Virus record (IMG/VR): IMGVR_UViG_3300027370_000003
Location: 1-64,000 of that record
Length of the DNA stretch: 64,000 nucleotides
Direction: 5' to 3' (one strand)
Source: a virus
Below the pieces are notes generated by a model. The model made no database searches, was not told the DNA's origin, and saw only the letters and a program-made list of their open reading frames with translations. The position numbers were made by a program, and so were the translations under genes. Positions 1 through 64,000 of the stretch are shown in pieces. How positions within the stretch are numbered: the stretch's first letter is position 1; each line of letters opens with the position of its first letter.

Positions 1-687
1 TCCAACATCACAGGCAACAGCGGCAACGCCACGAACGCGAACGCCACGACGGCCGGATATAACGTTGGGATGTTCGGGCGCGCATCGAACGGCAACGCGA
101 ACTTTGGCCTTGTCGGACTCTCTGGAGTTAACAAGAACTCTGCGGTGAACATCGGCGTAATGGGGCTGGGGCTCAATGCCGGAACGTCGCCGGTCGAGGT
201 CGGCGGCTGGTTCACGCTTGGGCAAACAACTCTGCCATCGGTCTCGGCCGCGCTGATTGCCGACAACGCCGGACAGACTACGGTCCCCATCGCAATATTT
301 CAGAACGGCGGCTTGCAAGTTGCCTCCATTGGACCCACCGGACACATCCTGGCGAGCGGCACGGCGCCAACGATCTCCGCCTGCGGAACCGGGACGCCCA
401 CAATCTCCGGCGGCGACAACTTCGGCAAGGTCGTGGCTGGTACCGTCGCGACTTCCTGCGTCATCAACTTCGGAACGACATGGGGAACGGCGCCGAGCTG
501 CAACGCTGCGTCGGGCACGGCCATTGCGTCGCTCACCGTCAGTGCCACGACGACTCAGTTAACGATTACCGGGACTGCTTTGGGTGGCGATACCATCACA
601 TGGATTTGCGGCAGCACCGCCAGCCTGGAGCCGCGCGACCTACCGACAAATGATAACGCGCCGCCGTGGCTATCCAAAGCTGCCTGA
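1..687 (+). CDS. Tail fibre/spike-like protein, C-terminal part (partial, runs in from before the window)
   Basis: The frame is open from base 1, so the gene begins upstream; the ATG at 70 is internal. The visible 228 residues are rich in Gly, Ala, Thr, Ser and Asn with short beta-strand-like repeats, as in phage fibres and spikes, and include a segment (GTVATSC, then FGTTWGTAPSC) of a kind seen near the C-terminus of fibre-like proteins in alphaproteobacterial phages. It stands just upstream of the lysis genes. Fibre function is inferred from composition and place; no receptor-binding fold can be assigned. Confidence 0.7.
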   Translation, partial: SNITGNSGNATNANATTAGYNVGMFGRASNGNANFGLVGLSGVNKNSAVNIGVMGLGLNAGTSPVEVGGWFTLGQTTLPSVSAALIADNAGQTTVPIAIFQNGGLQVASIGPTGHILASGTAPTISACGTGTPTISGGDNFGKVVAGTVATSCVINFGTTWGTAPSCNAASGTAIASLTVSATTTQLTITGTALGGDTITWICGSTASLEPRDLPTNDNAPPWLSKAA

Positions 688-724
688 TCGCGTTATCTTG
701 CGGGCATCAACAGGGAGACTACCC

Positions 725-952
725 ATGCGAATCATCGCCGTCGCGCTCGCCACCCTCGCCTTTGTGACAGCGGCCGCCGCGCAACAGCAGCCCCAGTTAT
801 CACCTAGCAATGTCGCGATTCAAATCGACAACATCATCAATCAATGGGCGCAGCAAATTGAAGCCGACCAGCGCACCATTGCCGCGCTTCAAAAGGAAAA
901 CGCTGACATGAAGGCGGCTGCGGCGCCAAAAGCGGATCAGCCGAAAAATTGA
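725..952 (+). CDS. Small exported coiled-coil protein
   Basis: A 75-residue protein with a clear signal peptide (MRIIAVALATLAFVTAAAAQ) followed by a short charged helix rich in Gln, Asp and Lys that could form a coiled coil. ATG 725 is chosen over upstream starts because an extended ribosome-binding site, ATCAACAGGGAG, sits just before it. It precedes the endolysin, so an outer-membrane or spanin-like role in lysis is possible, but no lipobox is visible and this is a guess from position. Confidence 0.75.
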   Translation: MRIIAVALATLAFVTAAAAQQQPQLSPSNVAIQIDNIINQWAQQIEADQRTIAALQKENADMKAAAAPKADQPKN

Positions 953-964
953 CAGGAGATCGCG

Positions 965-1795
965 GTGCAGCATCCTTTCGAAGTCCTTAGCCCGGAATAC
1001 ACCCATCTACTCGCGCAGATGAAGATCACGCGGGTCGCTGACGTCGACGCCACGGCGGAGAGGTTGCTGAAGTACGTCGACGCCGGACATTACGATGCCG
1101 GGTGTAAGGCAACCGGGGTTCCGATCATTGTCGCGGCCGCTTCCTTCGAGCGGGAGGCGTCGTCGAACTTCAACCTCAACCCGGCGCAGGGCTGGCCGCT
1201 GCACGAGAAGTCGAAGGACGTTCCCTACAACGGGCCGTTCCCCGATTGGACCACGGCGCAGATCGCGGCCTACAAGATCGACGGCCTCGACAAGATCGGC
1301 GCGGCCAACTGGTCGTGGGAATATGGCTGCTACGAGGAGGAAGGATTCAACGGGTGGGGTTACCGCGGAAAGGGTATCCCGTCGCCCTATCTGTTTGGCG
1401 GGACCAATATTCAGAGGCCCGGCAAGTACACCGAAGACCACGGCTACGATCCGAACGTGATGGACACGCAACTCGGGGTGATCCCGATCATGCTCCGGAT
1501 GGTCCAGATCAGGCCGGCGCTCGCGTTGCCTTTCCCGTTCCCCGCCGCCACGACCAGCCCAGTTGTCGTCCCAGTCCCGATGCCGGCGCCCGTCGGGCTG
1601 CAGAACGCGGAGATGCTCCAGAACGCCTTGAACGAGCTCGGCGCCAATCCGAAGCTCGCCATCGATGGAAATTTTGGCCGACAGACCCGGCGCGCGCTGA
1701 TGGCGTTCCAGGCCGCGAACGGCCTCGAAGCTGATGGCTTGGCAGGGCCGCTCACTTGGCAAAAAATCAACGCCAAGATCGCGATGCCGAAGTGA
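965..1795 (+). CDS. Endolysin with C-terminal peptidoglycan-binding domain
   Basis: A 276-residue protein starting at GTG 965 after GACAGGAGAT. The N-terminal ~170 residues resemble phage lysozyme/chitinase-like endolysin domains: SFEREASSNF, GPFPDWTTAQIAAY and a Tyr/Trp/Gly-rich centre around GWGYRGKG. A Pro/Val-rich linker follows, then a typical PG_binding_1 domain at about 215-272 (LQNALNELG, IDGNFGRQTRRAL, FQAANGLEADG). It should cleave host peptidoglycan at lysis. The holin-like gene follows 16 bp later. The bond cleaved cannot be told from sequence alone. Confidence 0.85.
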   Translation: MQHPFEVLSPEYTHLLAQMKITRVADVDATAERLLKYVDAGHYDAGCKATGVPIIVAAASFEREASSNFNLNPAQGWPLHEKSKDVPYNGPFPDWTTAQIAAYKIDGLDKIGAANWSWEYGCYEEEGFNGWGYRGKGIPSPYLFGGTNIQRPGKYTEDHGYDPNVMDTQLGVIPIMLRMVQIRPALALPFPFPAATTSPVVVPVPMPAPVGLQNAEMLQNALNELGANPKLAIDGNFGRQTRRALMAFQAANGLEADGLAGPLTWQKINAKIAMPK

Positions 1796-1811
1796 TCAAC
1801 AGGGGAAACCG

Positions 1812-2213
1812 ATGCCGACGATCGATATGCAACCCGCCCAAACGATCGAACGGTGGGACACGCAAAAGCTAGTGGCCCTTAGTTACGTCTGGGGGTTCCT
1901 TCTGGTGATTGTCGTGTTGATTGTTTTGATGCTTTTCAAAGTCGACCCACCGATCGCGCTTCTCTCAGTGCTGACGACGCTCGCTGGCGGTTTGATGACG
2001 CAGTCCAACAACGTCGCTCAATACTTCTTCGGCACGAACAAGCAGTCTCAAACCAAGGATTCAACGATTTTGGCGCAGGCGCTCGGGGCGACGGGGACAG
2101 GAAACGGCGGCGGTTCGACATCGACCGCCACGGTGACCGCCCCGACCGCGACGAGTCCCGGTTCCGCTACCGTGACCTCCACCGACCCCGCAATCCCAGC
2201 AAAGGCAGCCTGA
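1812..2213 (+). CDS. Holin-like membrane protein
   Basis: 133 residues. Two hydrophobic stretches lie at about residues 24-45 (LSYVWGFLLVIVVLIVLMLF) and 49-65 (PIALLSVLTTLAGGLM), then a polar tail very rich in Thr, Gly, Ala and Ser. ATG 1812 follows GATCAACAGGGGA. Size, two membrane segments and position right after the endolysin fit a class II-like holin that opens the inner membrane. The long Thr/Gly tail is unusual for holins. Assignment is by topology and neighbourhood only. Confidence 0.7.
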   Translation: MPTIDMQPAQTIERWDTQKLVALSYVWGFLLVIVVLIVLMLFKVDPPIALLSVLTTLAGGLMTQSNNVAQYFFGTNKQSQTKDSTILAQALGATGTGNGGGSTSTATVTAPTATSPGSATVTSTDPAIPAKAA

Positions 2214-2216
2214 CTC

Positions 2217-2369
2217 ATGAACCCCGCCCTCACTGCCGTCCTCGCCAACAACAAGGCCGATGTCTTAGCCATCGTCCAGAAGATCGGCCTGGAAACCATC
2301 ATCGAACTGGCTCCGCATTTTGCCGCCATCCTAGCCACCGCGCAGGCGGCATCGGCCCCGAAGTCGTGA
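2217..2369 (+). CDS. Small hypothetical protein (50 aa)
   Basis: Begins 3 bp after the holin-like gene and ends in GTGA overlap with the next gene, so it looks translationally coupled. Sequence begins MNPALTAVLANNKADV and contains an amphipathic helix (LETIIELAPHFAAILATAQA). Too short for family assignment; small helical proteins here may modulate holin timing, which is speculation. Confidence 0.6.
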   Translation: MNPALTAVLANNKADVLAIVQKIGLETIIELAPHFAAILATAQAASAPKS

Positions 2370-2611
2370 GCCGTTGGCTTTTGCTGGTGACGCTCGGCCC
2401 GTACATCCTCCCGTTCCATGGCTATGCCGACGGCGGGGAGATGCGTCATCCACTCCATGCCTACTACCGTAGTTTCAAAGGCTGCGAGGCGGCAATCCGA
2501 AAATTCCGCAACGATGTTGCCGACGAGGCGGCTCGCGAGGGTATCGTCGATCCTGACGACTTCGATCTCGATTGTGTACCGAGCAGTATGCTGCTGCGGG
2601 TAACAAAATGA
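2366..2611 (+). CDS. Small exported protein, paralogue of the next gene
   Basis: 81 residues from GTG 2366, overlapping the previous stop. An N-terminal hydrophobic segment (SRWLLLVTLGPYILPF) looks like a signal peptide; the mature part has YYRSFKGCEAAIRKF and one further Cys near the C-terminus (LDCVPS). The next gene encodes the same pattern (YFRSERGCNQAIRSI, then FSCVV), so the two are a diverged tandem duplication. The paired Cys may form a disulphide in the periplasm. Function unknown. Confidence 0.7.
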   Translation: MSRWLLLVTLGPYILPFHGYADGGEMRHPLHAYYRSFKGCEAAIRKFRNDVADEAAREGIVDPDDFDLDCVPSSMLLRVTK

Positions 2612-2856
2612 TCGCCGCCCATTTGCCATTCGCCAATTGGCTTTTGTTGATCACGCTTGCGGGCGTTCCTGTGCCCGCCGGCGGGGATCGTGATGCATAT
2701 TTTCGCAGTGAGCGTGGATGCAATCAGGCAATTCGGTCCATCCAAGAGCGTTACGCAAACAGCGAATGGGTTGCCTATCTATCGTCGCTGGGTCTCGACG
2801 ACTACAAATTCTCGTGCGTTGTCGCGGAACGCAACGCCAAGAGGCGTCGGGCATGA
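2608..2856 (+). CDS. Small exported protein, paralogue of the preceding gene
   Basis: 82 residues; ATG 2608 overlaps the previous stop in ATGA, which decides the start. N-terminus NWLLLITLAGVPVPAGG is signal-peptide-like; the mature region has FRSERGCNQAIRSIQERYAN and FSCVVAERN. Matches the upstream protein in order of motifs, indicating tandem duplication. Likely periplasmic; role unknown, place suggests lysis or superinfection control. Confidence 0.7.
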   Translation: MIAAHLPFANWLLLITLAGVPVPAGGDRDAYFRSERGCNQAIRSIQERYANSEWVAYLSSLGLDDYKFSCVVAERNAKRRRA

Positions 2857-2948
2857 TTAAGAGGTCGGTGGCGATGTGGTGCAAAAAAGTCACGCAACCC
2901 GGAAAACAGACACCTGAAGATCACCGGGGCAATGACTTGGCTCGCTGA
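2853..2948 (+). CDS. Possible very small basic protein (31 aa)
   Basis: ATG 2853 overlaps the stop of the preceding gene (ATGA), continuing the coupled series. The peptide (MIKRSVAMWCKKVTQ onward) is basic and has no recognisable feature. Support is only the coupling; it could be noncoding. Confidence 0.35.
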   Translation: MIKRSVAMWCKKVTQPGKQTPEDHRGNDLAR

Positions 2949-2999
2949 TCGGCTCAAAGTGCCCCTGTAAATTCCGATTCATCAACGGGGGATCATCCC

Positions 3000-3806
3000 A
3001 TGCGCAAGACCATCCTCGCGGCCGTCGCGTTGGCCGTTCTTTCTGCTCCCGCCTTCGCCGCAGATATGCCGCTGAAGGCTCCGCCGCCGAACCCGCTCAC
3101 GACCTGGACTGCCTCGGGTTACTTCTGGGGCGCGGGCACTTATGCGGGCGTCGACAACGCCAGCACGAATGGAAACACGTTGCTCGTTCCTGCCCTCGTC
3201 AGTTCCAACGTCAACGCGGCTGGCGCCGGTGTCGAGGCCATATTCGGCTACATCCACGGCAACACGAATCTGGTCGGCTTCGGCAACTGGTACATGCTCG
3301 AAGCGAAGGGTGCCTATCAGAACATCCAAGGCGGCACGAGTGTCGCGGGCGGAAGTTCGAGTTTTTGGAGTCGGTGGTCGGCAACGCAGGATGCCTGCGT
3401 CGGCGCCGACGTGATTACCGCACTTACGTCCGTCATCGGCAATCTTGGCGTCTCTTGGCCGACTTGGACGCCTTCGCTTCCGGCCAATGTGCAGGTCGGC
3501 ATCCCGAAACAGTGTCTCGGCGTCGAAGTGCGAGAGTTCGGTCTCGGGGGGCAGTTCGGCGGCGCCGGCGGCACCACGACTGCCATTGCTCCCGGCCTGA
3601 TCACGCAGTTCATCTATCCGACGCTCGCCTCCAATGGCACGCCGAACGGCGGCGCGATCAAGCTGTGGGCGTCGGCCGACATCACGACGAAGGACCTGGA
3701 GTTTACCAATCTATTCGGCAAGACCGGTCCGGTCGGCGTGAACCCCAGCGTCAGCCAGAACAAGACGTACTTGGCTGGCGTCGACTTCGCGTTGCCTGTC
3801 CGATAA
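3000..3806 (+). CDS. Secreted outer-membrane-protein-like phage protein
   Basis: 268 residues with a textbook signal peptide (MRKTILAAVALAVLSAPAFA, cleavage before ADMPLK). The start of the mature protein, ADMPLKAPPP, is the hallmark of Bradyrhizobium-type outer-membrane proteins of the OmpA/OMP31 barrel class, and the region SGYFWGAGTYAGV resembles the first barrel strand of that class. The rest is Gly/Ala/Thr-rich with alternating hydrophobics. It does not end in an aromatic residue as classic barrels do, and two Cys are present. The variant ribosome-binding site ATCAACGGGGGA precedes the ATG. It stands alone between the lysis genes and a terminator, as expected of a moron or surface-altering gene; function unproven. 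Confidence 0.7.
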   Translation: MRKTILAAVALAVLSAPAFAADMPLKAPPPNPLTTWTASGYFWGAGTYAGVDNASTNGNTLLVPALVSSNVNAAGAGVEAIFGYIHGNTNLVGFGNWYMLEAKGAYQNIQGGTSVAGGSSSFWSRWSATQDACVGADVITALTSVIGNLGVSWPTWTPSLPANVQVGIPKQCLGVEVREFGLGGQFGGAGGTTTAIAPGLITQFIYPTLASNGTPNGGAIKLWASADITTKDLEFTNLFGKTGPVGVNPSVSQNKTYLAGVDFALPVR

Positions 3807-3842
3807 CCGGCTGGAACTCGTCCGGCAGGTCGCCTAATCTGA

Positions 3843-3869
3843 GCCGCCGCAGGATTCGCGGCGGCTTTT
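3843..3869 (+). terminator. Intrinsic terminator after the OMP-like gene
   Basis: Perfect 8-bp stem GCCGCCGC/GCGGCGGC with a 7-base loop followed by TTTTC. Confidence 0.85.
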
Positions 3870-3895
3870 CATCAACAGGGGAATGGAGAAATCCA

Positions 3896-4273
3896 ATGGA
3901 CGCATCTGAGCAAGACAGGATGGTAGCCGAGGCGAACGTCGTCGGCATTGCGATGAAGAAACTATCGGACGACAACCGCGAGCTCGAATCGATCAACGCG
4001 ACGCTGCGCGACGCGCTTTCTCGAGCCGACGATGAGATCGCGAGGAAGGACACCATCATCGCTAACCTGACCGGACAACTCGACGACAAGGTAAGGGACT
4101 ACGATCTCAACCACGCGGCGCTCGTCGACATCGGCGCTCGCGTCCGTGAGACCTTGGGCCGCCAGTTTTATTCGCCGCAGCCGAAGGGCCAGCAGCAGTT
4201 GACGGGAGCGCCCGCGCGCCCTTTGCCGCCGGAGCAACCAATGCCGCGGATCGTCAGGCAAGGTCCGGCGTAA
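3896..4273 (+). CDS. Coiled-coil protein
   Basis: 125 residues. ATG 3896 follows ATCAACAGGGGAATGGAG. Residues ~20-75 are a heptad-like charged helix (KKLSDDNRELESINATLRDAL, then a second helix ending LTGQLDDK), followed by a Pro/Gln-rich tail. No signal peptide. It forms its own transcription unit between two terminators. Function unknown. Confidence 0.7.
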   Translation: MDASEQDRMVAEANVVGIAMKKLSDDNRELESINATLRDALSRADDEIARKDTIIANLTGQLDDKVRDYDLNHAALVDIGARVRETLGRQFYSPQPKGQQQLTGAPARPLPPEQPMPRIVRQGPA

Positions 4274-4298
4274 CAAATTCAACCGATTCGTGTTAAAC

Positions 4299-4335
4299 AA
4301 CGCCTCGGCCTTCGTCGGCCGGGGCGTTTGATTTT
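4299..4335 (+). terminator. Intrinsic terminator
   Basis: 12-bp stem AACGCCTCGGCC/GGCCGGGGCGTT with one G-T pair and a 6-base loop, followed by a T-rich run. Confidence 0.8.
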
Positions 4336-4354
4336 GGGACTGCGGAGGAAAGAC

Positions 4355-4813
4355 GTGGCCGACGGCAAAGGCGGTCCTGAACTGTCCTGGCAAACCGTCG
4401 TCGGCGCGCTGAGCGCGGTCGCTATATTAGGCACCGCCGGCTGGACGGTTTTCCAGACCCAATTTGCAAACATCGAGAAAGAACTGGCCGCCGACCGCGC
4501 GCGTGCCCAGGAATTGCAGGCGTCGCTTGATAAATACCAGACCATAAGGGAATTCAGCGGATATCGTGCCGACACCGCCCGCGAAATCGACGACCTGGCC
4601 AGACGCACCATTGTCCTTGAGGCGTCACAGGCCAAGGCGGCGCGGGAACCCGTCGAGGCCAAAACATTCGAGGCGGTGTCGAAGGCGACCGACGACCGAG
4701 TCACGCTGCTGCAAAATCAACTGAACGACGTCAACCGGCAAATCGCGGCCGCCCTAGTAATTATCGATCAGAATAGGGGTAACCGCGGGTCGCCGGTGCC
4801 CCTGCCGCCGTAG
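4355..4813 (+). CDS. Membrane-anchored coiled-coil protein (inner-membrane spanin-like topology)
   Basis: 152 residues from GTG 4355, which has GGAGGA 5 bp upstream; a TTG further upstream lies inside the terminator and is rejected. One N-terminal membrane segment (~residues 14-33, VVGALSAVAILGTAGWTVF) is followed by a long charged coiled coil and a Pro-rich end. One membrane helix plus periplasmic coiled coil is the topology of i-spanins, and the lysis genes are close by, but no overlapping o-spanin lipoprotein is seen. Call is by topology. Confidence 0.6.
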   Translation: MADGKGGPELSWQTVVGALSAVAILGTAGWTVFQTQFANIEKELAADRARAQELQASLDKYQTIREFSGYRADTAREIDDLARRTIVLEASQAKAAREPVEAKTFEAVSKATDDRVTLLQNQLNDVNRQIAAALVIIDQNRGNRGSPVPLPP

Positions 4814-4817
4814 TGCC

Positions 4818-5006
4818 GTGTCATCCCTGCAGTTCTGGCTCAATCCGCCGGCGACCTGCCCGAAATGCAACAAGCCCGAGGTCCGATTTTCCTATGCTGA
4901 ATTGCGTGAAGATGGAGAGGCGATTCTGAACTATGCGTGCCCGATGTGCGGGATGGTCAAGGCAACGGTGATCTCGCTCAAACCACCAGAGCGACCTGTT
5001 AAATAG
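4818..5006 (+). CDS. Small zinc-ribbon protein
   Basis: 62 residues from GTG 4818, 4 bp after the previous stop. Two knuckles, CPKCNK and CPMCGM, spaced ~24 residues apart, form a zinc ribbon like those in small phage regulatory or nucleic-acid-binding proteins. Partner unknown. Confidence 0.7.
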   Translation: MSSLQFWLNPPATCPKCNKPEVRFSYAELREDGEAILNYACPMCGMVKATVISLKPPERPVK

Positions 5007-5092
5007 TACCTTAGGACCAGTACCATCGGAGGAGTGTGACAATACGAAAGTCGTGATACTAAAGCATCAGGATTTGATCGGGGAATGGCGCG

Positions 5093-5623
5093 ATGCTTCT
5101 TTTGACGGTCATCACCGCCGCGCCTCTCGTTCCCGTCGTCGCCGCCGCCGTAGACTCCTCCGGAAGCCCGCCGATCACCGAGAACACGCTGACGATGTTC
5201 GTCGGCGCCGTGGTCACGGCCTGCACGCTCACCGCCGTCGTGACGATCTTCGTCCTCAACAAGCTCTCGAAGAACCGCGGGCTGACCTACCAGGTCCGCG
5301 ATCAAATCCTGAAGGCGATCAACACGCAGGCGGAGGAGTTCCGGCGCTGGATGACGCGGCACGAACGCGGTGATGACGACCGCTTCGACATCGTGCACCG
5401 GGAGATTTACGCGCTCGCGCTCCGCAACGCGATCAAGGACAACAAGTCGCCGCCGGTCTTCCAGCCGCTCCCGAGGCGGAGGTCTTTCGACGACGAGCAG
5501 CTCCGCGATGATCCGATGCGGTACGCGAGCGACATCCGCCTATCCGGCATGACTGGGATGGTACCGATCGATGAAGCACCGCGCCCGGACGCGATCATGC
5601 CGAACGACGAAGCGGCGGAGTGA
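5093..5623 (+). CDS. Membrane protein with two N-terminal hydrophobic segments
   Basis: 176 residues. Hydrophobic segments at ~2-20 and ~36-56 (FVGAVVTACTLTAVVTIFVL), then a charged cytoplasmic or periplasmic region rich in Arg, Asp and Glu. The ATG at 5093 lacks a strong SD; GGGGAATGGCGCG precedes it. Topology would suit an alternative holin/antiholin or an exclusion protein. Followed by a terminator that closes the late transcript. Confidence 0.65.
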   Translation: MLLLTVITAAPLVPVVAAAVDSSGSPPITENTLTMFVGAVVTACTLTAVVTIFVLNKLSKNRGLTYQVRDQILKAINTQAEEFRRWMTRHERGDDDRFDIVHREIYALALRNAIKDNKSPPVFQPLPRRRSFDDEQLRDDPMRYASDIRLSGMTGMVPIDEAPRPDAIMPNDEAAE

Positions 5624-5724
5624 TTCGCGAATCAGGTCCGCGACCTGATAGACCTCGAATCGGCGCCGCTTTCCGGTTTTTCCCGGCGCTGCCTCCGCCC
5701 GAGGCGATTCCCCTCCCCAAACTA

Positions 5725-5752
5725 AAAACCCGGTCTCTGGCCGGGTTTTTTC
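5725..5752 (+). terminator. Strong intrinsic terminator ending the late/lysis transcript
   Basis: AAAACCCGG/CCGGGTTTT stem with a 7-base loop and a run of T; the A-run on the left makes it usable from both strands. Confidence 0.9.
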
Positions 5753-6042
5753 CTGTCTGCTAGGCTGGCGCCATGAAAGCCGCCCTCCTCGCCATCCTGC
5801 TCGCCATGTCGATCACCGGCCCGGCCGAGGCCCGGCACCGGGAACCCCCGACCTTGGCCGAACGGCTGGCCGGCGCGGTGGAGGGCTTCGTCCGCAGGGC
5901 GGCGGCCGCGGCGGCCACCTCCGGGGCTGTTTTGGCGGAGGCGAGCCAGCGGGCGCCTCTGGGCCAGCGCGAGGCCCTCTACGAGGACGGCCACGTCGTC
6001 CCAAACCCGGAGGGATGCCCGAGGACGCTGTTCTGTGGTTGT

Positions 6043-6050
6043 GGGGTGTC
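6043..6050. repeat. Target-site duplication, left copy
   Basis: GGGGTGTC directly flanks the left end of the element and is repeated at 8998..9005. Eight bp fits the IS1 family. Confidence 0.9.
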
Positions 6051-6075
6051 GGTGGTGTCTCAGTTTGATTGTGGC
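6051..6075 (+). repeat. Left terminal inverted repeat of the IS1-like element
   Basis: GGTGGTGTCTCAGTTTGATT plus GTGGC; matches the reverse complement of 8973..8997 at 24 of 25 positions. Confidence 0.9.
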
Positions 6076-6107
6076 AGCCAATGACCCGCCCTGAAATTCG
6101 AGATTTT

Positions 6108-6464
6108 CTAGTCTTCCTTTGGGTCGCCTTTTTTATCGTGTGGCTCTGTGTACTCTAATAGATTCGGCAACCAATACAGGAACGTGAGATAGGCCGCTGC
6201 TCCCGCGTATATTAATAGAGCAGGAAAATGGATCACGGTTAGGCTATTCGCGGCATCTAATGCTTCGACAGAAGTGATATATTTATCGAGTGCCATGCGG
6301 GTAGCTAGATTGCTGCCATCCCAAATAAACGCGCCAATAAAAAGCGCGAACATGGCGGCCATTAGGACGTTATAAATCAGTCGGTAGAGTTTGTGGTGCC
6401 TGTAGGCTAAATATCCCAGCGCCGATGCGGCCAGACCCGCCATACTCACGAAGAATTTGTCCAT
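6108..6464 (-). CDS. Cargo membrane protein of the IS1-like element
   Basis: 118 residues from the ATG at 6464 (a second ATG at 6503 would add 13 residues). Hydrophobic segments at ~3-17, ~28-46 and ~75-100 predict three membrane helices, with a basic HHKLYR stretch between the first two and an acidic/basic tail. No family recognised. It lies head-to-head with the small basic gene at 6510. A membrane partner beside an ATPase is a common arrangement in defence cassettes, but nothing here proves such a role. Confidence 0.6.
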   Translation of the reverse strand: MDKFFVSMAGLAASALGYLAYRHHKLYRLIYNVLMAAMFALFIGAFIWDGSNLATRMALDKYITSVEALDAANSLTVIHFPALLIYAGAAAYLTFLYWLPNLLEYTEPHDKKGDPKED

Positions 6465-6509
6465 TGGACCCAGCCCTATCTTGTCAAGCTTACCGCTAAG
6501 CATTACCCT

Positions 6510-6758
6510 ATGACAATGCCCCGAGGCCCTAAAGGCGAGCGTCGCCACGCCGACGTGAACAAGAACGCGGTCCTGATCGCCAAGATCGCGACGGGCGAGA
6601 TCGAGGACGATGGCAAAAGCCCCGCTGCCGTCGCTTTAGGGCGCATGGGCGGTAAAGCACGTGCGCTAGGTTTGTCGGCGCAAAGGCGAAAGGCCATCGC
6701 CAAAAAGGCCGCTAAAGCTAGATGGAAAGCGTCCCCTGCTCGCGTTGGAGAAGAATAG
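6510..6758 (+). CDS. Small basic GGKARA-type nucleic-acid-binding protein (cargo)
   Basis: 82 residues. C-terminal half AALGRMGGKARALGLSAQRR-type sequence followed by IAKKAAKARW is a signature of a small, very basic protein family common in alphaproteobacteria and often beside transposases. An alternative ATG is 6 bp downstream. It converges on the ATPase gene with a 41-bp overlap. Likely binds DNA or RNA; function not known. Confidence 0.75.
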   Translation: MTMPRGPKGERRHADVNKNAVLIAKIATGEIEDDGKSPAAVALGRMGGKARALGLSAQRRKAIAKKAAKARWKASPARVGEE

Positions 6759-8007
6759 CCTTTGCAGCTTCGGGAATTCTCTTATTCTGAATCCCTCGGA
6801 TTATGACATAGGGCTGCATCATTGGGTCTTTGAAGCGAAAGGTTTGTTTTCGATCACCCCCGCGTTTGATCAAGATATTTCCGCCTTCATCTGACGAGAA
6901 TCGGCGCAAGTGCTTTTCAAAATGGGCTATGCGCTTTTTCTCTTTCATGATGGCACTATATGGCTCGACAACATCATTCGCCGTAAAGAATCCTTCATCA
7001 TCGGTCTTAGCTAGAGCGCAGGCCAATAGGGAGTGCTCGAAGAAATTATCCTGATTGCTGCGTATTGCGTCGCGATAGCCCTCTTTGAATGTTTTTTCGA
7101 TGCTATCTATGAATTTGCTCATAGATGCCTCTACATCGTCATTGGAAACCTCTATGCGCCGATTGTCGATGGCATGTAGGGCGGCATACTTTGAAAGCGT
7201 TTGAGTGAAATAAGGTAGGCCGCGAGAGAGCGCGATAACCGTCCACATGGCGTCTCCCGAAAAAGTCATGACAGTGCGCCCGGCGCGTTTTTGAATAATT
7301 TCCTTCAATTCCGACTCAGACATTCGGTTCAACGGAATTTCGACAAGTGCCCGATCAATAGAGGCGTGGTCTTCGATCAATTCAGAGATATTTTCTGCAA
7401 CACCGACGAGGATCACGGTCGTTGTCACTGAAAAATCGTAGAATTCCTTGATCAGATTAGCCGTCAATTTCTTAGCGTCAGCGTCAACAACTTCACTGTA
7501 TTCATCCACAATGATGATAGGCAGGGCGTTGGCGCCGCATTTCTGTAATTCTCGTCTTATCTGTGAAGGTGTCCAAGTCTCATGATCAGTCTCAAACGCG
7601 ACGTAATCCGATTTTCCGGTAGCATTGCCCGCTGCCTGAAGTTCTTCGAGAGCTCGTCCCCAAAGGGACGAGAAAGTGTCGTGCGGACCGGCCTGTATGC
7701 GCGCAACGATGAAGCTTCGAAGCGTTTTATTGAATCTCTTCCAGAAGACGTTGGTGAGGGAGGTCTTCCCAACCCCTTTCTCTCCAAAGAGAACCACGTG
7801 TTTCGACCTGGCGATCACCGCCTCTAGAATCTTCCTAACCTCAGTCGAGCGACCCGCAAATAGGTCCTCTTCGTCAATCGGCGCGCCATCGAACAACGCC
7901 GATATCTCGAAGGACAACTGGAACCAGTCGTCGGCTGTCCTTGGTTTCTGCACAAAACGCCTCCATCCGGCCCGCATCGGGGGGACTCTTAAGGCGTTGA
8001 CTATCAT
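6718..8007 (-). CDS. AAA+ ATPase with C-terminal winged-helix-like region (cargo)
   Basis: 429 residues. An N-terminal AAA+ module opens with EEDLFAGRSTEVRKI, then Walker A GEKGVGKT (75-82), Walker B PIIIVDE (163-169) and a sensor-1-like LVGVAEN. The C-terminal ~150 residues (EEGFFTANDVVEPY-type helices, then FRFKDPMMQPYVI) look like a winged-helix domain, so the layout recalls Orc1/Cdc6-like or STAND-type ATPases and the TniB/IstB transposition ATPases. Divergent from the transposase across a 78-bp gap with phased repeats. Roles in transposition targeting or in defence against other elements are both possible. Lower GC than phage neighbours. Confidence 0.85.
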   Translation of the reverse strand: MIVNALRVPPMRAGWRRFVQKPRTADDWFQLSFEISALFDGAPIDEEDLFAGRSTEVRKILEAVIARSKHVVLFGEKGVGKTSLTNVFWKRFNKTLRSFIVARIQAGPHDTFSSLWGRALEELQAAGNATGKSDYVAFETDHETWTPSQIRRELQKCGANALPIIIVDEYSEVVDADAKKLTANLIKEFYDFSVTTTVILVGVAENISELIEDHASIDRALVEIPLNRMSESELKEIIQKRAGRTVMTFSGDAMWTVIALSRGLPYFTQTLSKYAALHAIDNRRIEVSNDDVEASMSKFIDSIEKTFKEGYRDAIRSNQDNFFEHSLLACALAKTDDEGFFTANDVVEPYSAIMKEKKRIAHFEKHLRRFSSDEGGNILIKRGGDRKQTFRFKDPMMQPYVIIRGIQNKRIPEAAKAILLQREQGTLSI

Positions 8008-8054
8008 TCCATAGGCGTTGAGTAAAGCATAAAAAGCGTTGACTAGGTGTTGAC
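7991..8054. repeat. Helically phased GCGTTGA repeats between ATPase and transposase genes
   Basis: GCGTTGA occurs at 7994, 8015 and 8036, and GTGTTGA at 8047, giving start spacings of 21, 21 and 11 bp, i.e. two, two and one helical turns on the same face of DNA. They fill the divergent promoter gap and the first copy overlaps the ATPase start region. Likely binding sites for a protein of the element, either the transposase, ATPase or the small basic protein. Confidence 0.75.
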
Positions 8055-8085
8055 ACTAAGCAAAAAGTTCAGTATGCAATGGGGC

Positions 8086-8988
8086 ATGAACAAGCTCCCT
8101 TTAGACAAGCGCGTCCAAATCCTCACGATGCTGGTTGAGGGTTCGTCGATGCGTTCGGTGTCCCGCGTGTGCAGCGTATCGATCAATACGGTCACAAAGC
8201 TACTAGTGGACGCCGGAACAGCCTGTGCGGCCTTCCATGATGAAAGGGTCCGCAACGTCACGGCCAAGGCCGTCCAGTGCGATGAGATTTGGTCGTTCAG
8301 CTATGCCAAGAACAAGAACGTAAAGTTTGCCAAAAGCCCCTCAGAGGGTGCGGGCGACGTGTGGACGTGGACCGCAATTGATGCCGACTCCAAGCTGATC
8401 ATTTCGTGGCACGTCGGCGACCGCAGCCAGCACACCGGCATTTCGTTCATGGGCGACCTTAAGGCCCGTCTCGCTAACCGCGTGCAACTCACCACGGACG
8501 GCCACAAAGCCTATCTGCGGGCCGTGGAAGCGGTCGATTTCGACGCCGACTACGCGATGCTCCAAAAGATTTTCGCGACGGATTACGCTGGCCCTGGCCG
8601 CTATAGCCCGCCTAAGTGCATTGGAGCGATTAAGGAAGCGATCAAAGGCAATCCTGATCCGGCGCTGGTCAATACGTCATTCGCCGAGCGCCAGAACCTG
8701 ACCATGCGGATGGCAATGCGCCGTTTCACGCGGCTGACCAACGCTTTCTCAAAGAAATTCGAGAATCATTGCCACGCGCTGGCGCTATATTTCTTTTGGT
8801 ACAACTGGGTTCGTAATCACAAGACGCTGGGGGTAACTCCCGCGATGGCCGCTGGTCTCGTTCAGGCCCCGATGAAATTCACAGACTTGCTCACAGCAAT
8901 GGACACCGACGAACAGAACCGATTAGCCGAGAAACGTCAGGCAATTATCGATGCGTCAGAGCAATCATCCCCGCCACAATCAAACTGA
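8086..8988 (+). CDS. IS1-family single-frame transposase
   Basis: 300 residues from ATG 8086 (MNKLPLDKRVQIL), the usual start of this group; upstream in-frame starts at 8047 and 8074 lack support. N-terminal helix-turn-helix (GSSMRSVSRVCSVSINTVTK), then a DDE nuclease: CDEIWSF (first D), TTDGHKAYL (second D), and the region NTSFAERQNLTMRM with the catalytic Glu, ending WYNWVRNHKTLGVTPAMAAG. It is full length with all motifs, so the element may be active. The stop codon lies in the right inverted repeat. Confidence 0.92.
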   Translation: MNKLPLDKRVQILTMLVEGSSMRSVSRVCSVSINTVTKLLVDAGTACAAFHDERVRNVTAKAVQCDEIWSFSYAKNKNVKFAKSPSEGAGDVWTWTAIDADSKLIISWHVGDRSQHTGISFMGDLKARLANRVQLTTDGHKAYLRAVEAVDFDADYAMLQKIFATDYAGPGRYSPPKCIGAIKEAIKGNPDPALVNTSFAERQNLTMRMAMRRFTRLTNAFSKKFENHCHALALYFFWYNWVRNHKTLGVTPAMAAGLVQAPMKFTDLLTAMDTDEQNRLAEKRQAIIDASEQSSPPQSN

Positions 8989-8997
8989 GACACTACC
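8973..8997 (-). repeat. Right terminal inverted repeat of the IS1-like element
   Basis: Reverse complement begins GGTAGTGTCTCAGTTTGATT, pairing with the left end. Confidence 0.9.
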
Positions 8998-9005
8998 GGG
9001 GTGTC
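8998..9005. repeat. Target-site duplication, right copy
   Basis: GGGGTGTC, identical to 6043..6050. Confidence 0.9.
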
Positions 9006-9202
9006 CGTGAAGGTCTACGGGCGGCCGATCCCGGCGCTCTACTCCGCGTCGTCCTGGGGCCGGTTCCCGAAGGCGAGTTGCGGGAACGGCCGGGTGGCGG
9101 TCTTTTCGGGCCACGTCGCCTACATCCTGGCCTGCAACGGCGACGGGACGGCGCTGGCCTATGATCCGAACAGCGGGGGCGGCCTGACTCGAGTTCACAC
9201 GA

Positions 9203-10090
9203 TCAGCCTGCCGAGCTTGATTGTTGGTCCGCCGGCGACGCTTTAGGAAATTGCCGGATCATCAGGTCGGGCGGAATCGGCGCCTTGCCCGCCATCTGTT
9301 TCATAAAAGCAGCGACGCCAGCCGACTTGCATTGGGTGATGAGGTAGGCCGCCCATGCCGGGTCCATCGGCCGGTGATGTGGGCCACTCTCGCCTCCGAT
9401 GATGATCCAGTCAGGCTTCGCTGGTCGAAAATAGATTGGTCCTAGCAACGGCTCCATGCTGACGAAGCGCACGGCTGCTGGCGTTTCGCGCAAATACTGC
9501 CAACGTTCGTCGAGCTCATTCTGGCGTTCAGCGGAGATGCCGAACCAGACGTTAGGAAGGGGCCGGTCGATTAAATCATTGACGGTAATCGCGATGCCAT
9601 CCGGATCATCCCAAACGCCGAGCCACACTGCAGCTTGAGCCACGGCGACAGAACGTGACGGCAACGCCGAACAATAATCCCGCATCCGCTCCGCGCGCTT
9701 CGTCAACACCTGGAACGTATGCTGAGGGCACAGCGCCATGACGGCGAGCGCGCGGTCGATCCATTCGTCGGGGATGGATTCGTGGAAAAGATCACCCATC
9801 GAATTGACGAAAATGCGGCGCGGACGCTTCCACGACAGCGGCTTCAGGAAGAGTTTGTCAGGCGCGATTGCGACTTTGCCAGTCCAAACGGCGCCAGACT
9901 TTGAATCCTGCGTCGTCCCGTCATAGTGATTGAGATAATTTGAATTGCTGCCGCCGCTGACATTCATCTTTTGCAGACGCGCCGCCATCTTCATCGCATA
10001 GCAATTGGTGCAGCCGGGAGAAACGATGCTGCAGCCGACGACGGGATTCCATGTCGCGTCTGTCCATTCGATGTTGGATTTATCGGCCAT
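9203..10090 (-). CDS. DUF5131 / phage Gp37-Gp68 family protein
   Basis: 295 residues from the ATG at 10090, which has GGAGGAAAG just upstream. N-terminus SNIEWTDATWNPVVGCSIVS with CTNCYA gives the Cys cluster typical of this family, distantly like radical-SAM proteins; then FVNSMGDLFHE, FQVLTKRAERM, NVWFGISAE and IIIGGESG, all family landmarks. Biochemical role is unknown. It is the last gene of the leftward early operon; its 3' end overlaps, tail to tail, the 3' end of the split gene by 44 bp. Confidence 0.9.
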   Translation of the reverse strand: MADKSNIEWTDATWNPVVGCSIVSPGCTNCYAMKMAARLQKMNVSGGSNSNYLNHYDGTTQDSKSGAVWTGKVAIAPDKLFLKPLSWKRPRRIFVNSMGDLFHESIPDEWIDRALAVMALCPQHTFQVLTKRAERMRDYCSALPSRSVAVAQAAVWLGVWDDPDGIAITVNDLIDRPLPNVWFGISAERQNELDERWQYLRETPAAVRFVSMEPLLGPIYFRPAKPDWIIIGGESGPHHRPMDPAWAAYLITQCKSAGVAAFMKQMAGKAPIPPDLMIRQFPKASPADQQSSSAG

Positions 10091-10232
10091 TCTTTCCTCC
10101 GTTAAGCCGTTTTCTTTTGACCGGCTTCTTGCCCGTCGTCTTCGGCAGCGCCGGGACAGTTGCTTTCGCCGGCTTCTCCGCCTCGCGCATGGCGCGGAGG
10201 GCTGCTTCGCGCGGGCCAATTTGCTTGCTCAT
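10080..10232 (-). CDS. Small basic hypothetical protein (50 aa)
   Basis: Starts at ATG 10232, which overlaps the upstream stop (TCAT on the plus strand). Lys/Arg-rich C-terminus KKPVKRKRLNGG suggests nucleic-acid binding. Overlaps the DUF5131 start by 11 bp. Confidence 0.6.
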   Translation of the reverse strand: MSKQIGPREAALRAMREAEKPAKATVPALPKTTGKKPVKRKRLNGGKNGR

Positions 10233-10408
10233 GTTGGCACCCCACATTTCGGACAGCCATGTAGCCAAGTATCGGCGATCTTTCTTGTTCGCCAGCCGTC
10301 GCGTTTCGCCGCGTCCCATACCTCTTTGAAGTCCGCACTATCGCCGTCGAAGACTTCGGGACAGCTATCGCACTCGATCAGTACCTTGTCGTGCTGCCGA
10401 TCAATCAT
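10229..10408 (-). CDS. Small zinc-ribbon protein
   Basis: 59 residues from ATG 10408 preceded by GGAAGATGCG. CDSC near residue 14 and CPKC at the C-terminus form a likely zinc ribbon; the middle is WDAAKRDGWRTRK. Overlaps genes on both sides by 4 bp, so coupled in the early operon. Confidence 0.7.
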   Translation of the reverse strand: MIDRQHDKVLIECDSCPEVFDGDSADFKEVWDAAKRDGWRTRKIADTWLHGCPKCGVPT

Positions 10409-10941
10409 CGCATCTTCCTTTTCGTCGGCCAGCGGTTTGCGCTCCGGAGTTGGCGCGACGCCCACTTCCGTTTTGGCCGCCTAACCTTGGCGCCCGATTT
10501 GGAAGCGCGCCGTCTTCGCTCCCGCTTGATAAGGACGCGGTCGGGATGCTGGCCGTGTTCGCCGCGCACGTTCGTTTTAATATGGTGGTCGTGCTTCTCC
10601 CGGTAGATCAGATAATCGGGATCATTGGCGTCGGGGATGTAGGTTGGCTTAACCACGGAACTGTATTGAAGCCGCTGGCGCGTTGCGAGCGCCGGATCGT
10701 GATCGAGGCGTAGGTCTTCGACCTTGCAATCCAGCAAAACCGCGAGAGCGTCTAGCTTACTCGCGAGAAGAGCGGCGAGGCCTCCGCGCGGAACGAATAC
10801 ACCGATACCTTTGAGGTAGGCGTCGCTCGGCTTCGGTTTCCATAGCTTGATGACGTCATCCGGCCATAGATCGCCCAACTGCCGAAGGACGACCCGGCAA
10901 CGGACCTCCAGCGGAATGTGCGGGCGGTACAGGCGCGGCAT
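10405..10941 (-). CDS. HNH-like early phage protein
   Basis: 178 residues; start at 10941 is set by a TGATG overlap with the upstream gene. The centre LRLDHDPALATRQR followed by ANDPDYLIYREKHDHHIKT matches a common phage protein of rhizobial phages related to small HNH nucleases (D-H-D and ANDP...K..H..KT pattern), though the zinc Cys pairs are absent. C-terminus is strongly basic. Nuclease activity is a family-level guess. Confidence 0.65.
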   Translation of the reverse strand: MPRLYRPHIPLEVRCRVVLRQLGDLWPDDVIKLWKPKPSDAYLKGIGVFVPRGGLAALLASKLDALAVLLDCKVEDLRLDHDPALATRQRLQYSSVVKPTYIPDANDPDYLIYREKHDHHIKTNVRGEHGQHPDRVLIKRERRRRASKSGAKVRRPKRKWASRQLRSANRWPTKRKMR

Positions 10942-11294
10942 CAGAACGGCACTTCGGAACAATAACCCGATGCGGCCGCGCTCGTTCGCCTGAGGGTCGC
11001 AACCGCCGCGTCAATTCTTTCTTTGCGAAGATATCTGCTCGGATCGCCGATTTCGCGCATCAGAGATTGTGCGGCTCTGTAGAACTCGGCCAACGGCCTT
11101 TCCGCTTCTTCCCGGCGTTCATTCAGCCACTCGACCTGCTCGGTGAGTTTCCGGATCACGATTTTATCTGCGGCCATGATTGCGGCGGCATCTTCCGCCG
11201 CCTTGACCGCTCGTCCCAACTGTTGATCGACCGCGCCGCGCTTGGCGGCCTCGACAATCAGCCTCTCGATCAGTTCCGCTTCGTTGCCAGTCAT
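10941..11294 (-). CDS. Coiled-coil early protein
   Basis: 117 residues from ATG 11294, preceded by TCAACAGGGAGA, the phage-wide extended ribosome-binding sequence and its one clear minus-strand copy. Helical, Ala/Glu/Arg-rich (LTEQVEWLNERREEAERP). Unknown function. Confidence 0.7.
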   Translation of the reverse strand: MTGNEAELIERLIVEAAKRGAVDQQLGRAVKAAEDAAAIMAADKIVIRKLTEQVEWLNERREEAERPLAEFYRAAQSLMREIGDPSRYLRKERIDAAVATLRRTSAAASGYCSEVPF

Positions 11295-11314
11295 TGTCGT
11301 TCTCCCTGTTGAAC

Positions 11315-11644
11315 TCACGTCTCTGCTACTTCCCGCTCGAACTGTTCAAGCGCCTTCCGAATCGTTGGAAACCATCGGCCGCAAACGGCTTCGCAAATCG
11401 TCATTGCATTGCCGGCATCGTAGAAGCCGAACCGGGCTTTCCCTCGGCGCGCGCGGTCGACTTGATCGGTCAATGCCTTCAAAGTGCGACCAGCCTCCGC
11501 CGGCGTTTCCGCGCGGAGGTCGACGGCAATCGCTAGGAGCGCGTCGTAGGTCTCGGACTCCGGCGCGCGCTTCCCTCGGGCCCATCTGAGGTCATCGAGT
11601 AGCCGTTCGACGGCGGCGAGTTTCTGTCGCGTCGTAACCGTCAT
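11315..11644 (-). CDS. Helical hypothetical protein
   Basis: 109 residues; ATG 11644 overlaps the upstream stop (ATGA), another ATG 6 bp upstream is possible. Helical repeats such as KLAAVERLLDDLRWARGK; no motif recognised. Confidence 0.65.
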   Translation of the reverse strand: MTVTTRQKLAAVERLLDDLRWARGKRAPESETYDALLAIAVDLRAETPAEAGRTLKALTDQVDRARRGKARFGFYDAGNAMTICEAVCGRWFPTIRKALEQFEREVAET

Positions 11645-11892
11645 TGCCATGCCCACAATGCCGTTTGCGGCGGCGCATAGTTGCATTCGACCAGCAGAGA
11701 CGCCTCGATGACTGCCGTCAGGCCGCGACCGTTGTTCGTGTCCCATTCGACGTTGTAAAGATGCCATTGCCGATTGAACAAGACGAACGGCTCCTTCGAC
11801 TGGCATTGTGCCAAGGCAGATTCAACGAGAAGCGGATCGAAGGTCTCGATCCTCATCACATTTTGTTGGTCGTATTTCCAACGTACAGTCAT
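11641..11892 (-). CDS. Hypothetical early protein
   Basis: 83 residues from ATG 11892 with GAGG 8 bp upstream. Contains VLFNRQWHLYNVEWDTNNG and one Cys near each end; beta-rich look. Coupled to the following gene by a 4-bp overlap. No family assigned. Confidence 0.65.
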   Translation of the reverse strand: MTVRWKYDQQNVMRIETFDPLLVESALAQCQSKEPFVLFNRQWHLYNVEWDTNNGRGLTAVIEASLLVECNYAPPQTALWAWQ

Positions 11893-11894
11893 TA

Positions 11895-12125
11895 TCAAAC
11901 CTCATCTGGCGCTGGCGGCAGTGGCGTCCAATGCGTGTGATAACCGGGCCATCCGCCAAAGTGTTGCGTATAGGTGTAATTTCGCACGCTATCTCTGATC
12001 GTTATTTCGACGGGGGTTCCTGCGTCGAGAGGTGATCCGACATAGGGCGGTTCGGTGATGGGAAACGTCCACCAAAGAACTGGCCCCATCTCTTCGTGAT
12101 ACTCACTAAGCGGGCGAGCTGTCAT
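11895..12125 (-). CDS. Small conserved phage protein with WWTFPITEPPYVG motif
   Basis: 76 residues; start at 12125 fixed by the ATGA overlap. Motifs GPVLWWTFPITEPPYVGSP and WPGYHTHWTPLPPAP mark a family common in alphaproteobacterial phages and akin to DUF551-type small proteins. Role unknown. Confidence 0.75.
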   Translation of the reverse strand: MTARPLSEYHEEMGPVLWWTFPITEPPYVGSPLDAGTPVEITIRDSVRNYTYTQHFGGWPGYHTHWTPLPPAPDEV

Positions 12126-12508
12126 GGCGGCGTCACGCTCCCGTCGTTGCGGTAAATCATGCCAAGCTCCTGCTCGGTTGGCACCATGATCCCGCAATAG
12201 CCGCCGTCTGCCGAAGCGCGGCATTCGTTTGGCTGTATCGGATGTGTCGGGTCGGGATCAGGAATCATCATCCAACCGGAAGACGTCCAGCGCACGGCGC
12301 CGCGACTCCGAAGAGGCCGGGATTCTGCGCACCCGGCCATCAGCATCGACCCGCCGATGACGAGGTTGAAAACCCGGCGCGCGCCGTCGGAGCCGTCTCG
12401 CGGCTTGCAATCGTCCGGAGACGCGGACCAGACTGCTATCGCTATGAACGCACCGGCGAAGATGCCGAACGCGACGACGCCGAGCCATTCCTTCGTGATT
12501 TTGCTCAT
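12122..12508 (-). CDS. Membrane-anchored hypothetical protein
   Basis: 128 residues, CAGGGAGATC upstream of the ATG. One N-terminal membrane helix (~9-28, GVVAFGIFAGAFIAIAVW) and a second weak hydrophobic stretch around residue 48-60. Five Cys in the soluble part may form disulphides. Coupled at its 3' end. Unknown. Confidence 0.65.
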   Translation of the reverse strand: MSKITKEWLGVVAFGIFAGAFIAIAVWSASPDDCKPRDGSDGARRVFNLVIGGSMLMAGCAESRPLRSRGAVRWTSSGWMMIPDPDPTHPIQPNECRASADGGYCGIMVPTEQELGMIYRNDGSVTPP

Positions 12509-13059
12509 CCCGATCTCCCTGCTTGTCGCTTCAGTTCGCCGCGCGGGACGCCGACCATGCGGTCCAAGAGCTCCAGAACGGCTTGCTTGGATGCCTGAAA
12601 ATCATCTTTGCCCATTGCGGCGGCGGATTGTGATTTAGGCCGGCGCACGATGACCTTCATCCCGACGACTCTGATCCGCGCGTATTCGTTGTCGGTCCTA
12701 ATCCAGCGCGCAAGCCGCTGCGCCTCCTTGGCAGACTCGAAGTCGAACTCGTCCTCGTCGAACCATCCACATTCAATAAGGCACCACTTACGCAGATGTT
12801 CTGGCGTCGGCCAGCGGGCAGCAATCGATTCGGGAAGATTTTGAAACCCCTCATGGATGGCAGCAAAGAATTGCGAGTGACTAGCGCGCGAGCGCGGCTC
12901 AATAGGGACGAGAGGATATTCTTCAAGTTCGTGATATTGTCGCGCTGCAAGACTGGCGTGGTTATTGCGTGGCACCATCGCCATTCGACGGGTCGCTACG
13001 CCATCATCGTCAATGACGTCGACCTTTCTCCAAATGCAAACTACGGGAAAAATTCTCAT
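12505..13059 (-). CDS. Conserved early phage protein (DUF1367-like)
   Basis: 184 residues starting at 13059 in a 4-bp overlap. The core HSQFFAAIHEGFQNLP, then LRKWCLIECGW and IRVVGMKVIVRRPKS, resembles the DUF1367/NinX-like proteins found next to recombination genes in phages; the neighbours here are also recombination genes. Family name given with moderate certainty; function unknown. Confidence 0.7.
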   Translation of the reverse strand: MRIFPVVCIWRKVDVIDDDGVATRRMAMVPRNNHASLAARQYHELEEYPLVPIEPRSRASHSQFFAAIHEGFQNLPESIAARWPTPEHLRKWCLIECGWFDEDEFDFESAKEAQRLARWIRTDNEYARIRVVGMKVIVRRPKSQSAAAMGKDDFQASKQAVLELLDRMVGVPRGELKRQAGRSG

Positions 13060-13604
13060 GACCTCGCAAACTCCCCGGCGAGGCGGATCGCTTCAGCCCG
13101 ATAGGCTGCTGCGGCCTGTTCAGCGGTGTCGAAGGTCCCAACTTGCCGCCATTTGCGATTAAATTGAATAGTCGCGCGGTAGCGGCCGTTCGGTGTAAGG
13201 CTGACGCCCTTAAATCCAGATTGGCTATTTTTATTACACCCTCTGTTCGCACAGTTCTGGATGGTTGTTGCCTGCCGAAGATTGCGCCATTTATTATTTT
13301 CGCCGTCAAGATCGCGATGGTCGACGGTATTGATAGGCCACTCGCCGGTCACGTACAGGATGGCAAGACGATGCTCGAAGAACGGGTAATCGAAAATGCG
13401 AATTACACGGTAGGTCATATCGCTCGGCTGAGCTTTCCAAACGCTTCCCGCTCGTCTTCCGGCATAACGAGTATTCCAGTTTGCGCGCGCCTCCGGCCGA
13501 TAGCGCCAAATCCGCTCGCCGGTCTTTTTCGAGTAGCGAAGGAGCCGCTTTACTATCGCCTGATCGAGGAATGGTTCGCCGGAACCCTTTATCCATGTTC
13601 CCAT
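13056..13604 (-). CDS. HNH endonuclease with AP2-type DNA-binding domain
   Basis: 182 residues; start at 13604 set by TGATG overlap. HNH core: EHRLAILYVTGEWP, VDHRDLDGENNKWRNLR, with the His-Asn-His equivalents visible; C-terminal AP2 domain at ~130-180 (SGFKGVSLTPNGRYRATIQF, GTFDTAEQAAAAYRAEA). This is the layout of free-standing phage homing endonucleases. It sits between YqaJ and the DUF1367-like gene without disturbing the operon coupling. Confidence 0.9.
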   Translation of the reverse strand: MGTWIKGSGEPFLDQAIVKRLLRYSKKTGERIWRYRPEARANWNTRYAGRRAGSVWKAQPSDMTYRVIRIFDYPFFEHRLAILYVTGEWPINTVDHRDLDGENNKWRNLRQATTIQNCANRGCNKNSQSGFKGVSLTPNGRYRATIQFNRKWRQVGTFDTAEQAAAAYRAEAIRLAGEFARS

Positions 13605-14293
13605 CACGCCGCTCCCATCTTTCGGATTTTGGCGACCAGCGCGCGGAGCTCGTAATCGAAAATCTCGACCTGGCGGGCGAGTTCCTGAATGTAGACGCCG
13701 TCGCGCTCGACGCGAAAAACCGGCGTGATTGGCATGTTGCGGTAGAAGATCACGAGGTCGCACCACGCCCGGCCTGTGACCCAGAGCGAGCCCTGCACTT
13801 GGGCGCGATGCTCCGGCGGGAATCCTGCCGCGCCTTTTTCGGCGACGTCGATCATCAACTCTGGGATCATCGTTTTGATTTCCAGGACGCCGTCCTTACC
13901 GATAAATGAATCGGGTGAGCAGCCGACGACGAATGATGCGCCGAGTGGGTTGTGCACGGTGCGCCGGACGAAGCCGATGCGGGAAAGATCGGCGAAGCGA
14001 GTCCGGCTGTACCAATCGCGCGCCTCTGGCTCCATCGCATTGCCGCGGTCCATCGCGGCGTTGCGATAGGTCTCCGCGACCTCCCCTGTCATGATTTCGC
14101 CGGCCAGCCTCCGCATGAGTTTCCGCCGGGTAACGCTTTCTCCGCCGTCCCTTCCGGATGCGAGGATCGTGGCGAAGTTGGAGGCCGTGCAGCAGCCGCG
14201 CCGGATCTCGAACCAATCCAGCGATCCTTGTTCGATCTCGTCGAAGACCTCGACCTCATCAGCCTTGGTCTTGATGGCGGTCGCCTTAGCCAC
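13604..14293 (-). CDS. YqaJ/lambda-type viral exonuclease
   Basis: 229 residues from GTG 14293 with AAGGAG upstream. Motifs of the YqaJ nuclease superfamily: QGSLDWFEIRRGCCTASNF, DRGNAMEPEARDWY, GCSPDSFIG then GVLEIKT (catalytic D...E.K) and HRAQVQGSLWVTG. It should resect double-stranded DNA 5' to 3'. It overlaps by 8 bp the ERF annealing protein upstream; together they form a two-component recombination module for DNA repair and concatemer formation. Confidence 0.92.
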   Translation of the reverse strand: MAKATAIKTKADEVEVFDEIEQGSLDWFEIRRGCCTASNFATILASGRDGGESVTRRKLMRRLAGEIMTGEVAETYRNAAMDRGNAMEPEARDWYSRTRFADLSRIGFVRRTVHNPLGASFVVGCSPDSFIGKDGVLEIKTMIPELMIDVAEKGAAGFPPEHRAQVQGSLWVTGRAWCDLVIFYRNMPITPVFRVERDGVYIQELARQVEIFDYELRALVAKIRKMGAA

Positions 14294-15239
14294 GCTTCAA
14301 CTCCTTCGCTCGCGCGCCGAAATCCTTGCAAGCCTTGACCGCCTCGTCGAAGCGATTAGCCGGCAATTCATGCACGGCGGTAATGCCGTACTTTTCGAGG
14401 AAGGTCGCTGGGCCGACGCCGCACTTGTCGATCTCGGCGAGCAACTCTTTTGCTTGCTGACCGGTGATCGGAGCATTCGGGTCGGCGGCTTCCGATTCGT
14501 CCTTCGCGGCAGCCGCGCCCTTCTTCGGCTTCGGGCCATGTCCGTCGCGATCATCATCGACCTCGGCGTGGCTAATGATATTGAGAAGCTGAATGACCGC
14601 GTACCGCTTCGCGTAGGACAGCGACGAGCCGATGCCCTGGACGTTGTTCTTGCTGCCGGAGTTTTCGAGGGGAACGGCGATGATTGTCTGCTTGACATGG
14701 GTCGCTTTGCCGTACTGCGTCTCGTGCACGCGCGAGAGAGTACCCCGAACAATGACGCCGACGCCGCTTGGGTTAGGCTCCGAAACGACCATCAGCGCGA
14801 ACTTGTACTTCTTCAGGATTGGCTTGATGACGCGCATGATCTCGTCGTATTTTGCGTAGGGCGTGCTTTGCCCGCGCGAGCCGACCTTGGCCGCGATCTC
14901 GATTCGGCCGGTCGCGCTGATGCTCGGCAACTCCTCCTGCATGTCGATGTAGGCCTCGGTGAAGGCGACCTCCGCCTCCTCGGCCTTCATCTTGTCGACC
15001 ATGTCGGACAGGGCTTTCATCTTTTCCGGATTGCACGCCGGATCGGAAGCCGCCTGTGCGAAGGCGATGAGAAGGTTCGTCGGCCGCGGCTCGAACTTGG
15101 CGACGTTCGTTCCCGTCTCGGTTATCGGCACCTTGCGCGGCTTGGCGACCGCCTTCCCGGCGGCGGCCTGCTCCGCCGTCGGCGGCGCGGTGAAGAGTTC
15201 GGCGTCTTGGGCCTTCGGTTTCGTCGTCGTCTTAGCCAT
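14286..15239 (-). CDS. erf: ERF-family single-strand annealing recombinase
   Basis: 317 residues from ATG 15239 (AGAGG 9 bp upstream; an in-frame ATG at 15260 lacks a site). ERF core at ~100-220: FTEAYIDMQEELPSI, YAKYDEIMRVIKPILKKYKF, then GSSLSYAKRYAVIQLLNI, the family signature. N- and C-terminal extensions are Lys/Ala-rich. It anneals complementary strands made by the neighbouring YqaJ exonuclease. Confidence 0.92.
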   Translation of the reverse strand: MAKTTTKPKAQDAELFTAPPTAEQAAAGKAVAKPRKVPITETGTNVAKFEPRPTNLLIAFAQAASDPACNPEKMKALSDMVDKMKAEEAEVAFTEAYIDMQEELPSISATGRIEIAAKVGSRGQSTPYAKYDEIMRVIKPILKKYKFALMVVSEPNPSGVGVIVRGTLSRVHETQYGKATHVKQTIIAVPLENSGSKNNVQGIGSSLSYAKRYAVIQLLNIISHAEVDDDRDGHGPKPKKGAAAAKDESEAADPNAPITGQQAKELLAEIDKCGVGPATFLEKYGITAVHELPANRFDEAVKACKDFGARAKELKRG

Positions 15240-15411
15240 CGGATTTTTCCTCTCGGTCATGGGTTAATTCGATGAAAGCGAAACGGCGAACGAATGTCTC
15301 GAACTGTTCCGCCGTAAAGACGAGGTCACCACACTTCCGCCCGTCGACAAAAAGGCGGCAGTTGATCGACCCGTCCAACTTCGTCGTATGGTGCAAATCA
15401 AAGATCATCAT
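15232..15411 (-). CDS. Small hypothetical protein (58-59 aa)
   Basis: Begins MIFDLHHTTKLDGS (two adjacent ATGs, 15411 and 15408) and ends TAA overlapping the ERF start codon region, so coupled. Acidic/hydrophobic mix with LVFTAEQFETFVRR. Overlaps the HIRAN gene stop by 14 bp. No family known. Confidence 0.65.
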   Translation of the reverse strand: MMIFDLHHTTKLDGSINCRLFVDGRKCGDLVFTAEQFETFVRRFAFIELTHDREEKSDG

Positions 15412-15709
15412 TAATTTCCACCATCGGCTGACGTCCGCCGTTGATCGCCAGCTTGCAGAATAGGCCGCTCGACATCGCGGCGCGGAAGTCCGGACTCTGA
15501 TCCATGCGGTGGGAGATTTTCTGGTTCTGGTCTTTCTTCAAGAATCCGATGTGCACGTCGCGCGCCCAGACCTGGACGCAGCGGGAATCGTATTGATTTG
15601 TCGGTTCGCGAATCAGCGCTAGCGGCTCACCGTTCGGGAGCGACGCGAGCATGTCCATTGCCTCCCGGCCGCGGAACTTGGTGCCGACAAGGGCGACGAG
15701 AGTCTTCAT
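15398..15709 (-). CDS. HIRAN-domain protein
   Basis: 103 residues; ATG 15709 overlaps the upstream stop. HIRAN core LALIREPTNQYDSRCVQVWA followed by IGFLKK. HIRAN domains bind DNA 3' ends or damaged/stalled-fork DNA and are often solitary in phages next to recombination genes, as here. Confidence 0.85.
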   Translation of the reverse strand: MKTLVALVGTKFRGREAMDMLASLPNGEPLALIREPTNQYDSRCVQVWARDVHIGFLKKDQNQKISHRMDQSPDFRAAMSSGLFCKLAINGGRQPMVEINDDL

Positions 15710-16011
15710 ATCTCGACCTTGCAATGTTTGAGAGGGGCCATCTCAGCCTTTGCAAGACTTTCGTTCACTAGGTCGGCCGGGGTTCTGTCATCGCGCGTCT
15801 CCGGCAGGATAGGCAGATGGGCCCTGAGGATGATGATGAGGTGTTCGACCTCGGCCTGCGTTGGCGGCTTGTCGAACTCAATTCGGAAGCTGTTGGTCGT
15901 TGACATTGGCCCACGAAGCTCCTTCGCACCGTGACTTCCATCGCGGCCCAAATACATGAGCGCGAGATTCTCTAGTGCCTGCGTCCTTTTTTGCTCAAGC
16001 GTTTGCGTCAT
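15706..16011 (-). CDS. Hypothetical early protein
   Basis: 101 residues, overlapping both neighbours by 4 bp. Begins MTQTLEQKRTQALENLALM; a beta strand (FRIEFDKPP) and a helix follow. No motif recognised. Confidence 0.65.
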   Translation of the reverse strand: MTQTLEQKRTQALENLALMYLGRDGSHGAKELRGPMSTTNSFRIEFDKPPTQAEVEHLIIILRAHLPILPETRDDRTPADLVNESLAKAEMAPLKHCKVEI

Positions 16012-16238
16012 CGGTCACGTTCCTCCAGCATCGCGTCTGCCGCCCGGTAGACCTTCTCGGCCATGTCGCGGTAGCTGACGTCGGAAGGCAAGCCGGCCGC
16101 GATGTATCCTTGCATCGCCGCCGCCGCGAAATAGTCCCGGAGTGACATGCCCTGGATCGTCAGAAATTGGGTCTGCGAACGATTAGGATTATCGATGATC
16201 ATCGGAAAAGCAGAGCCGCCGTCTTTTTGCTTGTTCAT
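16008..16238 (-). CDS. Conserved phage protein with GMSLRDYFAAAAMQG motif
   Basis: 76 residues. DGGSAFP near the N-terminus and GMSLRDYFAAAAMQGYIA in the centre mark a very common small phage protein of unknown function. Coupled on both sides. Confidence 0.8.
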   Translation of the reverse strand: MNKQKDGGSAFPMIIDNPNRSQTQFLTIQGMSLRDYFAAAAMQGYIAAGLPSDVSYRDMAEKVYRAADAMLEERDR

Positions 16239-16459
16239 CGAACGGCCTCTGCTTTGAAAGGTTCGACGATCTCGCCGCCGCGATTGCGGACGTTATGGTC
16301 CGCGCACATCGCGCACATTCGGATTGCCGGTTCGTTTCGCCCTTTCCAGCGGACGATGCTGACCGCTGGCCGGTTGCATGGCGCATAGAACGGAATGCAG
16401 AGCGCCGCTTCCTGGCAGCATCCAGGTTTTGCGTCATCCGGTGTCAGCGGCCAAGTCAT
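16235..16459 (-). CDS. Small Cys-rich protein
   Basis: 74 residues with Cys at CCQ, LCIPFYAPC and CAMC, enough for a zinc site. Coupled by 4-bp overlaps. Unknown role. Confidence 0.65.
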   Translation of the reverse strand: MTWPLTPDDAKPGCCQEAALCIPFYAPCNRPAVSIVRWKGRNEPAIRMCAMCADHNVRNRGGEIVEPFKAEAVR

Positions 16460-17379
16460 CGCACGACCGTCTTCGGACGCCGGCCGACGACGGCACCGGG
16501 CATCTGCTCGTTATAGTTTGTGACCTTAGCCCAAGACCGAAGCGCCTGATCGAGCGCGTCTTGCTTGATGAAGGGGCGGAGCTTGACGATGTCGAGCTTC
16601 GCGTAGTCCTCGACCAGCGCGTAGGGCTCGGTCGCCATCGTGACGGTCGGGCCCTCCTCGATCCGCGTCCGGACCATGTCGGCCGGCCTCGCAAGCGTTT
16701 GGATGTGGGCCTCCTGCGCCTTGTCGAGAGCGAGGCCTGCATCGATCTTCGCAGTCGTTGCGGCCTGTTCCGATTGATCGGCGACGGCGCCCTTTTCCTC
16801 GATCTTGACCGGGTTACGCGCGCGCTCCGCTGCGAGCCGGTCTTCTTCGGCCTGACGGCGCGCTGCCTCTTCCGCCAGCCGCTTTTCCTCGGCCTCGCGC
16901 GCGAGTTTGCGGGCCTCGGCCGCGCGCCGCTCCTGCTCGGCCGCCAGCTTGCGCTGGTTATAGTCGTCGATCCGGGCCAGGAGGATGTCGGCGGCGCCGG
17001 GCTTGTTCGTCTTCTGGCGCCGGACGGCCCTGTCCCACAGGGCGAAGAACCAGTTGTCGACGGCCTGCGCGCTGCGGAAATAGGGCGCCTTAGTCGAAGC
17101 GTGGTGCGACTCGATCTCCTTCGTCAGATCGCGCAGCGCTTTGACGATCTTCGACGCCTTACCCATCGACTCATCGTCGTCGATGGTTGCCGGAATTTCT
17201 CGGGCCTGCGCCAGCAGCGCGTCGAGCTCGCGCGGGATGCGGGCGAAGTTGTCGCCGAGGTAGACTGTGACGTCCGCCGGCAGGTCCGGCGCCTCCGAGA
17301 TCAGCGACGGGAGATTGGTCGGTTGGTTGTCGCCAATTCCGGGCGCGCGGTCAGAACTTGGGGACGAAGTCGGTGCCAT
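16456..17379 (-). CDS. Coiled-coil early protein near recombination genes
   Basis: 307 residues. N-terminal ~130 residues include LTKEIESHHASTKAPYFRSA; residues ~140-200 are an Arg/Glu/Ala-rich coiled coil (EQERRAAEARKLAREAEEKR); C-terminal region FIKQDALDQALRSWAKV is globular. Proteins of this layout are frequent beside ERF/YqaJ genes in rhizobial prophages. No enzymatic motif. Confidence 0.75.
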   Translation of the reverse strand: MAPTSSPSSDRAPGIGDNQPTNLPSLISEAPDLPADVTVYLGDNFARIPRELDALLAQAREIPATIDDDESMGKASKIVKALRDLTKEIESHHASTKAPYFRSAQAVDNWFFALWDRAVRRQKTNKPGAADILLARIDDYNQRKLAAEQERRAAEARKLAREAEEKRLAEEAARRQAEEDRLAAERARNPVKIEEKGAVADQSEQAATTAKIDAGLALDKAQEAHIQTLARPADMVRTRIEEGPTVTMATEPYALVEDYAKLDIVKLRPFIKQDALDQALRSWAKVTNYNEQMPGAVVGRRPKTVVR

Positions 17380-17851
17380 CGTCTTTCTCCTCGATAAGGG
17401 ACAGGATAGGCGCCGGGGTTTTCGGCGGCGGTTCAGGGGCGACAGTCATGCGGACCTTCGCTCCGGCGACGTCGAACGCCGCCTTTTCGCCGGCCGGTTT
17501 CTTACGGAACGGCAAAAGCTCGTTGCAATGGAAAATGCGGAGGCGGCCGACGGAGCCGCGCGGATCGGCGTCCTCGTCGAGCGCGATGACGGCATGGTCG
17601 CCGTGCGTCGAGATGACTTCGCCCCACCATTGCGGATGTGCGCGGTGGATGACCCCTTCGCCTTCGCGCCAGGACCGGCGTTTGAGTCGGACATAGATGT
17701 CGGTGTCGTCCAGCGTAAAGGCAACATCGGTATAGGCCCCGAGGACCTTGGTAAAAACGTAGGAATCGTCGCCCTTCACGTCATGCTTGACCACGAGATC
17801 GATGGTGAGAATGTCGCCCTCGCGGGGCAGGTATCCTTTAGGAAGCGGCAT
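17351..17851 (-). CDS. Hypothetical early protein, beta-rich
   Basis: 166 residues from ATG 17851 with AAGGAG upstream, which decides the start over an in-frame ATG at 17926. Begins PLPKGYLPREGDILTIDL, later HPQWWGEVISTHGDHAV. Overlaps the following gene by 29 bp. Fold looks like a small barrel; function unknown. Confidence 0.75.
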   Translation of the reverse strand: MPLPKGYLPREGDILTIDLVVKHDVKGDDSYVFTKVLGAYTDVAFTLDDTDIYVRLKRRSWREGEGVIHRAHPQWWGEVISTHGDHAVIALDEDADPRGSVGRLRIFHCNELLPFRKKPAGEKAAFDVAGAKVRMTVAPEPPPKTPAPILSLIEEKDDGTDFVPKF

Positions 17852-18032
17852 CGGGTTCTCCTTGGTGAAGGCAACAGATCGCTTCGCCGTTTTTCCAAGT
17901 CCATCCGTAAGTCGCGGCTTGGTCATGGGCGCGAGCCCTCGGCGTCATTAGGGGAAAATCGTCGACCTGCGGGATGTTGAACTTTTGCTCGCGACCGCAG
18001 AGGCGACAAACGTAGGTCAGGTGCTCGCTCAT
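17838..18032 (-). CDS. Small zinc-finger-like protein
   Basis: 64 residues with CRLC near the N-terminus and CC-L-H near the C-terminus (ICCLHQGE), a plausible zinc site. Start at 18032 overlaps the upstream stop. Confidence 0.7.
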   Translation of the reverse strand: MSEHLTYVCRLCGREQKFNIPQVDDFPLMTPRARAHDQAATYGWTWKNGEAICCLHQGEPDAAS

Positions 18033-18229
18033 AGCGTCGGCCCCTCATATCCGAGCCGCCGCAGCGTCGCGGCTTCCCAGTCCAGGTCGTTAAGTTTCAC
18101 GTGAAACACTGCGTCGGCGGCTTCGCGCGCCATCGCGTTGATTGCAGGGTCATCGTTGTAATCGACGCCGGTCCATCTTGCGATGACCTGGATCAGGAGG
18201 CGCTCGCGGCGGTCTTCGAAGTTGCTCAT
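18029..18229 (-). CDS. Small helical hypothetical protein
   Basis: 66 residues from ATG 18229 (GGTGAG upstream). MSNFEDRRERLLIQVIARW, then NAMAREAADAVFHVK. No family assigned. Confidence 0.65.
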   Translation of the reverse strand: MSNFEDRRERLLIQVIARWTGVDYNDDPAINAMAREAADAVFHVKLNDLDWEAATLRRLGYEGPTL

Positions 18230-18234
18230 CGCGC

Positions 18235-18348
18235 TCACCAAAACTTCTCAATGAAGTGGATTGCGATGTAGGCCATTGTGCCGACGGCTGTGAGCCAAAT
18301 GCCGATAGCAAAAACCACGAGTGCGGCGATGAGGATGTCCTTTTTCAT
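18235..18348 (-). CDS. Very small membrane protein (37 aa)
   Basis: MKKDILIAALVVFAIGIWLT continues as one membrane helix to near the C-terminus. Start at 18348 overlaps the upstream stop (ATGA). Confidence 0.6.
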   Translation of the reverse strand: MKKDILIAALVVFAIGIWLTAVGTMAYIAIHFIEKFW

Positions 18349-18494
18349 GGCCGGACCACCAACAAGACGGCCGCGACGTAAGGCGCAACCGATGCGATAA
18401 TTGCGAGCGTGCCGCCAGCGAGGGCGGCGGTGACGAAGAACGCCAAGTCGGTAGAGGATGATCGTGGCGCTCGGCGGAAGCCTTGGGGGATCAT
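18345..18494 (-). CDS. Very small membrane protein (49 aa)
   Basis: Begins MIPQGFRRAPRSSSTDL, then one or two hydrophobic segments (AFFVTAALAGGTLAIIASV; YVAAVLLVV). Starts 1 bp after the stop of the upstream gene and overlaps the next by 4 bp. Confidence 0.6.
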   Translation of the reverse strand: MIPQGFRRAPRSSSTDLAFFVTAALAGGTLAIIASVAPYVAAVLLVVRP

Positions 18495-18872
18495 TTAGGC
18501 GGCCTCCTTCTTCGTCAATTTGTCGATGACTTCTTCCCACGAATCGCCTTCGGCCCTGATCGTAAAGAAGAGGCTGCTCGTCGTGCCGACCGTGATCTTA
18601 TAATGGCGCGTTATAGACCCCAGCCGGTCCGTCTCCTTGTGGGCCAATTCATAAGCCGCGCACAGGCTTTGATATTCGGCGTCGGCCGCAAGGACCGCGC
18701 GGCATCGAGCATTCTTTTGTTCTTCCAGTTTTTTCCGTTCCTCGATCGCCGGAGTAAGCGAAGCCCGCGCGGCTTCGCGCTCTTCTCGTGTCGCGGCTTT
18801 GGGGTCCAAACGATAGCCTAACGACTTGCCGAGTAGCTTCCCAAGTTTCCTGATTGCGGCTGATCGTTCCAT
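18495..18872 (-). CDS. First gene of the leftward operon; paralogue of 28576..28953
   Basis: 125 residues from ATG 18872 with GGAGAG upstream. Helical N-terminal part with basic residues (RKLGKLLGKSLGYRL, ATREEREAARASLTPAI) and a C-terminal part FTIRAEGDSWEEVIDKLTKK. It matches the protein at 28576 over its whole length, so this phage carries two diverged copies on opposite strands. Being first in the early operon suggests a regulatory or host-takeover role; none proven. Confidence 0.8.
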   Translation of the reverse strand: MERSAAIRKLGKLLGKSLGYRLDPKAATREEREAARASLTPAIEERKKLEEQKNARCRAVLAADAEYQSLCAAYELAHKETDRLGSITRHYKITVGTTSSLFFTIRAEGDSWEEVIDKLTKKEAA

Positions 18873-18947
18873 CTGTCTCTCCATCGTCCCTCGTGGGATC
18901 GAAGCATTCCGAATCTAGGGGATTTTTAGCCCGCCGTCCAGCCCTTC

Positions 18948-18984
18948 TTGCCCTTTCCGGCGCCACTGTGCTATTTCTGGCACA
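18948..18984 (+). promoter_or_regulatory. Candidate promoter for a leaderless transcript, with an inverted repeat
   Basis: TTGCCC (18948) and TATTTC (18972) are 18 bp apart, which would start RNA at or near the ATG at 18984. TGTGC-8 bases-GCACA (18967..18984) overlaps the -10 and the start codon and could be an operator. Confidence 0.45.
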
Positions 18985-19271
18985 TGATAGTCGAGACCAT
19001 GACCGCCAACCTCGTCCTGATCGCCCGGGCCTACGCCAAGGGGAAACGGACCACCCTCGCCGCCGTTGCCCGCAAGTTTTACGGAAACCCCCGTCTTTTC
19101 GACGAATTGCAGACCCGGAGGAAGCCTACCGAGGACGACCCCCGAAGGTGGGAGCGGTCGATCTCCGTGCAGAAGTACGAGGAGATCGTTGAGGCCATGC
19201 GGGCGGATTGGCCGGACGGCGCCCTGTGGCCGCTCACGCGCGCGGTGATCATCGAACGCTACGCCCGCTGA
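18984..19271 (+). CDS. HTH-type regulator-like protein, divergent from the early operon
   Basis: 95 residues (an in-frame ATG at 18999 would shorten it by five). Sequence LVLIARAYAKGKRTTLAAVARKFYGNPRLFDEL resembles a small HTH family of rhizobial prophages that recognises DNA through a helix pair in this part. There is no Shine-Dalgarno site; see the leaderless promoter. Position opposite the leftward operon is that of a phage repressor/Cro-like gene. Moderate certainty. Confidence 0.7.
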   Translation: MIVETMTANLVLIARAYAKGKRTTLAAVARKFYGNPRLFDELQTRRKPTEDDPRRWERSISVQKYEEIVEAMRADWPDGALWPLTRAVIIERYAR

Positions 19272-19331
19272 GCCGAAAATATCCCCACCCGTTCTTGCCC
19301 GGACTCGCCGACTCTGTTACGTCCCGCCGCC

Positions 19332-19547
19332 ATGAGCGAGCCTGAGCAGATCGAAGACGAAGAGGTCGAGCTCGTCCCGGTACCGATGCGCCCGGAGACG
19401 CTAGCGGCGCTCGTTCGCTTTGCCGACCGTATCGGCGAGGCACCCGGCATCGCGCTCGGGATGCTGGTCGAGGATTTGCTCGAGGACGAGACCTTCTGGG
19501 ACGCGGTCGACGACGAGACCGGCGTCGAACCGCAGACGGCCCACTGA
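19332..19547 (+). CDS. Small acidic protein
   Basis: 71 residues, strongly acidic (EDEEVELVPVPM; EDLLEDETFWDAVDDETG). Possibly a DNA-mimic or protein-binding factor given its charge, but that is inference. Starts after a short gap in the rightward early operon. Confidence 0.65.
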   Translation: MSEPEQIEDEEVELVPVPMRPETLAALVRFADRIGEAPGIALGMLVEDLLEDETFWDAVDDETGVEPQTAH

Positions 19548-19567
19548 ACAACCAAAGGAGAACGGCG

Positions 19568-19960
19568 ATGGCGAAAAAAGGCGATCCGGCGAAGGAAGTC
19601 CGTAAGGTCACGTCCGCGCGCAAGCTGAAGGAATTGCTGGCGTCGGCCAGGTCGGCCAAGAACGACATTTCCGAGATCGCTGGCGGCCTCGGGTCGGAGA
19701 TCAAGGCCGCCGTTGAGAAAAACCACCTTCACCGCAAGGCGTTCCGCGCCGCCATCGCCGAGGACCGGATGGAGCCGGAAAAGCTCGCGGAATACTACGA
19801 GCAGCTCGAGTATTATCGCGACGTTCTGGGCCTCGAAGAGCGGGCGAAGAACGCGCCGAAACTGCCGATGGGCGAAGCCACGGAAGGCGACGAGGAAGGC
19901 GAGACCGGCAACGGCACGGTCCATTCGTTCCCGGCGCAGAAGTCCGTCGCTGCGGAATAG
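19568..19960 (+). CDS. Conserved early phage protein (helical, rhizobial-phage type)
   Basis: 130 residues, AAAGGAG upstream. Helical: EIAGGLGSEIKAAVEKNHLH, RKAFRAAIAEDRMEPEKL, YRDVLGLEERA. I recognise the order of these helices from small rhizobial-phage proteins preceding RuvC-like genes. Acidic C-terminal tail. Function unknown. Confidence 0.75.
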   Translation: MAKKGDPAKEVRKVTSARKLKELLASARSAKNDISEIAGGLGSEIKAAVEKNHLHRKAFRAAIAEDRMEPEKLAEYYEQLEYYRDVLGLEERAKNAPKLPMGEATEGDEEGETGNGTVHSFPAQKSVAAE

Positions 19961-19963
19961 CCG

Positions 19964-20476
19964 GTGCGCGTGGTTGCGATTGATCCGGGGGTTACCGGCG
20001 CCGCGGTCCTTTACTGGCCTGATCGGTCGGTCGAATCCGGCCTCCGCTGGGTCGTGATGGACCTGCCGACGGTCGGCGACCCCAAGCGGGAACTCAACCC
20101 GGCGGCACTCCGGGATTGGCTGCAGCGCCATTCGCCGGACCACGCCTTTCTTGAGCTCGTTACCGCGATGCCGTCTATTCCCGGCGCTGACGGGGTACGG
20201 CGCGGCATGGGAGCGGCCGGCGCCTTCCGATTCGGCGGCTTTTTTTATGCCCTGAAGGCCGTCATCGCCTGTTGCAACATCCCCTACACGATGGTCACGC
20301 CGCAGAGTTGGAAGAAACAGTTTGGCCTAAAGGGCGGCGACAAGGAGCCATCGCGCAAGCGGGCACTCCAGCTTTTCCCGGATCAGGCGACCATGCTCGC
20401 CCGGAAGAAGGATCAGAACCGCGCTGAAGCGATGCTCTTGGCAAAATACGGGGCTGACAAACTAGGGGTGCAATGA
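19964..20476 (+). CDS. RuvC-like Holliday junction resolvase
   Basis: 170 residues from GTG 19964. RNase-H-fold landmarks: VVAIDPGVTGAAV (first acidic residue), HAFLELVTAMP (second acidic), and KKDQNRAEAMLLAKYGA (terminal acidic cluster with the RAEA motif). It should resolve branched DNA before packaging. Overlaps the next gene by 4 bp. Confidence 0.88.
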   Translation: MRVVAIDPGVTGAAVLYWPDRSVESGLRWVVMDLPTVGDPKRELNPAALRDWLQRHSPDHAFLELVTAMPSIPGADGVRRGMGAAGAFRFGGFFYALKAVIACCNIPYTMVTPQSWKKQFGLKGGDKEPSRKRALQLFPDQATMLARKKDQNRAEAMLLAKYGADKLGVQ

Positions 20477-21102
20477 TGTCGAGACACCACAAAATGACGC
20501 GGCATGAGCCGCCGAAGCCGCGCAACCGGGCAGTCGCCTTCGCCATCCTGGTTTTGCTGCTGCTATTCGGGATCGTCTTCTGGCTGTGCGAGCCGCCGGC
20601 GCCGAAGCCGGTCCCAGCCCTTCCGCCGGTCACCGAGCAGCCCGCGCCCGTCCCGGAGCCCGCCGAACCTACGCCAGCGCCGTCCGACTCGCTCCCGACC
20701 GCCGCACCGACCGCGATTCCCTCGCTCCCGCCACCGCCAGAGCCGCCGGACACCGGCGCGCAACCGCTGTCAGAACCGCCCAATAGCGGCGCAACCGCCG
20801 CACCGCAGCCGCCAGATGCCGCCCTCCCGGCACCCCCGGAGCCGGAACCGCCAAAATTAGCCCCTATTAGCCCGGAGACTAAACTTAGCCCAGAAACTAA
20901 ACTTCCGACCAAATCAGCCCCGCCGCCAGATGGTGCCGTAATCGCGCCAGCGAGGCCACCGGTAAGCCATCCGGCCGCCCCTCCCCGACATAGGGTCCAT
21001 CCCCGCCCGACGCACCGCCACGCGCCCCGGCGCGGACGTAGGGGCTGCCAAGCGTGCCGGGAGCCGATGCCGGCGGACGAATACTGCCCGGGGATTTACT
21101 GA
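20473..21102 (+). CDS. Proline-rich membrane-anchored protein
   Basis: 209 residues. One membrane helix at ~22-39 (VAFAILVLLLLFGIVFWL), then ~130 residues of Pro/Ala/Glu repeats and a basic His/Arg tail with two Cys. Overall like a TonB linker or a periplasm-spanning protein. Coupled to the resolvase before and the methyltransferase after. Role unknown. Confidence 0.7.
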   Translation: MMSRHHKMTRHEPPKPRNRAVAFAILVLLLLFGIVFWLCEPPAPKPVPALPPVTEQPAPVPEPAEPTPAPSDSLPTAAPTAIPSLPPPPEPPDTGAQPLSEPPNSGATAAPQPPDAALPAPPEPEPPKLAPISPETKLSPETKLPTKSAPPPDGAVIAPARPPVSHPAAPPRHRVHPRPTHRHAPRRGRRGCQACREPMPADEYCPGIY

Positions 21103-21698
21103 TGGCCCTGGTCGAAGCGGAATTGCCCAAAAACGCCGTTTCGAAGATCGGCGCGCACAAGTTCAAACGCCAGCGCCATGAGCACTATGTCGACGAGGCG
21201 TGGTGCAGCGTGCGGCTTTTGGAGGAGGAGGCTTTCACTTGGCCGATCTGGGACCCCTCCTGCGGTTGGGGCCGAATCGGTGATGCGGCGAGCGCGCGCG
21301 GTGGCGGCTGTATTTCAACGGATCTGGTCCGACGCGGCTATGGCACCGGCGGCGTCGATTTTCTCAAGACCGCGAAAATGCGCGGCGGCGCCCTATCCAT
21401 CGTTTGCAACCCGCCGTTCGATCTGTCCCAGGCGTTTGCCGAACATGCGCTCGGGCTCGGCGCCGAGAAGATTGCGATGATTGCGCTGGTCCGGCGCCTC
21501 CCCGCCGCGCGGTGGCTGCAAAAGACGCCACTTTCCCGCGTCTGGCTGATGTCGCCCCGGCCATCAATGCCGACCGGCACCCATATCCGCAACGGCGGCT
21601 ACGTCGGCGGCGGCACACAGGACTTTTGCTGGCTGGTCTGGACGAAGGGTTGGACGGCGCCGGCCGAAATGCGCTGGCTTTTCCGGGACAAAACCTAG
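21102..21698 (+). CDS. DNA adenine N6-methyltransferase-like protein
   Basis: 198 residues from ATG 21102, which shares one base with the previous stop. SAM-binding motif DPSCGWGRIGD and catalytic NPPF (CNPPFDLSQAF) define a gamma-type amino-methyltransferase. No target-recognition domain is evident, as usual for compact phage enzymes. It may protect phage DNA from host restriction. Confidence 0.8.
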   Translation: MALVEAELPKNAVSKIGAHKFKRQRHEHYVDEAWCSVRLLEEEAFTWPIWDPSCGWGRIGDAASARGGGCISTDLVRRGYGTGGVDFLKTAKMRGGALSIVCNPPFDLSQAFAEHALGLGAEKIAMIALVRRLPAARWLQKTPLSRVWLMSPRPSMPTGTHIRNGGYVGGGTQDFCWLVWTKGWTAPAEMRWLFRDKT

Positions 21699-22223
21699 AC
21701 CTAGCGTCAACCCCGGAAAAATACGCAGCCGGTATGGCTTGGCACCCCCTATAGAATCGATTTACAAAACAATGCCCGGCTGAGATTGCGGTCCCAGCCG
21801 GGCTTATCCCGATGCGATTCGAACCCAAATCGGGATTGCGTGCAGAGAATCTAGGTGACCTGATTCTGCGCGTCAAGATTGGGTAGCCCGGCATCCCCCA
21901 TGCCGATCGAGCCTCGCAATTAAAAAATCCGCAGCGGGTCTCGGCGCGTCCGAGGGACGAAGCGCGGGGAACTTTTGCCCGAAAGGGACTTTCCGACCCC
22001 GGCAAGTGCGGCATGACGACTTGTCGAAAACCAGGGACTTCTAAGGCATTGTTGCGTAGTCGCCGTCGGACAGTTCGACGGGCCGGCGATTGGCCCACGA
22101 TACGGGCATCCCTTGGCTATAGCGTTAATCATGCTTCCCAGTCCGCAATGGCTCAGAGCCTAGCCCAAGCGAGGGCAGGCAGAGGGGGCCGGAAGTTGCG
22201 GAAAGCGGCTATGGAGGAGCCAA
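21699..22223. other. Gene-free region rich in hairpins (candidate origin or noncoding RNA)
   Basis: 525 bp with no convincing gene on either strand. Hairpins: 9-bp stem GCCCGGCTG/CAGCCGGGC; 8-bp stem ATCCCGAT/ATCGGGAT; near-palindrome GAATCTAGGTGACCTGATTC; GGCAT/ATGCC; CCCGAAAGGG. It lies between a DNA methyltransferase and replication-loader-like genes. A T-loop-like GATTCGAACCC is present but no tRNA can be folded. Confidence 0.5.
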
Positions 22224-22385
22224 ATGCGCAAGCCGTGTCCGAACTGCAAAACCGGAACCGCAGTCTGCGACGTTGTGGATAACGGCGTCGGTGAGCAACA
22301 ATGCGGTCCCTATGTCTGCGAATCATGTGGCTGGATTGAGCAACGACCAAAATTCGATGAACTCGGCGACGAAGTGGAGTTTTAG
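22224..22385 (+). CDS. Small zinc-ribbon protein (53 aa)
   Basis: Starts MRKPCPNCKTGTAV with GGAGGAG upstream; second knuckle CESCGW. A two-knuckle zinc ribbon with an acidic tail, directly after the hairpin-rich region. Stop is 2 bp before the next ATG. Confidence 0.75.
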   Translation: MRKPCPNCKTGTAVCDVVDNGVGEQQCGPYVCESCGWIEQRPKFDELGDEVEF

Positions 22386-22387
22386 AG

Positions 22388-22771
22388 ATGGTAAACGGAG
22401 TCGCGCTTCCGGAAGAGTGGCAACCGAAAAACGTAGACCGCGACTATGGGCGGCTGGTTTTGCATCTGAACGATTCGCAAATCGACGACATGGCCGAGGA
22501 CATGCGACTTTGGGCGGCGGCGAATGCGAATCGCCAGATTGCGCGCAAGGCGAATTGGTCGGCGGCATTTCGAGGATGGATGCGTCGCGTGGCAAAGCAA
22601 CAGGGAGGACCAAATGGAACGGGACCAAACAGAAGCGCAAGCGCGGCTGCAGGTCGACTCGCCGACCATATCCGAGGCGGAGCGACAATCCCGCCTCGAC
22701 CAACTCTATTGCGCGGACCGAGCGAGACTCCTGCTGGGCTCTTATCGGCGGGACGACGCGAACAATCCTGA
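22388..22771 (+). CDS. Replication-loader-like protein (DnaT/helicase-loader type end motif)
   Basis: 127 residues. LPEEWQPKNVDRDYGR near the start and RKANWSAAFRGWMRRVAKQ at ~55-73 match the C-terminal region of phage replication organisers and helicase loaders (pattern W...F..W.R). After that motif the sequence turns low-complexity and overlaps the next gene by 158 bp in another frame; the true gene may be only this short end of a once larger initiator. Moderate certainty. Confidence 0.6.
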   Translation: MVNGVALPEEWQPKNVDRDYGRLVLHLNDSQIDDMAEDMRLWAAANANRQIARKANWSAAFRGWMRRVAKQQGGPNGTGPNRSASAAAGRLADHIRGGATIPPRPTLLRGPSETPAGLLSAGRREQS

Positions 22772-23282
22772 TATTTACGTTCAAGCGATCACGATGGTGC
22801 TGAGCGAATACCCGCGCGCCGTGGTCGAATATGCCACCGACCCGCGTACCGGGATTCAGAGCCAGGAACAGTTTCGGGCGTGGCCGCCGAACTCTGGCGA
22901 GGTAAAAAAATTCTGCGACGATGAGATGGTGAGGATTCATCGGATGTCAGAGCCGGTCTATAAATTCCGCGCTCCAGATTACATTCCTCCGCGCAACGAT
23001 CCCGGCTGCTGGGCGAACGTCTTCGTCGGGCCGTCATCGCCGAACTACGCTGCGGCGCTCGCGTTCACCGAATCGCCGGACGCCGATCGCCGAGCGTGGC
23101 GGTTCGGAGATTTCCGCGGCATCAACGGGATATGGCTCTCGTTGAACGATTATGAACGCGCGCGCGGCGGCGTCGGCCTAGCGAAGACATGGCAGTCCCC
23201 GAGCGACGCCGCGATGCGCGCGCATTACAGCGCCGAGGAAGCGAAGCGCAGATCCGCCGAGACGGAGAACCCCGCACCATGA
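22614..23282 (+). CDS. Early phage protein, possible helicase loader
   Basis: 222 residues from ATG 22614 with AGGGAGGACC upstream. Core LLLGSYRRDDANNPDIYVQA followed by AITMVLSEYP and AWPPNSGEVKKFCDDEM is typical of a protein found with replication genes in alphaproteobacterial phages; small all-helical proteins of this place often load host helicase. C-terminal half is Pro/Ala-rich. Function inferred by position. Confidence 0.65.
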   Translation: MERDQTEAQARLQVDSPTISEAERQSRLDQLYCADRARLLLGSYRRDDANNPDIYVQAITMVLSEYPRAVVEYATDPRTGIQSQEQFRAWPPNSGEVKKFCDDEMVRIHRMSEPVYKFRAPDYIPPRNDPGCWANVFVGPSSPNYAAALAFTESPDADRRAWRFGDFRGINGIWLSLNDYERARGGVGLAKTWQSPSDAAMRAHYSAEEAKRRSAETENPAP

Positions 23283-23554
23283 GCGCAGCAAGCGATAACC
23301 TTCGCGCCAATCAGCGCCAACTCGATATGGACGGCTGCGAGGTCGGCGTCTCGCGGCAGGCGGTCGAAGAGACCTTGGCGGAATACGACGCGATGGTCGA
23401 AGCAATGTCCGAACTGTTCAAACTCCACGGGCAAGCCAAACGCGACGAATGGTTGAGCGATCAAGCATGGGAGCACGCGATCATCGTCACAGAGAAAGCC
23501 GCCGTCGCTCTTGCCACCGCACTTTTGCCGATGCCAGTGCCGGAGGAGCCATGA
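23279..23554 (+). CDS. Helical hypothetical protein
   Basis: 91 residues, start fixed by ATGA overlap at 23279. Contains LAEYDAMVEAMSELFKLHG and a hydrophobic Ala-rich end. No family. Confidence 0.65.
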   Translation: MSAASDNLRANQRQLDMDGCEVGVSRQAVEETLAEYDAMVEAMSELFKLHGQAKRDEWLSDQAWEHAIIVTEKAAVALATALLPMPVPEEP

Positions 23555-23883
23555 CCGAAACCCCGCTCCTCGACTGGACGCCACCGAATGTCCGGATGTC
23601 CGACCCGGACACCAGCCGCAAGGCGGCTGCGCGCGCGCCGAGCCTGCGGGCGCACGATCGGCGGCAAGCATTGGCCGCCCACCGGGCCCACCCCGAAGGC
23701 TTGACGGACTTCGAGCTCGGCGACTTGATCGGCCGGCAGCAGACATCCGCCGGGAAGCGCCGGGGCGAACTGCGCGACCTCGGCCTGGTCCGGGATTCCG
23801 GTGCCCGTCGGGCCTCCCCGAGCGGGAGCAGCGCCATTGTGTGGATGATCACCGAGGCCGGGAAGGAGGCCGCCGATGGTTAG
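23551..23883 (+). CDS. Winged-helix DNA-binding protein
   Basis: 110 residues starting in an ATGA overlap. The C-terminal 70 residues (EGLTDFELGDLIGRQQTSAG, KRRGELRDLGLVRDSG, IVWMITEAGKEA) are a winged helix as in MarR-like or phage regulators; N-terminus DPDTSRKAA is common in such phage proteins. Probably controls early genes or binds the replication region. Confidence 0.75.
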   Translation: MTETPLLDWTPPNVRMSDPDTSRKAAARAPSLRAHDRRQALAAHRAHPEGLTDFELGDLIGRQQTSAGKRRGELRDLGLVRDSGARRASPSGSSAIVWMITEAGKEAADG

Positions 23884-24052
23884 GTTCCCCGACAGCGAGA
23901 CGGACGAGAAGGGACTCGTGGTTCAGAAAGAGCCGCGGCCGATCATCGAGCGTTCCGACGACATCGGGACCGTCACCGAAGGACCGATCGTCGGTGCGCT
24001 GGTATTGGTATTCCGCCAACTCGGAGCGAAGCGCCATGGTCGCGATCAATGA
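23876..24052 (+). CDS. Small hypothetical protein (58 aa)
   Basis: ATG 23876 overlaps the previous stop by 8 bp; stop overlaps the next start by 17 bp. Begins MVRFPDSETDEKGLVVQ. Acidic first half, basic end. No family. Confidence 0.5.
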   Translation: MVRFPDSETDEKGLVVQKEPRPIIERSDDIGTVTEGPIVGALVLVFRQLGAKRHGRDQ

Positions 24053-24242
24053 ATCCGTGATCTACAAAAGCATGGCTGGCGAGCCGTGGGACGCCACTGT
24101 GGTCCGCGTCCGCGACGCCAACTTCGTCGACGTCACGCTTTCCGGCCCATTCCTTCGTGAGCCGTTCGAACTTCACGCCGTAAGATGGTACGACGATCCG
24201 GACGAGCCGAAGTCCGGTGCGCGGCCGAGGAAAGCAGCATGA
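24036..24242 (+). CDS. Small hypothetical protein (68 aa)
   Basis: Begins MVAINESVIYKSMAGEPWDA; beta-rich with VVRVRDANFVDVTLSG. Ends in ATGA with the ParB-methyltransferase gene. Confidence 0.6.
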   Translation: MVAINESVIYKSMAGEPWDATVVRVRDANFVDVTLSGPFLREPFELHAVRWYDDPDEPKSGARPRKAA

Positions 24243-25594
24243 CGGCGAAGCTCAAGATCGAGCACTGGGCAATTGATCGCGTGCTGCCGTATGCGAAGAA
24301 CGCGCGGCTCCATTCCGACGCACAGGTTGCAGCCGTCGCGAAGAGCATCGCCGAGTTTGGCTTCGTCAATCCATGCCTTGTCGATGCCGATGGCGTTCTG
24401 ATCGCCGGACATTGCCGCGTCCTGTCGGCCAAGTCGCTCAGCCTCGAGACCGTCCCAGTTATTCGGCTGGGTCACCTCACCGAACTGCAGGCTCGCGCGC
24501 TTCGTCTAGCTGACAATGCCCTGCCTATGCAGGCAACGTGGTCGAACGATCTTGTCACCGCCGAACTGCAAAGCCTCAAACTCGAAGGCTACGACATTCC
24601 ATTAATCGGCTTTCCGGAATCTCAACTGCGTGGCTGGGGCGTCTCTCTCGGAACCGATTCCGCGCAAGACCCGGAAGCCGTACCGGAGCGGCCGAAGAAG
24701 CCGGTGGTGCGGAAGGGTGATCTCTGGGTCCTCGGCGATCATCGGCTGCTCTGCGGGGATGCTACGTCCGAATCTGACGTGGCAACGTGCCTTGGCGATG
24801 CGAAGCCACATTTGATGATTGTCGATCCACCGTATGGTGTTTCCTACGATCCGAATTGGCGCAACGAAGCCAATCGATGGAGTGGGTCAAACGTGAAACT
24901 AGGCGCCGCCGCTTTGGGCACCGTTCGCAATGATAATTTTGCCGACTGGACAAAAGCATGGAAACTATTCGAGGGGGACGTCGCCTACGTGTGGCACGCC
25001 GCATTGATGAGTGCTGCCGTCGAAGTGTCTCTGACTGCAGTCAACCTAATTCCTCGATCAAATATCATCTGGAACAAGACGCGTGGCGTCATCGGGCGCG
25101 GCGATTATCATTGGCAACACGAACCGTGCTGGTATGCCGTCCGCAAAGGAAAGCGCGGCCACTGGCAGGGGAGCCGCAGCCAGACAACGGTCTGGGACAT
25201 ACCCAAATCTCAAACCTCCGAGACCGGACATGGCACGCAAAAACCGATCGAATGCATGAAGCGGCCGATGGAAAACAACAGCCGCAAAGGCGACGCGGTT
25301 TATGATCCTTTCGTCGGATCTGGGACCACGATCATCGCCGCCGAGATGACCGGCCGAAAGGCGCTGGCGATCGAGATCGACCCGACCTACGTCCAGGTCG
25401 CGATCGAACGCTGGCAAACCTTCACATCAAAATTAGCAACATGCGACGGCAAGACTCTCGAACAAGTCGCCGCAGCAAGACGGAAGGGGAAGGCCAATGG
25501 ATCGAAGCGAAAGCATCCACCGCTACGCGCCAATCGCAAACGCGATGGATTACGTGATGCTGGGGTGGATGCCGCAGCCGAGCCTGGCAAATAG
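24239..25594 (+). CDS. ParB-domain DNA methyltransferase
   Basis: 451 residues; start by ATGA overlap. N-terminal ParB/sulfiredoxin-like domain (~5-110: LPYAKNARLHSDAQVAAVAK, VLIAGHCRV). Then a beta-class amino-methyltransferase: VDPPYGV (DPPY at 196-199) and DPFVGSGTTIIAA, with HGTQKPIECMKRPM. This fusion is frequent in phages; it methylates adenine N6 or cytosine N4, probably as anti-restriction or in regulation. The second methyltransferase in the window lies 2.5 kb upstream. Confidence 0.9.
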   Translation: MTAKLKIEHWAIDRVLPYAKNARLHSDAQVAAVAKSIAEFGFVNPCLVDADGVLIAGHCRVLSAKSLSLETVPVIRLGHLTELQARALRLADNALPMQATWSNDLVTAELQSLKLEGYDIPLIGFPESQLRGWGVSLGTDSAQDPEAVPERPKKPVVRKGDLWVLGDHRLLCGDATSESDVATCLGDAKPHLMIVDPPYGVSYDPNWRNEANRWSGSNVKLGAAALGTVRNDNFADWTKAWKLFEGDVAYVWHAALMSAAVEVSLTAVNLIPRSNIIWNKTRGVIGRGDYHWQHEPCWYAVRKGKRGHWQGSRSQTTVWDIPKSQTSETGHGTQKPIECMKRPMENNSRKGDAVYDPFVGSGTTIIAAEMTGRKALAIEIDPTYVQVAIERWQTFTSKLATCDGKTLEQVAAARRKGKANGSKRKHPPLRANRKRDGLRDAGVDAAAEPGK

Positions 25595-25709
25595 CGTGCA
25601 CGGCGATTATTTGGTGCACGTCACTTCGATTGCGGTTTGTGCCTGCGGTCGGTCAGCAAGGACGCCGCTGGGTTCGTTCACGAGCGCCCCGCCTAGCGTG
25701 GCGTTGTAG
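25497..25709 (+). CDS. Small conserved phage protein
   Basis: 70 residues with GAAGGGGAAGG before the ATG. HRYAPIANAMDYVMLGWMPQPS then HGDYLVHV matches a small phage protein pattern (Y.P......GW...PSL...HG.Y). It overlaps the methyltransferase end by 98 bp and the opposite-strand regulator by 103 bp, which lowers confidence in its last third. Confidence 0.55.
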   Translation: MDRSESIHRYAPIANAMDYVMLGWMPQPSLANSVHGDYLVHVTSIAVCACGRSARTPLGSFTSAPPSVAL

Positions 25710-26056
25710 CGCAACTCCTCGACCCGCCATCCCGCCCGCACCAAGGTATTTGCATAATCGGCCAGGACGCGCCGCAGCGCGGCCCTCCCCGCCTCGGTGA
25801 TGACGGTGTGCGTCGGCCGGAAGACCTTGGTCGGCCTCCCGCTCGGCTTCGCCGGCCGAACGAACCCGCGGTTGACCAGCGCGGTCAGGCTCTTTTGGAT
25901 TTGGCAAGCACGATCACGCTCGTCCGAGTCGATAATGGAAGTGGGTTGAATGATCGGGACAAAAACCCCGTCGACGTGCTCCATCAGCAAATCCCGCATC
26001 CCCGCGGAAACGTAATCGTCCTTGTTGTAGCGAAGTCGCTTGCGCTGAAGTGCCAT
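25607..26056 (-). CDS. Winged-helix transcription regulator, lone minus-strand gene
   Basis: 149 residues. DERDRACQIQKSLTALVNRG and GRPTKVFRPTHTVITEAGRAALRRV form a winged helix with a C-terminal helix. It is the only minus-strand gene in the rightward early region and diverges from 26223, which is the usual layout of an autoregulated repressor. AAAAGGG precedes the ATG. Confidence 0.75.
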   Translation of the reverse strand: MALQRKRLRYNKDDYVSAGMRDLLMEHVDGVFVPIIQPTSIIDSDERDRACQIQKSLTALVNRGFVRPAKPSGRPTKVFRPTHTVITEAGRAALRRVLADYANTLVRAGWRVEELRYNATLGGALVNEPSGVLADRPQAQTAIEVTCTK

Positions 26057-26145
26057 GGCTTTTCCCTTTTCCCGGAGTTATCCCCAAGGCAACCTAGCGT
26101 CATTTGAGGGCGGCCGTCCAGCGGGACGGGGGACTAGCGCGGCGT

Positions 26146-26163
26146 GATTTTTAGCCCTATAAT
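26146..26163. promoter_or_regulatory. Repeated 12-mer and TATAAT box in a divergent intergenic region
   Basis: GATTTTTAGCCC (26146..26157) runs into a perfect TATAAT (26158..26163). The same 12-mer occurs at 18921..18932 and, inverted, at 39179..39190, each time between genes. No good -35 is visible at the usual distance, so it may be an operator or a phage-specific promoter element. Confidence 0.4.
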
Positions 26164-26222
26164 TGGGAATCGCTACGGAATGGGAAAGCGGCGAGTTTCG
26201 ACAGGTTAGCAGGGAGATTCAG

Positions 26223-26588
26223 ATGACCGACAGACCGAAGTGTGAGTGCTGCGATACCGAGCTTTGCGTCCAATGGTGCGACACGCACGGCGTGGGCGCC
26301 TGTACGACCTGCGGGATGCCCTACACGATCTATCACTACGAGGAAATCGACGGCAAGCGCGAGCGCGTCACGAAACCACCGGCCATCGCCTTGTCGCCAA
26401 TTGGCCTAGAGATTGCCAAACGATACTGGACCGAACAACACGGCCGCGTTTTCCCGGCATGTTACGACATGGGGATCGGCCGCAGCGGGCGTTCGTATTC
26501 GGGGGCGACGCCAGAGGAATGCGAAAAGTTCGGTGCTTGGTACAAAGAGCACGAAGCCGAATTTCCGCGAGAGGAAGCTGCCGCTTAG
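26223..26588 (+). CDS. Cys-rich zinc-binding hypothetical protein
   Basis: 121 residues, AGGGAGATTC upstream. N-terminus has CECC, CVQWC and CTTC (ECCDTELCVQWCDTHGVGAC), likely two zinc sites; the rest is soluble and acidic. First gene right of the divergent regulator. Confidence 0.7.
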   Translation: MTDRPKCECCDTELCVQWCDTHGVGACTTCGMPYTIYHYEEIDGKRERVTKPPAIALSPIGLEIAKRYWTEQHGRVFPACYDMGIGRSGRSYSGATPEECEKFGAWYKEHEAEFPREEAAA

Positions 26589-26626
26589 CAAACAGGCACA
26601 AACAACAAGTTAACAGGGAGAATTAG

Positions 26627-26908
26627 GTGCCGACGCCGCGAGAATGCCTTGAAGAAGCTCAGCACCAAGTTTGGCTGATCGAGAGTGCTTTGGCGACCTT
26701 ATCGGAGGCCGAATTGGCAAAACTCAAATGGTGGGCGCCAAGCAAACAAGGCACTTGGCATATCTGCGATCAGTATCACGATGGTGAAGTTGTTCTTCCC
26801 CGGTGCCATTTCAGTTTGAAGGTGGACAAAAGCAAATTGACACCATTCAAGCCAAAGGATGCCGTGGAGTGCAAGTCGTGCACCACGAGAGTACGGGACC
26901 GATCATGA
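26627..26908 (+). CDS. Hypothetical protein with Cys pairs
   Basis: 93 residues from GTG 26627 after TTAACAGGGAGA. C-terminal CKSCTTR and CDQYHD suggest a zinc site. Ends in ATGA. Confidence 0.65.
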   Translation: MPTPRECLEEAQHQVWLIESALATLSEAELAKLKWWAPSKQGTWHICDQYHDGEVVLPRCHFSLKVDKSKLTPFKPKDAVECKSCTTRVRDRS

Positions 26909-27075
26909 TCGAAACGAAAAAGTCTCGCGCTGAAATAGTGGCCGATGCCATCGTGGCCTATATCAATTCGCGCGACGTGCGATATGCGGAAGTGCAGAAA
27001 GCCATGTCAGTCGCGCGCCAGGGTTTAGTGGACGCGCTTGATTTGGCACTTAATCCCACCAGCAAAATCGACTGA
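26905..27075 (+). CDS. Small helical protein (56 aa)
   Basis: Coupled by ATGA. MIETKKSRAEIVADAIVAYI then VQKAMSVARQGLVDALDLAL; amphipathic helices. Unknown. Confidence 0.6.
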   Translation: MIETKKSRAEIVADAIVAYINSRDVRYAEVQKAMSVARQGLVDALDLALNPTSKID

Positions 27076-27099
27076 TACGGAATTAACAGGGAGGATCAA

Positions 27100-27504
27100 A
27101 TGTCTGGCCGCAGGAAGGTGCCCTCAAAAACAAGTTCGCTGACGTTGCCAGCCTACATCGAGGAAAAAATCAATTCCTTGACACTCAGCGACAATTTGAC
27201 CGAGGCAGTCCTAGCGCTTCGGAAGGCGATTTTAGAGACATTCTACCCGGCAGCAGGTGATCGCTGTTCGATGTGCGGCGGCAGCGGGCTTTACCGTTAC
27301 GAGAAGCGTGGTCGAAAAATAGAAGAGGGTTGCGATGAATGCGGCGGCACCGGCCATACCGCCGAGCCATCTACAATTCGTCCGCTCCGAATGGCGCTTG
27401 GAATAATTTGCGGTCGTGAGAGCGCACCCACCGATGAGCTGGCAAAAATAACCAGCAGCGAACTTGCCGCGTTGGTGCTTGACGGCAAAATTCTCGCCGA
27501 CTGA
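27100..27504 (+). CDS. DnaJ-type zinc-finger protein
   Basis: 134 residues after ATTAACAGGGAGG. CSMCGGSGLYRY and CDECGGTGH are two CxxCxGxG repeats of DnaJ cysteine-rich type, with helices on both sides. May bind unfolded protein or nucleic acid. Unknown partner. Confidence 0.75.
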   Translation: MSGRRKVPSKTSSLTLPAYIEEKINSLTLSDNLTEAVLALRKAILETFYPAAGDRCSMCGGSGLYRYEKRGRKIEEGCDECGGTGHTAEPSTIRPLRMALGIICGRESAPTDELAKITSSELAALVLDGKILAD

Positions 27505-27529
27505 TGACAGAACAGCAGGCAACTTTGTG

Positions 27530-27655
27530 ATGAAGCAGCCAATCGATAGCTCTCTTTGGACAGGTCGCAAGAGCCGCCCGCGACCACGATATGTAACTTG
27601 GGTAATCCAAATAGATATGCGAATTTTTCAAACTCCGCTTTGGTTTTGGGAGTGA
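27530..27655 (+). CDS. Possible small protein (41 aa)
   Basis: MKQPIDSSLWTGRKSRPRPR followed by a Trp/Ile-rich end. Preceded by GAACAGCAGGC, the same leader as before 33426. Weak support. Confidence 0.35.
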   Translation: MKQPIDSSLWTGRKSRPRPRYVTWVIQIDMRIFQTPLWFWE

Positions 27656-27663
27656 AAACCGCC

Positions 27664-28050
27664 ATGAACATTCTGCCACCTGCCAGCTATGAATCGCTTT
27701 ACGTGTGTTTCGTGAGCCGGTTAAGCGCGCGGGCGGCTGCCAAAAAATGTGACATTGATCGGGGAACGGCCACACTTTATTACCGCAGGTTTAAGAGTGG
27801 CGAGAGTCCTTCCGCCCAACCTTCTACCGAGCCTTCCACCAAGCTAGGACCAAACGATTTTCCGCCAGGGTGCCGCGTGCGCTTGAATGAAACTTACATC
27901 TATGGCGGCGCTGGGCAGATGGGAACCGTGATTAAGCCTAGTCGGCAAGGCTGGGACGAGGGAATGGGGTGGCTCGAAGTTAGAATGGACGACAGCGCAT
28001 ATGTGTCGGAGTGGCATTACAGCTACTTCGACCGACATACTTCTGCTTAA
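27664..28050 (+). CDS. HTH protein
   Basis: 128 residues. N-terminal SRLSARAAAKKCDIDRGTATLYYRRF is a helix-turn-helix like those of transposases; C-terminal part FPPGCRVRLNETYIYGGAGQ, GWLEVRMDD looks like a small SH3-type barrel. Possibly a regulator; not part of any visible insertion sequence. Confidence 0.65.
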   Translation: MNILPPASYESLYVCFVSRLSARAAAKKCDIDRGTATLYYRRFKSGESPSAQPSTEPSTKLGPNDFPPGCRVRLNETYIYGGAGQMGTVIKPSRQGWDEGMGWLEVRMDDSAYVSEWHYSYFDRHTSA

Positions 28051-28060
28051 CAGGTGAACC

Positions 28061-28474
28061 ATGAGCCGCAGCGGATATATGGATGATATCGAGCAATGGG
28101 ATTTGATCCGCTGGCGCGGTCAGGTCGCAAGCGCGATCCGTGGCAAACGCGGTCAAGCCTTCCTGCTGGAACTGTGGCGCGCGATGCAAGCGTTGCCTGC
28201 TCACAAGCTCACCCGCGATGAGTTTGAAAACGAATACGATGGCACCGTTTGTGCGCTCGGCGCGGTCGGGAAGGCGCGCGGTCTCGATATGTCGAAGATC
28301 GACATTGAGGACTACGAGGCAGTAGCCGCTGCTTTCGGCATCCCGCACCAACTCGCCCAGGAAATCATGTTTATGAACGACGAGGCGTGGTGGAGAATTT
28401 CGGAAGAACAACGGTTTGCCAGAATGGCAAAATGGGTCGCCGAAAATCTCAAACCCGTCGAAGTTGCCGAGTAA
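28061..28474 (+). CDS. Conserved phage protein, MSRSGYMDD type
   Basis: 137 residues. MSRSGYMDDIEQWDLIRWRG, GKRGQAFLLELWRAM, CALGAVGKARG and IMFMNDEAWW define a protein common in proteobacterial prophages. Function unknown. Preceded by TTAACAGGTGA. Confidence 0.82.
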   Translation: MSRSGYMDDIEQWDLIRWRGQVASAIRGKRGQAFLLELWRAMQALPAHKLTRDEFENEYDGTVCALGAVGKARGLDMSKIDIEDYEAVAAAFGIPHQLAQEIMFMNDEAWWRISEEQRFARMAKWVAENLKPVEVAE

Positions 28475-28488
28475 CTGAGGTTTAGCAT

Positions 28489-28531
28489 GGACCTAGGTCC
28501 ACTTGACACCTAGGCCCGAGTGTGCTATGCT
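28489..28531 (+). promoter_or_regulatory. Sigma70-type promoter with palindromic operator
   Basis: TTGACA (28503) and TATGCT (28526) separated by exactly 17 bp, with TG one base before the -10. The perfect palindrome GGACCTAGGTCC (28489..28500) ends 2 bp before the -35, and CACCTAGG repeats its core. Confidence 0.85.
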
Positions 28532-28575
28532 CTGTAAATCGGAAGGGCAATCCTGCCCGCTGATAGGAGAGACAG

Positions 28576-28953
28576 ATGCAACGCGCTGACGCAATTAAGA
28601 AGCTTGGGAAGATGCTGGGTAAGAACCTCGGCTACCGCGTAGATGACAAGGCGGCCACGCGAGAGGAACGCCAAGCCGCGCGGGCCGAGCTTACCCCAGC
28701 GATTGCCGAACGGAAAAAATTGGAAGAACAAAAGGATGAACGGCGCCGCGCAATCCTCGCGGCTGACACCGAATACCAAAATCTATGCGCAGCCTATGAA
28801 GCGGCTCGCAAGAATACGGATCGGCTGGGGTCTATAATGAGCCACTTCAAGATCACAGTCGGCACCACGACAAGCATGTTCTTTCACGTCAGGGCCGAAG
28901 GCGATTCTTGGGAAGAAGTCATCGACCAATTGACCAAGAAAGACGCCGCCTAA
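28576..28953 (+). CDS. Paralogue of 18495..18872, led by a strong promoter
   Basis: 125 residues, TAGGAGAGACAG upstream. Shares length and most residues with the minus-strand copy (KKLGKMLGKNLGYR, ATREERQAARAELTPAI, FHVRAEGDSWEEVIDQLTKK). The two likely arose by duplication or recombination between phages. It heads an operon with an HTH gene and the integrase-like gene. Function unknown. Confidence 0.8.
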   Translation: MQRADAIKKLGKMLGKNLGYRVDDKAATREERQAARAELTPAIAERKKLEEQKDERRRAILAADTEYQNLCAAYEAARKNTDRLGSIMSHFKITVGTTTSMFFHVRAEGDSWEEVIDQLTKKDAA

Positions 28954-29159
28954 TGACCGCCGCTCAATTCCGCACCGCGCTCGGGCGCCTCAAGCTCAGT
29001 CAGCTTGGGGCGGGTCGCTTGTTCGGTGCAGAAAGCGAGCGCACTCCCCGCCGTTGGGCATCAGGCGAACGCAGCGTCCCGACTTCCGTTGCGATCTTGC
29101 TTCGCCTGATGCTCGCCGGAAAAGTTTCAGTTGAGGATGTACAAAATGCGTCTGAGTGA
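28953..29159 (+). CDS. XRE-like HTH protein
   Basis: 68 residues; start overlaps the previous TAA by one base. FRTALGRLKLSQLGAGRLFGA, ERTPRRWASGERSVPTSVAI is a compact helix-turn-helix seen in Bradyrhizobium prophages. Overlaps the integrase-like gene, suggesting linked control. Confidence 0.8.
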   Translation: MTAAQFRTALGRLKLSQLGAGRLFGAESERTPRRWASGERSVPTSVAILLRLMLAGKVSVEDVQNASE

Positions 29160-30144
29160 ACTGATGGAATCCTACCGCACCGACCCGGTATCGAACTTCG
29201 CCAAGCTCGAATACTGCACGCGGCGGTATTACGTCCGGCTCATGGCGCAGATCGAGCGCGCCCACGGCGACGTGGACGTGGCGACCATCAAGGGCCGCAC
29301 GATCTACGAATGGCACCAAGCCTGGACTAACGGCGGCCGGAAGGTCTCCATGGGCCACGCCCTTGTCGGGATGCTGCGCACACTCGCCAACTTCGGATTC
29401 TTCGCGCTCGATGACGAAGCGTGCCAGCGGCTCGGGCTGCTACTGAGCAAAGGCCGCTTCGCCAACGGCAAGCCGCGGACGGTCCACATCACGCGCGAGC
29501 AAGCCACCGCGATTTGCAACGCCGCGCGCCCGCGCCTCCCAATGGTCGGGCTCGCACAAGCCCTGCAATTTGAATGCACTTGGCGACAAAAGGACGTGCT
29601 TGGCGAATGGCTTCCGATTGGGGAGCCGGGACTGTCCGACGTTTGCTCGATGCACCCGAAAAGAGGCCCTATGAAGTGGCTCAAGGGTTTGCGCTGGGAA
29701 GAAATCGGCCCTGATTTTGTCGTTCACCACGTCACCAGCAAGCGCAAGAAACTGTCGGAGCCGGACCTGAGATTGGCGCTGCTGGTCATGGCCGAACTTG
29801 AGCATATGTGGCCGGGATGCTCTGCCGATCGATCATTGCTGCCGGCGAGCGGTCCCGTCATCATCGATGAATATACCGGCTTCCCCTACAAGGCCGATGA
29901 CTTCCGCGAGGAATGGCGGATCATCGCGACTGAATGCGGCGTGCCATTGAACGTACAGAACCGGGATGCGCGGGCTGGCGCAATCAGTGAAGCCATCGCC
30001 ATGGGCGCGCAAGCTGCGCACGTCCGGGATGCCGCAACGCATTCCGACGTTTCACAGACGATGGACTACAGCCGCGCCAGCCGGGAGAACACCCATACCG
30101 TGCAGCGGATGCGGATGGAAAAGAGCAGCGAGAAGGTGGCGTGA
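29146..30144 (+). CDS. int: Tyrosine-recombinase-like phage integrase
   Basis: 332 residues from ATG 29146 (GAGG at good spacing; ATG 29137 also possible). Catalytic-domain landmarks: FECTWRQKDVLGEW (first Arg), VTSKRKKLSEPDL (beta-hairpin Lys), NRDARAGAISEA in place of the usual HxxR, THSDVSQTMDYSRA (His and Tyr). The divergent second Arg region is normal in this rhizobial-prophage family. It suggests a temperate life cycle; no attachment site is visible beside it. Confidence 0.8.
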   Translation: MRLSELMESYRTDPVSNFAKLEYCTRRYYVRLMAQIERAHGDVDVATIKGRTIYEWHQAWTNGGRKVSMGHALVGMLRTLANFGFFALDDEACQRLGLLLSKGRFANGKPRTVHITREQATAICNAARPRLPMVGLAQALQFECTWRQKDVLGEWLPIGEPGLSDVCSMHPKRGPMKWLKGLRWEEIGPDFVVHHVTSKRKKLSEPDLRLALLVMAELEHMWPGCSADRSLLPASGPVIIDEYTGFPYKADDFREEWRIIATECGVPLNVQNRDARAGAISEAIAMGAQAAHVRDAATHSDVSQTMDYSRASRENTHTVQRMRMEKSSEKVA

Positions 30145-30377
30145 TGGCAATACTGGCGCCGACGAAACGGTTGGATGGAAGCGCCTGCGAATGCGGGCGC
30201 CCGACCGGCAAGTGCATAAAGGGCGACATGGCCTATTGCGACGCTTGGGAAGAACAAGACTGTCCGTCGTGCGGCGGGAGCGGCGTCCGTGATGATGAGT
30301 GCACCTGCATGGATGACACTTGTTGCTGCCTATATCCGACGCCGCCCGTCTGCTCTGAGTGCGGCGGCCGAGGATAG
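30144..30377 (+). CDS. Cys-rich zinc-finger protein
   Basis: 77 residues starting in a TGATG overlap after the integrase. Fourteen Cys including CPSCGGSGV, CTCMDDTCCC and CSECGGRG, like DnaJ-type repeats. Likely binds two or more zinc ions. Confidence 0.7.
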   Translation: MAILAPTKRLDGSACECGRPTGKCIKGDMAYCDAWEEQDCPSCGGSGVRDDECTCMDDTCCCLYPTPPVCSECGGRG

Positions 30378-30418
30378 ATGCATTTGCGTCGTTACTCGCC
30401 AACTTCACGAGGCTAACT

Positions 30419-30982
30419 ATGACCGTCAATCCTCCGCGCTTCACTCCCGCCGACGCCGACCGCGCCTATGAAGAATGGGGCATGAATTGCGGTCCTAGCG
30501 CGCTCGCGGCAGTCATGGGCATGACGTTCGATGAGGTCCGGCCGCACATGGGCGACTTTGAGCGCAAGCACTACACCAATCCGAGCCTGATGAATGCCGC
30601 GCTGCGAAGCATCGGGCGCCCGTGGCGCAAGATCGGAGCGGAGTGGCCGCGTTTCGGCCTAGCCCGAATTCAATGGGAAGGCCCATGGACGAAGCCCGGC
30701 GTGCCGATGCGCGCCCGCTATCGCTACACCCATTGGGTGGGCGTCTGTAAGAGCCAGACCACCGGTATCTTCGACATCAACTGCATGAACAACGGCACCG
30801 GGTGGTGCTCCCTGGACGACTGGGTTTTGGTGATCGTGCCGTACCTAACCGCGCAATATCCGCGCGCCACCGGCGGCTGGCACATCACGCACGCAATCGA
30901 AATTGAGAAGGCCGGGAAGATCGCACGCACCGTGCTTAGCTTTCCAGGCGATCCCGATCTTGAACTGACGGCAGCAGAGTAA
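30419..30982 (+). CDS. Papain-like (C39-like) fold phage protein
   Basis: 187 residues from ATG 30419. NCGPSALAAVMGMTFDEVRP gives a Cys at a helix start, as in C39/papain folds; TNPSLMNAALRSIG, YRYTHWVGV (His) and FDINCMNNG (Asp/Asn) complete a Cys-His-Asp-like set. I recognise it as a phage protein family of unknown substrate; peptidase activity unproven. Confidence 0.7.
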   Translation: MTVNPPRFTPADADRAYEEWGMNCGPSALAAVMGMTFDEVRPHMGDFERKHYTNPSLMNAALRSIGRPWRKIGAEWPRFGLARIQWEGPWTKPGVPMRARYRYTHWVGVCKSQTTGIFDINCMNNGTGWCSLDDWVLVIVPYLTAQYPRATGGWHITHAIEIEKAGKIARTVLSFPGDPDLELTAAE

Positions 30983-30998
30983 CACGGGGTTAATCACT

Positions 30999-31187
30999 AT
31001 GAGCGCTCCAAAGATGCGTGTGTCCTGGCGAGAAGACCGCCGCCGCTGGGAAGTGTGGGAGGAATACCGACTCGGCCCGGCGAAACACCATTCCTTCCAT
31101 CGGACGGAAGGTGAAGCTAAAAGCGCAGCCCGCGCACAAGCTGCCCAGGACAAAATAGATCAGGCACTATCAGGACGGCAGTCATGA
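30999..31187 (+). CDS. Small basic protein (62 aa)
   Basis: MSAPKMRVSWREDRRRWEVW; beta hairpin then Ala-rich helix. The layout recalls the Arm DNA-binding domains of integrases but no catalytic part follows. Ends in ATGA. Confidence 0.6.
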   Translation: MSAPKMRVSWREDRRRWEVWEEYRLGPAKHHSFHRTEGEAKSAARAQAAQDKIDQALSGRQS

Positions 31188-31396
31188 GGACCACGATCAC
31201 ATTGCTTGATGGCACCGAACTTCGCGTTGGCAATGAATGCCGCGTGCAAATGGTTGCTCATGGACGCTGGCGCGTCGCAGAACTTATCGAGATCGCGCAA
31301 GGAACCGGCGTCGAGCGGACATTCGTCAAGCTGAAAGACGGAACCAAAATCGGCCCGGTATCCCGCTACAAGCTGCGGCCGACATCAAGACAGTAG
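31184..31396 (+). CDS. Small beta-rich protein (70 aa)
   Basis: MRTTITLLDGTELRVGNECR, then RWRVAELIEIAQG; looks like a small SH3/KOW-type barrel. Coupled to the previous gene. Confidence 0.6.
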   Translation: MRTTITLLDGTELRVGNECRVQMVAHGRWRVAELIEIAQGTGVERTFVKLKDGTKIGPVSRYKLRPTSRQ

Positions 31397-31412
31397 CAGG
31401 ACGTATGTCGCT

Positions 31413-31679
31413 ATGAGCAACAGAACCTTGGTTAGGAGTATCCAGGCCGAGAAGCGTGACGCGGCAGAGCGCGTGACGGCGCTAAGTCTGCAGGCGATGG
31501 CTTGGCGCCAACTTGCGCTGATCGGTCTTGTCGATCAGGAATATGCGCGAAAGACGGCTCAGTGGCTTTTGTGGCAGACGGTTCCTTTTACAAACGGGCC
31601 GGCCATCGAGCAATTCATTGCTGAGACGGCAGATCGCGCTCGGCAATGCGCCATAGATGCCGGCGTCTGTAGCGACTAA
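31413..31679 (+). CDS. Helical hypothetical protein (88 aa)
   Basis: Begins MSNRTLVRSIQAEKRDAAER; helices with WLLWQTVPFTNG between. No family. Confidence 0.6.
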   Translation: MSNRTLVRSIQAEKRDAAERVTALSLQAMAWRQLALIGLVDQEYARKTAQWLLWQTVPFTNGPAIEQFIAETADRARQCAIDAGVCSD

Positions 31680-31705
31680 CCGCCGAGGAACCGCTAGGAG
31701 CAAAC

Positions 31706-31993
31706 ATGCGTTTAGAGCAACACAAATTCGCGGCATGGCTTAGAGCAAAGCCGCCAGAAACAATCGTTGGCGAGAACCGCGATTGCCATTGTTGCCCGAT
31801 CGCCAAGTTCTATGCCGAAATATGCGGCGGCGAGATTGTGATCTTCGAGAGGCTTGGGGAAGGCTATTTCATAGATCGGGGCTACGATGCCCGTCTGGCG
31901 CCTCAGTGGGCGGCCAGATTTATTTCGTCAGTCGATGGTGACGACAACGGCAAGATCACCGCACGCCGCGCACTCGAAATTCTAACCGACTGA
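31706..31993 (+). CDS. Hypothetical protein (95 aa)
   Basis: MRLEQHKFAAWLRAKPPETI, then a CHCCPIAKFY cluster and an EF-hand-like VDGDDNGKIT near the end. Calcium binding is not proven. Confidence 0.6.
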   Translation: MRLEQHKFAAWLRAKPPETIVGENRDCHCCPIAKFYAEICGGEIVIFERLGEGYFIDRGYDARLAPQWAARFISSVDGDDNGKITARRALEILTD

Positions 31994-32018
31994 CCCGTCC
32001 AAAGCAGGGAGATTGAAA

Positions 32019-32276
32019 ATGATGAAGGCCGTCGAATCTCTGAGCAGGTTGCCATTCGGGACCGCCAGAGAAATTCTCAATCAGCTTGAAGCGGACGGCT
32101 TTACCATTGTCCCGAAAGAGCCGACCGATGCGCAGGTCATCAATGCTCTTGATTGGGCGCTGGAATGGATGCGCCAGCACAAGGTCGATGGACTGTCGCC
32201 GTTCAAAGATTATCCGCCGGTTGGCGAAACTACCAAGGGTATGTACCGCGCAATGATCCTAGCGGCTAATCAGTAG
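32019..32276 (+). CDS. Hypothetical protein (85 aa)
   Basis: ATG 32019 after GCAGGGAGATTG. LNQLEADGFTIVPKEPTDAQ is a pattern common in small phage proteins, followed by a Trp-rich helix. Unknown. Confidence 0.65.
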   Translation: MMKAVESLSRLPFGTAREILNQLEADGFTIVPKEPTDAQVINALDWALEWMRQHKVDGLSPFKDYPPVGETTKGMYRAMILAANQ

Positions 32277-32285
32277 AGAACAGCT

Positions 32286-32546
32286 ATGGGCATCAACCAA
32301 TTAGACTCTCCCCTCCTTGTCACGACGCCGCTCGGCGAAGCGGTCTGTCATTTCGTCTATGATGGAGGCGACGAGACCTATTGGGGCTGTTTCCAAAAAC
32401 AAACCTGCGAGCTTTGGTGGTGGCGCGGTCAATTTATACGCTACGCTGTCCATCTTTCGGAAGGATTTTGTAAGCAGAGCCCGATCAAGGAAGAACCGGA
32501 CATGGGGTCCGCGCTGGCCCCACATCGCGAACGATACGCGCGATGA
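32286..32546 (+). CDS. Hypothetical protein (86 aa)
   Basis: VTTPLGEAVCHFVYDGGDET, then YWGCFQKQTCELWWWRGQFI; beta-rich with three Cys. A compact fold, unknown role. Confidence 0.6.
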   Translation: MGINQLDSPLLVTTPLGEAVCHFVYDGGDETYWGCFQKQTCELWWWRGQFIRYAVHLSEGFCKQSPIKEEPDMGSALAPHRERYAR

Positions 32547-32569
32547 CATCACAAATGCAGGGAACTGAA

Positions 32570-32803
32570 ATGAGCGACTGGCAATCTAAAGAGACAATGC
32601 CGAAAGAGGGTCGGTTCTTGGCCACGCTTCGCGTCTATAGCAACAGCACAAAGAAATTCAGTCATTGGGACACACATGTTCTCTATCTCGATGAGTTCGG
32701 CGATCTTGAAGATGACCAGGGCTGGGAACTCAGCGATTACGAGTATTGGTGCCCAATTCCGCCTTACCCGCCAGAAGAACCTGTCGTCTCAAACGACGGT
32801 TAA
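32570..32803 (+). CDS. DUF551-like small phage protein
   Basis: 77 residues from ATG 32570. WQSKETMPKEGRFLATL at the start and YEYWCPIPPYPPEEP at the end match the DUF551 pattern (W......P, then W.P.P..P). Function unknown. Confidence 0.7.
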   Translation: MSDWQSKETMPKEGRFLATLRVYSNSTKKFSHWDTHVLYLDEFGDLEDDQGWELSDYEYWCPIPPYPPEEPVVSNDG

Positions 32804-32826
32804 ACCCCCAACAGCATGGGACTGAA

Positions 32827-33039
32827 ATGAACCCAACCGAACGCGCTGCGGCCGACATCATGGAAATTCTAAATGGCCTCCAATCGCCGCGCCACGCAGC
32901 GGCCGCCATCGCGATAGTGCGTGCCAACCTGTTCGTCGGCGGTGGTGCCACAGATGCAGCGGACGTTGCCAATATGATGAACGATGACGATAGAGCCGCC
33001 GTTGAAATATGGGAAGCAATCGCGCAACGTGGGCACTGA
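32827..33039 (+). CDS. Small helical protein (70 aa)
   Basis: MNPTERAAADIMEILNGLQS, Ala-rich helices, acidic centre (MMNDDDRAAVE). Unknown. Confidence 0.6.
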   Translation: MNPTERAAADIMEILNGLQSPRHAAAAIAIVRANLFVGGGATDAADVANMMNDDDRAAVEIWEAIAQRGH

Positions 33040-33041
33040 CG

Positions 33042-33209
33042 ATGACTGAGCAGGAGAAAGTTGTTGATCTGGAAGCTTGGAGGAATCGGTACATCGCCAA
33101 TTGGATACAAAGTGTGTTCAATCAACTTCCAGCCGCCGCGATCAAACGCCTGATGCGTGAGGCTAAGAAAATGGATGCTGACGCCGAGATAGTCGGGAGC
33201 AACAAATGA
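33042..33209 (+). CDS. Small helical protein (55 aa)
   Basis: MTEQEKVVDLEAWRNRYIAN, then AAAIKRLMREAKKMDADAE. Ends in ATGA. Confidence 0.55.
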   Translation: MTEQEKVVDLEAWRNRYIANWIQSVFNQLPAAAIKRLMREAKKMDADAEIVGSNK

Positions 33210-33409
33210 CCGATGACGTTGAGCGGCCCCTTGCCTATGTCCCCATTCGCGGCCCTGGCGTAGATCGCCTTGAGCGCCGCAAGGAGCGCGGCAGTCTCAA
33301 AGAAATCACAGAAAGAGAACTGCGGGCTTCGGTAGAGCGTTCCATAGGCCGCATTACCAAAGCGATCAAACAACTCGTCACCGCCTTTAATTCGCGCACT
33401 GATCCCTGA
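33206..33409 (+). CDS. Small basic helical protein (67 aa)
   Basis: MTDDVERPLAYVPIRGPGVD, then a charged helix (ERRKERGSLKEITEREL). Unknown. Confidence 0.55.
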   Translation: MTDDVERPLAYVPIRGPGVDRLERRKERGSLKEITERELRASVERSIGRITKAIKQLVTAFNSRTDP

Positions 33410-33425
33410 ACAGCAGGCAAAACAT

Positions 33426-33899
33426 ATGCGAGACATGCCCTACATCGACGCGCTGATAGCTGCCTTCTGTACATCATGCGATGAGTCGAGCGCGGCCGAT
33501 CAAGCCATTCTGTTTGATGCCAGCCTTGAAAAATCAGGATGGGCGATTGTTCGTACTACGGAGATCGCCAGCCTGCGGGCCGCGCTAGAAATGATCGCCG
33601 GCCGGCGACAGTGTCTCGACAATCTCATGAGTAATGTAACCATTGCGGAAACTGCGTTAGATGCTAATGAGCAGAATGTCGGGAAAGACATGAGCATCAT
33701 TACAATCGACCCGGCCAGTCTATCGGAAAAGTCGGTAGCAGAAATCGACGCCGAACTTTCGGTTCTCTATAATTACGCCGCCATGGCGCTTGGGTTGCGC
33801 GCACTGCGGGCTAAGTCCACTGACGGCTACCCGCCAATGCCGGTTGATTTGTCGCCGCGAGTTGAGGTGGTGTTCCAGCCGACCAAACACGACAGTTAA
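33426..33899 (+). CDS. Hypothetical protein (157 aa)
   Basis: Preceded by GAACAGCAGGC. First half FDASLEKSGWAIVRTTEIAS, helical centre, second half IDAELSVLYNYAAMALGL with a Pro-rich end. No recognised domain. Confidence 0.65.
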   Translation: MRDMPYIDALIAAFCTSCDESSAADQAILFDASLEKSGWAIVRTTEIASLRAALEMIAGRRQCLDNLMSNVTIAETALDANEQNVGKDMSIITIDPASLSEKSVAEIDAELSVLYNYAAMALGLRALRAKSTDGYPPMPVDLSPRVEVVFQPTKHDS

Positions 33900-33920
33900 G
33901 CGATTACTCGGGAGAATCTG

Positions 33921-34223
33921 ATGCCGTTCTGCAAAGACTGTGACGAGCACTATCTCACCACGCACACGTGTCCTCCGCTTTGGGAGGCGCGAATTTACGA
34001 CAAAAAATATCCGAATGACTGGACAGAGGTTCACGGTATTGATCCCGAGCGCGCCGCTGCAAGATTTGCGGAATGCTACGACCGGAACGGCGATTACGAC
34101 ATCATCAGGCGCGGTGGCGATGAGATCGAGGTTCGGAAGCCGGGAGAAGATAAGATCGTCCTGGTCAACGTATCCGCTGAAACCGTGCCGCACTACTACG
34201 GCCACATTCAAGCGGCGCGCTAA
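33921..34223 (+). CDS. Hypothetical protein with zinc knuckle (100 aa)
   Basis: CKDCDEHYLTTHTCPP at the N-terminus could bind zinc; then WTEVHGIDPERAAARFAECY and a beta-rich end. Unknown. Confidence 0.65.
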   Translation: MPFCKDCDEHYLTTHTCPPLWEARIYDKKYPNDWTEVHGIDPERAAARFAECYDRNGDYDIIRRGGDEIEVRKPGEDKIVLVNVSAETVPHYYGHIQAAR

Positions 34224-34244
34224 TGGCCAACAAGCAGGGAAATC

Positions 34245-34433
34245 ATGAAAACATTCGCAGGAATTGCACTAGGCTTCGCGCTTATGCCGGCAACTCTTGG
34301 GCTGATTGGCACTTTTGCTTGGACAGGTATTCACTTTGAACTGTCCAGAACTGATACCGTGCTGGGCGCCGCTCTAGGCATCGTAACGCTGATTATAGCT
34401 GCGGCTGTTGGATTCAAGTATTTGGCCAGTTAA
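34245..34433 (+). CDS. Small membrane protein (62 aa)
   Basis: Two hydrophobic helices (FAGIALGFALMPATLGLIGT; AALGIVTLIIAAAVGFKYLA). Last gene of the rightward early operon before the terminator; CAGGGAAATC precedes the ATG. Confidence 0.65.
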   Translation: MKTFAGIALGFALMPATLGLIGTFAWTGIHFELSRTDTVLGAALGIVTLIIAAAVGFKYLAS

Positions 34434-34523
34434 CAAGAGATCAGCCTCTTGCCTCCCGCCCAGGTTCCGCCTAAAAGCCCGGGTAGCGGCGTAGCGCAGT
34501 GATGCGTGAGTCCCTTTTCCCCG

Positions 34524-34558
34524 AGGCGGTCCGGATTAAAACCCCGGGCCGCCTTTCC
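34524..34558 (+). terminator. Intrinsic terminator between early and late regions
   Basis: 11-bp stem AGGCGGTCCGG/CCGGGCCGCCT (one wobble), 9-base loop, then TTTCCCTTTT. Confidence 0.8.
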
Positions 34559-34562
34559 CTTT

Positions 34563-34679
34563 TCAGCCCATCAGGACCGAGATCGTCACCGCCCAGACCG
34601 CGACCGTCGCCAGAAACGCCGCCAGAGCGACGAACTCCTCCGGCCCGAGCAATATCCAGATCAGCCTCAATTTATGCAT
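34563..34679 (-). CDS. Very small membrane protein (38 aa), minus strand
   Basis: MHKLRLIWILLGPEEFVALA then AFLATVAVWAVTISVLMG. GGAGGGTTCG precedes the ATG at 34679. It ends 4 bp from the terminator above. Two hydrophobic stretches around a short acidic turn. Unknown. Confidence 0.6.
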   Translation of the reverse strand: MHKLRLIWILLGPEEFVALAAFLATVAVWAVTISVLMG

Positions 34680-34785
34680 CGAACCCTCCGTTTATGCACG
34701 AGCAACCATAGGGCCGAAGGGTTAAGGCTTTCCTAATTCGGAGCCTCTCGCCAAACCTATCCGAACCTATATGCTCGGAGACGCT

Positions 34786-35433
34786 ATGAATGAGACCCTA
34801 AAACCACCGCCAGAGCCCCCAGGACGGCCCGCAGAGGCCCCGCCTGTTGCGCCAAAACTGACCAAGGCAGGTCTACCGCGGAAAAAAACGGGCCCACCCA
34901 AGGGCGTCCGGCCGGGCGGCAAACAGAAGGGATCGAAGAACAAGGCTACGCTCGCGCGCGAAAAAAAGGCGCGCGAGGAGTTGGAACGGCTCAAGGCCCA
35001 GGAAGCGGCCGCGCAAGCAGCGATAACTGCGGAGGTTGAGAAGGCGACTGGGAAGCCTCCGGTGTCGGGCAAGGACGTGCTCATCCAGCTCGTGAGCGTT
35101 TACATGGGGCTGACGGCGTTTTACCAGCCGTGGGCGCAGTGGAACATGGTCAACGGGATGCGGACGAACTCGAACCCGAATTACGACGAGGCCATGTTCC
35201 GGCACTACTCAGCGATGGCGAAGGAAACCGCGGCGGTCCTGACGCCGTTCCAACACCCGCGCTATTCGGCGATGGTAGTTGGAGCCTCGGTTGTCACGAA
35301 GGTCGAGATCGACGGCGGCTTCCCATCCGATTTCAGGGCGCCGGTTGGGCTCGGGACCGTGTTACCGGCCCTCACCGTGATTTCGGCAGAGGATGAGGAA
35401 CCGCCGGCGCTGCCAAAGGTCGTGAACGAATGA
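34786..35433 (+). CDS. Small terminase subunit (putative)
   Basis: 215 residues from ATG 34786 (CGGAGA upstream). Basic N-terminal region KKTGPPKGVRPGGKQKGSKN, common in small terminases and in packaging DNA-binding proteins, then a coiled coil and a globular C-terminal part with FRHYSAMAKETAAVLTPFQH. Directly precedes the large subunit. Recognises the packaging site if correct; identification is mainly by position. Confidence 0.7.
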   Translation: MNETLKPPPEPPGRPAEAPPVAPKLTKAGLPRKKTGPPKGVRPGGKQKGSKNKATLAREKKAREELERLKAQEAAAQAAITAEVEKATGKPPVSGKDVLIQLVSVYMGLTAFYQPWAQWNMVNGMRTNSNPNYDEAMFRHYSAMAKETAAVLTPFQHPRYSAMVVGASVVTKVEIDGGFPSDFRAPVGLGTVLPALTVISAEDEEPPALPKVVNE

Positions 35434-35501
35434 TGGCGTTCGTGCGAATGCTGGTCGAAGGGTGTCGGCTCCGCTGTGCGCGGCGGAGATGGCGCCGATG
35501 A
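35430..35501 (+). CDS. Coupling micro-ORF between terminase subunits (23 aa)
   Basis: MMAFVRMLVEGCRLRCARRR plus WRR. Starts in an ATGA overlap with the small subunit and ends in an ATGA overlap with the large subunit start at 35498. May serve only to carry ribosomes to the terminase start. Confidence 0.5.
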   Translation: MMAFVRMLVEGCRLRCARRRWRR

Positions 35502-36844
35502 GCGACGTCGGCATGGTGCCGTTCGAGGCGCAGACCGCCCGCGTGACGCTTCCCACGTTCCACCCCGCCCAGGCGAAGCTCCGCTGGCTCATGTCCCAAG
35601 CGCCCTACGTCGTGGCCCGCTGCGGTCGCCGGTGGGGCAAAAACGTGATCGGCGAATCGGTGGCGATCGATGACGCCGCGAAAGGCCGCTACGTCGGGTG
35701 GTTTGCCCCGGAGCGGAACCGACTTTTGGAATCCTACAACGTCATCGTCGAGGCGCTCGACCCGATCAAGAAAAGCTCCGATAAGACGCATGGTATCATT
35801 CGGACGATCACCGGCGGACGGGTCGACTTCTGGTCGCTCGAGGACGAAAACGCCGGCCGCTCCCGAAAGTATCACCGCGTCATCGGCGACGAGATCGCTT
35901 TCACCAAACCCAACACGATCGATATCTGGACCAAGTCGATCAAGCCGACGCTCCTCGACTACGGCGGCCGGGCATTGATGATGTCAAATACGAATGGAAT
36001 CGATAGCACCAACTTTCTCTATGCGCTTTGCCACGACGCCGCCTACGGGTTTGTCCAGTTTCATGCGCCGACCCGATCAAATCCGTTCCTGCCTAGAGAT
36101 GCGATCGAGGCGTTGCAAAGGGACAATCTACCACTGGTTTATCAGCAAGAATTTCTCGCAGAATTTGTCGACTGGTCAGGTTCCGCCTTTTTCTCGCGGG
36201 ATAAGCTGTTGGTGAACGGCGAGCCGATGGACATGCCGATCCGCTGCGAAGCGGTCTATGCGGTCATCGACTCAGCCACGAAGACCGGGAAGACAAACGA
36301 TGGCACTGGCGTGGTGTTTTTCGCCCTGGTCCGCAATCACATCCGGCCGGTCGGCGTAGATGGCCAAGTCGGCCCCGCCTATCGGCTGGTCATCATCGAC
36401 TGGGATCTGGTCCAGATCGAAGGCGCGCTGCTCGAGACTTGGTTGCCGACGGTCTTTCAAATCCTCGGCGATCTTGCGGTAAAATGCCAAGCCAATCGCG
36501 GAAGCCTTGGCGTTTTCATCGAGGACAAGTCCTCGGGCATGATTCTGCTACAGCAGGCGCGACGTCGTGGTTGGCCCGCGTTCCCGATCGAATCGCCGCT
36601 CACAAAGGTGGGCAAAGACGAGCGCTGCATTTCGGTTTCGGGCTATGTGTACAAGGAACTCTGCAAGATAGCGCGCCCGGCCTACGACAAGGTCACAAAT
36701 TACAAGGGGACCGTGCGGAATCATCTTCTCGGCCAGGTCGTCGGTTTTCGGGTCGGGGACAAGGATTCCACACGGGAAGACGATTTGACAGACTGCTTCG
36801 CCTACGGCCTAGCGATTGCCCTTGGAAACGCCGAAGGTTTTTAA
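35498..36844 (+). CDS. terL: Terminase large subunit
   Basis: 448 residues. ATPase: Walker A-like ARCGRRWGKN (~40-49), Walker B RVIGDEIAF (~127-135), SNTNG coupling motif. Nuclease: VIDSATKTGKTNDGT, IEDKSSG, and TREDDLTDCFAYG acidic cluster. It pumps DNA into proheads and cuts concatemers. Start at 35498 is preferred by the ATGA overlap with the micro-ORF and GGAG upstream. Confidence 0.93.
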   Translation: MSDVGMVPFEAQTARVTLPTFHPAQAKLRWLMSQAPYVVARCGRRWGKNVIGESVAIDDAAKGRYVGWFAPERNRLLESYNVIVEALDPIKKSSDKTHGIIRTITGGRVDFWSLEDENAGRSRKYHRVIGDEIAFTKPNTIDIWTKSIKPTLLDYGGRALMMSNTNGIDSTNFLYALCHDAAYGFVQFHAPTRSNPFLPRDAIEALQRDNLPLVYQQEFLAEFVDWSGSAFFSRDKLLVNGEPMDMPIRCEAVYAVIDSATKTGKTNDGTGVVFFALVRNHIRPVGVDGQVGPAYRLVIIDWDLVQIEGALLETWLPTVFQILGDLAVKCQANRGSLGVFIEDKSSGMILLQQARRRGWPAFPIESPLTKVGKDERCISVSGYVYKELCKIARPAYDKVTNYKGTVRNHLLGQVVGFRVGDKDSTREDDLTDCFAYGLAIALGNAEGF

Positions 36845-36872
36845 GTCGGTCGAACCCTGCTATGGTGCATCT

Positions 36873-37016
36873 ATGTGGGCTTCGCTCTTCACGATCTTCT
36901 TCCTCGCCGCGCTGTGGGTCGTGTGGGCGCTGATCTTCTGGGGCAAGGCGCCGAACGTGACGGAGGTCGCTGGGCGGCGGCTCGTCAACCAAGCTCGGCG
37001 CCGGCGGCCGTTCTGA
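36873..37016 (+). CDS. Small membrane protein (47 aa)
   Basis: MWASLFTIFFLAALWVVWAL gives one membrane helix followed by a basic tail (RRLVNQARRRRPF). No good ribosome-binding site. Possible antiholin-like or moron product; weak. Confidence 0.5.
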   Translation: MWASLFTIFFLAALWVVWALIFWGKAPNVTEVAGRRLVNQARRRRPF

Positions 37017-37036
37017 TTCAACAGGGAGATACTGCA

Positions 37037-37243
37037 ATGGACGACAGGGAAATTCGTGTTCGATGTATCGAAGCTGCGGTGAAGATGACGGAATCAGTCA
37101 GGGCGAGCGGCTATACCGCTTTCGATCCGCTCGACAAGGCCAAGCAATTCTATGCCTGGGCCACCGAACCGGCACCGGGCATTATCGATCTTGTAATGGG
37201 CGTGAAGTCGCCCACAGATGCCGCAAAGAGGGGCGCGCAGTGA
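37037..37243 (+). CDS. Small phage protein (68 aa)
   Basis: TTCAACAGGGAGA upstream. REIRVRCIEAAVKM, then AKQFYAWATEP is a pattern common in phage accessory proteins. Ends in GTGA. Confidence 0.7.
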   Translation: MDDREIRVRCIEAAVKMTESVRASGYTAFDPLDKAKQFYAWATEPAPGIIDLVMGVKSPTDAAKRGAQ

Positions 37244-37593
37244 CCGAATCACCAATGAACGGCGCGGCTACCGAGGAGCAAGTTCTCCCCGCACTCCCCG
37301 ACGCAGCCCCGCCGCCCGATCCGAACGCTATAATCGACGCGCAGCTAGGCCCTATCGTCGGCGTCATGGTCCGCGGCATCATGTCCGGCGCTACCGGGAT
37401 TCCGGCGGGGCTCATCCTCAACGCGATCGCCCGGCAGACCGGCAAGATGCTGGCGCTGAGCGTGGTCGGTAATCCGGTCGACCAGGTCGCCAAGGCCCGG
37501 CGGGACTTTGTCGATTCATTCCGCGACGGCCTCGCCAAGGTCTCAATCCTGCAGGCGGGGAACCTGCCGCAGCAGCCACCGCCCCGAGGATAG
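37240..37593 (+). CDS. Hypothetical head-region protein
   Basis: 117 residues from GTG 37240. Acid/Pro-rich start, then hydrophobic VGVMVRGIMSGATGIPAGLI and a helix ending FVDSFRDGLAKV. Between terminase and portal; may be a packaging accessory. Stop is 3 bp before the portal ATG. Confidence 0.65.
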   Translation: MTESPMNGAATEEQVLPALPDAAPPPDPNAIIDAQLGPIVGVMVRGIMSGATGIPAGLILNAIARQTGKMLALSVVGNPVDQVAKARRDFVDSFRDGLAKVSILQAGNLPQQPPPRG

Positions 37594-37596
37594 CGA

Positions 37597-39162
37597 ATGT
37601 TCGGCCAGATCGACCTCAACAGCTCCGGCCTCGGCAACGCGCTGACGGAGATATTGACTTGCCCGGACATCGAACCCGGCGATCAGCCGTCATACGGCAT
37701 TTGTAAAACGCTCTGGCTCTACCACGTCCTCGGAGGAAAACTCGTCGAAGGGCCGATCAAGATAGCCCAATCGCAGCCGCGCGAAATTGCCATTCCTGAT
37801 TCACCGGAAGACGCAGTTCGTGATCAGTTCGTAAAGCAGTGGGAAACCGACCGTTGTGATGAAGTGATCTACAACGTGGTCGCTGTTTCCCGGGCCTATG
37901 GCATTGGGTCGCTGGCGGTCGTCGCGGAAGGCGTGCCTCCCGAAGAACCTATCGAGGGGGCAAAGCTCGCTGACCTGCAGATAGCGTTCTCGGTCTTTGA
38001 CCCGCTGAACACCGCAGGAAGTCTCGTCCTCAATCAGGACCCGGCGTCGATCGACTTCATGAAGGTCACGGCGATAGCGGTGTCGGGCAAGCCGTACCAT
38101 CGCAGCCGCACCGTCACGATAATGAACGAGCGGCCGGTCTATATCGCCTATACGGCGTCGGCCTTCGGTTTCGTCGGTCGTTCCGTCTTCCAGCGGACGC
38201 TGTACCCGCTCAAGTCGTTCATTCAGACGATGATGACCGATGATTTGGTGACCAAGAAGGCGGGCGTCTTCATCCTCAAACTATCGACCGCTGGCGCGAT
38301 CATCGACCAGATCATGCAGGCCTCGGCGGCTTTGAAGCGCGTCTTCATCAAGATTGCCACCATCGGCAACGTGATCTCTATCGGAAAGGACGAGGAGGTC
38401 GAGACGCTGAACATGCAGAACATCGACAAGGCGTTCGGTATGGCGCGGCAGGACATTTTGGAGAACATCGCGACCGGCGCCGACATGCCCGCGATCATCC
38501 TAAAGCAAGAGACGTTCGCGGAGGGCTTCGGCGAAGGGTCGGAAGACGCAAAGATGGTTGCCGGCTACATCGATTCGTTTCGTCGGCACATCCAGCCGGT
38601 CTATTCGTTCATGGACGGCATCACGATGCGCAGGGCCTGGAACAAAGACTTCTACAAGACAATTCAGAGGAAATACCCCGAGGCCTACGGGTCGATGCGC
38701 TACGAGGATGCGTTTTATCAGTGGTCCCAGTCGTTCACGGCGAAATGGCCGAACCTGCTGACCGAGCCCGATTCGGAGAAGGTCAAGACCGACGACGTCA
38801 AGCTGAAGGCGATCATTGCGACGGTCGAGGTTTTCGGCCCGATGCTCGACCCGGAGAACAAGGCGACGCTGATCGGGTGGGCGCAGGACAACATCAACCA
38901 GAACAAGCTGATGTTCCAGGAGCCGATGATTCTCGACTTGGAGGCGCTGAAGAACTACGAACCGCCGGTCCCGGCCGCGGAGCCGAACGAACCGAAGCCG
39001 TTCGCGGCAACCGATTCGGCGACGGCGCGTTCAGTTCGCCGGCGGGTCATGCGCAAGCTCGACGACGCGGAACTCGACGACCTCGTGACGATGATGAGCC
39101 AGAACCCGGCCGGATTGCCCAAGCCGAACGGCCACATTAAGGCCCTGGCGCCGTCGAACTAG
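37597..39162 (+). CDS. Portal protein (DUF1073 family)
   Basis: 521 residues. ICKTLWLYHVLGGKLVEGP and DEVIYNVVAVSRAYGIGSL match the N-terminal DUF1073 region; central helix region QTMMTDDLVTKKAGVFILK, then GADMPAIILKQETFAEGFGE, all typical of these portals. The C-terminal tail (Pro/Ala-rich, then RSVRRRVMRKL) extends the usual core. The ring forms the DNA gate and connects head and tail. Note that databases sometimes label this family Acb1-like; context here is a portal. Confidence 0.88.
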   Translation: MFGQIDLNSSGLGNALTEILTCPDIEPGDQPSYGICKTLWLYHVLGGKLVEGPIKIAQSQPREIAIPDSPEDAVRDQFVKQWETDRCDEVIYNVVAVSRAYGIGSLAVVAEGVPPEEPIEGAKLADLQIAFSVFDPLNTAGSLVLNQDPASIDFMKVTAIAVSGKPYHRSRTVTIMNERPVYIAYTASAFGFVGRSVFQRTLYPLKSFIQTMMTDDLVTKKAGVFILKLSTAGAIIDQIMQASAALKRVFIKIATIGNVISIGKDEEVETLNMQNIDKAFGMARQDILENIATGADMPAIILKQETFAEGFGEGSEDAKMVAGYIDSFRRHIQPVYSFMDGITMRRAWNKDFYKTIQRKYPEAYGSMRYEDAFYQWSQSFTAKWPNLLTEPDSEKVKTDDVKLKAIIATVEVFGPMLDPENKATLIGWAQDNINQNKLMFQEPMILDLEALKNYEPPVPAAEPNEPKPFAATDSATARSVRRRVMRKLDDAELDDLVTMMSQNPAGLPKPNGHIKALAPSN

Positions 39163-39178
39163 ACTTTAGCCATTGAAT

Positions 39179-39190
39179 GGGCTAAAAATC
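39179..39190. promoter_or_regulatory. Copy of the intergenic 12-mer (inverted)
   Basis: GGGCTAAAAATC between portal and next gene; see copies at 18921 and 26146. Confidence 0.35.
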
Positions 39191-39214
39191 CCAGGTCAAC
39201 AGGGGAAGCCAATT

Positions 39215-39529
39215 ATGAGTCACCGATGGGACTGCCCAGACGATTACGAGGCGCGGCAACGGGCACGCCGCGATGCTGAGCGCGACCTGCCGTATAGCGC
39301 CGGTTTTACGCCGCACGGTCCTTTCGACTGTGATGAAGGCAACGAGACCTATCGGCGCGAATATCGCTACGAGTTTGACCGCCTTGAAGAGGAGCGCCGG
39401 ATCGAACAGCGCCAGCAAGAGCGGCGCCGTCATGAGCACGAAGAATCGGAACACTACGAGCAGCAGGCGCTGGAAAGCTACGACCAGATGATGGCCGAGC
39501 AAGAGTTTCTGTCGCGGCAGGAATCGTGA
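39215..39529 (+). CDS. Charged coiled-coil protein
   Basis: 104 residues after GTCAACAGGGGA. Second half is almost only Glu, Arg, Gln and His (LEEERRIEQRQQERRRHEHE). No domain. Confidence 0.65.
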   Translation: MSHRWDCPDDYEARQRARRDAERDLPYSAGFTPHGPFDCDEGNETYRREYRYEFDRLEEERRIEQRQQERRRHEHEESEHYEQQALESYDQMMAEQEFLSRQES

Positions 39530-39711
39530 CCACGCCCGGCAACGGCGAAAGCCGGGACATCGCTCTAAGGGCAGAGCGCGTCCACAAGCTCGCGGTCGAC
39601 GGCTATATCCGACACGAGAAGGGCCAATGGCTCTTGACGCTTAAAGGCTGGGCGGTCCTGTTCGCCGAGGCGGAGGGGCCGATTTATAGGCCGAAAGGGA
39701 AAAGCCCATGA
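39526..39711 (+). CDS. Small winged-helix-like protein (61 aa)
   Basis: From GTG 39526 in a GTGA overlap. RAERVHKLAVDGYIRHEKGQ, then WLLTLKGWAVLFA resembles a short winged helix. Coupled. Confidence 0.6.
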   Translation: MTTPGNGESRDIALRAERVHKLAVDGYIRHEKGQWLLTLKGWAVLFAEAEGPIYRPKGKSP

Positions 39712-39923
39712 CGGACGAATTAGACCGTAAGCGGCTAGCTATTTGGGATGAGATGCGAAGCGCACTCAAGGCGTCGATGGTTATCCTTGAAAATGTTCCG
39801 TGGCCAGATGATCTAGGAGAAATTCGCCCAATTCTCGAAAGACGTCGCGATCAGATAAAAAGCACTTTAGAAAAAGTCGACGCCATTAAAGATTCGAAGG
39901 GGAAGTCGCCATGGCTGTACTGA
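39708..39923 (+). CDS. Small helical protein (71 aa)
   Basis: MTDELDRKRLAIWDEMRSAL; two helices with WPDDLGEI between. Coupled to both neighbours. Confidence 0.6.
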   Translation: MTDELDRKRLAIWDEMRSALKASMVILENVPWPDDLGEIRPILERRRDQIKSTLEKVDAIKDSKGKSPWLY

Positions 39924-40099
39924 AGGCCACAATTTGCGAATGCTGCGGGACGCTTCTCGTTGACGGCGATTGCACTCCTTGCGCGACCGCCGAGAGGGAA
40001 GGCCGTGAATTTGCGGAGCGAACCAATCTGGACGAGCGCATGAAATTGCACGAACGCCTTTGGACGGAAGCTACGACCAAATCTGACCTAGGGGCATGA
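39911..40099 (+). CDS. Small zinc-knuckle protein (62 aa)
   Basis: ICECCGTLLVDGDCTPC at the start may bind zinc; the rest is a charged helix. Overlaps the previous gene by 13 bp. Confidence 0.6.
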   Translation: MAVLKATICECCGTLLVDGDCTPCATAEREGREFAERTNLDERMKLHERLWTEATTKSDLGA

Positions 40100-40100
40100 T

Positions 40101-40370
40101 ATGCTGCGAAGAACCTTTCTCGGAAATATGATCGCATCCGCCGCGGCGGCCGTCGCGGGGTTGCCATGGCCCACGCTCGCCGCTACTGCCGTCGCGGGGA
40201 TTCCGGCGCCGGAAATCGACCCGGAAGATATGCTGCGCTGTGAGGCCTGCGGCGGCGTCGGCTGGGTCAATGGCGGCGGGTACAGATACCCGGATTGTAG
40301 GCATTGCGATGGTTCCGGCGTCATGACCAAAGACCAAGTCAATGCGTATTGGGATCGGAATATTGGATGA
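40101..40370 (+). CDS. Possible Tat-exported Cys-rich protein
   Basis: 89 residues. MLRRTFLGNMIASAAAAVAG is a twin-arginine-type signal peptide (RRTFLG), rare among phage proteins. The mature part has CEACGGVGW and CRHCDGSGV, DnaJ-type zinc repeats. If exported through Tat it would fold with zinc in the cytoplasm first. Unknown role. Confidence 0.65.
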   Translation: MLRRTFLGNMIASAAAAVAGLPWPTLAATAVAGIPAPEIDPEDMLRCEACGGVGWVNGGGYRYPDCRHCDGSGVMTKDQVNAYWDRNIG

Positions 40371-40699
40371 GCAGCCCCGATGCTCCGCTTGTGATTCCGC
40401 GATTGCCCGAGGGCGATTCCGTCTACAAAGATTTTCCGGTTGTTGGCAAACCGGGATGGTGGAAAACCATCGACAGCGACGGGCATCCGTTGAAGCCCAT
40501 AATTCGCTGTAACTGCGGGCACGTCTCCGGCATCGGCCTGCACTACGTTCATGCCGACGGCCGGGTGACGGCTTCGTTCTACCACAAGCGCGGCAACACC
40601 TATCCCGAAGACCCGGAAGGCTGCGAATGGCATGAATGGATTAAGCTTGCGGATTGGGACATGGGTGACATTGCGCCCGATCCGAAACGCACGATGTAG
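40367..40699 (+). CDS. Hypothetical protein (110 aa)
   Basis: Starts in ATGA overlap. IRCNCGHVSGIGLHYVHADG and VTASFYHKRGNTYPEDPEGC suggest a small beta domain of a kind seen in phage head regions. Unknown. Confidence 0.65.
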   Translation: MSSPDAPLVIPRLPEGDSVYKDFPVVGKPGWWKTIDSDGHPLKPIIRCNCGHVSGIGLHYVHADGRVTASFYHKRGNTYPEDPEGCEWHEWIKLADWDMGDIAPDPKRTM

Positions 40700-40711
40700 G
40701 GCATGATCTAA

Positions 40712-41542
40712 ATGCCCAAGCCACAGACCTTTCAGGAAGTCCTAGCCGCTGCAATCGCGGACATCGCGGAATCGGGATATGACAGCGCAGAGCGTGTTGA
40801 AGGTTGGATGCGTAAACTACGCCTTGCCGCCGAAACGTCGCTGATCTCCGCCGCCTCGCTCGAACAGCAACTCCGCGACGGCCTAGCCGCCATCTACCGC
40901 CGGATGGTCGATCAAGGCGGGGCGCTCCGCTACAACCCCGGGATCGAGCGGTTCACGCTGGAGAAGCTCCGGCCGGCGCTGCGCGGGGAACTCGACCGCC
41001 GTATCCTGGCGTCCGCGAACCTCATCAAGCTCAACCGGGCCCAGGCAATCGACAAGACCCTGCAACGGTTTCAGGGCTGGTCGACGTCGATCCCGAAGGG
41101 CGGCGTGTCGGGGGAGACGAAGGCCGAGGTTAAGGCCAATGTGCGAAAGTCGCTCGCGTCTTTGCCCTTCACCGAACGCCGACTTTTGACGGACCAGGGC
41201 CATAAACTTATCGCGTCGATAAACGACATAATCGCCGCTGACGGAGGTGCCATCGCTGGGCAATGGTCGAGCAGGTGGCGCCAAGCAGGATATGATTATC
41301 GGGAAGATCACAAAGAACGCGACGGAAAATTCTTTCTCATCCGCGATTGTTGGGCTCATGTGGCCGGCCTCGTCAAAAAGGGGAAGGCTGGCTACGTCGA
41401 TGAAAGCACCGCTCCCGCTCAGGAGCCATTTTGCCGTTGCAGTTATAAATATGTGTACAATATCAGAGATTTACCTGATGACATGGTGACGGTAAAAGGC
41501 AAGAATGCGCTTCGAGAAGTTCGAGAGAAAATGAGCGCATGA
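40712..41542 (+). CDS. Head morphogenesis (minor head) protein
   Basis: 276 residues. Long helical N-terminal part, then VKANVRKSLASLPFTERR, QWSSRWRQAGYDYREDHKERDGKF in the C-terminal region and EPFCRCSYKYVYNIRDLP, the end of the SPP1-gp7/Mu-gpF class. Binds the portal during head assembly. From about base 41260 to the stop the codons become more A/T-rich, up to the homing endonuclease that starts in its ATGA overlap. Confidence 0.8.
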   Translation: MPKPQTFQEVLAAAIADIAESGYDSAERVEGWMRKLRLAAETSLISAASLEQQLRDGLAAIYRRMVDQGGALRYNPGIERFTLEKLRPALRGELDRRILASANLIKLNRAQAIDKTLQRFQGWSTSIPKGGVSGETKAEVKANVRKSLASLPFTERRLLTDQGHKLIASINDIIAADGGAIAGQWSSRWRQAGYDYREDHKERDGKFFLIRDCWAHVAGLVKKGKAGYVDESTAPAQEPFCRCSYKYVYNIRDLPDDMVTVKGKNALREVREKMSA

Positions 41543-42357
41543 CCGACCTCCTAATCCACTACATCTACGTGGCCTTCTATCCAAACGGCATCCCTTGCTA
41601 TGTCGGGAAAGGGAAAGGGGGCCGGTGGCTGCATCATCTCACGAAAAGTCATAACAAGCGGCTTGCCGGAGTTGTGAGAAAGGCAGGTGGCAGTATACCG
41701 ATCATAAAACTCCGCGAAAACTTGACTGAGGCGGAAGCGTTTGAAATCGAGATTGCGCTTATTGCCGCGATTGGCCGTCGCGATCTGGGAACGGGGCCAC
41801 TGCTTAATCTGACGGCCGGTGGGGATGGCGTTGTTGGACATCGACGAACGCCCGCGCAGCGCAAGCAAATGAGCGTATCTAGAAAGGGTATCGTCCCTAC
41901 CAGGGAGACGGCGGCCAAGATCAGCGCCAAACTGAAAAACGTTCCGAAAACCCCGGCACATTGCGCCGCCGTCAGCGCGGCTAAAAAGAACGTTCCGCTC
42001 GGACCAATGAGCGCATTGCAACGAATGGCAATCGGCGATGGCCATCGGGGCAGAAAACGTTCGGCAGAGGAATGTGCATCGCTAAAGATAGCGGCTGAAA
42101 AACTACGAAATGATCCGGTTCGAAGCGCCCAAAAGAGTGCAAGAATCAGTGCTGCGCTCACCGGCCGAAAACTATCGCCTCAGACCTGCGCCAAGATCAG
42201 TGCCGTCCAGAAGAACAAGCCCAAGGGGCCGATGAAGGAAACGACGAAGCTGAAACTTCGAGTCGGCAGGATTATAAAACGCTGGTTCGCGGAGCAGCCG
42301 GTTTTCGTTTCCGAATATGCGAAGTGGGGAGACGGCGCGTCGGCCGGCTTGCTATGA
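41539..42357 (+). CDS. GIY-YIG homing endonuclease 1
   Basis: 272 residues. YIYVAFYPNGIPCYVGKGKG is the GIY-YIG core (LEM3-like variant), RWLHHLTKSHNKRLA contains the conserved basic part, EAFEIEIALI the catalytic Glu region. Lys-rich NUMOD3-like helices follow (RKQMSVSRKG, AKISAKLKN, SARISAALTGRKLS, AKISAVQKNK). Free-standing; mobile DNA that copies itself into related phages. Overlaps genes on both sides by 4 bp. Confidence 0.92.
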   Translation: MTDLLIHYIYVAFYPNGIPCYVGKGKGGRWLHHLTKSHNKRLAGVVRKAGGSIPIIKLRENLTEAEAFEIEIALIAAIGRRDLGTGPLLNLTAGGDGVVGHRRTPAQRKQMSVSRKGIVPTRETAAKISAKLKNVPKTPAHCAAVSAAKKNVPLGPMSALQRMAIGDGHRGRKRSAEECASLKIAAEKLRNDPVRSAQKSARISAALTGRKLSPQTCAKISAVQKNKPKGPMKETTKLKLRVGRIIKRWFAEQPVFVSEYAKWGDGASAGLL

Positions 42358-42554
42358 GCGACCACTTCGACGGGACGCGCAAATCGTGGCTGGCCTATAC
42401 GGGGCCGGAGAAGAGCCACGCCCGCGCCGATTCGGCAGGACCAGAAATCGCCCCGAAGATCGGCCCCGAGGCGGAGCGGTATCGGCTGCAGAAAATGGTG
42501 GACGGGCTGAAGCGGGACTACGCGCGGATTTACGGGGCGCCACCAGCCGCCTAA
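42354..42554 (+). CDS. Small head-region protein (66 aa)
   Basis: MSDHFDGTRKSWLAYTGPEK; Pro/Ala-rich middle, charged helix at the end. Directly behind the homing endonuclease. Confidence 0.6.
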   Translation: MSDHFDGTRKSWLAYTGPEKSHARADSAGPEIAPKIGPEAERYRLQKMVDGLKRDYARIYGAPPAA

Positions 42555-42584
42555 AGTCTGGGAATCAACAGGGAGACTGAAACT

Positions 42585-42824
42585 ATGAAAGCCTCTATCG
42601 TCAGCACTGATCGAATCGTCGACGTCAAAGCTGTCGGCCATCCTGGAATGACGAAAGCCCGCGTATGGGAGGGCATTACCGAGGGCGCCGTTCGGTTCAC
42701 CGCCTACATCCCTATCGTGCAAGTCCACAAGAGCGACGACAACTCGCAATTCGAGCGAGAATTATCCGAACACAAAGCACCGGAAGATTGGACGCGCCGA
42801 GCAATCGACGCGCGAATGCTCTGA
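42585..42824 (+). CDS. Small protein (79 aa)
   Basis: ATCAACAGGGAGACTG precedes the ATG. MKASIVSTDRIVDVKAVGHP, then ARVWEGITEGAVRFTAYIP, beta-rich. Ends sharing one base with the methyltransferase start. Confidence 0.65.
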   Translation: MKASIVSTDRIVDVKAVGHPGMTKARVWEGITEGAVRFTAYIPIVQVHKSDDNSQFERELSEHKAPEDWTRRAIDARML

Positions 42825-43387
42825 TGAGACTCCGCGACACGAACAAGCACCAAGACCTCGAAGAACTCAAAGCCTTCGTCAATCTCGCGGTTGAACTCGA
42901 CGTTCGGCGGTATCTCGAAATCGGGAGCCGCAACGGGGATTCGTTTTTCGCGGTGATGGCGAACCTGCGGCCGGGCGCGTTCGGGATGTCGATCGACCTG
43001 CCGGAGAACGCGGAGACGATGGGCCGGATGGCTGCGACGCTTATCGAACTGCGCAACATGGGCCAGCGGACGGCCTTGCTCTATGAATCATCGCGGGAAA
43101 CGTCCGCACTGTGGGCGGCGAAGGCAAACGCGCCGTTCGACCTCGTCCTGATCGACGGCGACCACACCTACGGCGGCGTGATCTCGGACTGGACCGATTA
43201 TCAGACGTTCGGGAAGGTCGTGGCCGTGCACGATATTGACGCGCCTCCAGGATGGAAATCGAGCGGCCTGCCGAACGAGGTCGGGCGGTTCTGGCACGAC
43301 CTGAAGGCGATCCTGCGGCCGGAGTTCAAGACCCGCGAAATCATCACGCCGGGGTCGAAGATGGGCTATGGGGTTGTTTTCCGATGA
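42824..43387 (+). CDS. Class I SAM-dependent methyltransferase (Methyltransf_24-like)
   Basis: 187 residues. SAM site YLEIGSRNGDSF, then FGMSIDLPEN, FDLVLIDGDHTYGG and VVAVHDIDAPP, typical of small-molecule/sugar methyltransferases rather than DNA enzymes. Two genes before a glycosyltransferase-like gene, so it may methylate a sugar or a surface glycan. Confidence 0.8.
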   Translation: MRLRDTNKHQDLEELKAFVNLAVELDVRRYLEIGSRNGDSFFAVMANLRPGAFGMSIDLPENAETMGRMAATLIELRNMGQRTALLYESSRETSALWAAKANAPFDLVLIDGDHTYGGVISDWTDYQTFGKVVAVHDIDAPPGWKSSGLPNEVGRFWHDLKAILRPEFKTREIITPGSKMGYGVVFR

Positions 43388-43797
43388 AAGCAAAAGCCAA
43401 AAAACGTGTTAATATTTTTGACGCCTGCGAGCGAGCTGGAAAAATGCTGCTCGATGCCGGCTTTGAATTTCGCTATCAGTCGAAGATCACCGAGACAAAA
43501 TACTACGGCCTGCCGGGGCGCCCGCATAATCTCCGTGTCTCGGCCCATCGATCAAAGCGCGGGCCTATTGGGATGCCCGAGACGGTTGCCAAAATCACTT
43601 TCCACGAAGGCGGCTGTGAGACGCCACAATCCATCGCAATTTCGGATGAGGCGTTTGAGCACATGGTGGCCGTCGCTGTCGGCTTCTACGTGATGAAATC
43701 GAACCGGCCGATGGTTTCAAGTTGGCGCGGTAAGAAAGGCACCTGGGCAACCGTTCATGGCTCTGCGACCGTCGAAGGCGTTCGAGAAGAAGCGTGA
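43384..43797 (+). CDS. Hypothetical protein (137 aa)
   Basis: Coupled by ATGA. RVNIFDACERAGKMLLDAGF, LPGRPHNLRVSAHRSKRG, then HMVAVAVGFYVMKSNRP. No known domain. Ends right at the start of the glycosyltransferase-like gene. Confidence 0.65.
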   Translation: MKAKAKKRVNIFDACERAGKMLLDAGFEFRYQSKITETKYYGLPGRPHNLRVSAHRSKRGPIGMPETVAKITFHEGGCETPQSIAISDEAFEHMVAVAVGFYVMKSNRPMVSSWRGKKGTWATVHGSATVEGVREEA

Positions 43798-44703
43798 ATG
43801 CGCGAGGTTTTCATCTCGATTCCAGCGTGGGGTCGCCACTACGTCGAGATGGCGACCCGCTACACGCTACCGGCGATCTGGGCGTCGCTGCTGGCTTGGG
43901 ACCGTGATGTCCGGGCAACGTTCATCGTCCACACCGACGAGCGCACGCTGTTTCGGAGATCGGTCCCCGGCCTGCGGATCGACTTCCGCCCGGTTCAGCG
44001 GGGCATAGGGGCGGGCAACCTCGGGGACTGGGTCGCGTTCGAGCGCGCGCACCGGGAAGCAATTGAGCGGACGCCATCAGGGGCGCTTCTCGTCCTCCTG
44101 AACTCCGACACCGTTGTGTCGATCGAGACCATGCGGGTCGTCGACGCGGCGCTGCGGGGGAAGGTCAAGGTCGGCGTCTCGGTGGGAATCCGGACGCTGA
44201 TCGACGGCAACGTCTGCCCGATAGGCGTGACTGCGGATGTCCTAGCGCGGTGGTGCTGGTCGCATCGGCATCACCTGACCGACGATATGCTGTGGGGAAC
44301 CGGGGCCGCGCAGCAGCCGACGCAGATGTTCTTCCAGCACGACGACCAAGACCGGGACGTCTCGATGCACTGCTTCCACCTGACGCCGATGTTCATCGTC
44401 AAGGACCGGGAATTGAAGTTCGGCGGGACCATCGATGACGGGATGCTGGCGAACTACGACGACCACGAGATCGCCTATTTCCGGGACCGGCCGTTCGTGG
44501 TGGCGGAGCTTTCGCCGTTCGACAAGCATCACCCGCACGGCAAGCCTTTGACCAGCGTCGAGGCGGTGACGATGGACGGGACGCGCCGGGTCCAGCCGGC
44601 CCACTTGCGGAATTTCAAGCAGCAGTTCACCGTGTTCGGGAAGCCGCCGCTGCATCCCGCCGCGCAGGCGATCATCGGGGCGCTGGAGAAAATCCGTGTT
44701 TGA
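43798..44703 (+). CDS. Glycosyltransferase-like protein 1
   Basis: 301 residues. FISIPAWGRHYVEMATRYTL, LLVLLNSDTVVS (GT-A-like acidic site), VGVSVGIRTLIDG, MLWGTG, then FHLTPMFIVKDRELKFGGTI and MLANYDDHEIAYF. The protein at 56715 has the same motifs in order. GT-A fold is inferred from the hydrophobic strand plus NSDT. It may modify virion proteins, phage DNA or host glycans. Confidence 0.65.
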   Translation: MREVFISIPAWGRHYVEMATRYTLPAIWASLLAWDRDVRATFIVHTDERTLFRRSVPGLRIDFRPVQRGIGAGNLGDWVAFERAHREAIERTPSGALLVLLNSDTVVSIETMRVVDAALRGKVKVGVSVGIRTLIDGNVCPIGVTADVLARWCWSHRHHLTDDMLWGTGAAQQPTQMFFQHDDQDRDVSMHCFHLTPMFIVKDRELKFGGTIDDGMLANYDDHEIAYFRDRPFVVAELSPFDKHHPHGKPLTSVEAVTMDGTRRVQPAHLRNFKQQFTVFGKPPLHPAAQAIIGALEKIRV

Positions 44704-44809
44704 GTGGCGCCGCGTCTTGGACTACCATCGCTGGCATCGAAGGCGCCACGTCTTCCTGTTCGTCGACGGGTACGTGCACGAGCTTCACCCGCACAAAAGG
44801 ATTTGCATC

Positions 44810-45136
44810 ATGGTTCAAGTCACCGCCGGCCACGAGATCGACATGGCGATCGGCCAACTCGATACTCAGGGGAATCCGATGATCACGCCGGTGGCGTTCG
44901 ATTCGCCTCCCGTCTGGACGAACGCCCCGAGCGCCCCGGGCATCGACACGCTGACACCATCTTCGGACGGCACCACGGCGGTCCTGACGACCCTGCCGGG
45001 CGACGCGAACTCGACCGACACGGTCACCTTGGCCTGCCTCGTCGGCGGCGTGTCCTACGGCGCGACGCTCGCGGTCGCGATCTCGGTCGCGCCTCAAGTG
45101 CTCGGCAGCGTGACGATTCTCTCCACCGTGAAGTGA
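44810..45136 (+). CDS. Ig-like capsid decoration-type protein
   Basis: 108 residues from ATG 44810 (AAAGGA upstream). GHEIDMAIGQLDTQGNPMIT, SDGTTAVLTTLPGDANSTDT then GVSYGATLAVAISVAPQVLG is a single Ig-like beta sandwich common in phage virions. A GTG at 44696 would add 38 basic residues (EWRRVLDYHRWHRRRHVF), less likely for the family. Ends in GTGA. Confidence 0.7.
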   Translation: MVQVTAGHEIDMAIGQLDTQGNPMITPVAFDSPPVWTNAPSAPGIDTLTPSSDGTTAVLTTLPGDANSTDTVTLACLVGGVSYGATLAVAISVAPQVLGSVTILSTVK

Positions 45137-45420
45137 TCGAACTCCGCCTCACCGACCAAGAGCTTCAGGCGCTCGTCGCGCCGCGCCTCGTCGCGCGGCT
45201 CCGCAAGGCCGGGTTCAAGATGGGCCGGACGGAAGGCGAGTTCCCGTCGTCGATGTTCGTTCCGATCAGCCTGGATCTGGTCGGTTGGTGCAGTTTCACG
45301 CGGGACGCCGACGGGTTCTGGACGATTCAGCAGGACGAGACCCGGATCGCGGAGGTCGTCGCGGACGCGCACGAGATGCACTACGAGGCGATCACCGGGC
45401 GGGAATCGCCGCGGGCTTAG
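45133..45420 (+). CDS. Hypothetical protein (95 aa)
   Basis: From GTG 45133. MIELRLTDQELQALVAPRLV; FVPISLDLVGWCSFTRDADG. Coupled to the decoration-type gene. Ends tail-to-tail with a minus-strand gene (4-bp overlap). Confidence 0.65.
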   Translation: MIELRLTDQELQALVAPRLVARLRKAGFKMGRTEGEFPSSMFVPISLDLVGWCSFTRDADGFWTIQQDETRIAEVVADAHEMHYEAITGRESPRA

Positions 45421-45599
45421 GTCGCCGGGCCGAAGAAGGTCTTCCACCAACTCGGTTTCGCCGGCGCGATCTCGACGACGCCCCTCTCGGGATCGTGGAC
45501 GATCATCGGAACGTGGTCGGGCGGCAGTTTGACCTGAAGCATGGCGGTAGGCTCGAGCGCGACCTTCTTGATCTTCACCTTCGGCTTTTTCTTCGACAC
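45417..45599 (-). CDS. Small basic protein (60 aa), minus-strand group
   Basis: From GTG 45599 with GGAGG 6 bp upstream. MSKKKPKVKIKKVALEPTAM, then VPMIVHDPERGVVEIAPAKP. Last of three minus-strand genes inside the late operon. Confidence 0.65.
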   Translation of the reverse strand: MSKKKPKVKIKKVALEPTAMLQVKLPPDHVPMIVHDPERGVVEIAPAKPSWWKTFFGPAT

Positions 45600-45608
45600 G
45601 ATGGCCTC

Positions 45609-45851
45609 CTATTTCTCCGGGGCAGCGATGTTGGGCAACGGCTCGCGGTCGGGCGGGATGGGCCGGACCTGGCTCTGGTGGTTGCGCTGGAAGTCTTCGC
45701 ATAGGTCGTGCTGATGGCCGGTCATGGCATTGCAGCGACCAGACGATTCGAACGAATCGTTGACCAAGATCACGTAGAAAACGCCCGCCGTGACGCAAAG
45801 CAGCACCACCAAAAGCAAGATGGTGCCGCCGATTCGGAGGGCGCGTTTCAT
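45609..45851 (-). CDS. Membrane-anchored small protein (80 aa), minus-strand group
   Basis: One N-terminal membrane helix (GGTILLLVVLLCVTAGVFYV), then a periplasmic-type tail with two Cys. ATG 45851 overlaps the upstream stop. Confidence 0.7.
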   Translation of the reverse strand: MKRALRIGGTILLLVVLLCVTAGVFYVILVNDSFESSGRCNAMTGHQHDLCEDFQRNHQSQVRPIPPDREPLPNIAAPEK

Positions 45852-46078
45852 GGGCCGGGAGGGTTCGGGCCCCGACCCCACCAGTTGTAACCCGATAGTG
45901 AGGGCCAAAAGAGCTGGTAGAGGATCAGGATGACGACCAGCACGAAGATCACCTTGAGGATGACGATGACCATGCCCGGGAGAACAAGGCCGATGGTCGT
46001 TAGCACCCAAAGGATGAGATAGAACGCGAGCGCGACGAAGCAGATGTAGATCAACGCTCGAACGACTTGTCCAAACAT
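45848..46078 (-). CDS. Small membrane protein (76 aa), minus-strand group
   Basis: Two membrane helices (IYICFVALAFYLILWVLTTI; VIVILKVIFVLVVILILYQL), Pro/Gly tail. GGAGGAAACC precedes the ATG. First gene of the minus-strand group, so its promoter lies in 46079..46182. Confidence 0.7.
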   Translation of the reverse strand: MFGQVVRALIYICFVALAFYLILWVLTTIGLVLPGMVIVILKVIFVLVVILILYQLFWPSLSGYNWWGRGPNPPGP

Positions 46079-46182
46079 GGTTTCCTCCTTCGGAGGGAGA
46101 GCGCGAGCATATTTTGTCGCTCCCGTAATCCTGTGGTAAGGAACCATCATACCACCTTTTAAGTTCCAGAGGGTTGGGGACC
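46079..46182. promoter_or_regulatory. Divergent intergenic region driving the minus-strand group
   Basis: 104 bp between divergent starts. On the minus strand TATGAT and TATGCT hexamers occur, without a clear -35; a CCTCC-TTCG-GAGG hairpin lies at the minus-strand leader. Confidence 0.35.
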
Positions 46183-46620
46183 ATGCCGCTCGAATCGGGT
46201 TCATCCCGCGAAACGATCAGCCACAACATCAAGGAAATGGTCGAAAGCGGCCACCCGCAAAGCCAAGCCGTTGCGGCCGCACTTTCAAAATCTCGCGGCG
46301 ACACTATCCCCGCTGGCCTGAATACCGTCATCGACGCGGTCTGCTCGATGTGCGACAGCATCGACAAGATGACCGCGCGGCTCGGGGCGCACTGCGATGA
46401 CCGACGGGTGATTGGCGGTGTCGGGCACGGCGATGTCGAGAAAATAACGGCGGTGGACGAGTGGTCAGAAGAAGCCCGAGAAGCGGCCGCGCGTGCGAAA
46501 GGCAAAGGCGTCGCTGAACGGCTGGCGGCGAGAAAAAAGGAACGCGAAGCCGGGAGAGATCGGGACCTTACGAATCTGGGCAACGGACCGATGGCCTGGA
46601 GCGGGGTTAATAAAAAATGA
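46183..46620 (+). CDS. Hypothetical head-region protein
   Basis: 145 residues. The N-terminus [20 protein letters not shown] followed by VAAALSKSR is a short motif common at the start of phage head-region proteins. The end is Lys/Arg/Glu-rich. Function unknown. Confidence 0.7.
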
Positions 46621-46847
46621 CCCGCGGCGAACGGTTTACCATCGGTCGTCAGCTCTGTCAGGATTTTCTGCGCGGCGACGCTGATATTGCGGCGCTCGGA
46701 GAAGGCAATCGCCGGAATCTTCATCAATGCCCGAAGTGTGAAGGCAATCGGGCATGGTACGACAACTGCCACGGCGACCATCACGACGGCGGCTGGGAGA
46801 CGTGCCAGCCCGGTGCCTATGCTGACCCGCCGGAAGAAGACGAATGA
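46617..46847 (+). CDS. Small Cys/His-rich protein (76 aa)
   Basis: [20 protein letters not shown] then CQPGAY; likely a zinc site. Coupled on both sides by ATGA. Confidence 0.65.
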
Positions 46848-48760
46848 AAGCCGCCGGAATCCTTTTCGTTTCGATGAACGGCAACGCGCTCTTCCTGCGC
46901 CGGACCGCGAGCGCACCCGATTGTGCGGCGTGCTGGGATTTCCCCGGCGGCGGCCAAGAAGGCGAAGAGACGGCCGAACAGACCGCCATCCGCGAGACCC
47001 GCGAGGAGATCGGCCACGTCCCTGACGGCATCCGAATACTGCACACCCGAACCCGATCCGGCTCCGCGCTGCAAGGCGTGGCTGGTCCCGGCGCGTCGCC
47101 GCTTGGCAACCCTGTTGACGGCGGCGCGCCGACGGCCCCTTCGATCATTCCGGCGATGCCGGTCGATGTGGATTACACGACGTTCCTGCAAAAAGTGACG
47201 AACGAGTTTGTCCCGGAGCTCAACGACGAGCACGACGGCTACGCCTGGTCGCCGATCACGGCGCCGCCCGAGCCGCTGCATCCGGGGTGTCGCATCGCGC
47301 TCGACCGTCTGTCGATGGACGAACTCGCCGTCGCGCGCGCCATTTCCGAAGGTCGGCTGACGTCGCCGCAACGCTACGAGAACGTCACTTTGTGGGCGAT
47401 TCGCATCACCGGGACGGGCGCTTCGTATCGGCCGAAGGTCAACGAGTTCGTCTTTCGCGACCCTACCGACCACATCAATCCCGACGCACTGGCCCGCTGC
47501 AACGGCCTGCCGGTTATCTTCAAACACCCCGCCAAGGCGCTCCTGAACAGCGAGGAGTTTGCTAATCGTATTGTGGGGACCATTTTTTTGCCGTATGTTG
47601 CCGGCGATGAGGTCTGGGGCATCGCCAAAATCTACGACGATGAAACCAACCGGCTTTTAGACGAGGAGAACCTTTCCACTTCCCCCGGCGTGAACTTCAA
47701 GGACTTCAAGGTCAATCGAAGTCTGCGCATGGAGGACGGTTCGAAGGTTCTCATCGAAGGCAAACCGAGTCTCGTCGACCACGTCGCGATCTGCGAGTTG
47801 GGCGTCTGGGACAAGGGCGGCGACCCGAGCGGCATTCGTTCCGAATCACGAGAGGACACAGCGATGGCTGACGAAGACGAGAAGGAAAAGAAAGCCAAGG
47901 AAGACGCCGCGAAGGCCGATGCAGCCAAAAAGGATGCCGAAGAGGCCGAGAAGAAGGCCAAGGAAGACGCCGCCCGCAAGGACGCGGACGCCGGAAAGTC
48001 CCTCGACGAAAAGCTCTCCCACGTTCTTGACGCCGTCACCGGTTGCATGGACGCCGTGAAGCGGGTCGACGCCCGGATGGACGCGATGGACGAGGAGAAG
48101 AAAAAAGCCGACGCGGCCAAGAAGGACGAGTTCCCCGACAAAGAGGCCGAAAAGACCGCCGCCGATAAGGCGAAGAAGGACGCGGCCGACAAGGAGGAGG
48201 AGGAAAAAAAGAAGGCCGATGCCGCCAAGAAAGACGAAGAGGACAAGGCGAAAACCGACTCCGCTGGGCTGGGTGATCGGATCGCCGCCGTCGAGCGCGC
48301 CGTCAAGGCGACCGACGCGAAGATCACCCCGATCCCGGACGACGACCATTCCCGCCTCGCCGACGCTTGGGCGATCGCGGACGACGCCTGCCGGGCGCTC
48401 GGCATGAACGGTCCCCGCGCCATGCCGGGCGAGACCTCCGCGCAGTTCCGGCGCCGGGTGGTCAAGCTGCTCAAGCCGCACAGCGCGACCTGGAAGGACG
48501 TCGACATCGCCACGGCCGCCTACGCAGACGAAGCGATGTTCGCCGTGGTCGAGAAACAGGTCCTCACCGATGCCGCGAGGGCCGCGCGCGACCCAGCCAA
48601 CGTCGCCGGCGACAAGCTCCGGATGATCGAGCGCAAGAACGATGGCCACACGATCCGCGAGTTCGTGGGCCAGCCGAGGACTTGGATGAACGACTTTGCC
48701 GGGCCGATCCAACTACGGGGCGAAGGCAAGTTTCTTCACGAGAACCTCGGCAAGAACTGA
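46844..48760 (+). CDS. Nudix hydrolase fused to DUF2213 prohead protease and scaffold
   Basis: 638 residues. Nudix domain ~1-150 with the box GGQEGEETAEQTAIRETREE followed by IG (~36-58), all catalytic Glu present. DUF2213 protease-type domain ~175-335 (ENVTLWAIRITG, GLPVIFKHPA, IVGTIFLP, LSTSPGVNFKDF, VDHVAICELGVWD). Then a ~130-residue Lys/Ala/Asp/Glu coiled coil and a globular C-terminal part (MPGETSAQFRRRVVKLLKPH). The last two parts are a scaffold and can also be made alone from an internal start at 47864. Just upstream of capsid genes. The Nudix part may act on nucleotide-like metabolites or be structural. Confidence 0.88.
   Translation: MKAAGILFVSMNGNALFLRRTASAPDCAACWDFPGGGQEGEETAEQTAIRETREEIGHVPDGIRILHTRTRSGSALQGVAGPGASPLGNPVDGGAPTAPSIIPAMPVDVDYTTFLQKVTNEFVPELNDEHDGYAWSPITAPPEPLHPGCRIALDRLSMDELAVARAISEGRLTSPQRYENVTLWAIRITGTGASYRPKVNEFVFRDPTDHINPDALARCNGLPVIFKHPAKALLNSEEFANRIVGTIFLPYVAGDEVWGIAKIYDDETNRLLDEENLSTSPGVNFKDFKVNRSLRMEDGSKVLIEGKPSLVDHVAICELGVWDKGGDPSGIRSESREDTAMADEDEKEKKAKEDAAKADAAKKDAEEAEKKAKEDAARKDADAGKSLDEKLSHVLDAVTGCMDAVKRVDARMDAMDEEKKKADAAKKDEFPDKEAEKTAADKAKKDAADKEEEEKKKADAAKKDEEDKAKTDSAGLGDRIAAVERAVKATDAKITPIPDDDHSRLADAWAIADDACRALGMNGPRAMPGETSAQFRRRVVKLLKPHSATWKDVDIATAAYADEAMFAVVEKQVLTDAARAARDPANVAGDKLRMIERKNDGHTIREFVGQPRTWMNDFAGPIQLRGEGKFLHENLGKN
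47864..48760 (+). CDS. Nested scaffold protein within the protease gene
   Basis: Same frame as the fusion; ATG 47864 begins MADEDEKEKKAKEDAAKADA exactly where the protease domain ends, with AGAGGA 7 bp upstream. The 298-residue product is a charged coiled coil plus C-terminal domain, as in lambda C/Nu3. Predicted, not proven. Confidence 0.6.
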   Translation: MADEDEKEKKAKEDAAKADAAKKDAEEAEKKAKEDAARKDADAGKSLDEKLSHVLDAVTGCMDAVKRVDARMDAMDEEKKKADAAKKDEFPDKEAEKTAADKAKKDAADKEEEEKKKADAAKKDEEDKAKTDSAGLGDRIAAVERAVKATDAKITPIPDDDHSRLADAWAIADDACRALGMNGPRAMPGETSAQFRRRVVKLLKPHSATWKDVDIATAAYADEAMFAVVEKQVLTDAARAARDPANVAGDKLRMIERKNDGHTIREFVGQPRTWMNDFAGPIQLRGEGKFLHENLGKN

Positions 48761-48810
48761 CATCCGCTCAACAGGGTCCCGAAGGCTAGAGAACACTTTA
48801 GGAGAACCAG

Positions 48811-49713
48811 ATGGTCGCGTCCGTCACCTTCCAGCCCTACGTCCAGAGCGGCGGCAATACTGGGCTTTTCAACGTTCAGTCCAGCGGCTATCGGCAGGGC
48901 ACGGCTATGCCCGATCCTTCCACGCGCTACCGCCTTCGCGGTGCGCTTCTGGCGACGACCGAAACGCTTCCGATGTGGGGCGGTGTCGGTGTCTATGCCA
49001 ACGTCCCCGGCGGCGGCTATCCCGGCACTCAAGGCGTTCCTGGTTCCCCGAGCGGATCGCTCGGGCCCATCGTCGGCCGCGCGACGGCGCTGACGGGCAC
49101 GTTCAAACTCGCCGGCTTCTCGGTCACCGACGAAGCCTATGGCATGATCACGTCGCCGCAGTCTCCGGTCCCCCTCGCGGGCTCCGGGATGCAGGTCAAC
49201 TACTATCCGCTCGGTTCGCTGGCGCGTATCGTTGTTGCCTGCGACCCCGGCTTGGTTTCACTCCGCGGCGGCACGACCTACCAGCCGGCGGTCGCATGGG
49301 ATTTCACGAACCAGCTTCTTGTCCCCGAACTCGGAACGCTGGTGATCTCGTCCGGCACCTACGTCTCCGCCACCGGCGTGATCACGCTGACGATGGCGGT
49401 CGCTCCGACCTTCAGCCCCGGCGACTCGCTCACTCTTGCATCGCTCACCGGCACCGGCGCTTTTGCCACGCTCGACGGCACCTGGACGGTTCTGACCGTT
49501 GTCGGTTCCGTGGTCACTTTGCAGGGTCCGGTTGCTGCCGGCGCGGCGACCATCACCGGCGGCAACGCCACGGTCGGCGGCGTCGCAAGCGCAGCCCTTC
49601 CGGTCAATGTCCTCGACATCAACCCATCGAACTCGGAGACGGTCGTCTACAACGCGACGACGGGGTTTGCGACGTACAACTTTTCGGGGGCGTGTGCCCT
49701 TATCCAGATCTGA
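48811..49713 (+). CDS. Virion structural protein with C-terminal beta module
   Basis: 300 residues. N-terminal half GNTGLFNVQSSGYRQGTAMP, TRYRLRGALLATTETLPMWG; residues ~177-250 are a beta module (FSPGDSLTLASLTGTGAFAT, LDGTWTV, VVTLQGP, GAATITGG) similar in style to the sheath modules. Stands just before the major capsid gene, so decoration or capsid-associated. Confidence 0.7.
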   Translation: MVASVTFQPYVQSGGNTGLFNVQSSGYRQGTAMPDPSTRYRLRGALLATTETLPMWGGVGVYANVPGGGYPGTQGVPGSPSGSLGPIVGRATALTGTFKLAGFSVTDEAYGMITSPQSPVPLAGSGMQVNYYPLGSLARIVVACDPGLVSLRGGTTYQPAVAWDFTNQLLVPELGTLVISSGTYVSATGVITLTMAVAPTFSPGDSLTLASLTGTGAFATLDGTWTVLTVVGSVVTLQGPVAAGAATITGGNATVGGVASAALPVNVLDINPSNSETVVYNATTGFATYNFSGACALIQI

Positions 49714-49766
49714 TTCGGAAAACTGAAAACGCGAAAGTCTCGCGATCAAAACGAGGAGAATGAAAA

Positions 49767-50786
49767 GTGATCCAGGCCCACGCGTATGTCACATTGAACC
49801 CCTCGTTCATCGAGCCGGAGTTTCTCATCCAGTACAGCCAAGCGTCGGGGTTCATCGACCTCCTCGCTGAAGGTCAGATGCGGGTTCGGCTCTCGGAGGA
49901 CGATCTGATCGTCTACATGAAGCAGATGAACTTCCGGTCGAAGATAGCGGCCAATACCGCCGGCTCGCAGGAACTTCCGGGCGTCGACATCGCGACCTCG
50001 ATGATCTCGGCTCCGACCTATCTGCTTCAGGTCCGCAACCAGTACAATCACCACGACGTCGCCGCCGGCTCCCGGTGGGGCTTCGCGGTGCCGGAGGCCT
50101 ACCGTCTCGGTGGCCGGCAAGCGAACTACCAGCTCGCCCGCGACGCTTGCCTTTTCGGCATGAACCCGCAGAACGGCGAAGGTATTATCAACGCGCCGGG
50201 CGCGACCGCCATCAACCTGCCGCCGGACACGTTTGGTAACTCGACGGTCGTGACCTACGACAACGGGCAGTTTGCCTTCCTGATTGCGCAGCTCGTTTTG
50301 AATATCAAGTCGCGGACCTACCAGCTTGGTCTCGGCAAGAAGATCACGATCCTTGGGCCGCAGCGTACGCTCGGCTTGTTCGAGTACAACATCGTCCAGC
50401 TTGTCCAGTATCAGCGCCCGGGCGCCGGCACGACGTCGACCGCCGGAACCATCAAGGAAATCTTGATGGCGAACGGCGACACACTGATCTGGGCCTACGA
50501 CGATACGCTGATCGGCGCCGGCGCTGGCGGGACGGACGCGATCATCATCTGTATGCCCGAGGTCGACAAGCCGAAGGGCGACCAGCCGGTCAACACGAAC
50601 ATCTTCGCCAGCCTGCTTCCCGGCTCGAAGGTTTGCCTGACGCAATATTGCGACATGGCAGCCCCGCGTGAGATCGTATCGCCGATGGCCGGCGGCGCGA
50701 CGGACTTCCTGCAGGAATGGAGAATAAGTTCAGGCTGGGCAGTACGTTCGGCTGCGCTCACGATTTTGAGTGCCCAGTACCAATAA
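49767..50786 (+). CDS. Major capsid protein (DUF2184 family)
   Basis: 339 residues from GTG 49767 after GAGGAGAATG. Late-embedded landmarks: ELPGVDIATSMISAPTYLLQ, YRLGGRQANYQLARDACLFG, then NGEGIINAPG and REIVSPMAGGATDFLQEWRI. These are typical of the HK97-fold DUF2184 capsid family. Followed by a strong hairpin. Confidence 0.88.
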   Translation: MIQAHAYVTLNPSFIEPEFLIQYSQASGFIDLLAEGQMRVRLSEDDLIVYMKQMNFRSKIAANTAGSQELPGVDIATSMISAPTYLLQVRNQYNHHDVAAGSRWGFAVPEAYRLGGRQANYQLARDACLFGMNPQNGEGIINAPGATAINLPPDTFGNSTVVTYDNGQFAFLIAQLVLNIKSRTYQLGLGKKITILGPQRTLGLFEYNIVQLVQYQRPGAGTTSTAGTIKEILMANGDTLIWAYDDTLIGAGAGGTDAIIICMPEVDKPKGDQPVNTNIFASLLPGSKVCLTQYCDMAAPREIVSPMAGGATDFLQEWRISSGWAVRSAALTILSAQYQ

Positions 50787-50810
50787 ACCCCGCCGCAAAC
50801 TAAAGCCGGA

Positions 50811-50843
50811 GGGGAGTGGGCGATTCTAGATAGCCCACTCCCC
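50811..50843 (+). terminator. Strong hairpin after the capsid gene
   Basis: Perfect 11-bp stem GGGGAGTGGGC/GCCCACTCCCC with an 11-base loop. No T-run directly follows, so it may protect or process the capsid mRNA rather than end it. Confidence 0.6.
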
Positions 50844-50888
50844 CGAGGCGTGCAGGGGTCGCTTTTTCAACAGGGAAACGAAAACACC

Positions 50889-51470
50889 ATGGCGAAGCTG
50901 TACATTTCGAACGTCTCGCGGCAAGAGCAGATCGTTTGCTATCGGCTGGACTACGGCAAAGACGGCGAGCTGAAAGACACCAATCGCCGATTTGAGCCCG
51001 CGAAGCAGCAGCCGATTCCGCCTGGTCGACAGGTCATGATCGGCGGCGACATGCACATGCGCCAGATCGAGGACATCGTCGAGCAACTCAAGCCCTATGG
51101 CCTGATTGGCGCGCTTGATGCGCCGCGGCAGCACAGAGTTGCGACGCTGGTATTCAATATCGTCAACCCGGTCCCGACGAAGGTGATGGAAAGCGTCCGT
51201 GATACAAACGCGGAGCTGCAAACCGCTGAAGGCATTGAACGTCGCAAGAAGGCTGCTGTAGCGACGAATGAGATGGTCCAAAGCGCGGTTGCAAGCCAAT
51301 TCCTCGAAAAGGGAATCCCGGACGAGCCGGCCGACAAGACGATCATCACATTCGAGCAGCAGGAACAGAGCGACGCCGGGGAGAAGACCATCGCGGAGGG
51401 CTACCGCGTCGAGGCCGGCGCCGCCGCCCCGCCGAAGAACAAGGGCGGCCGTCCGCGCAAGATTCGGTGA
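50889..51470 (+). CDS. Virion-associated hypothetical protein
   Basis: 193 residues after TCAACAGGGAA. KLYISNVSRQEQIVCYRLDY, PIPPGRQVMIGGDM, then LVFNIVNPVPTKVMESVRDT; C-terminus is basic (PKNKGGRPRKIR). Common just after DUF2184 capsid genes. Unknown role. Confidence 0.7.
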   Translation: MAKLYISNVSRQEQIVCYRLDYGKDGELKDTNRRFEPAKQQPIPPGRQVMIGGDMHMRQIEDIVEQLKPYGLIGALDAPRQHRVATLVFNIVNPVPTKVMESVRDTNAELQTAEGIERRKKAAVATNEMVQSAVASQFLEKGIPDEPADKTIITFEQQEQSDAGEKTIAEGYRVEAGAAAPPKNKGGRPRKIR

Positions 51471-51473
51471 GCG

Positions 51474-52016
51474 ATGACGGCCCCGCAGCCGACGCTCGCT
51501 GGTTTTCAGGATTTCATCGTCAACACGATGCAGATCAGCACGACGGTCCTACCGTCGAGCTCGCCGGTCATCCCGTTTGCGCTTTCCGTTGCGATGGGAA
51601 TCGTTAACCAGCAGCTATGGTGCATCCCTATCCCGAACACCGATGCGGCGGGCGTCCAACTTAATACTGGCGGGTTTTCGATCTACTCGCTGGCGGTCTA
51701 CAATCTCGCAGGATCGAACCTGCTGTCCTACGCGCAAGACCTACCGAACGCGGCTATCATCCCTGGTAGTGTGAGCGACCGATACCCGAAGGGGCTTCCG
51801 TTCTTCGCCTATTCTCGGCTGCAATGGCAGATCAACGCCTTTGTCTCAGGCGTTGTTCAATCGACGGCCGACGAATCGACTTCGATGTCGCTGGTCGTCC
51901 AAGATGCGGCGAAGAACTTTACCCTTGCCAACCTTCAAGCCTTGAAAGACCCGTGGGGTCGGCAGTACCTTTCGCTGGCCCAAAGTTACGGACCATCGAC
52001 GTTCGGCATCAGTTAA
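51474..52016 (+). CDS. Virion structural protein
   Basis: 180 residues. MGIVNQQLWCIPIPNTDAAG, FSIYSLAVYNLAGSNLLSYA, FFAYSRLQWQINAF, ending WGRQYLSLAQSYGPSTFGIS. This layout is usual for a conserved protein behind the capsid in such phages, probably head-completion or connector. Exact role not known. Confidence 0.72.
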   Translation: MTAPQPTLAGFQDFIVNTMQISTTVLPSSSPVIPFALSVAMGIVNQQLWCIPIPNTDAAGVQLNTGGFSIYSLAVYNLAGSNLLSYAQDLPNAAIIPGSVSDRYPKGLPFFAYSRLQWQINAFVSGVVQSTADESTSMSLVVQDAAKNFTLANLQALKDPWGRQYLSLAQSYGPSTFGIS

Positions 52017-52025
52017 GGAACCGCT

Positions 52026-52316
52026 ATGACCGCGACATCATTCGGCAGCGCCGGACTCGTCAATACGCAGCTCAACATCAACCAGCCGATGGTCCTAAAG
52101 ACCTCGGCAGGAGGGGTTCTAACGGTGAACGTCACGGTCGCTGGGTCGACCGCTGGCGCCATCTATGACTCGCCAACCACAGGCGGAAACGGGACCGGCA
52201 GTCTCATCGCGACGCTGCCGAATACGGTTGGTCCGATTAACATCTCGTTCCCCTGCCAGACCGGCATTACGGTCGTCCCGGGCTCGGGGCAATGCGTTTC
52301 TGTCGTCTACCAATAG
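52026..52316 (+). CDS. Small beta-sandwich virion protein A
   Basis: 96 residues. NINQPMVLKTSAGGVLTVNV, GSTAGAIYDSP, then PCQTGITVVPGSGQCVSVVY. The gene at 57678 encodes the same pattern (GTGVGTIYDSA, IPVQNGIAIQPGAGQMLTVV), so the two are paralogues; decoration or fibre-type trimers likely. Confidence 0.72.
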   Translation: MTATSFGSAGLVNTQLNINQPMVLKTSAGGVLTVNVTVAGSTAGAIYDSPTTGGNGTGSLIATLPNTVGPINISFPCQTGITVVPGSGQCVSVVYQ

Positions 52317-52326
52317 GCGGGTAGCG

Positions 52327-52371
52327 ATGCCCATACTTCACCTCGGAGTAATTGACCGAATCGCGCTATAA
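52327..52371 (+). pseudogene. Leftover 5' end of the gene at 53185, cut off by a homing endonuclease
   Basis: MPILHLGVIDRIAL then stop. The intact gene behind the endonuclease starts MILHLGVQDILYQ, so ILHLGV.D is present on both sides. The DNA differs at many third positions, as expected if the endonuclease brought its own copy of the start. Confidence 0.6.
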
Positions 52372-52378
52372 TTGGCCT

Positions 52379-53188
52379 ATGGGGCTGATTTATTACGGCT
52401 ATCTGCACGCGCGTCCAGACGGCTCAATCTTTTATGTCGGAAAGGGCAAAGGGCGCCGTGCTTGGGACTTCTCCCCCAAGCACCGTTCACCGCGCCATCG
52501 CGAGATCATGCGCGAATATGGGGTCTCGACTATCCAAGTCAGTCTAATTTACGCTGAAACGGAAACTGAAGCGTTCGCTATTGAGCGGGAGTGGATCTCA
52601 TCGCTTCAGAGAGCTGGTATTCGGCTCATAAATCTAACTGAGGGCGGAGAAGGAGTTCCTTTGACGCCAGAGATGATTAAACAGCGTGCTGCTACTCTAA
52701 GAGCAACCAATTTGTTACCAGAGGTAAAGCGGCGGCGCAGCAAAACGATAAGCCTCAGGTATCAGGACCCGGAATACAAAGAGCGGTTTGACGTTCTCAT
52801 GGCAACCGTTGCACGTCGCCCTGATGTTTTGCCAAAAAAGCAAGCGGCTATTGAACGTGTTCGTGCTGACCCGGAAATTGAGACGCGTCGAATTAAATCA
52901 ATGAAATTGGCATTCAGTAAGCCGGAATATAGAGAACTAAAACGCCAGATCTCCCTTAAAGGTGGCAATAGACCGCCGACCTATCATGGAGGTGATCATC
53001 CAATGGCGAAAAAAGTGATCTGCATCGAAACGGGAACGATCTTTCCGACTGTGAGGGCCGCGATAGCGTGGTTGAAGGCAAACGGGTCATCGCGCAAAGC
53101 GGAGCCATGTGCTATTGTCGCAGCCTGCCGTGGCCGTCAAAAATCGGCTTATAAATTTCATTGGAAATATGTGAAGCCCGTCAAATGA
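52379..53188 (+). CDS. GIY-YIG homing endonuclease 2
   Basis: 269 residues from ATG 52379. YYGYLHARPDGSIFYVGKGK gives the GIY-YIG core; RHREIMREYG and EREWISSLQ the catalytic region; INLTEGGEGVPLTPEMIKQR starts a NUMOD-like part, and SFPTV-type VICIETGTIFPTVRAAIAWL near the C-terminus is a NUMOD1-like DNA-binding segment. More A/T-rich than its neighbours. Its stop overlaps the next ATG. Confidence 0.92.
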   Translation: MGLIYYGYLHARPDGSIFYVGKGKGRRAWDFSPKHRSPRHREIMREYGVSTIQVSLIYAETETEAFAIEREWISSLQRAGIRLINLTEGGEGVPLTPEMIKQRAATLRATNLLPEVKRRRSKTISLRYQDPEYKERFDVLMATVARRPDVLPKKQAAIERVRADPEIETRRIKSMKLAFSKPEYRELKRQISLKGGNRPPTYHGGDHPMAKKVICIETGTIFPTVRAAIAWLKANGSSRKAEPCAIVAACRGRQKSAYKFHWKYVKPVK

Positions 53189-53691
53189 TTTTGCATTTAG
53201 GTGTCCAGGACATTTTGTACCAACCTCCGCAGCCGACGGGACCACAGCGCAAGGCTCCGAAGCGCGTCCCGAAGAAGCCGCGCGCGAAGATTCATAAGCG
53301 GTGGGCGGCGAAGTATCAGAACATCACGACGGGCGACGTCGCGGAAATCCTCGAAGCGAAGTACCACATCTTCGAGATTTTCTACCGCGAACACGAGCAG
53401 GACGTGGCGAACGACGTGACCGACTCGATGCGAGGCGCGGTCGAAAGCTATCTCATGGGCGCGCCGCTGAACCTCAACCCGTTCGGCTCGGCGACGTCGT
53501 CGATTGAAAATCGGATGAAGCAGTTCTTGGCGAACAGCGAGATGGAGAAGATCGGTTTCCCCGGCGTGCCGACGCAGGCCGCGATCGAAGGGATCAGCCA
53601 CCGTTTCAAAAACCCGCGGACCGGCGTCCGGCGCCCGAGTTTCGTGGACACTGGATTATATTTGGCTAGTATGACCGCATGGGTCGATTAG
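53185..53691 (+). CDS. Virion protein (head completion/neck type)
   Basis: 168 residues. Basic start (PTGPQRKAPKRVPKKPRAKI), then ILEAKYHIFEIFYREHEQDV, MRGAVESYLMGAPLN and a C-terminal SFVDTGLYLASMTAWVD. Between two homing endonucleases; both of its ends look recoded (A/T-rich start, A/T-rich last ~40 bases). Size and position suit a neck or tail-completion protein. Confidence 0.7.
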   Translation: MILHLGVQDILYQPPQPTGPQRKAPKRVPKKPRAKIHKRWAAKYQNITTGDVAEILEAKYHIFEIFYREHEQDVANDVTDSMRGAVESYLMGAPLNLNPFGSATSSIENRMKQFLANSEMEKIGFPGVPTQAAIEGISHRFKNPRTGVRRPSFVDTGLYLASMTAWVD

Positions 53692-54326
53692 CCTACGTCT
53701 ACATCGTCTTTCGGCCGAATGGCGTCCCGCTTTATGTCGGCAAAGGCTCTGGCGAACGTCTAGGCCGCCACGCTGCGCGTGCGCAATCAAACCCGCACTA
53801 TGGCGCAGTTCTGAAACAAGCTGGTGGAAAGTTGCCCGTCGCTGTCGTCGCTCGTGGGTTAACAGACCGCGAAGCCTATGCGCTCGAAAAACTTCTCACA
53901 TGGGCTATTGGCATCGAATCGGAAGGTGGACCACTCGTGAACTGCGGCCACGGGGGCCATGGAGGGCCGTCCGGTGTTAAGAGATCGAAGGAGTTTCGCG
54001 CTAATCGACGAGTCAAGGCGATCGAGGCGTGGCAAGACGAAACGTTTCGGGCGAAGATGCTTCGGCCAGATCGCCTCCGGTACCGAAACACGAGCCCCAG
54101 ATCGGAAGCATTCAAGGCCGCCGTATCCAAAACGATGATGGGGAATACTCATACGCTCGGGTTTAATCATTCCGAGGAATCGAAAGCTTTGATGAGGGAG
54201 AGGTGGGCTGATCCGGAATGGAGAGAGCGTGAGATGGAGCGCCGTCGGTTAGAGCAGGACTATTCGGGAAATGCCAAAAAGGGTTGGGTAACGCGAAAAG
54301 CAAATATCGCCAAGAGGAACGCATAA
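53679..54326 (+). CDS. GIY-YIG homing endonuclease 3
   Basis: 215 residues. AYVYIVFRPNGVPLYVGKGS, then RLGRHAARAQSNPHY, REAYALEKLLTWAIG, a Gly/His-rich link and NUMOD3-like helices (SEESKALMRERWADPEWRER). Starts 13 bp before the upstream stop and ends in TAATG with the next virion gene. Confidence 0.92.
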   Translation: MGRLAYVYIVFRPNGVPLYVGKGSGERLGRHAARAQSNPHYGAVLKQAGGKLPVAVVARGLTDREAYALEKLLTWAIGIESEGGPLVNCGHGGHGGPSGVKRSKEFRANRRVKAIEAWQDETFRAKMLRPDRLRYRNTSPRSEAFKAAVSKTMMGNTHTLGFNHSEESKALMRERWADPEWREREMERRRLEQDYSGNAKKGWVTRKANIAKRNA

Positions 54327-55357
54327 TGGCCGGCGCACAGGAAGCCCTCACCGCGAAGAACCCTATGGCGGCCGACTTGGCTGCTGGCGTCGAGGCCTTA
54401 TCGCGCGTCCAAGAAATCACGTTCACCAAATATATCCGTCTTGTTCTTCCCCTCGATGGCTACGTTTTCTTTGTGAATGCTGCAATCGTCAGCCGGTCCG
54501 CACTCGCCAACTCGGCCCTCGTTAACAAGGTGCGGCCGGACCAATTTCCCGAGACGGTAGCCGACGCTCCGACGTTCAACGCCAAGGGCTCGCTGCACTA
54601 CGCGACGGACCTGCGCCAGGAGGCCGGGGAATATTACGGCGCCGAACGCATGGTCTTCACGGCCGAGGAGCCGGTGAACGATCTCTCGGCCATCGCGCCG
54701 GGCACGCTCTGGATTGGCGAGTTTGAAGGCAAACGTTTCGCGTTCTCGAGCCGGTCGTCATTCTACATGCAAGCCGATCTTTTCCATTACGTCGGATTTG
54801 CAGTTTATCCCGATATGGAGACGCAGATCATCGACAATCTGTCGGGCTTCGACTCAACGAACGTTATCGTCTCGAACAGCCTCCCGGCGTGGCTGGCGCT
54901 CAACGGCCGCAACCCGGTCTACGGGTTCAATACGCTCGGGGTCACGCTCTTCCCGTCTTTCCTCTCCCCGCAGAACGAGCCGCCGCCGTTCGGAACGGTC
55001 GACATTCCGCCGGAGTCGACCGAGGCGCTGGCATCGGCACCGACGATTGACCCGGCAACCTCGACGCACGTCCAGCTTTGCGCGGAAACGGTCAAGATCA
55101 CGCTGTGGGGAACGCGCAATTTCAGGGCGCTCGATTTTGTCGATGCCGTCTATCAGTACAGTTCCGACTTTGAGCCGTTCGGAATTATGAACATGCCGGT
55201 GGTGCAGGACGAAAAACGGACGCAAGCCGAACTCGGGACCATTGCGATGAAGAAGTCCGTGACTTTCAAGGTGAGTTATTTACAGAACCGCATAAACGAC
55301 ATCGCGCGGCAGTACATCACCAGCGCAATCCCGAGTTTTTACATCGGGTCGTCCTAA
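54326..55357 (+). CDS. Virion structural protein
   Basis: 343 residues. EALSRVQEITFTKYIRLVLP, GYVFFVNAAIVSRS, GSLHYATDLRQEAGEYYGAE, NNLS-type IIDNLSGFDSTNVIVSNSLP and WLALNGR. Long beta-rich protein of unknown fold, found with other proteins of this module; could be a neck or tail-sheath initiation protein. Confidence 0.7.
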   Translation: MAGAQEALTAKNPMAADLAAGVEALSRVQEITFTKYIRLVLPLDGYVFFVNAAIVSRSALANSALVNKVRPDQFPETVADAPTFNAKGSLHYATDLRQEAGEYYGAERMVFTAEEPVNDLSAIAPGTLWIGEFEGKRFAFSSRSSFYMQADLFHYVGFAVYPDMETQIIDNLSGFDSTNVIVSNSLPAWLALNGRNPVYGFNTLGVTLFPSFLSPQNEPPPFGTVDIPPESTEALASAPTIDPATSTHVQLCAETVKITLWGTRNFRALDFVDAVYQYSSDFEPFGIMNMPVVQDEKRTQAELGTIAMKKSVTFKVSYLQNRINDIARQYITSAIPSFYIGSS

Positions 55358-55374
55358 CGTCTTTTGTAAAGTGA

Positions 55375-55451
55375 TGGTGCCAGCGGCACGGATTCGAACC
55401 TGCGACCTGAGCCTTACAAGGACCCTGCTCTACCATCTGAGCTACGCCGGC
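55375..55451 (-). tRNA. tRNA-Thr (UGU), with an extra base in the T stem
   Basis: Acceptor GCCGGCG/CGCTGGC, D arm GCTC/GAGC, anticodon stem GGGTC/GGCTC with loop CTTGTAA (anticodon TGT), encoded CCA. The T arm GCAGG-TTCGAAT-CCGTGC pairs only if one G is bulged out, so it may work poorly. Confidence 0.85.
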
Positions 55452-55463
55452 GTATTGTGGTTT

Positions 55464-55541
55464 TGGTCTGGGCGGCCGGATTTGAACCAGCGACCTCCTG
55501 ATTCCAAGTCAGGCACTCTAACCAAGCTGAGCTACGCCCAG
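55464..55541 (-). tRNA. tRNA-Pro (UGG)
   Basis: Acceptor CTGGGCG/CGCCCAG, anticodon stem CCTGA/TCAGG with loop CTTGGAA (TGG), T arm GCTGG/CCGGC, encoded CCA. C1-G72 is as expected for tRNA-Pro. Confidence 0.93.
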
Positions 55542-55580
55542 ATGCGCCCTACCGCGCTGGCGTCGTCGGTGTAGGGTAGC

Positions 55581-55654
55581 TGGCGGCCCTGCATGGATTT
55601 GAACCACGATCTCGGCGTTCAAAGCGCCGCGTCCTGCCGTTGAACGACAGGGCC
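55581..55654 (-). tRNA. tRNA-Gln (UUG)
   Basis: Acceptor GGCCCTG/CAGGGCC, anticodon stem CGGCG/CGCCG with loop CTTTGAA (TTG), T arm CGTGG/CCATG, discriminator G73 as in tRNA-Gln, encoded CCA. Confidence 0.93.
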
Positions 55655-55756
55655 GCGCTTCGTTGCTGGTCGGTGGCGATCATGGTGCGGGCCGGATAGC
55701 ACCTATCCTTGAACGTAGCAACCGCCCACGGTATTGTGGCCGAAGGGGTTGCCGTC

Positions 55757-56470
55757 ATGGACATCGCTGATCCGACGAACGTCGTCGCGCCCGCCTATCT
55801 CGGGGCAATGTGGTTCGATGCCGCTTCGAACGTGTTCTACCAGGCGCGCGGGCTCACCGCGGCGGACTGGCGGTTCGTCCCGCCGGCGGACATGGTCGGG
55901 TCGTTCGTCAAGATTTACGACCAGTTCTACGGCATCCCCGAAGACGACCCCAAGAACGCCGATGCCGCGACCAGATACGGCGATGCCAAACTGGTCCGGG
56001 ACACGATGGCGCTGTCCGGCGTCGAGGTCCTCGGGCTCGGCGGTCTTCGCTGGCGCGCGGCAAACGGGACCGATGTTTTCATGGTCCGGCTGCGGTTCCG
56101 CAAGGTCAACGGATTCATGCTGTTCGCCGGCTTTGCCAAGGAGGCGCGGGCCTACGCGATGCCGGAGGGCGTCGGGTTCGAGATGTCGAATGGGTTCTTG
56201 CGGTTTGCCAGCAATAGTCGGGAAGTCTATCCAGGGGAGATCGTCGTGTTGCGCATTGAAGCGGAGCATTGGGCCGCTAAGGCGTTTGTCAATGATGATC
56301 CGCTCGGTGAGATTTCGATCGAATCATTGCCGCCGACTCCGGTCGTCGCACTCCTCGACATCGGCCCGGGCCCGCGGCCGGTGGCGCCGGGATACGAGCA
56401 CGCGCTCAAGCGGAATGTGGAGCGATTACCAGTTTCGGTGGTCAATGTCGGCGCACCGCTGAAAGCCTGA
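55757..56470 (+). CDS. Virion protein (tail/neck region)
   Basis: 237 residues from ATG 55757 (AAGGGG upstream). MDIADPTNVVAPAYLGAMWF, FYQARGLTAADWRFVPPADM, then MVRLRFRKVNGFMLFAGFAK and a beta-rich C-terminus. First gene after the tRNA block. Unknown role. Confidence 0.65.
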   Translation: MDIADPTNVVAPAYLGAMWFDAASNVFYQARGLTAADWRFVPPADMVGSFVKIYDQFYGIPEDDPKNADAATRYGDAKLVRDTMALSGVEVLGLGGLRWRAANGTDVFMVRLRFRKVNGFMLFAGFAKEARAYAMPEGVGFEMSNGFLRFASNSREVYPGEIVVLRIEAEHWAAKAFVNDDPLGEISIESLPPTPVVALLDIGPGPRPVAPGYEHALKRNVERLPVSVVNVGAPLKA

Positions 56471-56504
56471 ATCAAGCGCCGACCTTTTTCGGAGATAGAA
56501 CCCG

Positions 56505-56654
56505 ATGAGCGACTCCAAAACGGAAGTGAAGGAACTAATCGCCAAGGCGGCTAAGGCCGAGAGGCCTGACGACGCCATGAAGTTTGCCCAGGCGGCTCTC
56601 AATGCGGCGAATGCCTTATGCTCGCTGGGCGAGGCTAAGGGCACCGGATTTTAG
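56505..56654 (+). CDS. Small helical protein (49 aa)
   Basis: MSDSKTEVKELIAKAAKAER, then DAMKFAQAALNAANALCSLG. GGAGATAG upstream. Common short protein in phage tail regions; role unknown. Confidence 0.7.
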   Translation: MSDSKTEVKELIAKAAKAERPDDAMKFAQAALNAANALCSLGEAKGTGF

Positions 56655-56660
56655 AAAAAT

Positions 56661-56690
56661 GGGGCCGCGTCCTCACGGCGCGGCCCCGCA
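56661..56690 (+). terminator. Intrinsic terminator or attenuator
   Basis: 9-bp stem GGGGCCGCG/CGCGGCCCC with a 9-base loop, followed by GCATTT, a weak T-run. Confidence 0.65.
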
Positions 56691-56714
56691 TTTAACCGCC
56701 GACAGAGGACCAAA

Positions 56715-57659
56715 ATGATCCAGCACGGCATCAAGCGCCGGATGGTCATAGCCGTCCCGGCATGGGGGGATTACGTCAAGGTCTTCCTCGGCCCCGTTTT
56801 GCGCAGCCACAGGGCGGCCATAGCCGAGCTTCAGCGCGAGACGGGCGGGACGGTCGATATTCGGTACGTCGTGATGACGGACGCGCCAGAGGCCGTCTCT
56901 AGGGCGCTGGGGGGCTATCCGCTGACCCTCGTCCCGCTGCCCACCTCGTCCGGCCTCGTCTTCCAAACCCTATGCGACGGCCACCGGGAGGCCATAGAGG
57001 CGGCCCGGGAGGGTGACCGGGTCGTTCTCCTCAATGCCGACATCATGGTCTCGACGGGCGCCTTCGCGGCCATCGAGCGCGCCTTCCGGCGGGGCAAGAA
57101 GGCCGTGGTCTGCGGCGGGACGCGGACGCTGCTCCGCCCTTGGCACCGGTATCCTCCGCCGCTGCCTGGGCGCGCGCTCGCCTGGTGGGCGTACCAGCAC
57201 GCGCACCCGATTACGAAACTGATGTTTTGGGGCACCGGCACGACCGGCTATCCGTGCACGGTCTATTTCAGGAAGGGTGACAACGTCGTGCTGCGAGGTT
57301 TTCACATCCACCCGATCGCCATCGTCAAGGACCGGGATCTTCCGTTCTCAGGCTCGATCGACCTCAACCTGATGGACAACTACCGCTTCGAGGAGACGCA
57401 TCTCGTGACCGATTCGGCTGAACTCGCCATCGCCGAAATCTCCGCCGAGTGGAAGAAGCACGACGATTCGGGGAGACCTTTCGATGTCGCGACGATCACG
57501 GAGTGGGCAATCAGGGGCGCGCGATCAAGCCACTGGTGGAATTTCCGCCATCGTATTATCATCGCCGGAGATGCAACGGCCGACGCAGGGGACACGGCGG
57601 TCGCCGAGGAAGTTCTAAGGCTCTGTCCCTATACCGCTGCCCTTGAGGCGGCGCTCTGA
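56715..57659 (+). CDS. Glycosyltransferase-like protein 2
   Basis: 314 residues. VIAVPAWGDYVKVFLGPVLR, VVLLNADIMVS, VVCGGTRTLLRPW, LMFWGTGTTG, FHIHPIAIVKDRDLPFSGSI, NLMDNYRFEETHLV. Same motif order as the protein at 43798. Likely a GT-A-like sugar transferase; acceptor unknown. Has its own upstream hairpin. Confidence 0.65.
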   Translation: MIQHGIKRRMVIAVPAWGDYVKVFLGPVLRSHRAAIAELQRETGGTVDIRYVVMTDAPEAVSRALGGYPLTLVPLPTSSGLVFQTLCDGHREAIEAAREGDRVVLLNADIMVSTGAFAAIERAFRRGKKAVVCGGTRTLLRPWHRYPPPLPGRALAWWAYQHAHPITKLMFWGTGTTGYPCTVYFRKGDNVVLRGFHIHPIAIVKDRDLPFSGSIDLNLMDNYRFEETHLVTDSAELAIAEISAEWKKHDDSGRPFDVATITEWAIRGARSSHWWNFRHRIIIAGDATADAGDTAVAEEVLRLCPYTAALEAAL

Positions 57660-57677
57660 CACAGAGGAACTGCCGCT

Positions 57678-57977
57678 ATGCCCCAAGGTCCCATTCAGGT
57701 CATCGACTTTGCCGACGGCACGAAAACCGCCCTCAACGTTAACCAGCCGATTGCGCTATCCGGCAGAATGCTCGCCAGCATCAACGTGGTCACGGCCGGG
57801 ACCGGCGTCGGCACGATCTACGACTCGGCATCGACGGCGAACTGCACCACGGCGAACGCGGTCTGCCCGATTCCGGACACGGCCGGCGGGACCACGGTTG
57901 CTCTCGGCATTCCCGTTCAGAACGGCATCGCCATCCAGCCCGGCGCGGGGCAGATGCTCACGGTGGTCTACCGCTGA
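57678..57977 (+). CDS. Small beta-sandwich virion protein B
   Basis: 99 residues, paralogue of 52026..52316 (see there). NVNQPIALSGRMLASINVVT; TVVYR at the end matches SVVYQ. Placed before the tail sheath. Confidence 0.72.
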   Translation: MPQGPIQVIDFADGTKTALNVNQPIALSGRMLASINVVTAGTGVGTIYDSASTANCTTANAVCPIPDTAGGTTVALGIPVQNGIAIQPGAGQMLTVVYR

Positions 57978-58015
57978 TCCGCGGCTTCTGATTCGCCCTC
58001 GAAGGGAAGGCCGCC

Positions 58016-59662
58016 ATGACAAATCCCATAGTCAGCGTAAGCGTGAGCGTACAAATCGCGCCGGCGCCATCGACGCTGCAAAAGCAGGGTGCCTTCATCT
58101 CGCAAGGATCGACGAACACGTCCCCGGGGACGATGTCGCTGCTGACGCAGTATTCGGGGCTCGCGTCCTTGCTCAAGGGCGCGCTGGCAATCTCTTCGCT
58201 GACCTACGCCGGCGGCACGATCACGGCGATCACGGCGACCCCGCACGGTTTTGCTATCGGCGACACGATCGAACTGACGATCGCGGCGGCGGCTCCTTCC
58301 GGCTACAACGGCACGTTCCTCTGCCAGATCACCGGCACGTCGTCCTTCGCTTACGTCGTTCCGTCGAACCCCGGCGCCAACACCGCGCCCGGAACTTACA
58401 CCGAGGAAGACGTCGCCGAACTCGTCGCGATGGCGACCACGTTCTTCGCCCAAGGTTCCGCGCAGGCAGTCTCCATCCTCGAGCTTGGGCCCGGCAACGC
58501 CTCCGACGGCGTGACCTTCCTGACGGCTTGGATCGCGGCGAATCCCGGCACGTTCTATTCCTTTCTTGTTCCTCGCTACTGGGATGGCAACGCCTCGTTC
58601 CTGGCGATGCTCGGCAACTTCAATGCCACGACGGCAAAACTCTACTTCTTCGTCACGACGACGCTTGCCACCTACGGCCTCTACACGTCGCTCCAGAAGT
58701 GCTGCGTGCCGCTGATCGAGGCGCCGGCCTACGGCGCGTGGGCGGCGAACGCTCTCACAGCGCTTTCCTTCAGCGCCGGGTCCGGGGCGGGCAACGTCAC
58801 CGCGACGACCACAACGGCTCACGGCGTCCTACCGGGGCAGTATTTCACGATCTCGGGATGCATCCCGGCCGCCTACAACGGGACCTTCCTGGCGTTGCCC
58901 GGCACGACCGGAAGCACGCTGGTCTACGCGGTGGCCTCGAACCCCGGACCGGAGACGACGCTCGGCACGCTCGTTGCCAGCCAGTACACGTCGGGCGGAA
59001 TCCCGGTCACCGAGTTCAGCCTCGCGGCGGTCTTCTGGGTGACGCTGAACTACAGCCCGTCGTCGACGAACAAGGTGACGCAACTCAACCAAGCCTTCGT
59101 GGTTGGGGTGACGCCGTTCCCGTTGCAGGGCAACGCGGCACTGCTGACGACGCTCAACGGCGCGGCGATCAACGTGATCGGAACCGGCGCGCAGGGCGGC
59201 ATCTCGAACACGCTGGTCCAGGGCGGATTCACCAAGGACGGGAATCCGTTCAAGTACTGGTATTCGATCGACTGGGTACAGATAAACCTCGCCCAAGCCG
59301 TCACCGCGGCGATCATCAACGGCGCGAACAATCCGCAAAACCCGGTCGATTACAATCAAGCCGGCGTCAACGTCCTGCAGCAAGCGGCCGTCAACACGAT
59401 GAACACCGGCATCGGCGACGGCCTCGTTCTCTATCCGACCAAGGGAACGACACTGAGCGCACCTGCTTTCCAAGCCGCGCTCGACGCCGGGACCTACAAC
59501 ACGAACACGCTGGTCAACGCTGATCCGTTCGCGAGCTACGTGGTCGAGAACCCGAACGATTACGGGCTCGGGCGCTACAACGGCATCTCCGTGATTTACA
59601 CGCCGCTGCGGGGATTCCAGACGGTGCTTATCAACGTCGTGGTGTCGAACTTCGCGGGATGA
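58016..59662 (+). CDS. Tail sheath protein with two inserted beta modules
   Basis: 548 residues. Sheath landmarks: AFISQGSTNTSPGTMSLLTQ at the start, SILELGPGNASDGVTFLTAW, then NTLVQGGFTKDGNPFKYWYS and ADPFASYVVENPNDYGLGRY at the end. Two inserts at ~61-129 and ~249-320 share the pattern TPHGF..GD....I......P.GYNGTF...I followed by F.YV..SNPG; they interrupt the sheath core and are probably surface domains. Contractile tail. Confidence 0.87.
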   Translation: MTNPIVSVSVSVQIAPAPSTLQKQGAFISQGSTNTSPGTMSLLTQYSGLASLLKGALAISSLTYAGGTITAITATPHGFAIGDTIELTIAAAAPSGYNGTFLCQITGTSSFAYVVPSNPGANTAPGTYTEEDVAELVAMATTFFAQGSAQAVSILELGPGNASDGVTFLTAWIAANPGTFYSFLVPRYWDGNASFLAMLGNFNATTAKLYFFVTTTLATYGLYTSLQKCCVPLIEAPAYGAWAANALTALSFSAGSGAGNVTATTTTAHGVLPGQYFTISGCIPAAYNGTFLALPGTTGSTLVYAVASNPGPETTLGTLVASQYTSGGIPVTEFSLAAVFWVTLNYSPSSTNKVTQLNQAFVVGVTPFPLQGNAALLTTLNGAAINVIGTGAQGGISNTLVQGGFTKDGNPFKYWYSIDWVQINLAQAVTAAIINGANNPQNPVDYNQAGVNVLQQAAVNTMNTGIGDGLVLYPTKGTTLSAPAFQAALDAGTYNTNTLVNADPFASYVVENPNDYGLGRYNGISVIYTPLRGFQTVLINVVVSNFAG

Positions 59663-59673
59663 GGAACTGAAAC

Positions 59674-60123
59674 ATGGCCGGTCCAGGAAATCCCCTCGTC
59701 GCGCAAGGTGTTTTGAACCGGATTCGCGGCTCAGTCGTCTGGGCAAACTTCTCTGCGCTGAACGTCACGGCGCCTTATCTCGACAAGGAAGGTATTAACC
59801 TTCGGCTCGAAGGTGAGATGTCGATGCAGCACGGCACGATGTCGGGTATCGTGCAATCGCCCGAACCATACGTTCCAGTGTCGGTCGTCATCGCCCTGTT
59901 GAAGACGCAGGCGCTATCCGATTCCTATAAGACGCAGTTCGAAGCAAACGCAGTGCTCGGCCCAGGAACCGTCTGGCCGGACGTTTCGACTGGATTGTCG
60001 CAGTTCAACCTGCACAACATGTCGATCCAGAGCGTCGGAGACCTTCTCTTCAACGGCACCACGCCGATTTTTGCTGTGACCTGCCGCGGGTTCTACTTGG
60101 TAAATTCGTCCATCTGGAATTAA
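59674..60123 (+). CDS. Tail tube protein
   Basis: 149 residues. NRIRGSVVWANFSALNVTAP, LDKEGINLRLEGEMSMQHGT, SPEPYVPVSVVIALLKTQAL is the pattern of small tube proteins that follow the sheath gene in this tail type. Confidence 0.8.
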   Translation: MAGPGNPLVAQGVLNRIRGSVVWANFSALNVTAPYLDKEGINLRLEGEMSMQHGTMSGIVQSPEPYVPVSVVIALLKTQALSDSYKTQFEANAVLGPGTVWPDVSTGLSQFNLHNMSIQSVGDLLFNGTTPIFAVTCRGFYLVNSSIWN

Positions 60124-60155
60124 ATCGTCGTCAAGTAGTCAACAGGGGCATTACT

Positions 60156-60860
60156 TTGCGCATCGACCGCCGCTTGAATCTCATTGTGCCGATCTACGGC
60201 GAGGAGGTGCCGCGGCGCGACGCCTCCGGCGCCATCGTCATGGCAGACGGCGAGCCGGTAATGGATCAGCCGGTGATCGCCCATGTTCACTCGATACCGT
60301 TATCGACCGATGTGGTTGATCGGTACTTCATGATTCTCGGACAGACCTACACGACGATTTTCACGCAAGGACTCGGCATTGTTGGGGGACCACCCTTCGC
60401 GATGCGAATCCTCAAGATGCTCGCGACACAGCAGAAGATTTGGGAAGACGATCCCCAATCCGGGCTGGTCGGCGTCAAGCACGGTGTGATCGACGAAATG
60501 ATAAGATTGACGACCGTTGCCGTTCCAGAGGGCAATGGCTGGATGGGCGTTCCGCTCGACATTGCTGTGGGTCGCAATTTCATCACGGCGGAGGACAAGG
60601 CGGAGGTCGAGAACGCCATCGTTTTTTTTATTGTCGGTTCGGCGACGCTGCCTCTCGCGCAGCGCAAGGCGGTACTGATAGCCGCAGCAAATGCGTCGGG
60701 TGCTCAAATATCGCCGTTGAGCTTTACGGAGTTCACGGATTCCTTGAAGACGTCGACCGGGATCGTCAGTTCTGGCGAGAAGTCCCCTGCTCCTGCTCCC
60801 GCCGCGCCCGGACCTGCGAATGCGATGGTGGACGGGAAACCTGTATCGGTGCCAGTTTAA
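60156..60860 (+). CDS. Tail assembly chaperone (gpG-like)
   Basis: 234 residues from TTG 60156 after GTCAACAGGGG. IPLSTDVVDRYFMILGQTYT, RILKMLATQQKIWEDD and an Ala/Pro-rich end. Its place between tube and tape measure and an open downstream frame without a start fit a frameshifting tail chaperone. Confidence 0.75.
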   Translation: MRIDRRLNLIVPIYGEEVPRRDASGAIVMADGEPVMDQPVIAHVHSIPLSTDVVDRYFMILGQTYTTIFTQGLGIVGGPPFAMRILKMLATQQKIWEDDPQSGLVGVKHGVIDEMIRLTTVAVPEGNGWMGVPLDIAVGRNFITAEDKAEVENAIVFFIVGSATLPLAQRKAVLIAAANASGAQISPLSFTEFTDSLKTSTGIVSSGEKSPAPAPAAPGPANAMVDGKPVSVPV

Positions 60861-60982
60861 GCTACGCCGCCGGAGAGGGCTTCGCGGAGTTCGTCGGCGA
60901 CGTCGAGGGCTTCCGCTACGCGACCGCGGCGGAGTGGCGTGATAGGCTGCTCCTCGCCCTCCTGATGAAGAAGGCGCCGTGA
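60861..60982 (+). other. Putative -1 frameshift extension of the tail chaperone (gpGT-like)
   Basis: The frame one base back stays open to the TGA at 60982 and encodes SLSYAAGEGFAEFVGDVEGF, YATAAEWRDRLLLALLMKKA, but has no start codon. Candidate slip sites: GGGAAAC near 60834 (register not ideal) and a perfect in-frame T TTT TTT at 60623. Confidence 0.5.
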
Positions 60983-60983
60983 C

Positions 60984-62657
60984 GTGACTGTAAAATCGAT
61001 CATCGATGTGGATTTGAACGATGCCAAGTTCATGGCGTTCAAAAAGCTGCACGACCAATACACGGCCGCGCTCGCGAAGGCGCCAGCCCAATGGTCGATG
61101 GTCAATGCTGCAATCGGGAAGACCACAGAGTCGACGCGCAAGCAGTTGACCGTAACGCGCCAACTCGCGGCGGAGGCGGCGAAGGTCCCGGCGTCGCTCG
61201 AAGCCGCTGTCGTGAAGTGGACAGCAATCGACCGAATCACCCGGAACGTCGCGGGGACGGTCGGCTCGATCGCGCAGTCGATCTTCCGCATCGGGGCGGT
61301 GACCGGTGTGGTTGGGGGTTTGTTAGGGCTGGGAGGCCTCTTCGGCATTGATCGGATGGCCTACGGCGCTGCGGCGGGGCGGCGATCATCGCTCGGCCTA
61401 GGCCTCGGCTACGGCTCACAGCAGTCCTTCGGCGCGAACTTCGGCCGGCTGGTCGACCCCGAGTCGTTCCTGTCCGCCGTCGCCGGAGCGAAGTTCGACG
61501 TCAACCAGCGGGTCGGCCTCCTCGGCGCCGGGCTGACGCAGGGAGACTTGGCTGGCGATACGGCGCAGACCGCCGTCGCCTTGCTGCAGAACCTCAAGCG
61601 GATCGCCGACACGACGAACCCGGTGCTATTCGGCCAGGTCATCGGTGCCCGCCGCTTGGGGCAGTTCGTCTCCCCGGAAGACCTGGAACGGCTCCGCAAC
61701 ACGTCGCCGCAGGAGTTTCAGCAGCTCCTCCGCGGCTACCAGACCAACGTCGGGAAAAACAACGTTCCGGGAGACGTCCTGAAGGGTTGGCAGGACTTCA
61801 CGACGCAGCTTCAGAACGCCGGAAACTCGATCTTCAACACGTTCGTTCGGGGACTTTCCCCTCTCGCCCCGGGACTGACGCGGCTGTCCGACGCGGCGGA
61901 AAAGACGATCCACAGCTTCATGGCGTCGCCGGCTCTCGGGGATTGGATCAAGAAGGTCGACGTCGGGCTCGAGAAGTTCGCCGGCTACGTTGGCACGCCG
62001 GAGTTTCAGAAGAACGTCGAATCGTTCGTCGAGGGGCTTTCGAAGCTCGCGTCGACGGTATGGCGATTCGTCCAATGGTTCGGCGGCGGGACGGGCGGTG
62101 CGCACGTCGCAGACCGCGCCAAATGGGCGCGGCTTCACGGTATGGGCCTCGAAACGTCAGGGGAGATGCGCGCGCGCCGGGCGGCCGGAACGGAAACCGC
62201 GCTCGGGCAACTCGGCCGCATCTTCGGGATCGGCGGCGGCACGATGACGATGGACCAGCTTATGGGCGTGGTCCGCAAATCCGAGGCGAGCGGCGACCAA
62301 GCAGTCAGCCCGAAGGGCGCGATCGGCCGTTACCAGATCATGCCGGGGACCGGGGCGATGTACGGTGCAACTCCGCAGCAGCTTATGGACCCGGCGACGA
62401 ACGAGGCGGTGGCGCGAAAATATCTCGCCTCGCTTGTCCAAAAGTACCACGGCGACACGCAGAAGGTTCTCGCGGCCTATAACTCAGGACCGGGGCGAGA
62501 GGATGCTGTCCTTGCCGGCAAGCAGAGAATGCCGAACGAAACCGCTCGATATGTCGACCGTGCAAAAGGTCTTGACGGCTACGCGCCCACGGTGGTGACC
62601 ATCGAGAACAAGGCCGGCGCCGATGTCGCGGTGTCGATTAACGGATTGAAAAACTAA
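60984..62657 (+). CDS. Tape measure protein with lytic transglycosylase domain
   Basis: 557 residues from GTG 60984. Helical N-terminal half with one membrane-like stretch (AVTGVVGGLLGLGGLFGI), C-terminal SLT domain ~415-510: VVRKSEASGDQAVSPKGAIG (catalytic Glu), RYQIMPGTGAMYG, YLASLVQKYHGDTQKVLAAY, NSGPG. Sets tail length and opens the cell wall during injection. Short for its class, so the tail should be short. Confidence 0.88.
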   Translation: MTVKSIIDVDLNDAKFMAFKKLHDQYTAALAKAPAQWSMVNAAIGKTTESTRKQLTVTRQLAAEAAKVPASLEAAVVKWTAIDRITRNVAGTVGSIAQSIFRIGAVTGVVGGLLGLGGLFGIDRMAYGAAAGRRSSLGLGLGYGSQQSFGANFGRLVDPESFLSAVAGAKFDVNQRVGLLGAGLTQGDLAGDTAQTAVALLQNLKRIADTTNPVLFGQVIGARRLGQFVSPEDLERLRNTSPQEFQQLLRGYQTNVGKNNVPGDVLKGWQDFTTQLQNAGNSIFNTFVRGLSPLAPGLTRLSDAAEKTIHSFMASPALGDWIKKVDVGLEKFAGYVGTPEFQKNVESFVEGLSKLASTVWRFVQWFGGGTGGAHVADRAKWARLHGMGLETSGEMRARRAAGTETALGQLGRIFGIGGGTMTMDQLMGVVRKSEASGDQAVSPKGAIGRYQIMPGTGAMYGATPQQLMDPATNEAVARKYLASLVQKYHGDTQKVLAAYNSGPGREDAVLAGKQRMPNETARYVDRAKGLDGYAPTVVTIENKAGADVAVSINGLKN

Positions 62658-62658
62658 A

Positions 62659-63399
62659 ATGGGCATATCCGCCGGTTATGACGCATTTCGATTATCGTTC
62701 GAAATTTGCCCACTGATTCTCACAGGTGGCATCGCAACGCTGATTCCCGGCGGCGCCCTTCCAATAATTTCAATTACGGAGAGCCTGAATTTTGTCGATG
62801 GACTTTTGTCCGGCGGCGATGACCTCGACCTCGACGACTTCTTCGCGCACTTCGTCCCGATGCCCGGGTCATCTCTGATCGACCAGCAGGTCGCGAAGTA
62901 TCCGCTGGCGAACCAGACCGTGGCGGCGAACGCGGTGATCACGCAACCGCTCACGATCTCGATGAGGATGATCTGCCCCGCCAAAGGTCCGGGAGGTTAC
63001 GCGACGAAGCTCGCGACGATCATGGCGCTGCAGGCGGTTTTGAAGCAGCACAACGCCTCCGGGGGAACGTACATCGTCGCGACGCCGTCCTACTTTTACA
63101 CGAACTGCCTCATGGTCGGGATGAAGGACACGTCGAACAGCGGCAGCGCGCAGGCGCAGAACACCTATCAACTCGATTTCGAGCAGCCGCTTTTGACGCT
63201 CGCGGCCGCGCAGGCGGCGCAAAATAATCTGATGTCGCAGATCACGTCGGGCGTTCCGATCAGCGGAGTGCCAGCGTGGAGCGGTCTCGGACCGCCGACC
63301 GGAAATCCACAAAGCCTCGCGGCAGTCGGAACTATTCCAGCGGCGTCCAATACCGCAGGAACCGGCGTCGGTGTGCCGCTGATCGGGGGCGGCCAGTGA
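62659..63399 (+). CDS. Tail-tip/baseplate protein
   Basis: 246 residues. LSFEICPLILTGGIATLIPG, GALPIISITESLN, FFAHFVPMPGSSLIDQQVAK, then PLTISMRMICPAKGPGGYAT; follows the tape measure as in simple contractile tails. Gly/Pro/Ser-rich end. Precise part unknown. Confidence 0.7.
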   Translation: MGISAGYDAFRLSFEICPLILTGGIATLIPGGALPIISITESLNFVDGLLSGGDDLDLDDFFAHFVPMPGSSLIDQQVAKYPLANQTVAANAVITQPLTISMRMICPAKGPGGYATKLATIMALQAVLKQHNASGGTYIVATPSYFYTNCLMVGMKDTSNSGSAQAQNTYQLDFEQPLLTLAAAQAAQNNLMSQITSGVPISGVPAWSGLGPPTGNPQSLAAVGTIPAASNTAGTGVGVPLIGGGQ

Positions 63400-63905
63400 C
63401 AACGATAATCAACTTTGCCCCATCGGCGGTTCAGCCGTTCCAGTTCAGCCCGACGCTCGACGGGCAGCAGTACAACGCGATCATCACTTGGAACATCTTC
63501 CGCGGGCCGAACAACGCGACTTTCGGTTTTTATTTGAATTTGTACGATTTGAGCGGAAATTTGATCGTGTCTCGCGCGCTTTCCGGATCAGCCATCGGCC
63601 TCAATTTGCAGGCGCTCACATGGTCGAACGGAATTGCAACTGCGGTGACAGTTACCCCTCACAATTATAAAATCGGCAAATCGATTCCGCTCGCGATAGC
63701 TGGCGCAGTTCCCGATGGCTTCAATGGCGTCGCGCAGTGCTACATCATCAGCCCGACGAGTTTCACCTTCGCGCTCGCGACAAATCCAGGAGCGGCGACT
63801 GCATTCGGCTCGGCAAGTTACAATATAAATTTGGTGGGCGGATATTTTTTAACGTCGAGTCTCGTTTTCAGGACTCAGAACAGACAATTTGAGGTCAGTC
63901 CGTAG
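63396..63905 (+). CDS. Baseplate plug protein (Pam3 gp18-like) with inserted beta module
   Basis: 169 residues from GTG 63396 (GTGA overlap). PFQFSPTLDGQQYNAIITWN, FYLNLYDLSGNLIVSRALSG and INLVGGYFLTSSLVFR ending QFEVSP match baseplate plug proteins. Residues ~73-143 (VTPHNYKIGKSIPLAIAGAV, PDGFNG, SFTFALATNPG) interrupt that core and match the two sheath modules. Confidence 0.82.
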   Translation: MTTIINFAPSAVQPFQFSPTLDGQQYNAIITWNIFRGPNNATFGFYLNLYDLSGNLIVSRALSGSAIGLNLQALTWSNGIATAVTVTPHNYKIGKSIPLAIAGAVPDGFNGVAQCYIISPTSFTFALATNPGAATAFGSASYNINLVGGYFLTSSLVFRTQNRQFEVSP

Positions 63906-64000
63906 ATTCAGGCTTTGGCCAGTTCGGATATTTTTCGCGGTCTATAACCGGTCGAGTTACAGCCCAAATTTTTTCTGGATGGTCAGGCCACTTCTCATAC
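63895..64000 (-). CDS. Minus-strand gene, C-terminal end only (partial)
   Basis: Frame open from the window edge to TGA at 63895: YEKWPDHPEKIWAVTRPVID then REKYPNWPKPESTD. Trp/Pro-rich and protein-like; the start lies beyond the window. Overlaps the plug gene end by 11 bp. Confidence 0.55.
   Translation of the reverse strand, partial: YEKWPDHPEKIWAVTRPVIDREKYPNWPKPESTD

Follow-up and report, generated by a model that had tools for sequence, protein, structure and literature searches.

A homing endonuclease gene in this phage sequence appears to carry with it a replacement for the piece of the virion gene that it breaks. With a probability of roughly 80%, we read HEG1 as a free-standing homing gene whose mobile unit, the nuclease plus recoded codons 1 to n of its target, restores the gene that was cut. 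The window (the whole stretch of 64,000 nucleotides that was analysed) comes from a virus record that spans 74,160 bases and includes phage structural genes, and the locus presents the following features:

52327 to 52371, + strand: stub, codons 1-10 of the native target gene start (52327-52356), then four non-homologous codons and a stop
52356/52357, + strand: insertion point, where homology to the nuclease-free L001/L002 ends at GAC
52379 to 53188, + strand: HEG1, GIY-YIG homing endonuclease of 269 aa (phrog_314 homing endonuclease, E 3.6e-13)
53185 to 53226, + strand: recoded copy of the gene start, its own ATG overlapping the HEG1 stop (ATGA)
53185 to 53691, + strand: restored target gene, 168 aa, phrog_6560 (E 2.9e-40; 87% amino acid identity to L001/L002)

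The original prediction was that the endonuclease had left a duplicated start of its target gene, and this was confirmed: the stub at 52327 is followed by the intact gene at 53185. The reading frame at 52327 opens MPILHLGVIDRIAL and stops at 52371, leaving a 14-codon stub that reads ATG CCC ATA CTT CAC CTC GGA GTA ATT GAC up to the break and CGA ATC GCG CTA TAA beyond it. The restored gene opens ATG ATT TTG CAT TTA GGT GTC CAG GAC at 53185 (peptide MILHLGVQDILYQPPQP). In the sister phage L001/L002, the virion gene is uninterrupted and starts MPILHLGVIDIAYIAPQP, carrying MPILHLGVIDIAYIAPQPTGPQ... in one ORF (start DNA ATG CCC ATA CTT CAT CTC GGC GTG ATC GAC ATT GCG TAC ATT GCG CCG). Since a nuclease-free sister displays the uninterrupted gene, the observation of a duplicated start is secure. 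None of the window's nucleases was present in the L002 record (L002 in G001). The target gene sits in the virion module, and the role of its product is unassigned.

Comparison with the sister also assigned each piece to its origin. Up to GAC, the stub was identical to L001/L002 at 26 of 30 positions (87% DNA identity over 30 bp), and the gene body presented 82% DNA identity to L002, whereas the restored start, like the 3' end of the gene, had no blastn match in any of the fetched loci. Because stub and body match the sister and the restored start does not, these alignments identify the stub as the native start and the restored start as the newcomer, in line with the proposal that the endonuclease came with a recoded start. 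The left and right breakpoints place nuclease and recoded codons 1 to n as an insertion at one point. That insertion had been expected near codon 8; the insertion itself stands, but the break lies after codon 10 (GAC^ATT), with recoding running to about codon 14. The proposal that the gene kept working follows from its open, conserved reading frame. As for relatives without the endonuclease, L001/L002 have the start fused to the gene in a single ORF, and the finding that would have spoken against the prediction, a nuclease-free relative in which the short peptide stands apart, did not occur in L001, L002 or L003.

Judged by its codons, it is the codon choice and not the peptide that is unusual in the window repeat. 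As predicted, the repeated peptide is written with different codons: six of the seven codons with identical amino acids differ between stub and restored start. Both leucines of the repeated peptide go from CTN in the stub to TTR in the restored start, and TTR makes up 11% of the leucine codons in the window's structural genes. Stub and restored start are mismatched at 7 of the 15 bases that encode the LHLGV core, compared with no more than six mismatches in any of the 171 pairings of 19 other sequences, made up of the relatives and the stub. The peptide match taken alone is only modest evidence: its anchored score was 31, in a control of random pairings whose 99th percentile was 30 and whose maximum was 40. 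The repeated peptide is short and lies within a conserved motif, and peptide conservation alone proves little because LHLGV is found family-wide.

By its catalytic-domain residues (Tyr, Arg, Glu, Asn), HEG1 is a GIY-YIG homing endonuclease: Y8, G15, Y19, G21, R27, E69 and N85 were invariant in the 15 sequences compared. Its profile matched PDB GIY-YIG chains (E 2.8e-9), and the fold comparison gave a weak match to those entries and to UvrC. A Pfam search at E 0.01 gave no match for HEG1 or for any of the ten proteins searched. No near-identical DNA was found among GenBank phages, and exact peptide patterns retrieved no close relatives of HEG1 or HEG2 in viral contigs. We rejected an intron- or intein-borne endonuclease, as stub, HEG1 and restored gene are separate ORFs, each with its own start and stop, and Rfam gave no RNA match, group I intron included, in the 51.4-55.0 kb region.

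From this arrangement we infer a possible course of events. HEG1 would cut the uninterrupted gene near codon 10, and repair from the carrier genome would insert the unit at the cut, with the native stub as left homology arm and the gene body as right one. The native start would be left as a dead, stop-terminated stub. The nuclease would be translated next and, as its stop overlaps the recoded ATG, the gene would be re-initiated by translational coupling to give a full-length protein. ATGA-type overlaps favour translational coupling, and the overlap would thus link the rescued gene's expression to the nuclease. Synonymous recoding most likely removes the recognition site, so that the allele would not be self-cut; it most likely also strips the homology between stub and copy, so that recombination would not delete the nuclease. 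Both effects of recoding are inferred and not shown, and the earlier suggestion that recoding hides the gene from cutting is inferred only from the recoding, without cleavage data. GIY-YIG homing sites are about 40 bp, and recoded stretches of ~40 bp or more therefore fit the model. Cutting of the empty allele, copying into it, immunity, mobility and coupling are likewise inferred; what bears on homing is presence and absence only (HEG1 in the window, none in L002).

The same layout recurred elsewhere. We fetched 80 related nuclease loci and then 73 more; only 125 loci were covered by a test of whether both flanks of a nuclease encode the same gene end, anchored at start codons, with the random pairings above as control for duplicated starts. 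Portal-gene loci L067, L076, L074, L079 and L177 scored 72-149, and each has a truncated native start, the nuclease and then a complete portal start (phrog_146); the portal genes of L076 and L079 run off the contig downstream. L123, a small gene, scored 32 and, like the window, was only a borderline case against the control. The L079 repeat covers 34 residues, and 23 of its 30 codons with identical amino acids are changed. In L074, the truncated native portal start continues in frame into the nuclease (L074:2378-3268), so that this enzyme may be a portal-N-terminus fusion. Mirror images affect the 3' end: in L047, SMRAWVED closes the target gene and a leftover SFRAWVED lies beyond the nuclease, and in the head-morphogenesis gene of L238 IAAGPLAAPGSFS stands before the nuclease and LAAGPLAAPGVNS after it (score 47, where the control did not exceed 40). 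Native end, nuclease and recoded copy were found in this order at five portal loci and one small gene, and in mirrored form at two 3'-end loci, and the alignments establish that insertion of a nuclease plus recoded prefix arose independently at several genes. At the junction of nuclease stop and restored start, the window, L067, L074, L076 and L177 share an overlap of 4 nt (ATGA or GTGA). The overlap extends to 8 nt in L079, and in L123 the two are instead separated by 8 nt.

Three further candidates were left out of this count: L129 and L099 scored as duplications and look like repeat-rich tail-fibre-type sequence, and the long noisy alignment of L072 was treated as out-of-frame. No cassette was found unchanged in two different backgrounds. 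Fourteen homing endonuclease genes in named phages had no detectable stub or 3' remnant, so the form is not universal (a minority), or remnants decay quickly.

At portal loci with nuclease-free relatives, the breakpoints could be placed precisely. Against the nuclease-free L139, the L076 stub reaches ATGCA and right-hand homology restarts at ATGCAGAT; against L179, the L177 stub reaches TA(T/C)CA and the right side restarts at TATCAATTATG. DNA identity of L076 to nuclease-free relatives was 97% for the stub and 83% for the body, with one marginal 34-bp match for the restored start; for L177 it was 84%, 88% and, over 61 of 133 bp of the restored start, 72%. The recoding spans start codon to insertion point; beyond it, the gene is native again and its identity returns to the native level. 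This span from cut site to gene end is exact in L076 and L177; in the window it covers about codons 1-14, with the break at codon 10. Among 80 portal loci, a second copy of the start was found in none of the 77 without an upstream nuclease (best score 37), so that the separate short peptide was not seen here either, and a stub was found in two of the three with one (not in L155/L059; Fisher p 0.0009). This p-value is indicative, since some of the 80 loci are near-identical.

The copies in L079 have an amino acid identity of 0.86 at a nucleotide identity of 0.65, above all of the 42 nuclease-free portal pairs of similar DNA identity (maximum 0.73). Those of L076, L067 and L177 fell in the top 2-4% of nuclease-free pairs for amino acid identity at a given DNA identity; the L074 copies diverge like ordinary homologues. 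Pooled over loci, 86 of 118 codons with identical amino acids differ, against a nuclease-free mean of 0.43 (pairs with amino acid identity >=0.6). This excess is supportive and not exact, because codons are not independent and the window was compared with a different gene.

The target gene of the window also bears a second element, just outside the 52327-53220 interval of the original prediction:

53650 to 53691, + strand: last 14 codons of the target gene, recoded (no blastn match)
53679 to 54326, + strand: HEG2, second GIY-YIG endonuclease (phrog_314, E 7e-7), starting within the last codons of the target gene

Compared with L002, which lacks HEG2, all nine codons with identical amino acids among the last 14 were synonymously changed; in the body the figure was 48 of 121 (Fisher p 0.0004). 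Third-position GC over the last 13 codons was lower in four loci with the nuclease (the window, L008, L009 and L047) than in 31 without it (MWU p 0.002). HEG2 would be the mirror image of HEG1, with the last ~14 target codons swapped for recoded ones. No 3' remnant is left in the window, where the HEG2 stop touches the ATG of the next gene. Relatives of HEG2 occur at the equivalent gene end in L008 and L047 and, decayed, in L009-L013. The gene end of L024 had only a weak synonymous excess (p 0.09), and we do not claim it as recoded.

A third nuclease of the window behaves in another way:

41539 to 42357, + strand: HEG3, third GIY-YIG endonuclease, splitting a head-morphogenesis gene (profile match E 1.8e-89)
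42354 to 42554, + strand: native C-terminal part of the split gene, 66 aa, its start overlapping the HEG3 stop (ATGA)

The sister L215 has one head-morphogenesis gene of 330 codons and no nuclease. In the window (40712-42554), the head gene has 276 codons and is followed by HEG3 and a 66-codon ORF with the native C-terminus; positions 42417-42574 present 88.6% DNA identity to L215 7346-7503. A recoded 3' end was considered for HEG3 and rejected, as there was no synonymous excess (7/14 vs 88/192). On this comparison, HEG3 is the known split-gene outcome with two complementary parts and no recoding detected. The 3'-type recoded-end nuclease of L238 lies in the same head-morphogenesis gene family.

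The duplicated start could also stem from ordinary coconversion, in which the nuclease brought the gene start of a distantly related former host and the codon differences are plain divergence. Fungal mitochondrial mobile ORFs have been explained in this way (PMC3630166), the L074 pair would fit it, and so would a family-wide LHLGV. We regard this explanation, the main rival, as possible but unlikely: no other pair differs in the core as much as the window's restored start and its own stub (7 of 15 bases against a maximum of 6), L079 falls outside the range of the 42 nuclease-free pairs, the recoding ends at the insertion point, and no donor was found among the fetched loci. The donor-relic and immunity readings overlap, because a donor piece could be retained for immunity.

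Two copies around a nuclease would likewise result from tandem duplication of the start in this phage, nuclease insertion between the copies and drift. Both copies should then lie near the sister, whereas the stub is at 87% and the restored start has no match; with the duplication absent from all 77 nuclease-free portal loci, we find this very improbable. HEG3 in this genome and the T4-like precedents (PMC2988022) lend some plausibility to a split gene or intron, with the upstream peptide as a functional exon or subunit, comparable to the nuclease-split nrdA of Aeh1. However, the downstream ORF already holds the whole N-terminus, the stub stops four codons beyond the break, and the Rfam search of this region was negative, which makes a split highly improbable. 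All relatives of the window derive from metagenomes, so an assembly artefact merging two phage strains has to be weighed as well; it is extremely improbable, since many independent contigs present this layout at differing genes and positions, and their junctions are in frame and show ATGA overlaps. The original prediction as a whole is largely supported, and we retain a mobile nuclease that restores the cut gene with a recoded start.

The nearest known kind of element is the fungal mitochondrial mobile ORF (mORF) with a replacement C-terminus. Such mORFs carry foreign C-termini in Allomyces atp6 and in Glomus sp. atp6, atp9, cox2 and nad3 (PMC3630166); the native remnant is near relatives, the inserted end is divergent and the hybrid is expressed (PMC3630166). 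As in mORFs, an endonuclease in an essential gene supplies a divergent replacement end, and the native remnant matches nuclease-free relatives. Two defining features of mORFs are met: the divergent end completes the host gene (the 5' end, plus the 3' end in L047 and L238), and the displaced native end matches nuclease-free relatives (L076 97%, window 87%, L177 84%). However, mORFs are mitochondrial, mostly LAGLIDADG (GIY-YIG in atp9) and always at the 3' end, whereas the elements described here are phage-borne, GIY-YIG and mainly at the 5' end, with prefixes of about 10-45 codons whose restart codon overlaps the nuclease stop. The window element works like an mORF but is not a member.

Among phage systems, the accessible text of the 2010 T4 mobile-element review describes the T4-like Seg family as free-standing GIY-YIG genes that have neither intron nor intein, are located among essential genes of the phage and home with coconversion (PMC2988022), and HEG1 is alike in its setting. 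That text contains no word beginning 'duplicat' and describes no carried gene end or stub (PMC2988022). As far as their accessible parts go, this review and a phage-nuclease survey (PMC10448857) cover split genes and embedded promoters, and no carried gene ends. In mobE/nrdA of Aeh1 and mobA/gene 60 of T4, the endonuclease likewise interrupts a structural or replication gene, which then codes for two subunits. HEG3 fits this form, whereas the HEG1 target is restored whole. A mobE/nrdA-type split was rejected for HEG1, as the downstream ORF is full length.

The layout also resembles an engineered design. In HomeR, the nuclease sits at its own cut site with a recoded coding sequence from cut to gene end (22 or 27 aa), and recoding is meant to resist cutting and to avoid recombination with the native copy (PMC7968924). 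Esvelt et al. proposed 3'-end recoding for drive stability (PMC4117217). HomeR is a Cas9/gRNA fly drive recoded at the 3' end; the phage element is natural and recoded at the 5' or 3' end. The home-and-rescue layout, a recoded segment running from cut site to gene end, is met, exactly so in L076 and L177. A phage precedent or a 5'-end version was not found in the literature searched (open-access subset only). What we did not find described in the open-access literature, and appears new here, is the phage setting and the 5' form with translational restart.

We lean, with some reserve, towards the view that phages harbour natural rescue-type homing elements, in which a GIY-YIG nuclease travels with a selected recoded piece of its target, is self-immune and occupies the 5' or the 3' end of virion genes (those for the portal and head morphogenesis, and phrog_6560). 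Entry of an endonuclease gene into an essential gene is expected to require an intron, an intein or an intergenic site; these loci suggest another route, the replacement of the broken gene piece. If true, such elements can occupy conserved coding sequence without intron or intein, and losing the nuclease would carry a cost, as the start of the rescued gene is read through it. This is the logic of engineered home-and-rescue drives, apparently evolved in phages. Paired native and recoded sites in one genome offer a test for selected immunity. The model accounts for short orphan ORFs and for anomalous ends of genes next to phage endonucleases, and it warns that gene ends adjoining such nucleases can mislead trees and start-site annotation.

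Several minor observations concern the related loci. An Rfam RF02996 int-alpA RNA was detected in L076:2395-2461 (+ strand, 51.9 bits) and L067:2383-2450 (+ strand, 39.6 bits; cut-off 35.8). It lies between portal stub and nuclease and is thus apparently part of the mobile unit; it was absent from 40 other nuclease loci and the window region. In L155/L059 (isolate-type record 2713896841), the nuclease is directly upstream of the portal gene without a detectable stub, and L058 (643886021) has a related nuclease. In the named phages L226, L227, L221 and L228, GIY-YIG ORFs overlap the starts of other genes (head-morphogenesis, DNA polymerase I, terminase and TPR), resembling 5' insertions without a stub. 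In L009-L013, at about 6438-6640 (L012 3855-4055), the HEG2-type nuclease has decayed to a ~67-codon ORF and the recoded end is kept, possibly a cutting-resistant relic. Finally, at L008:1280-2200, a decayed nuclease with in-frame stops divides a protease/scaffold-like gene, with the peptide CGG.PRGIT on either side of it.
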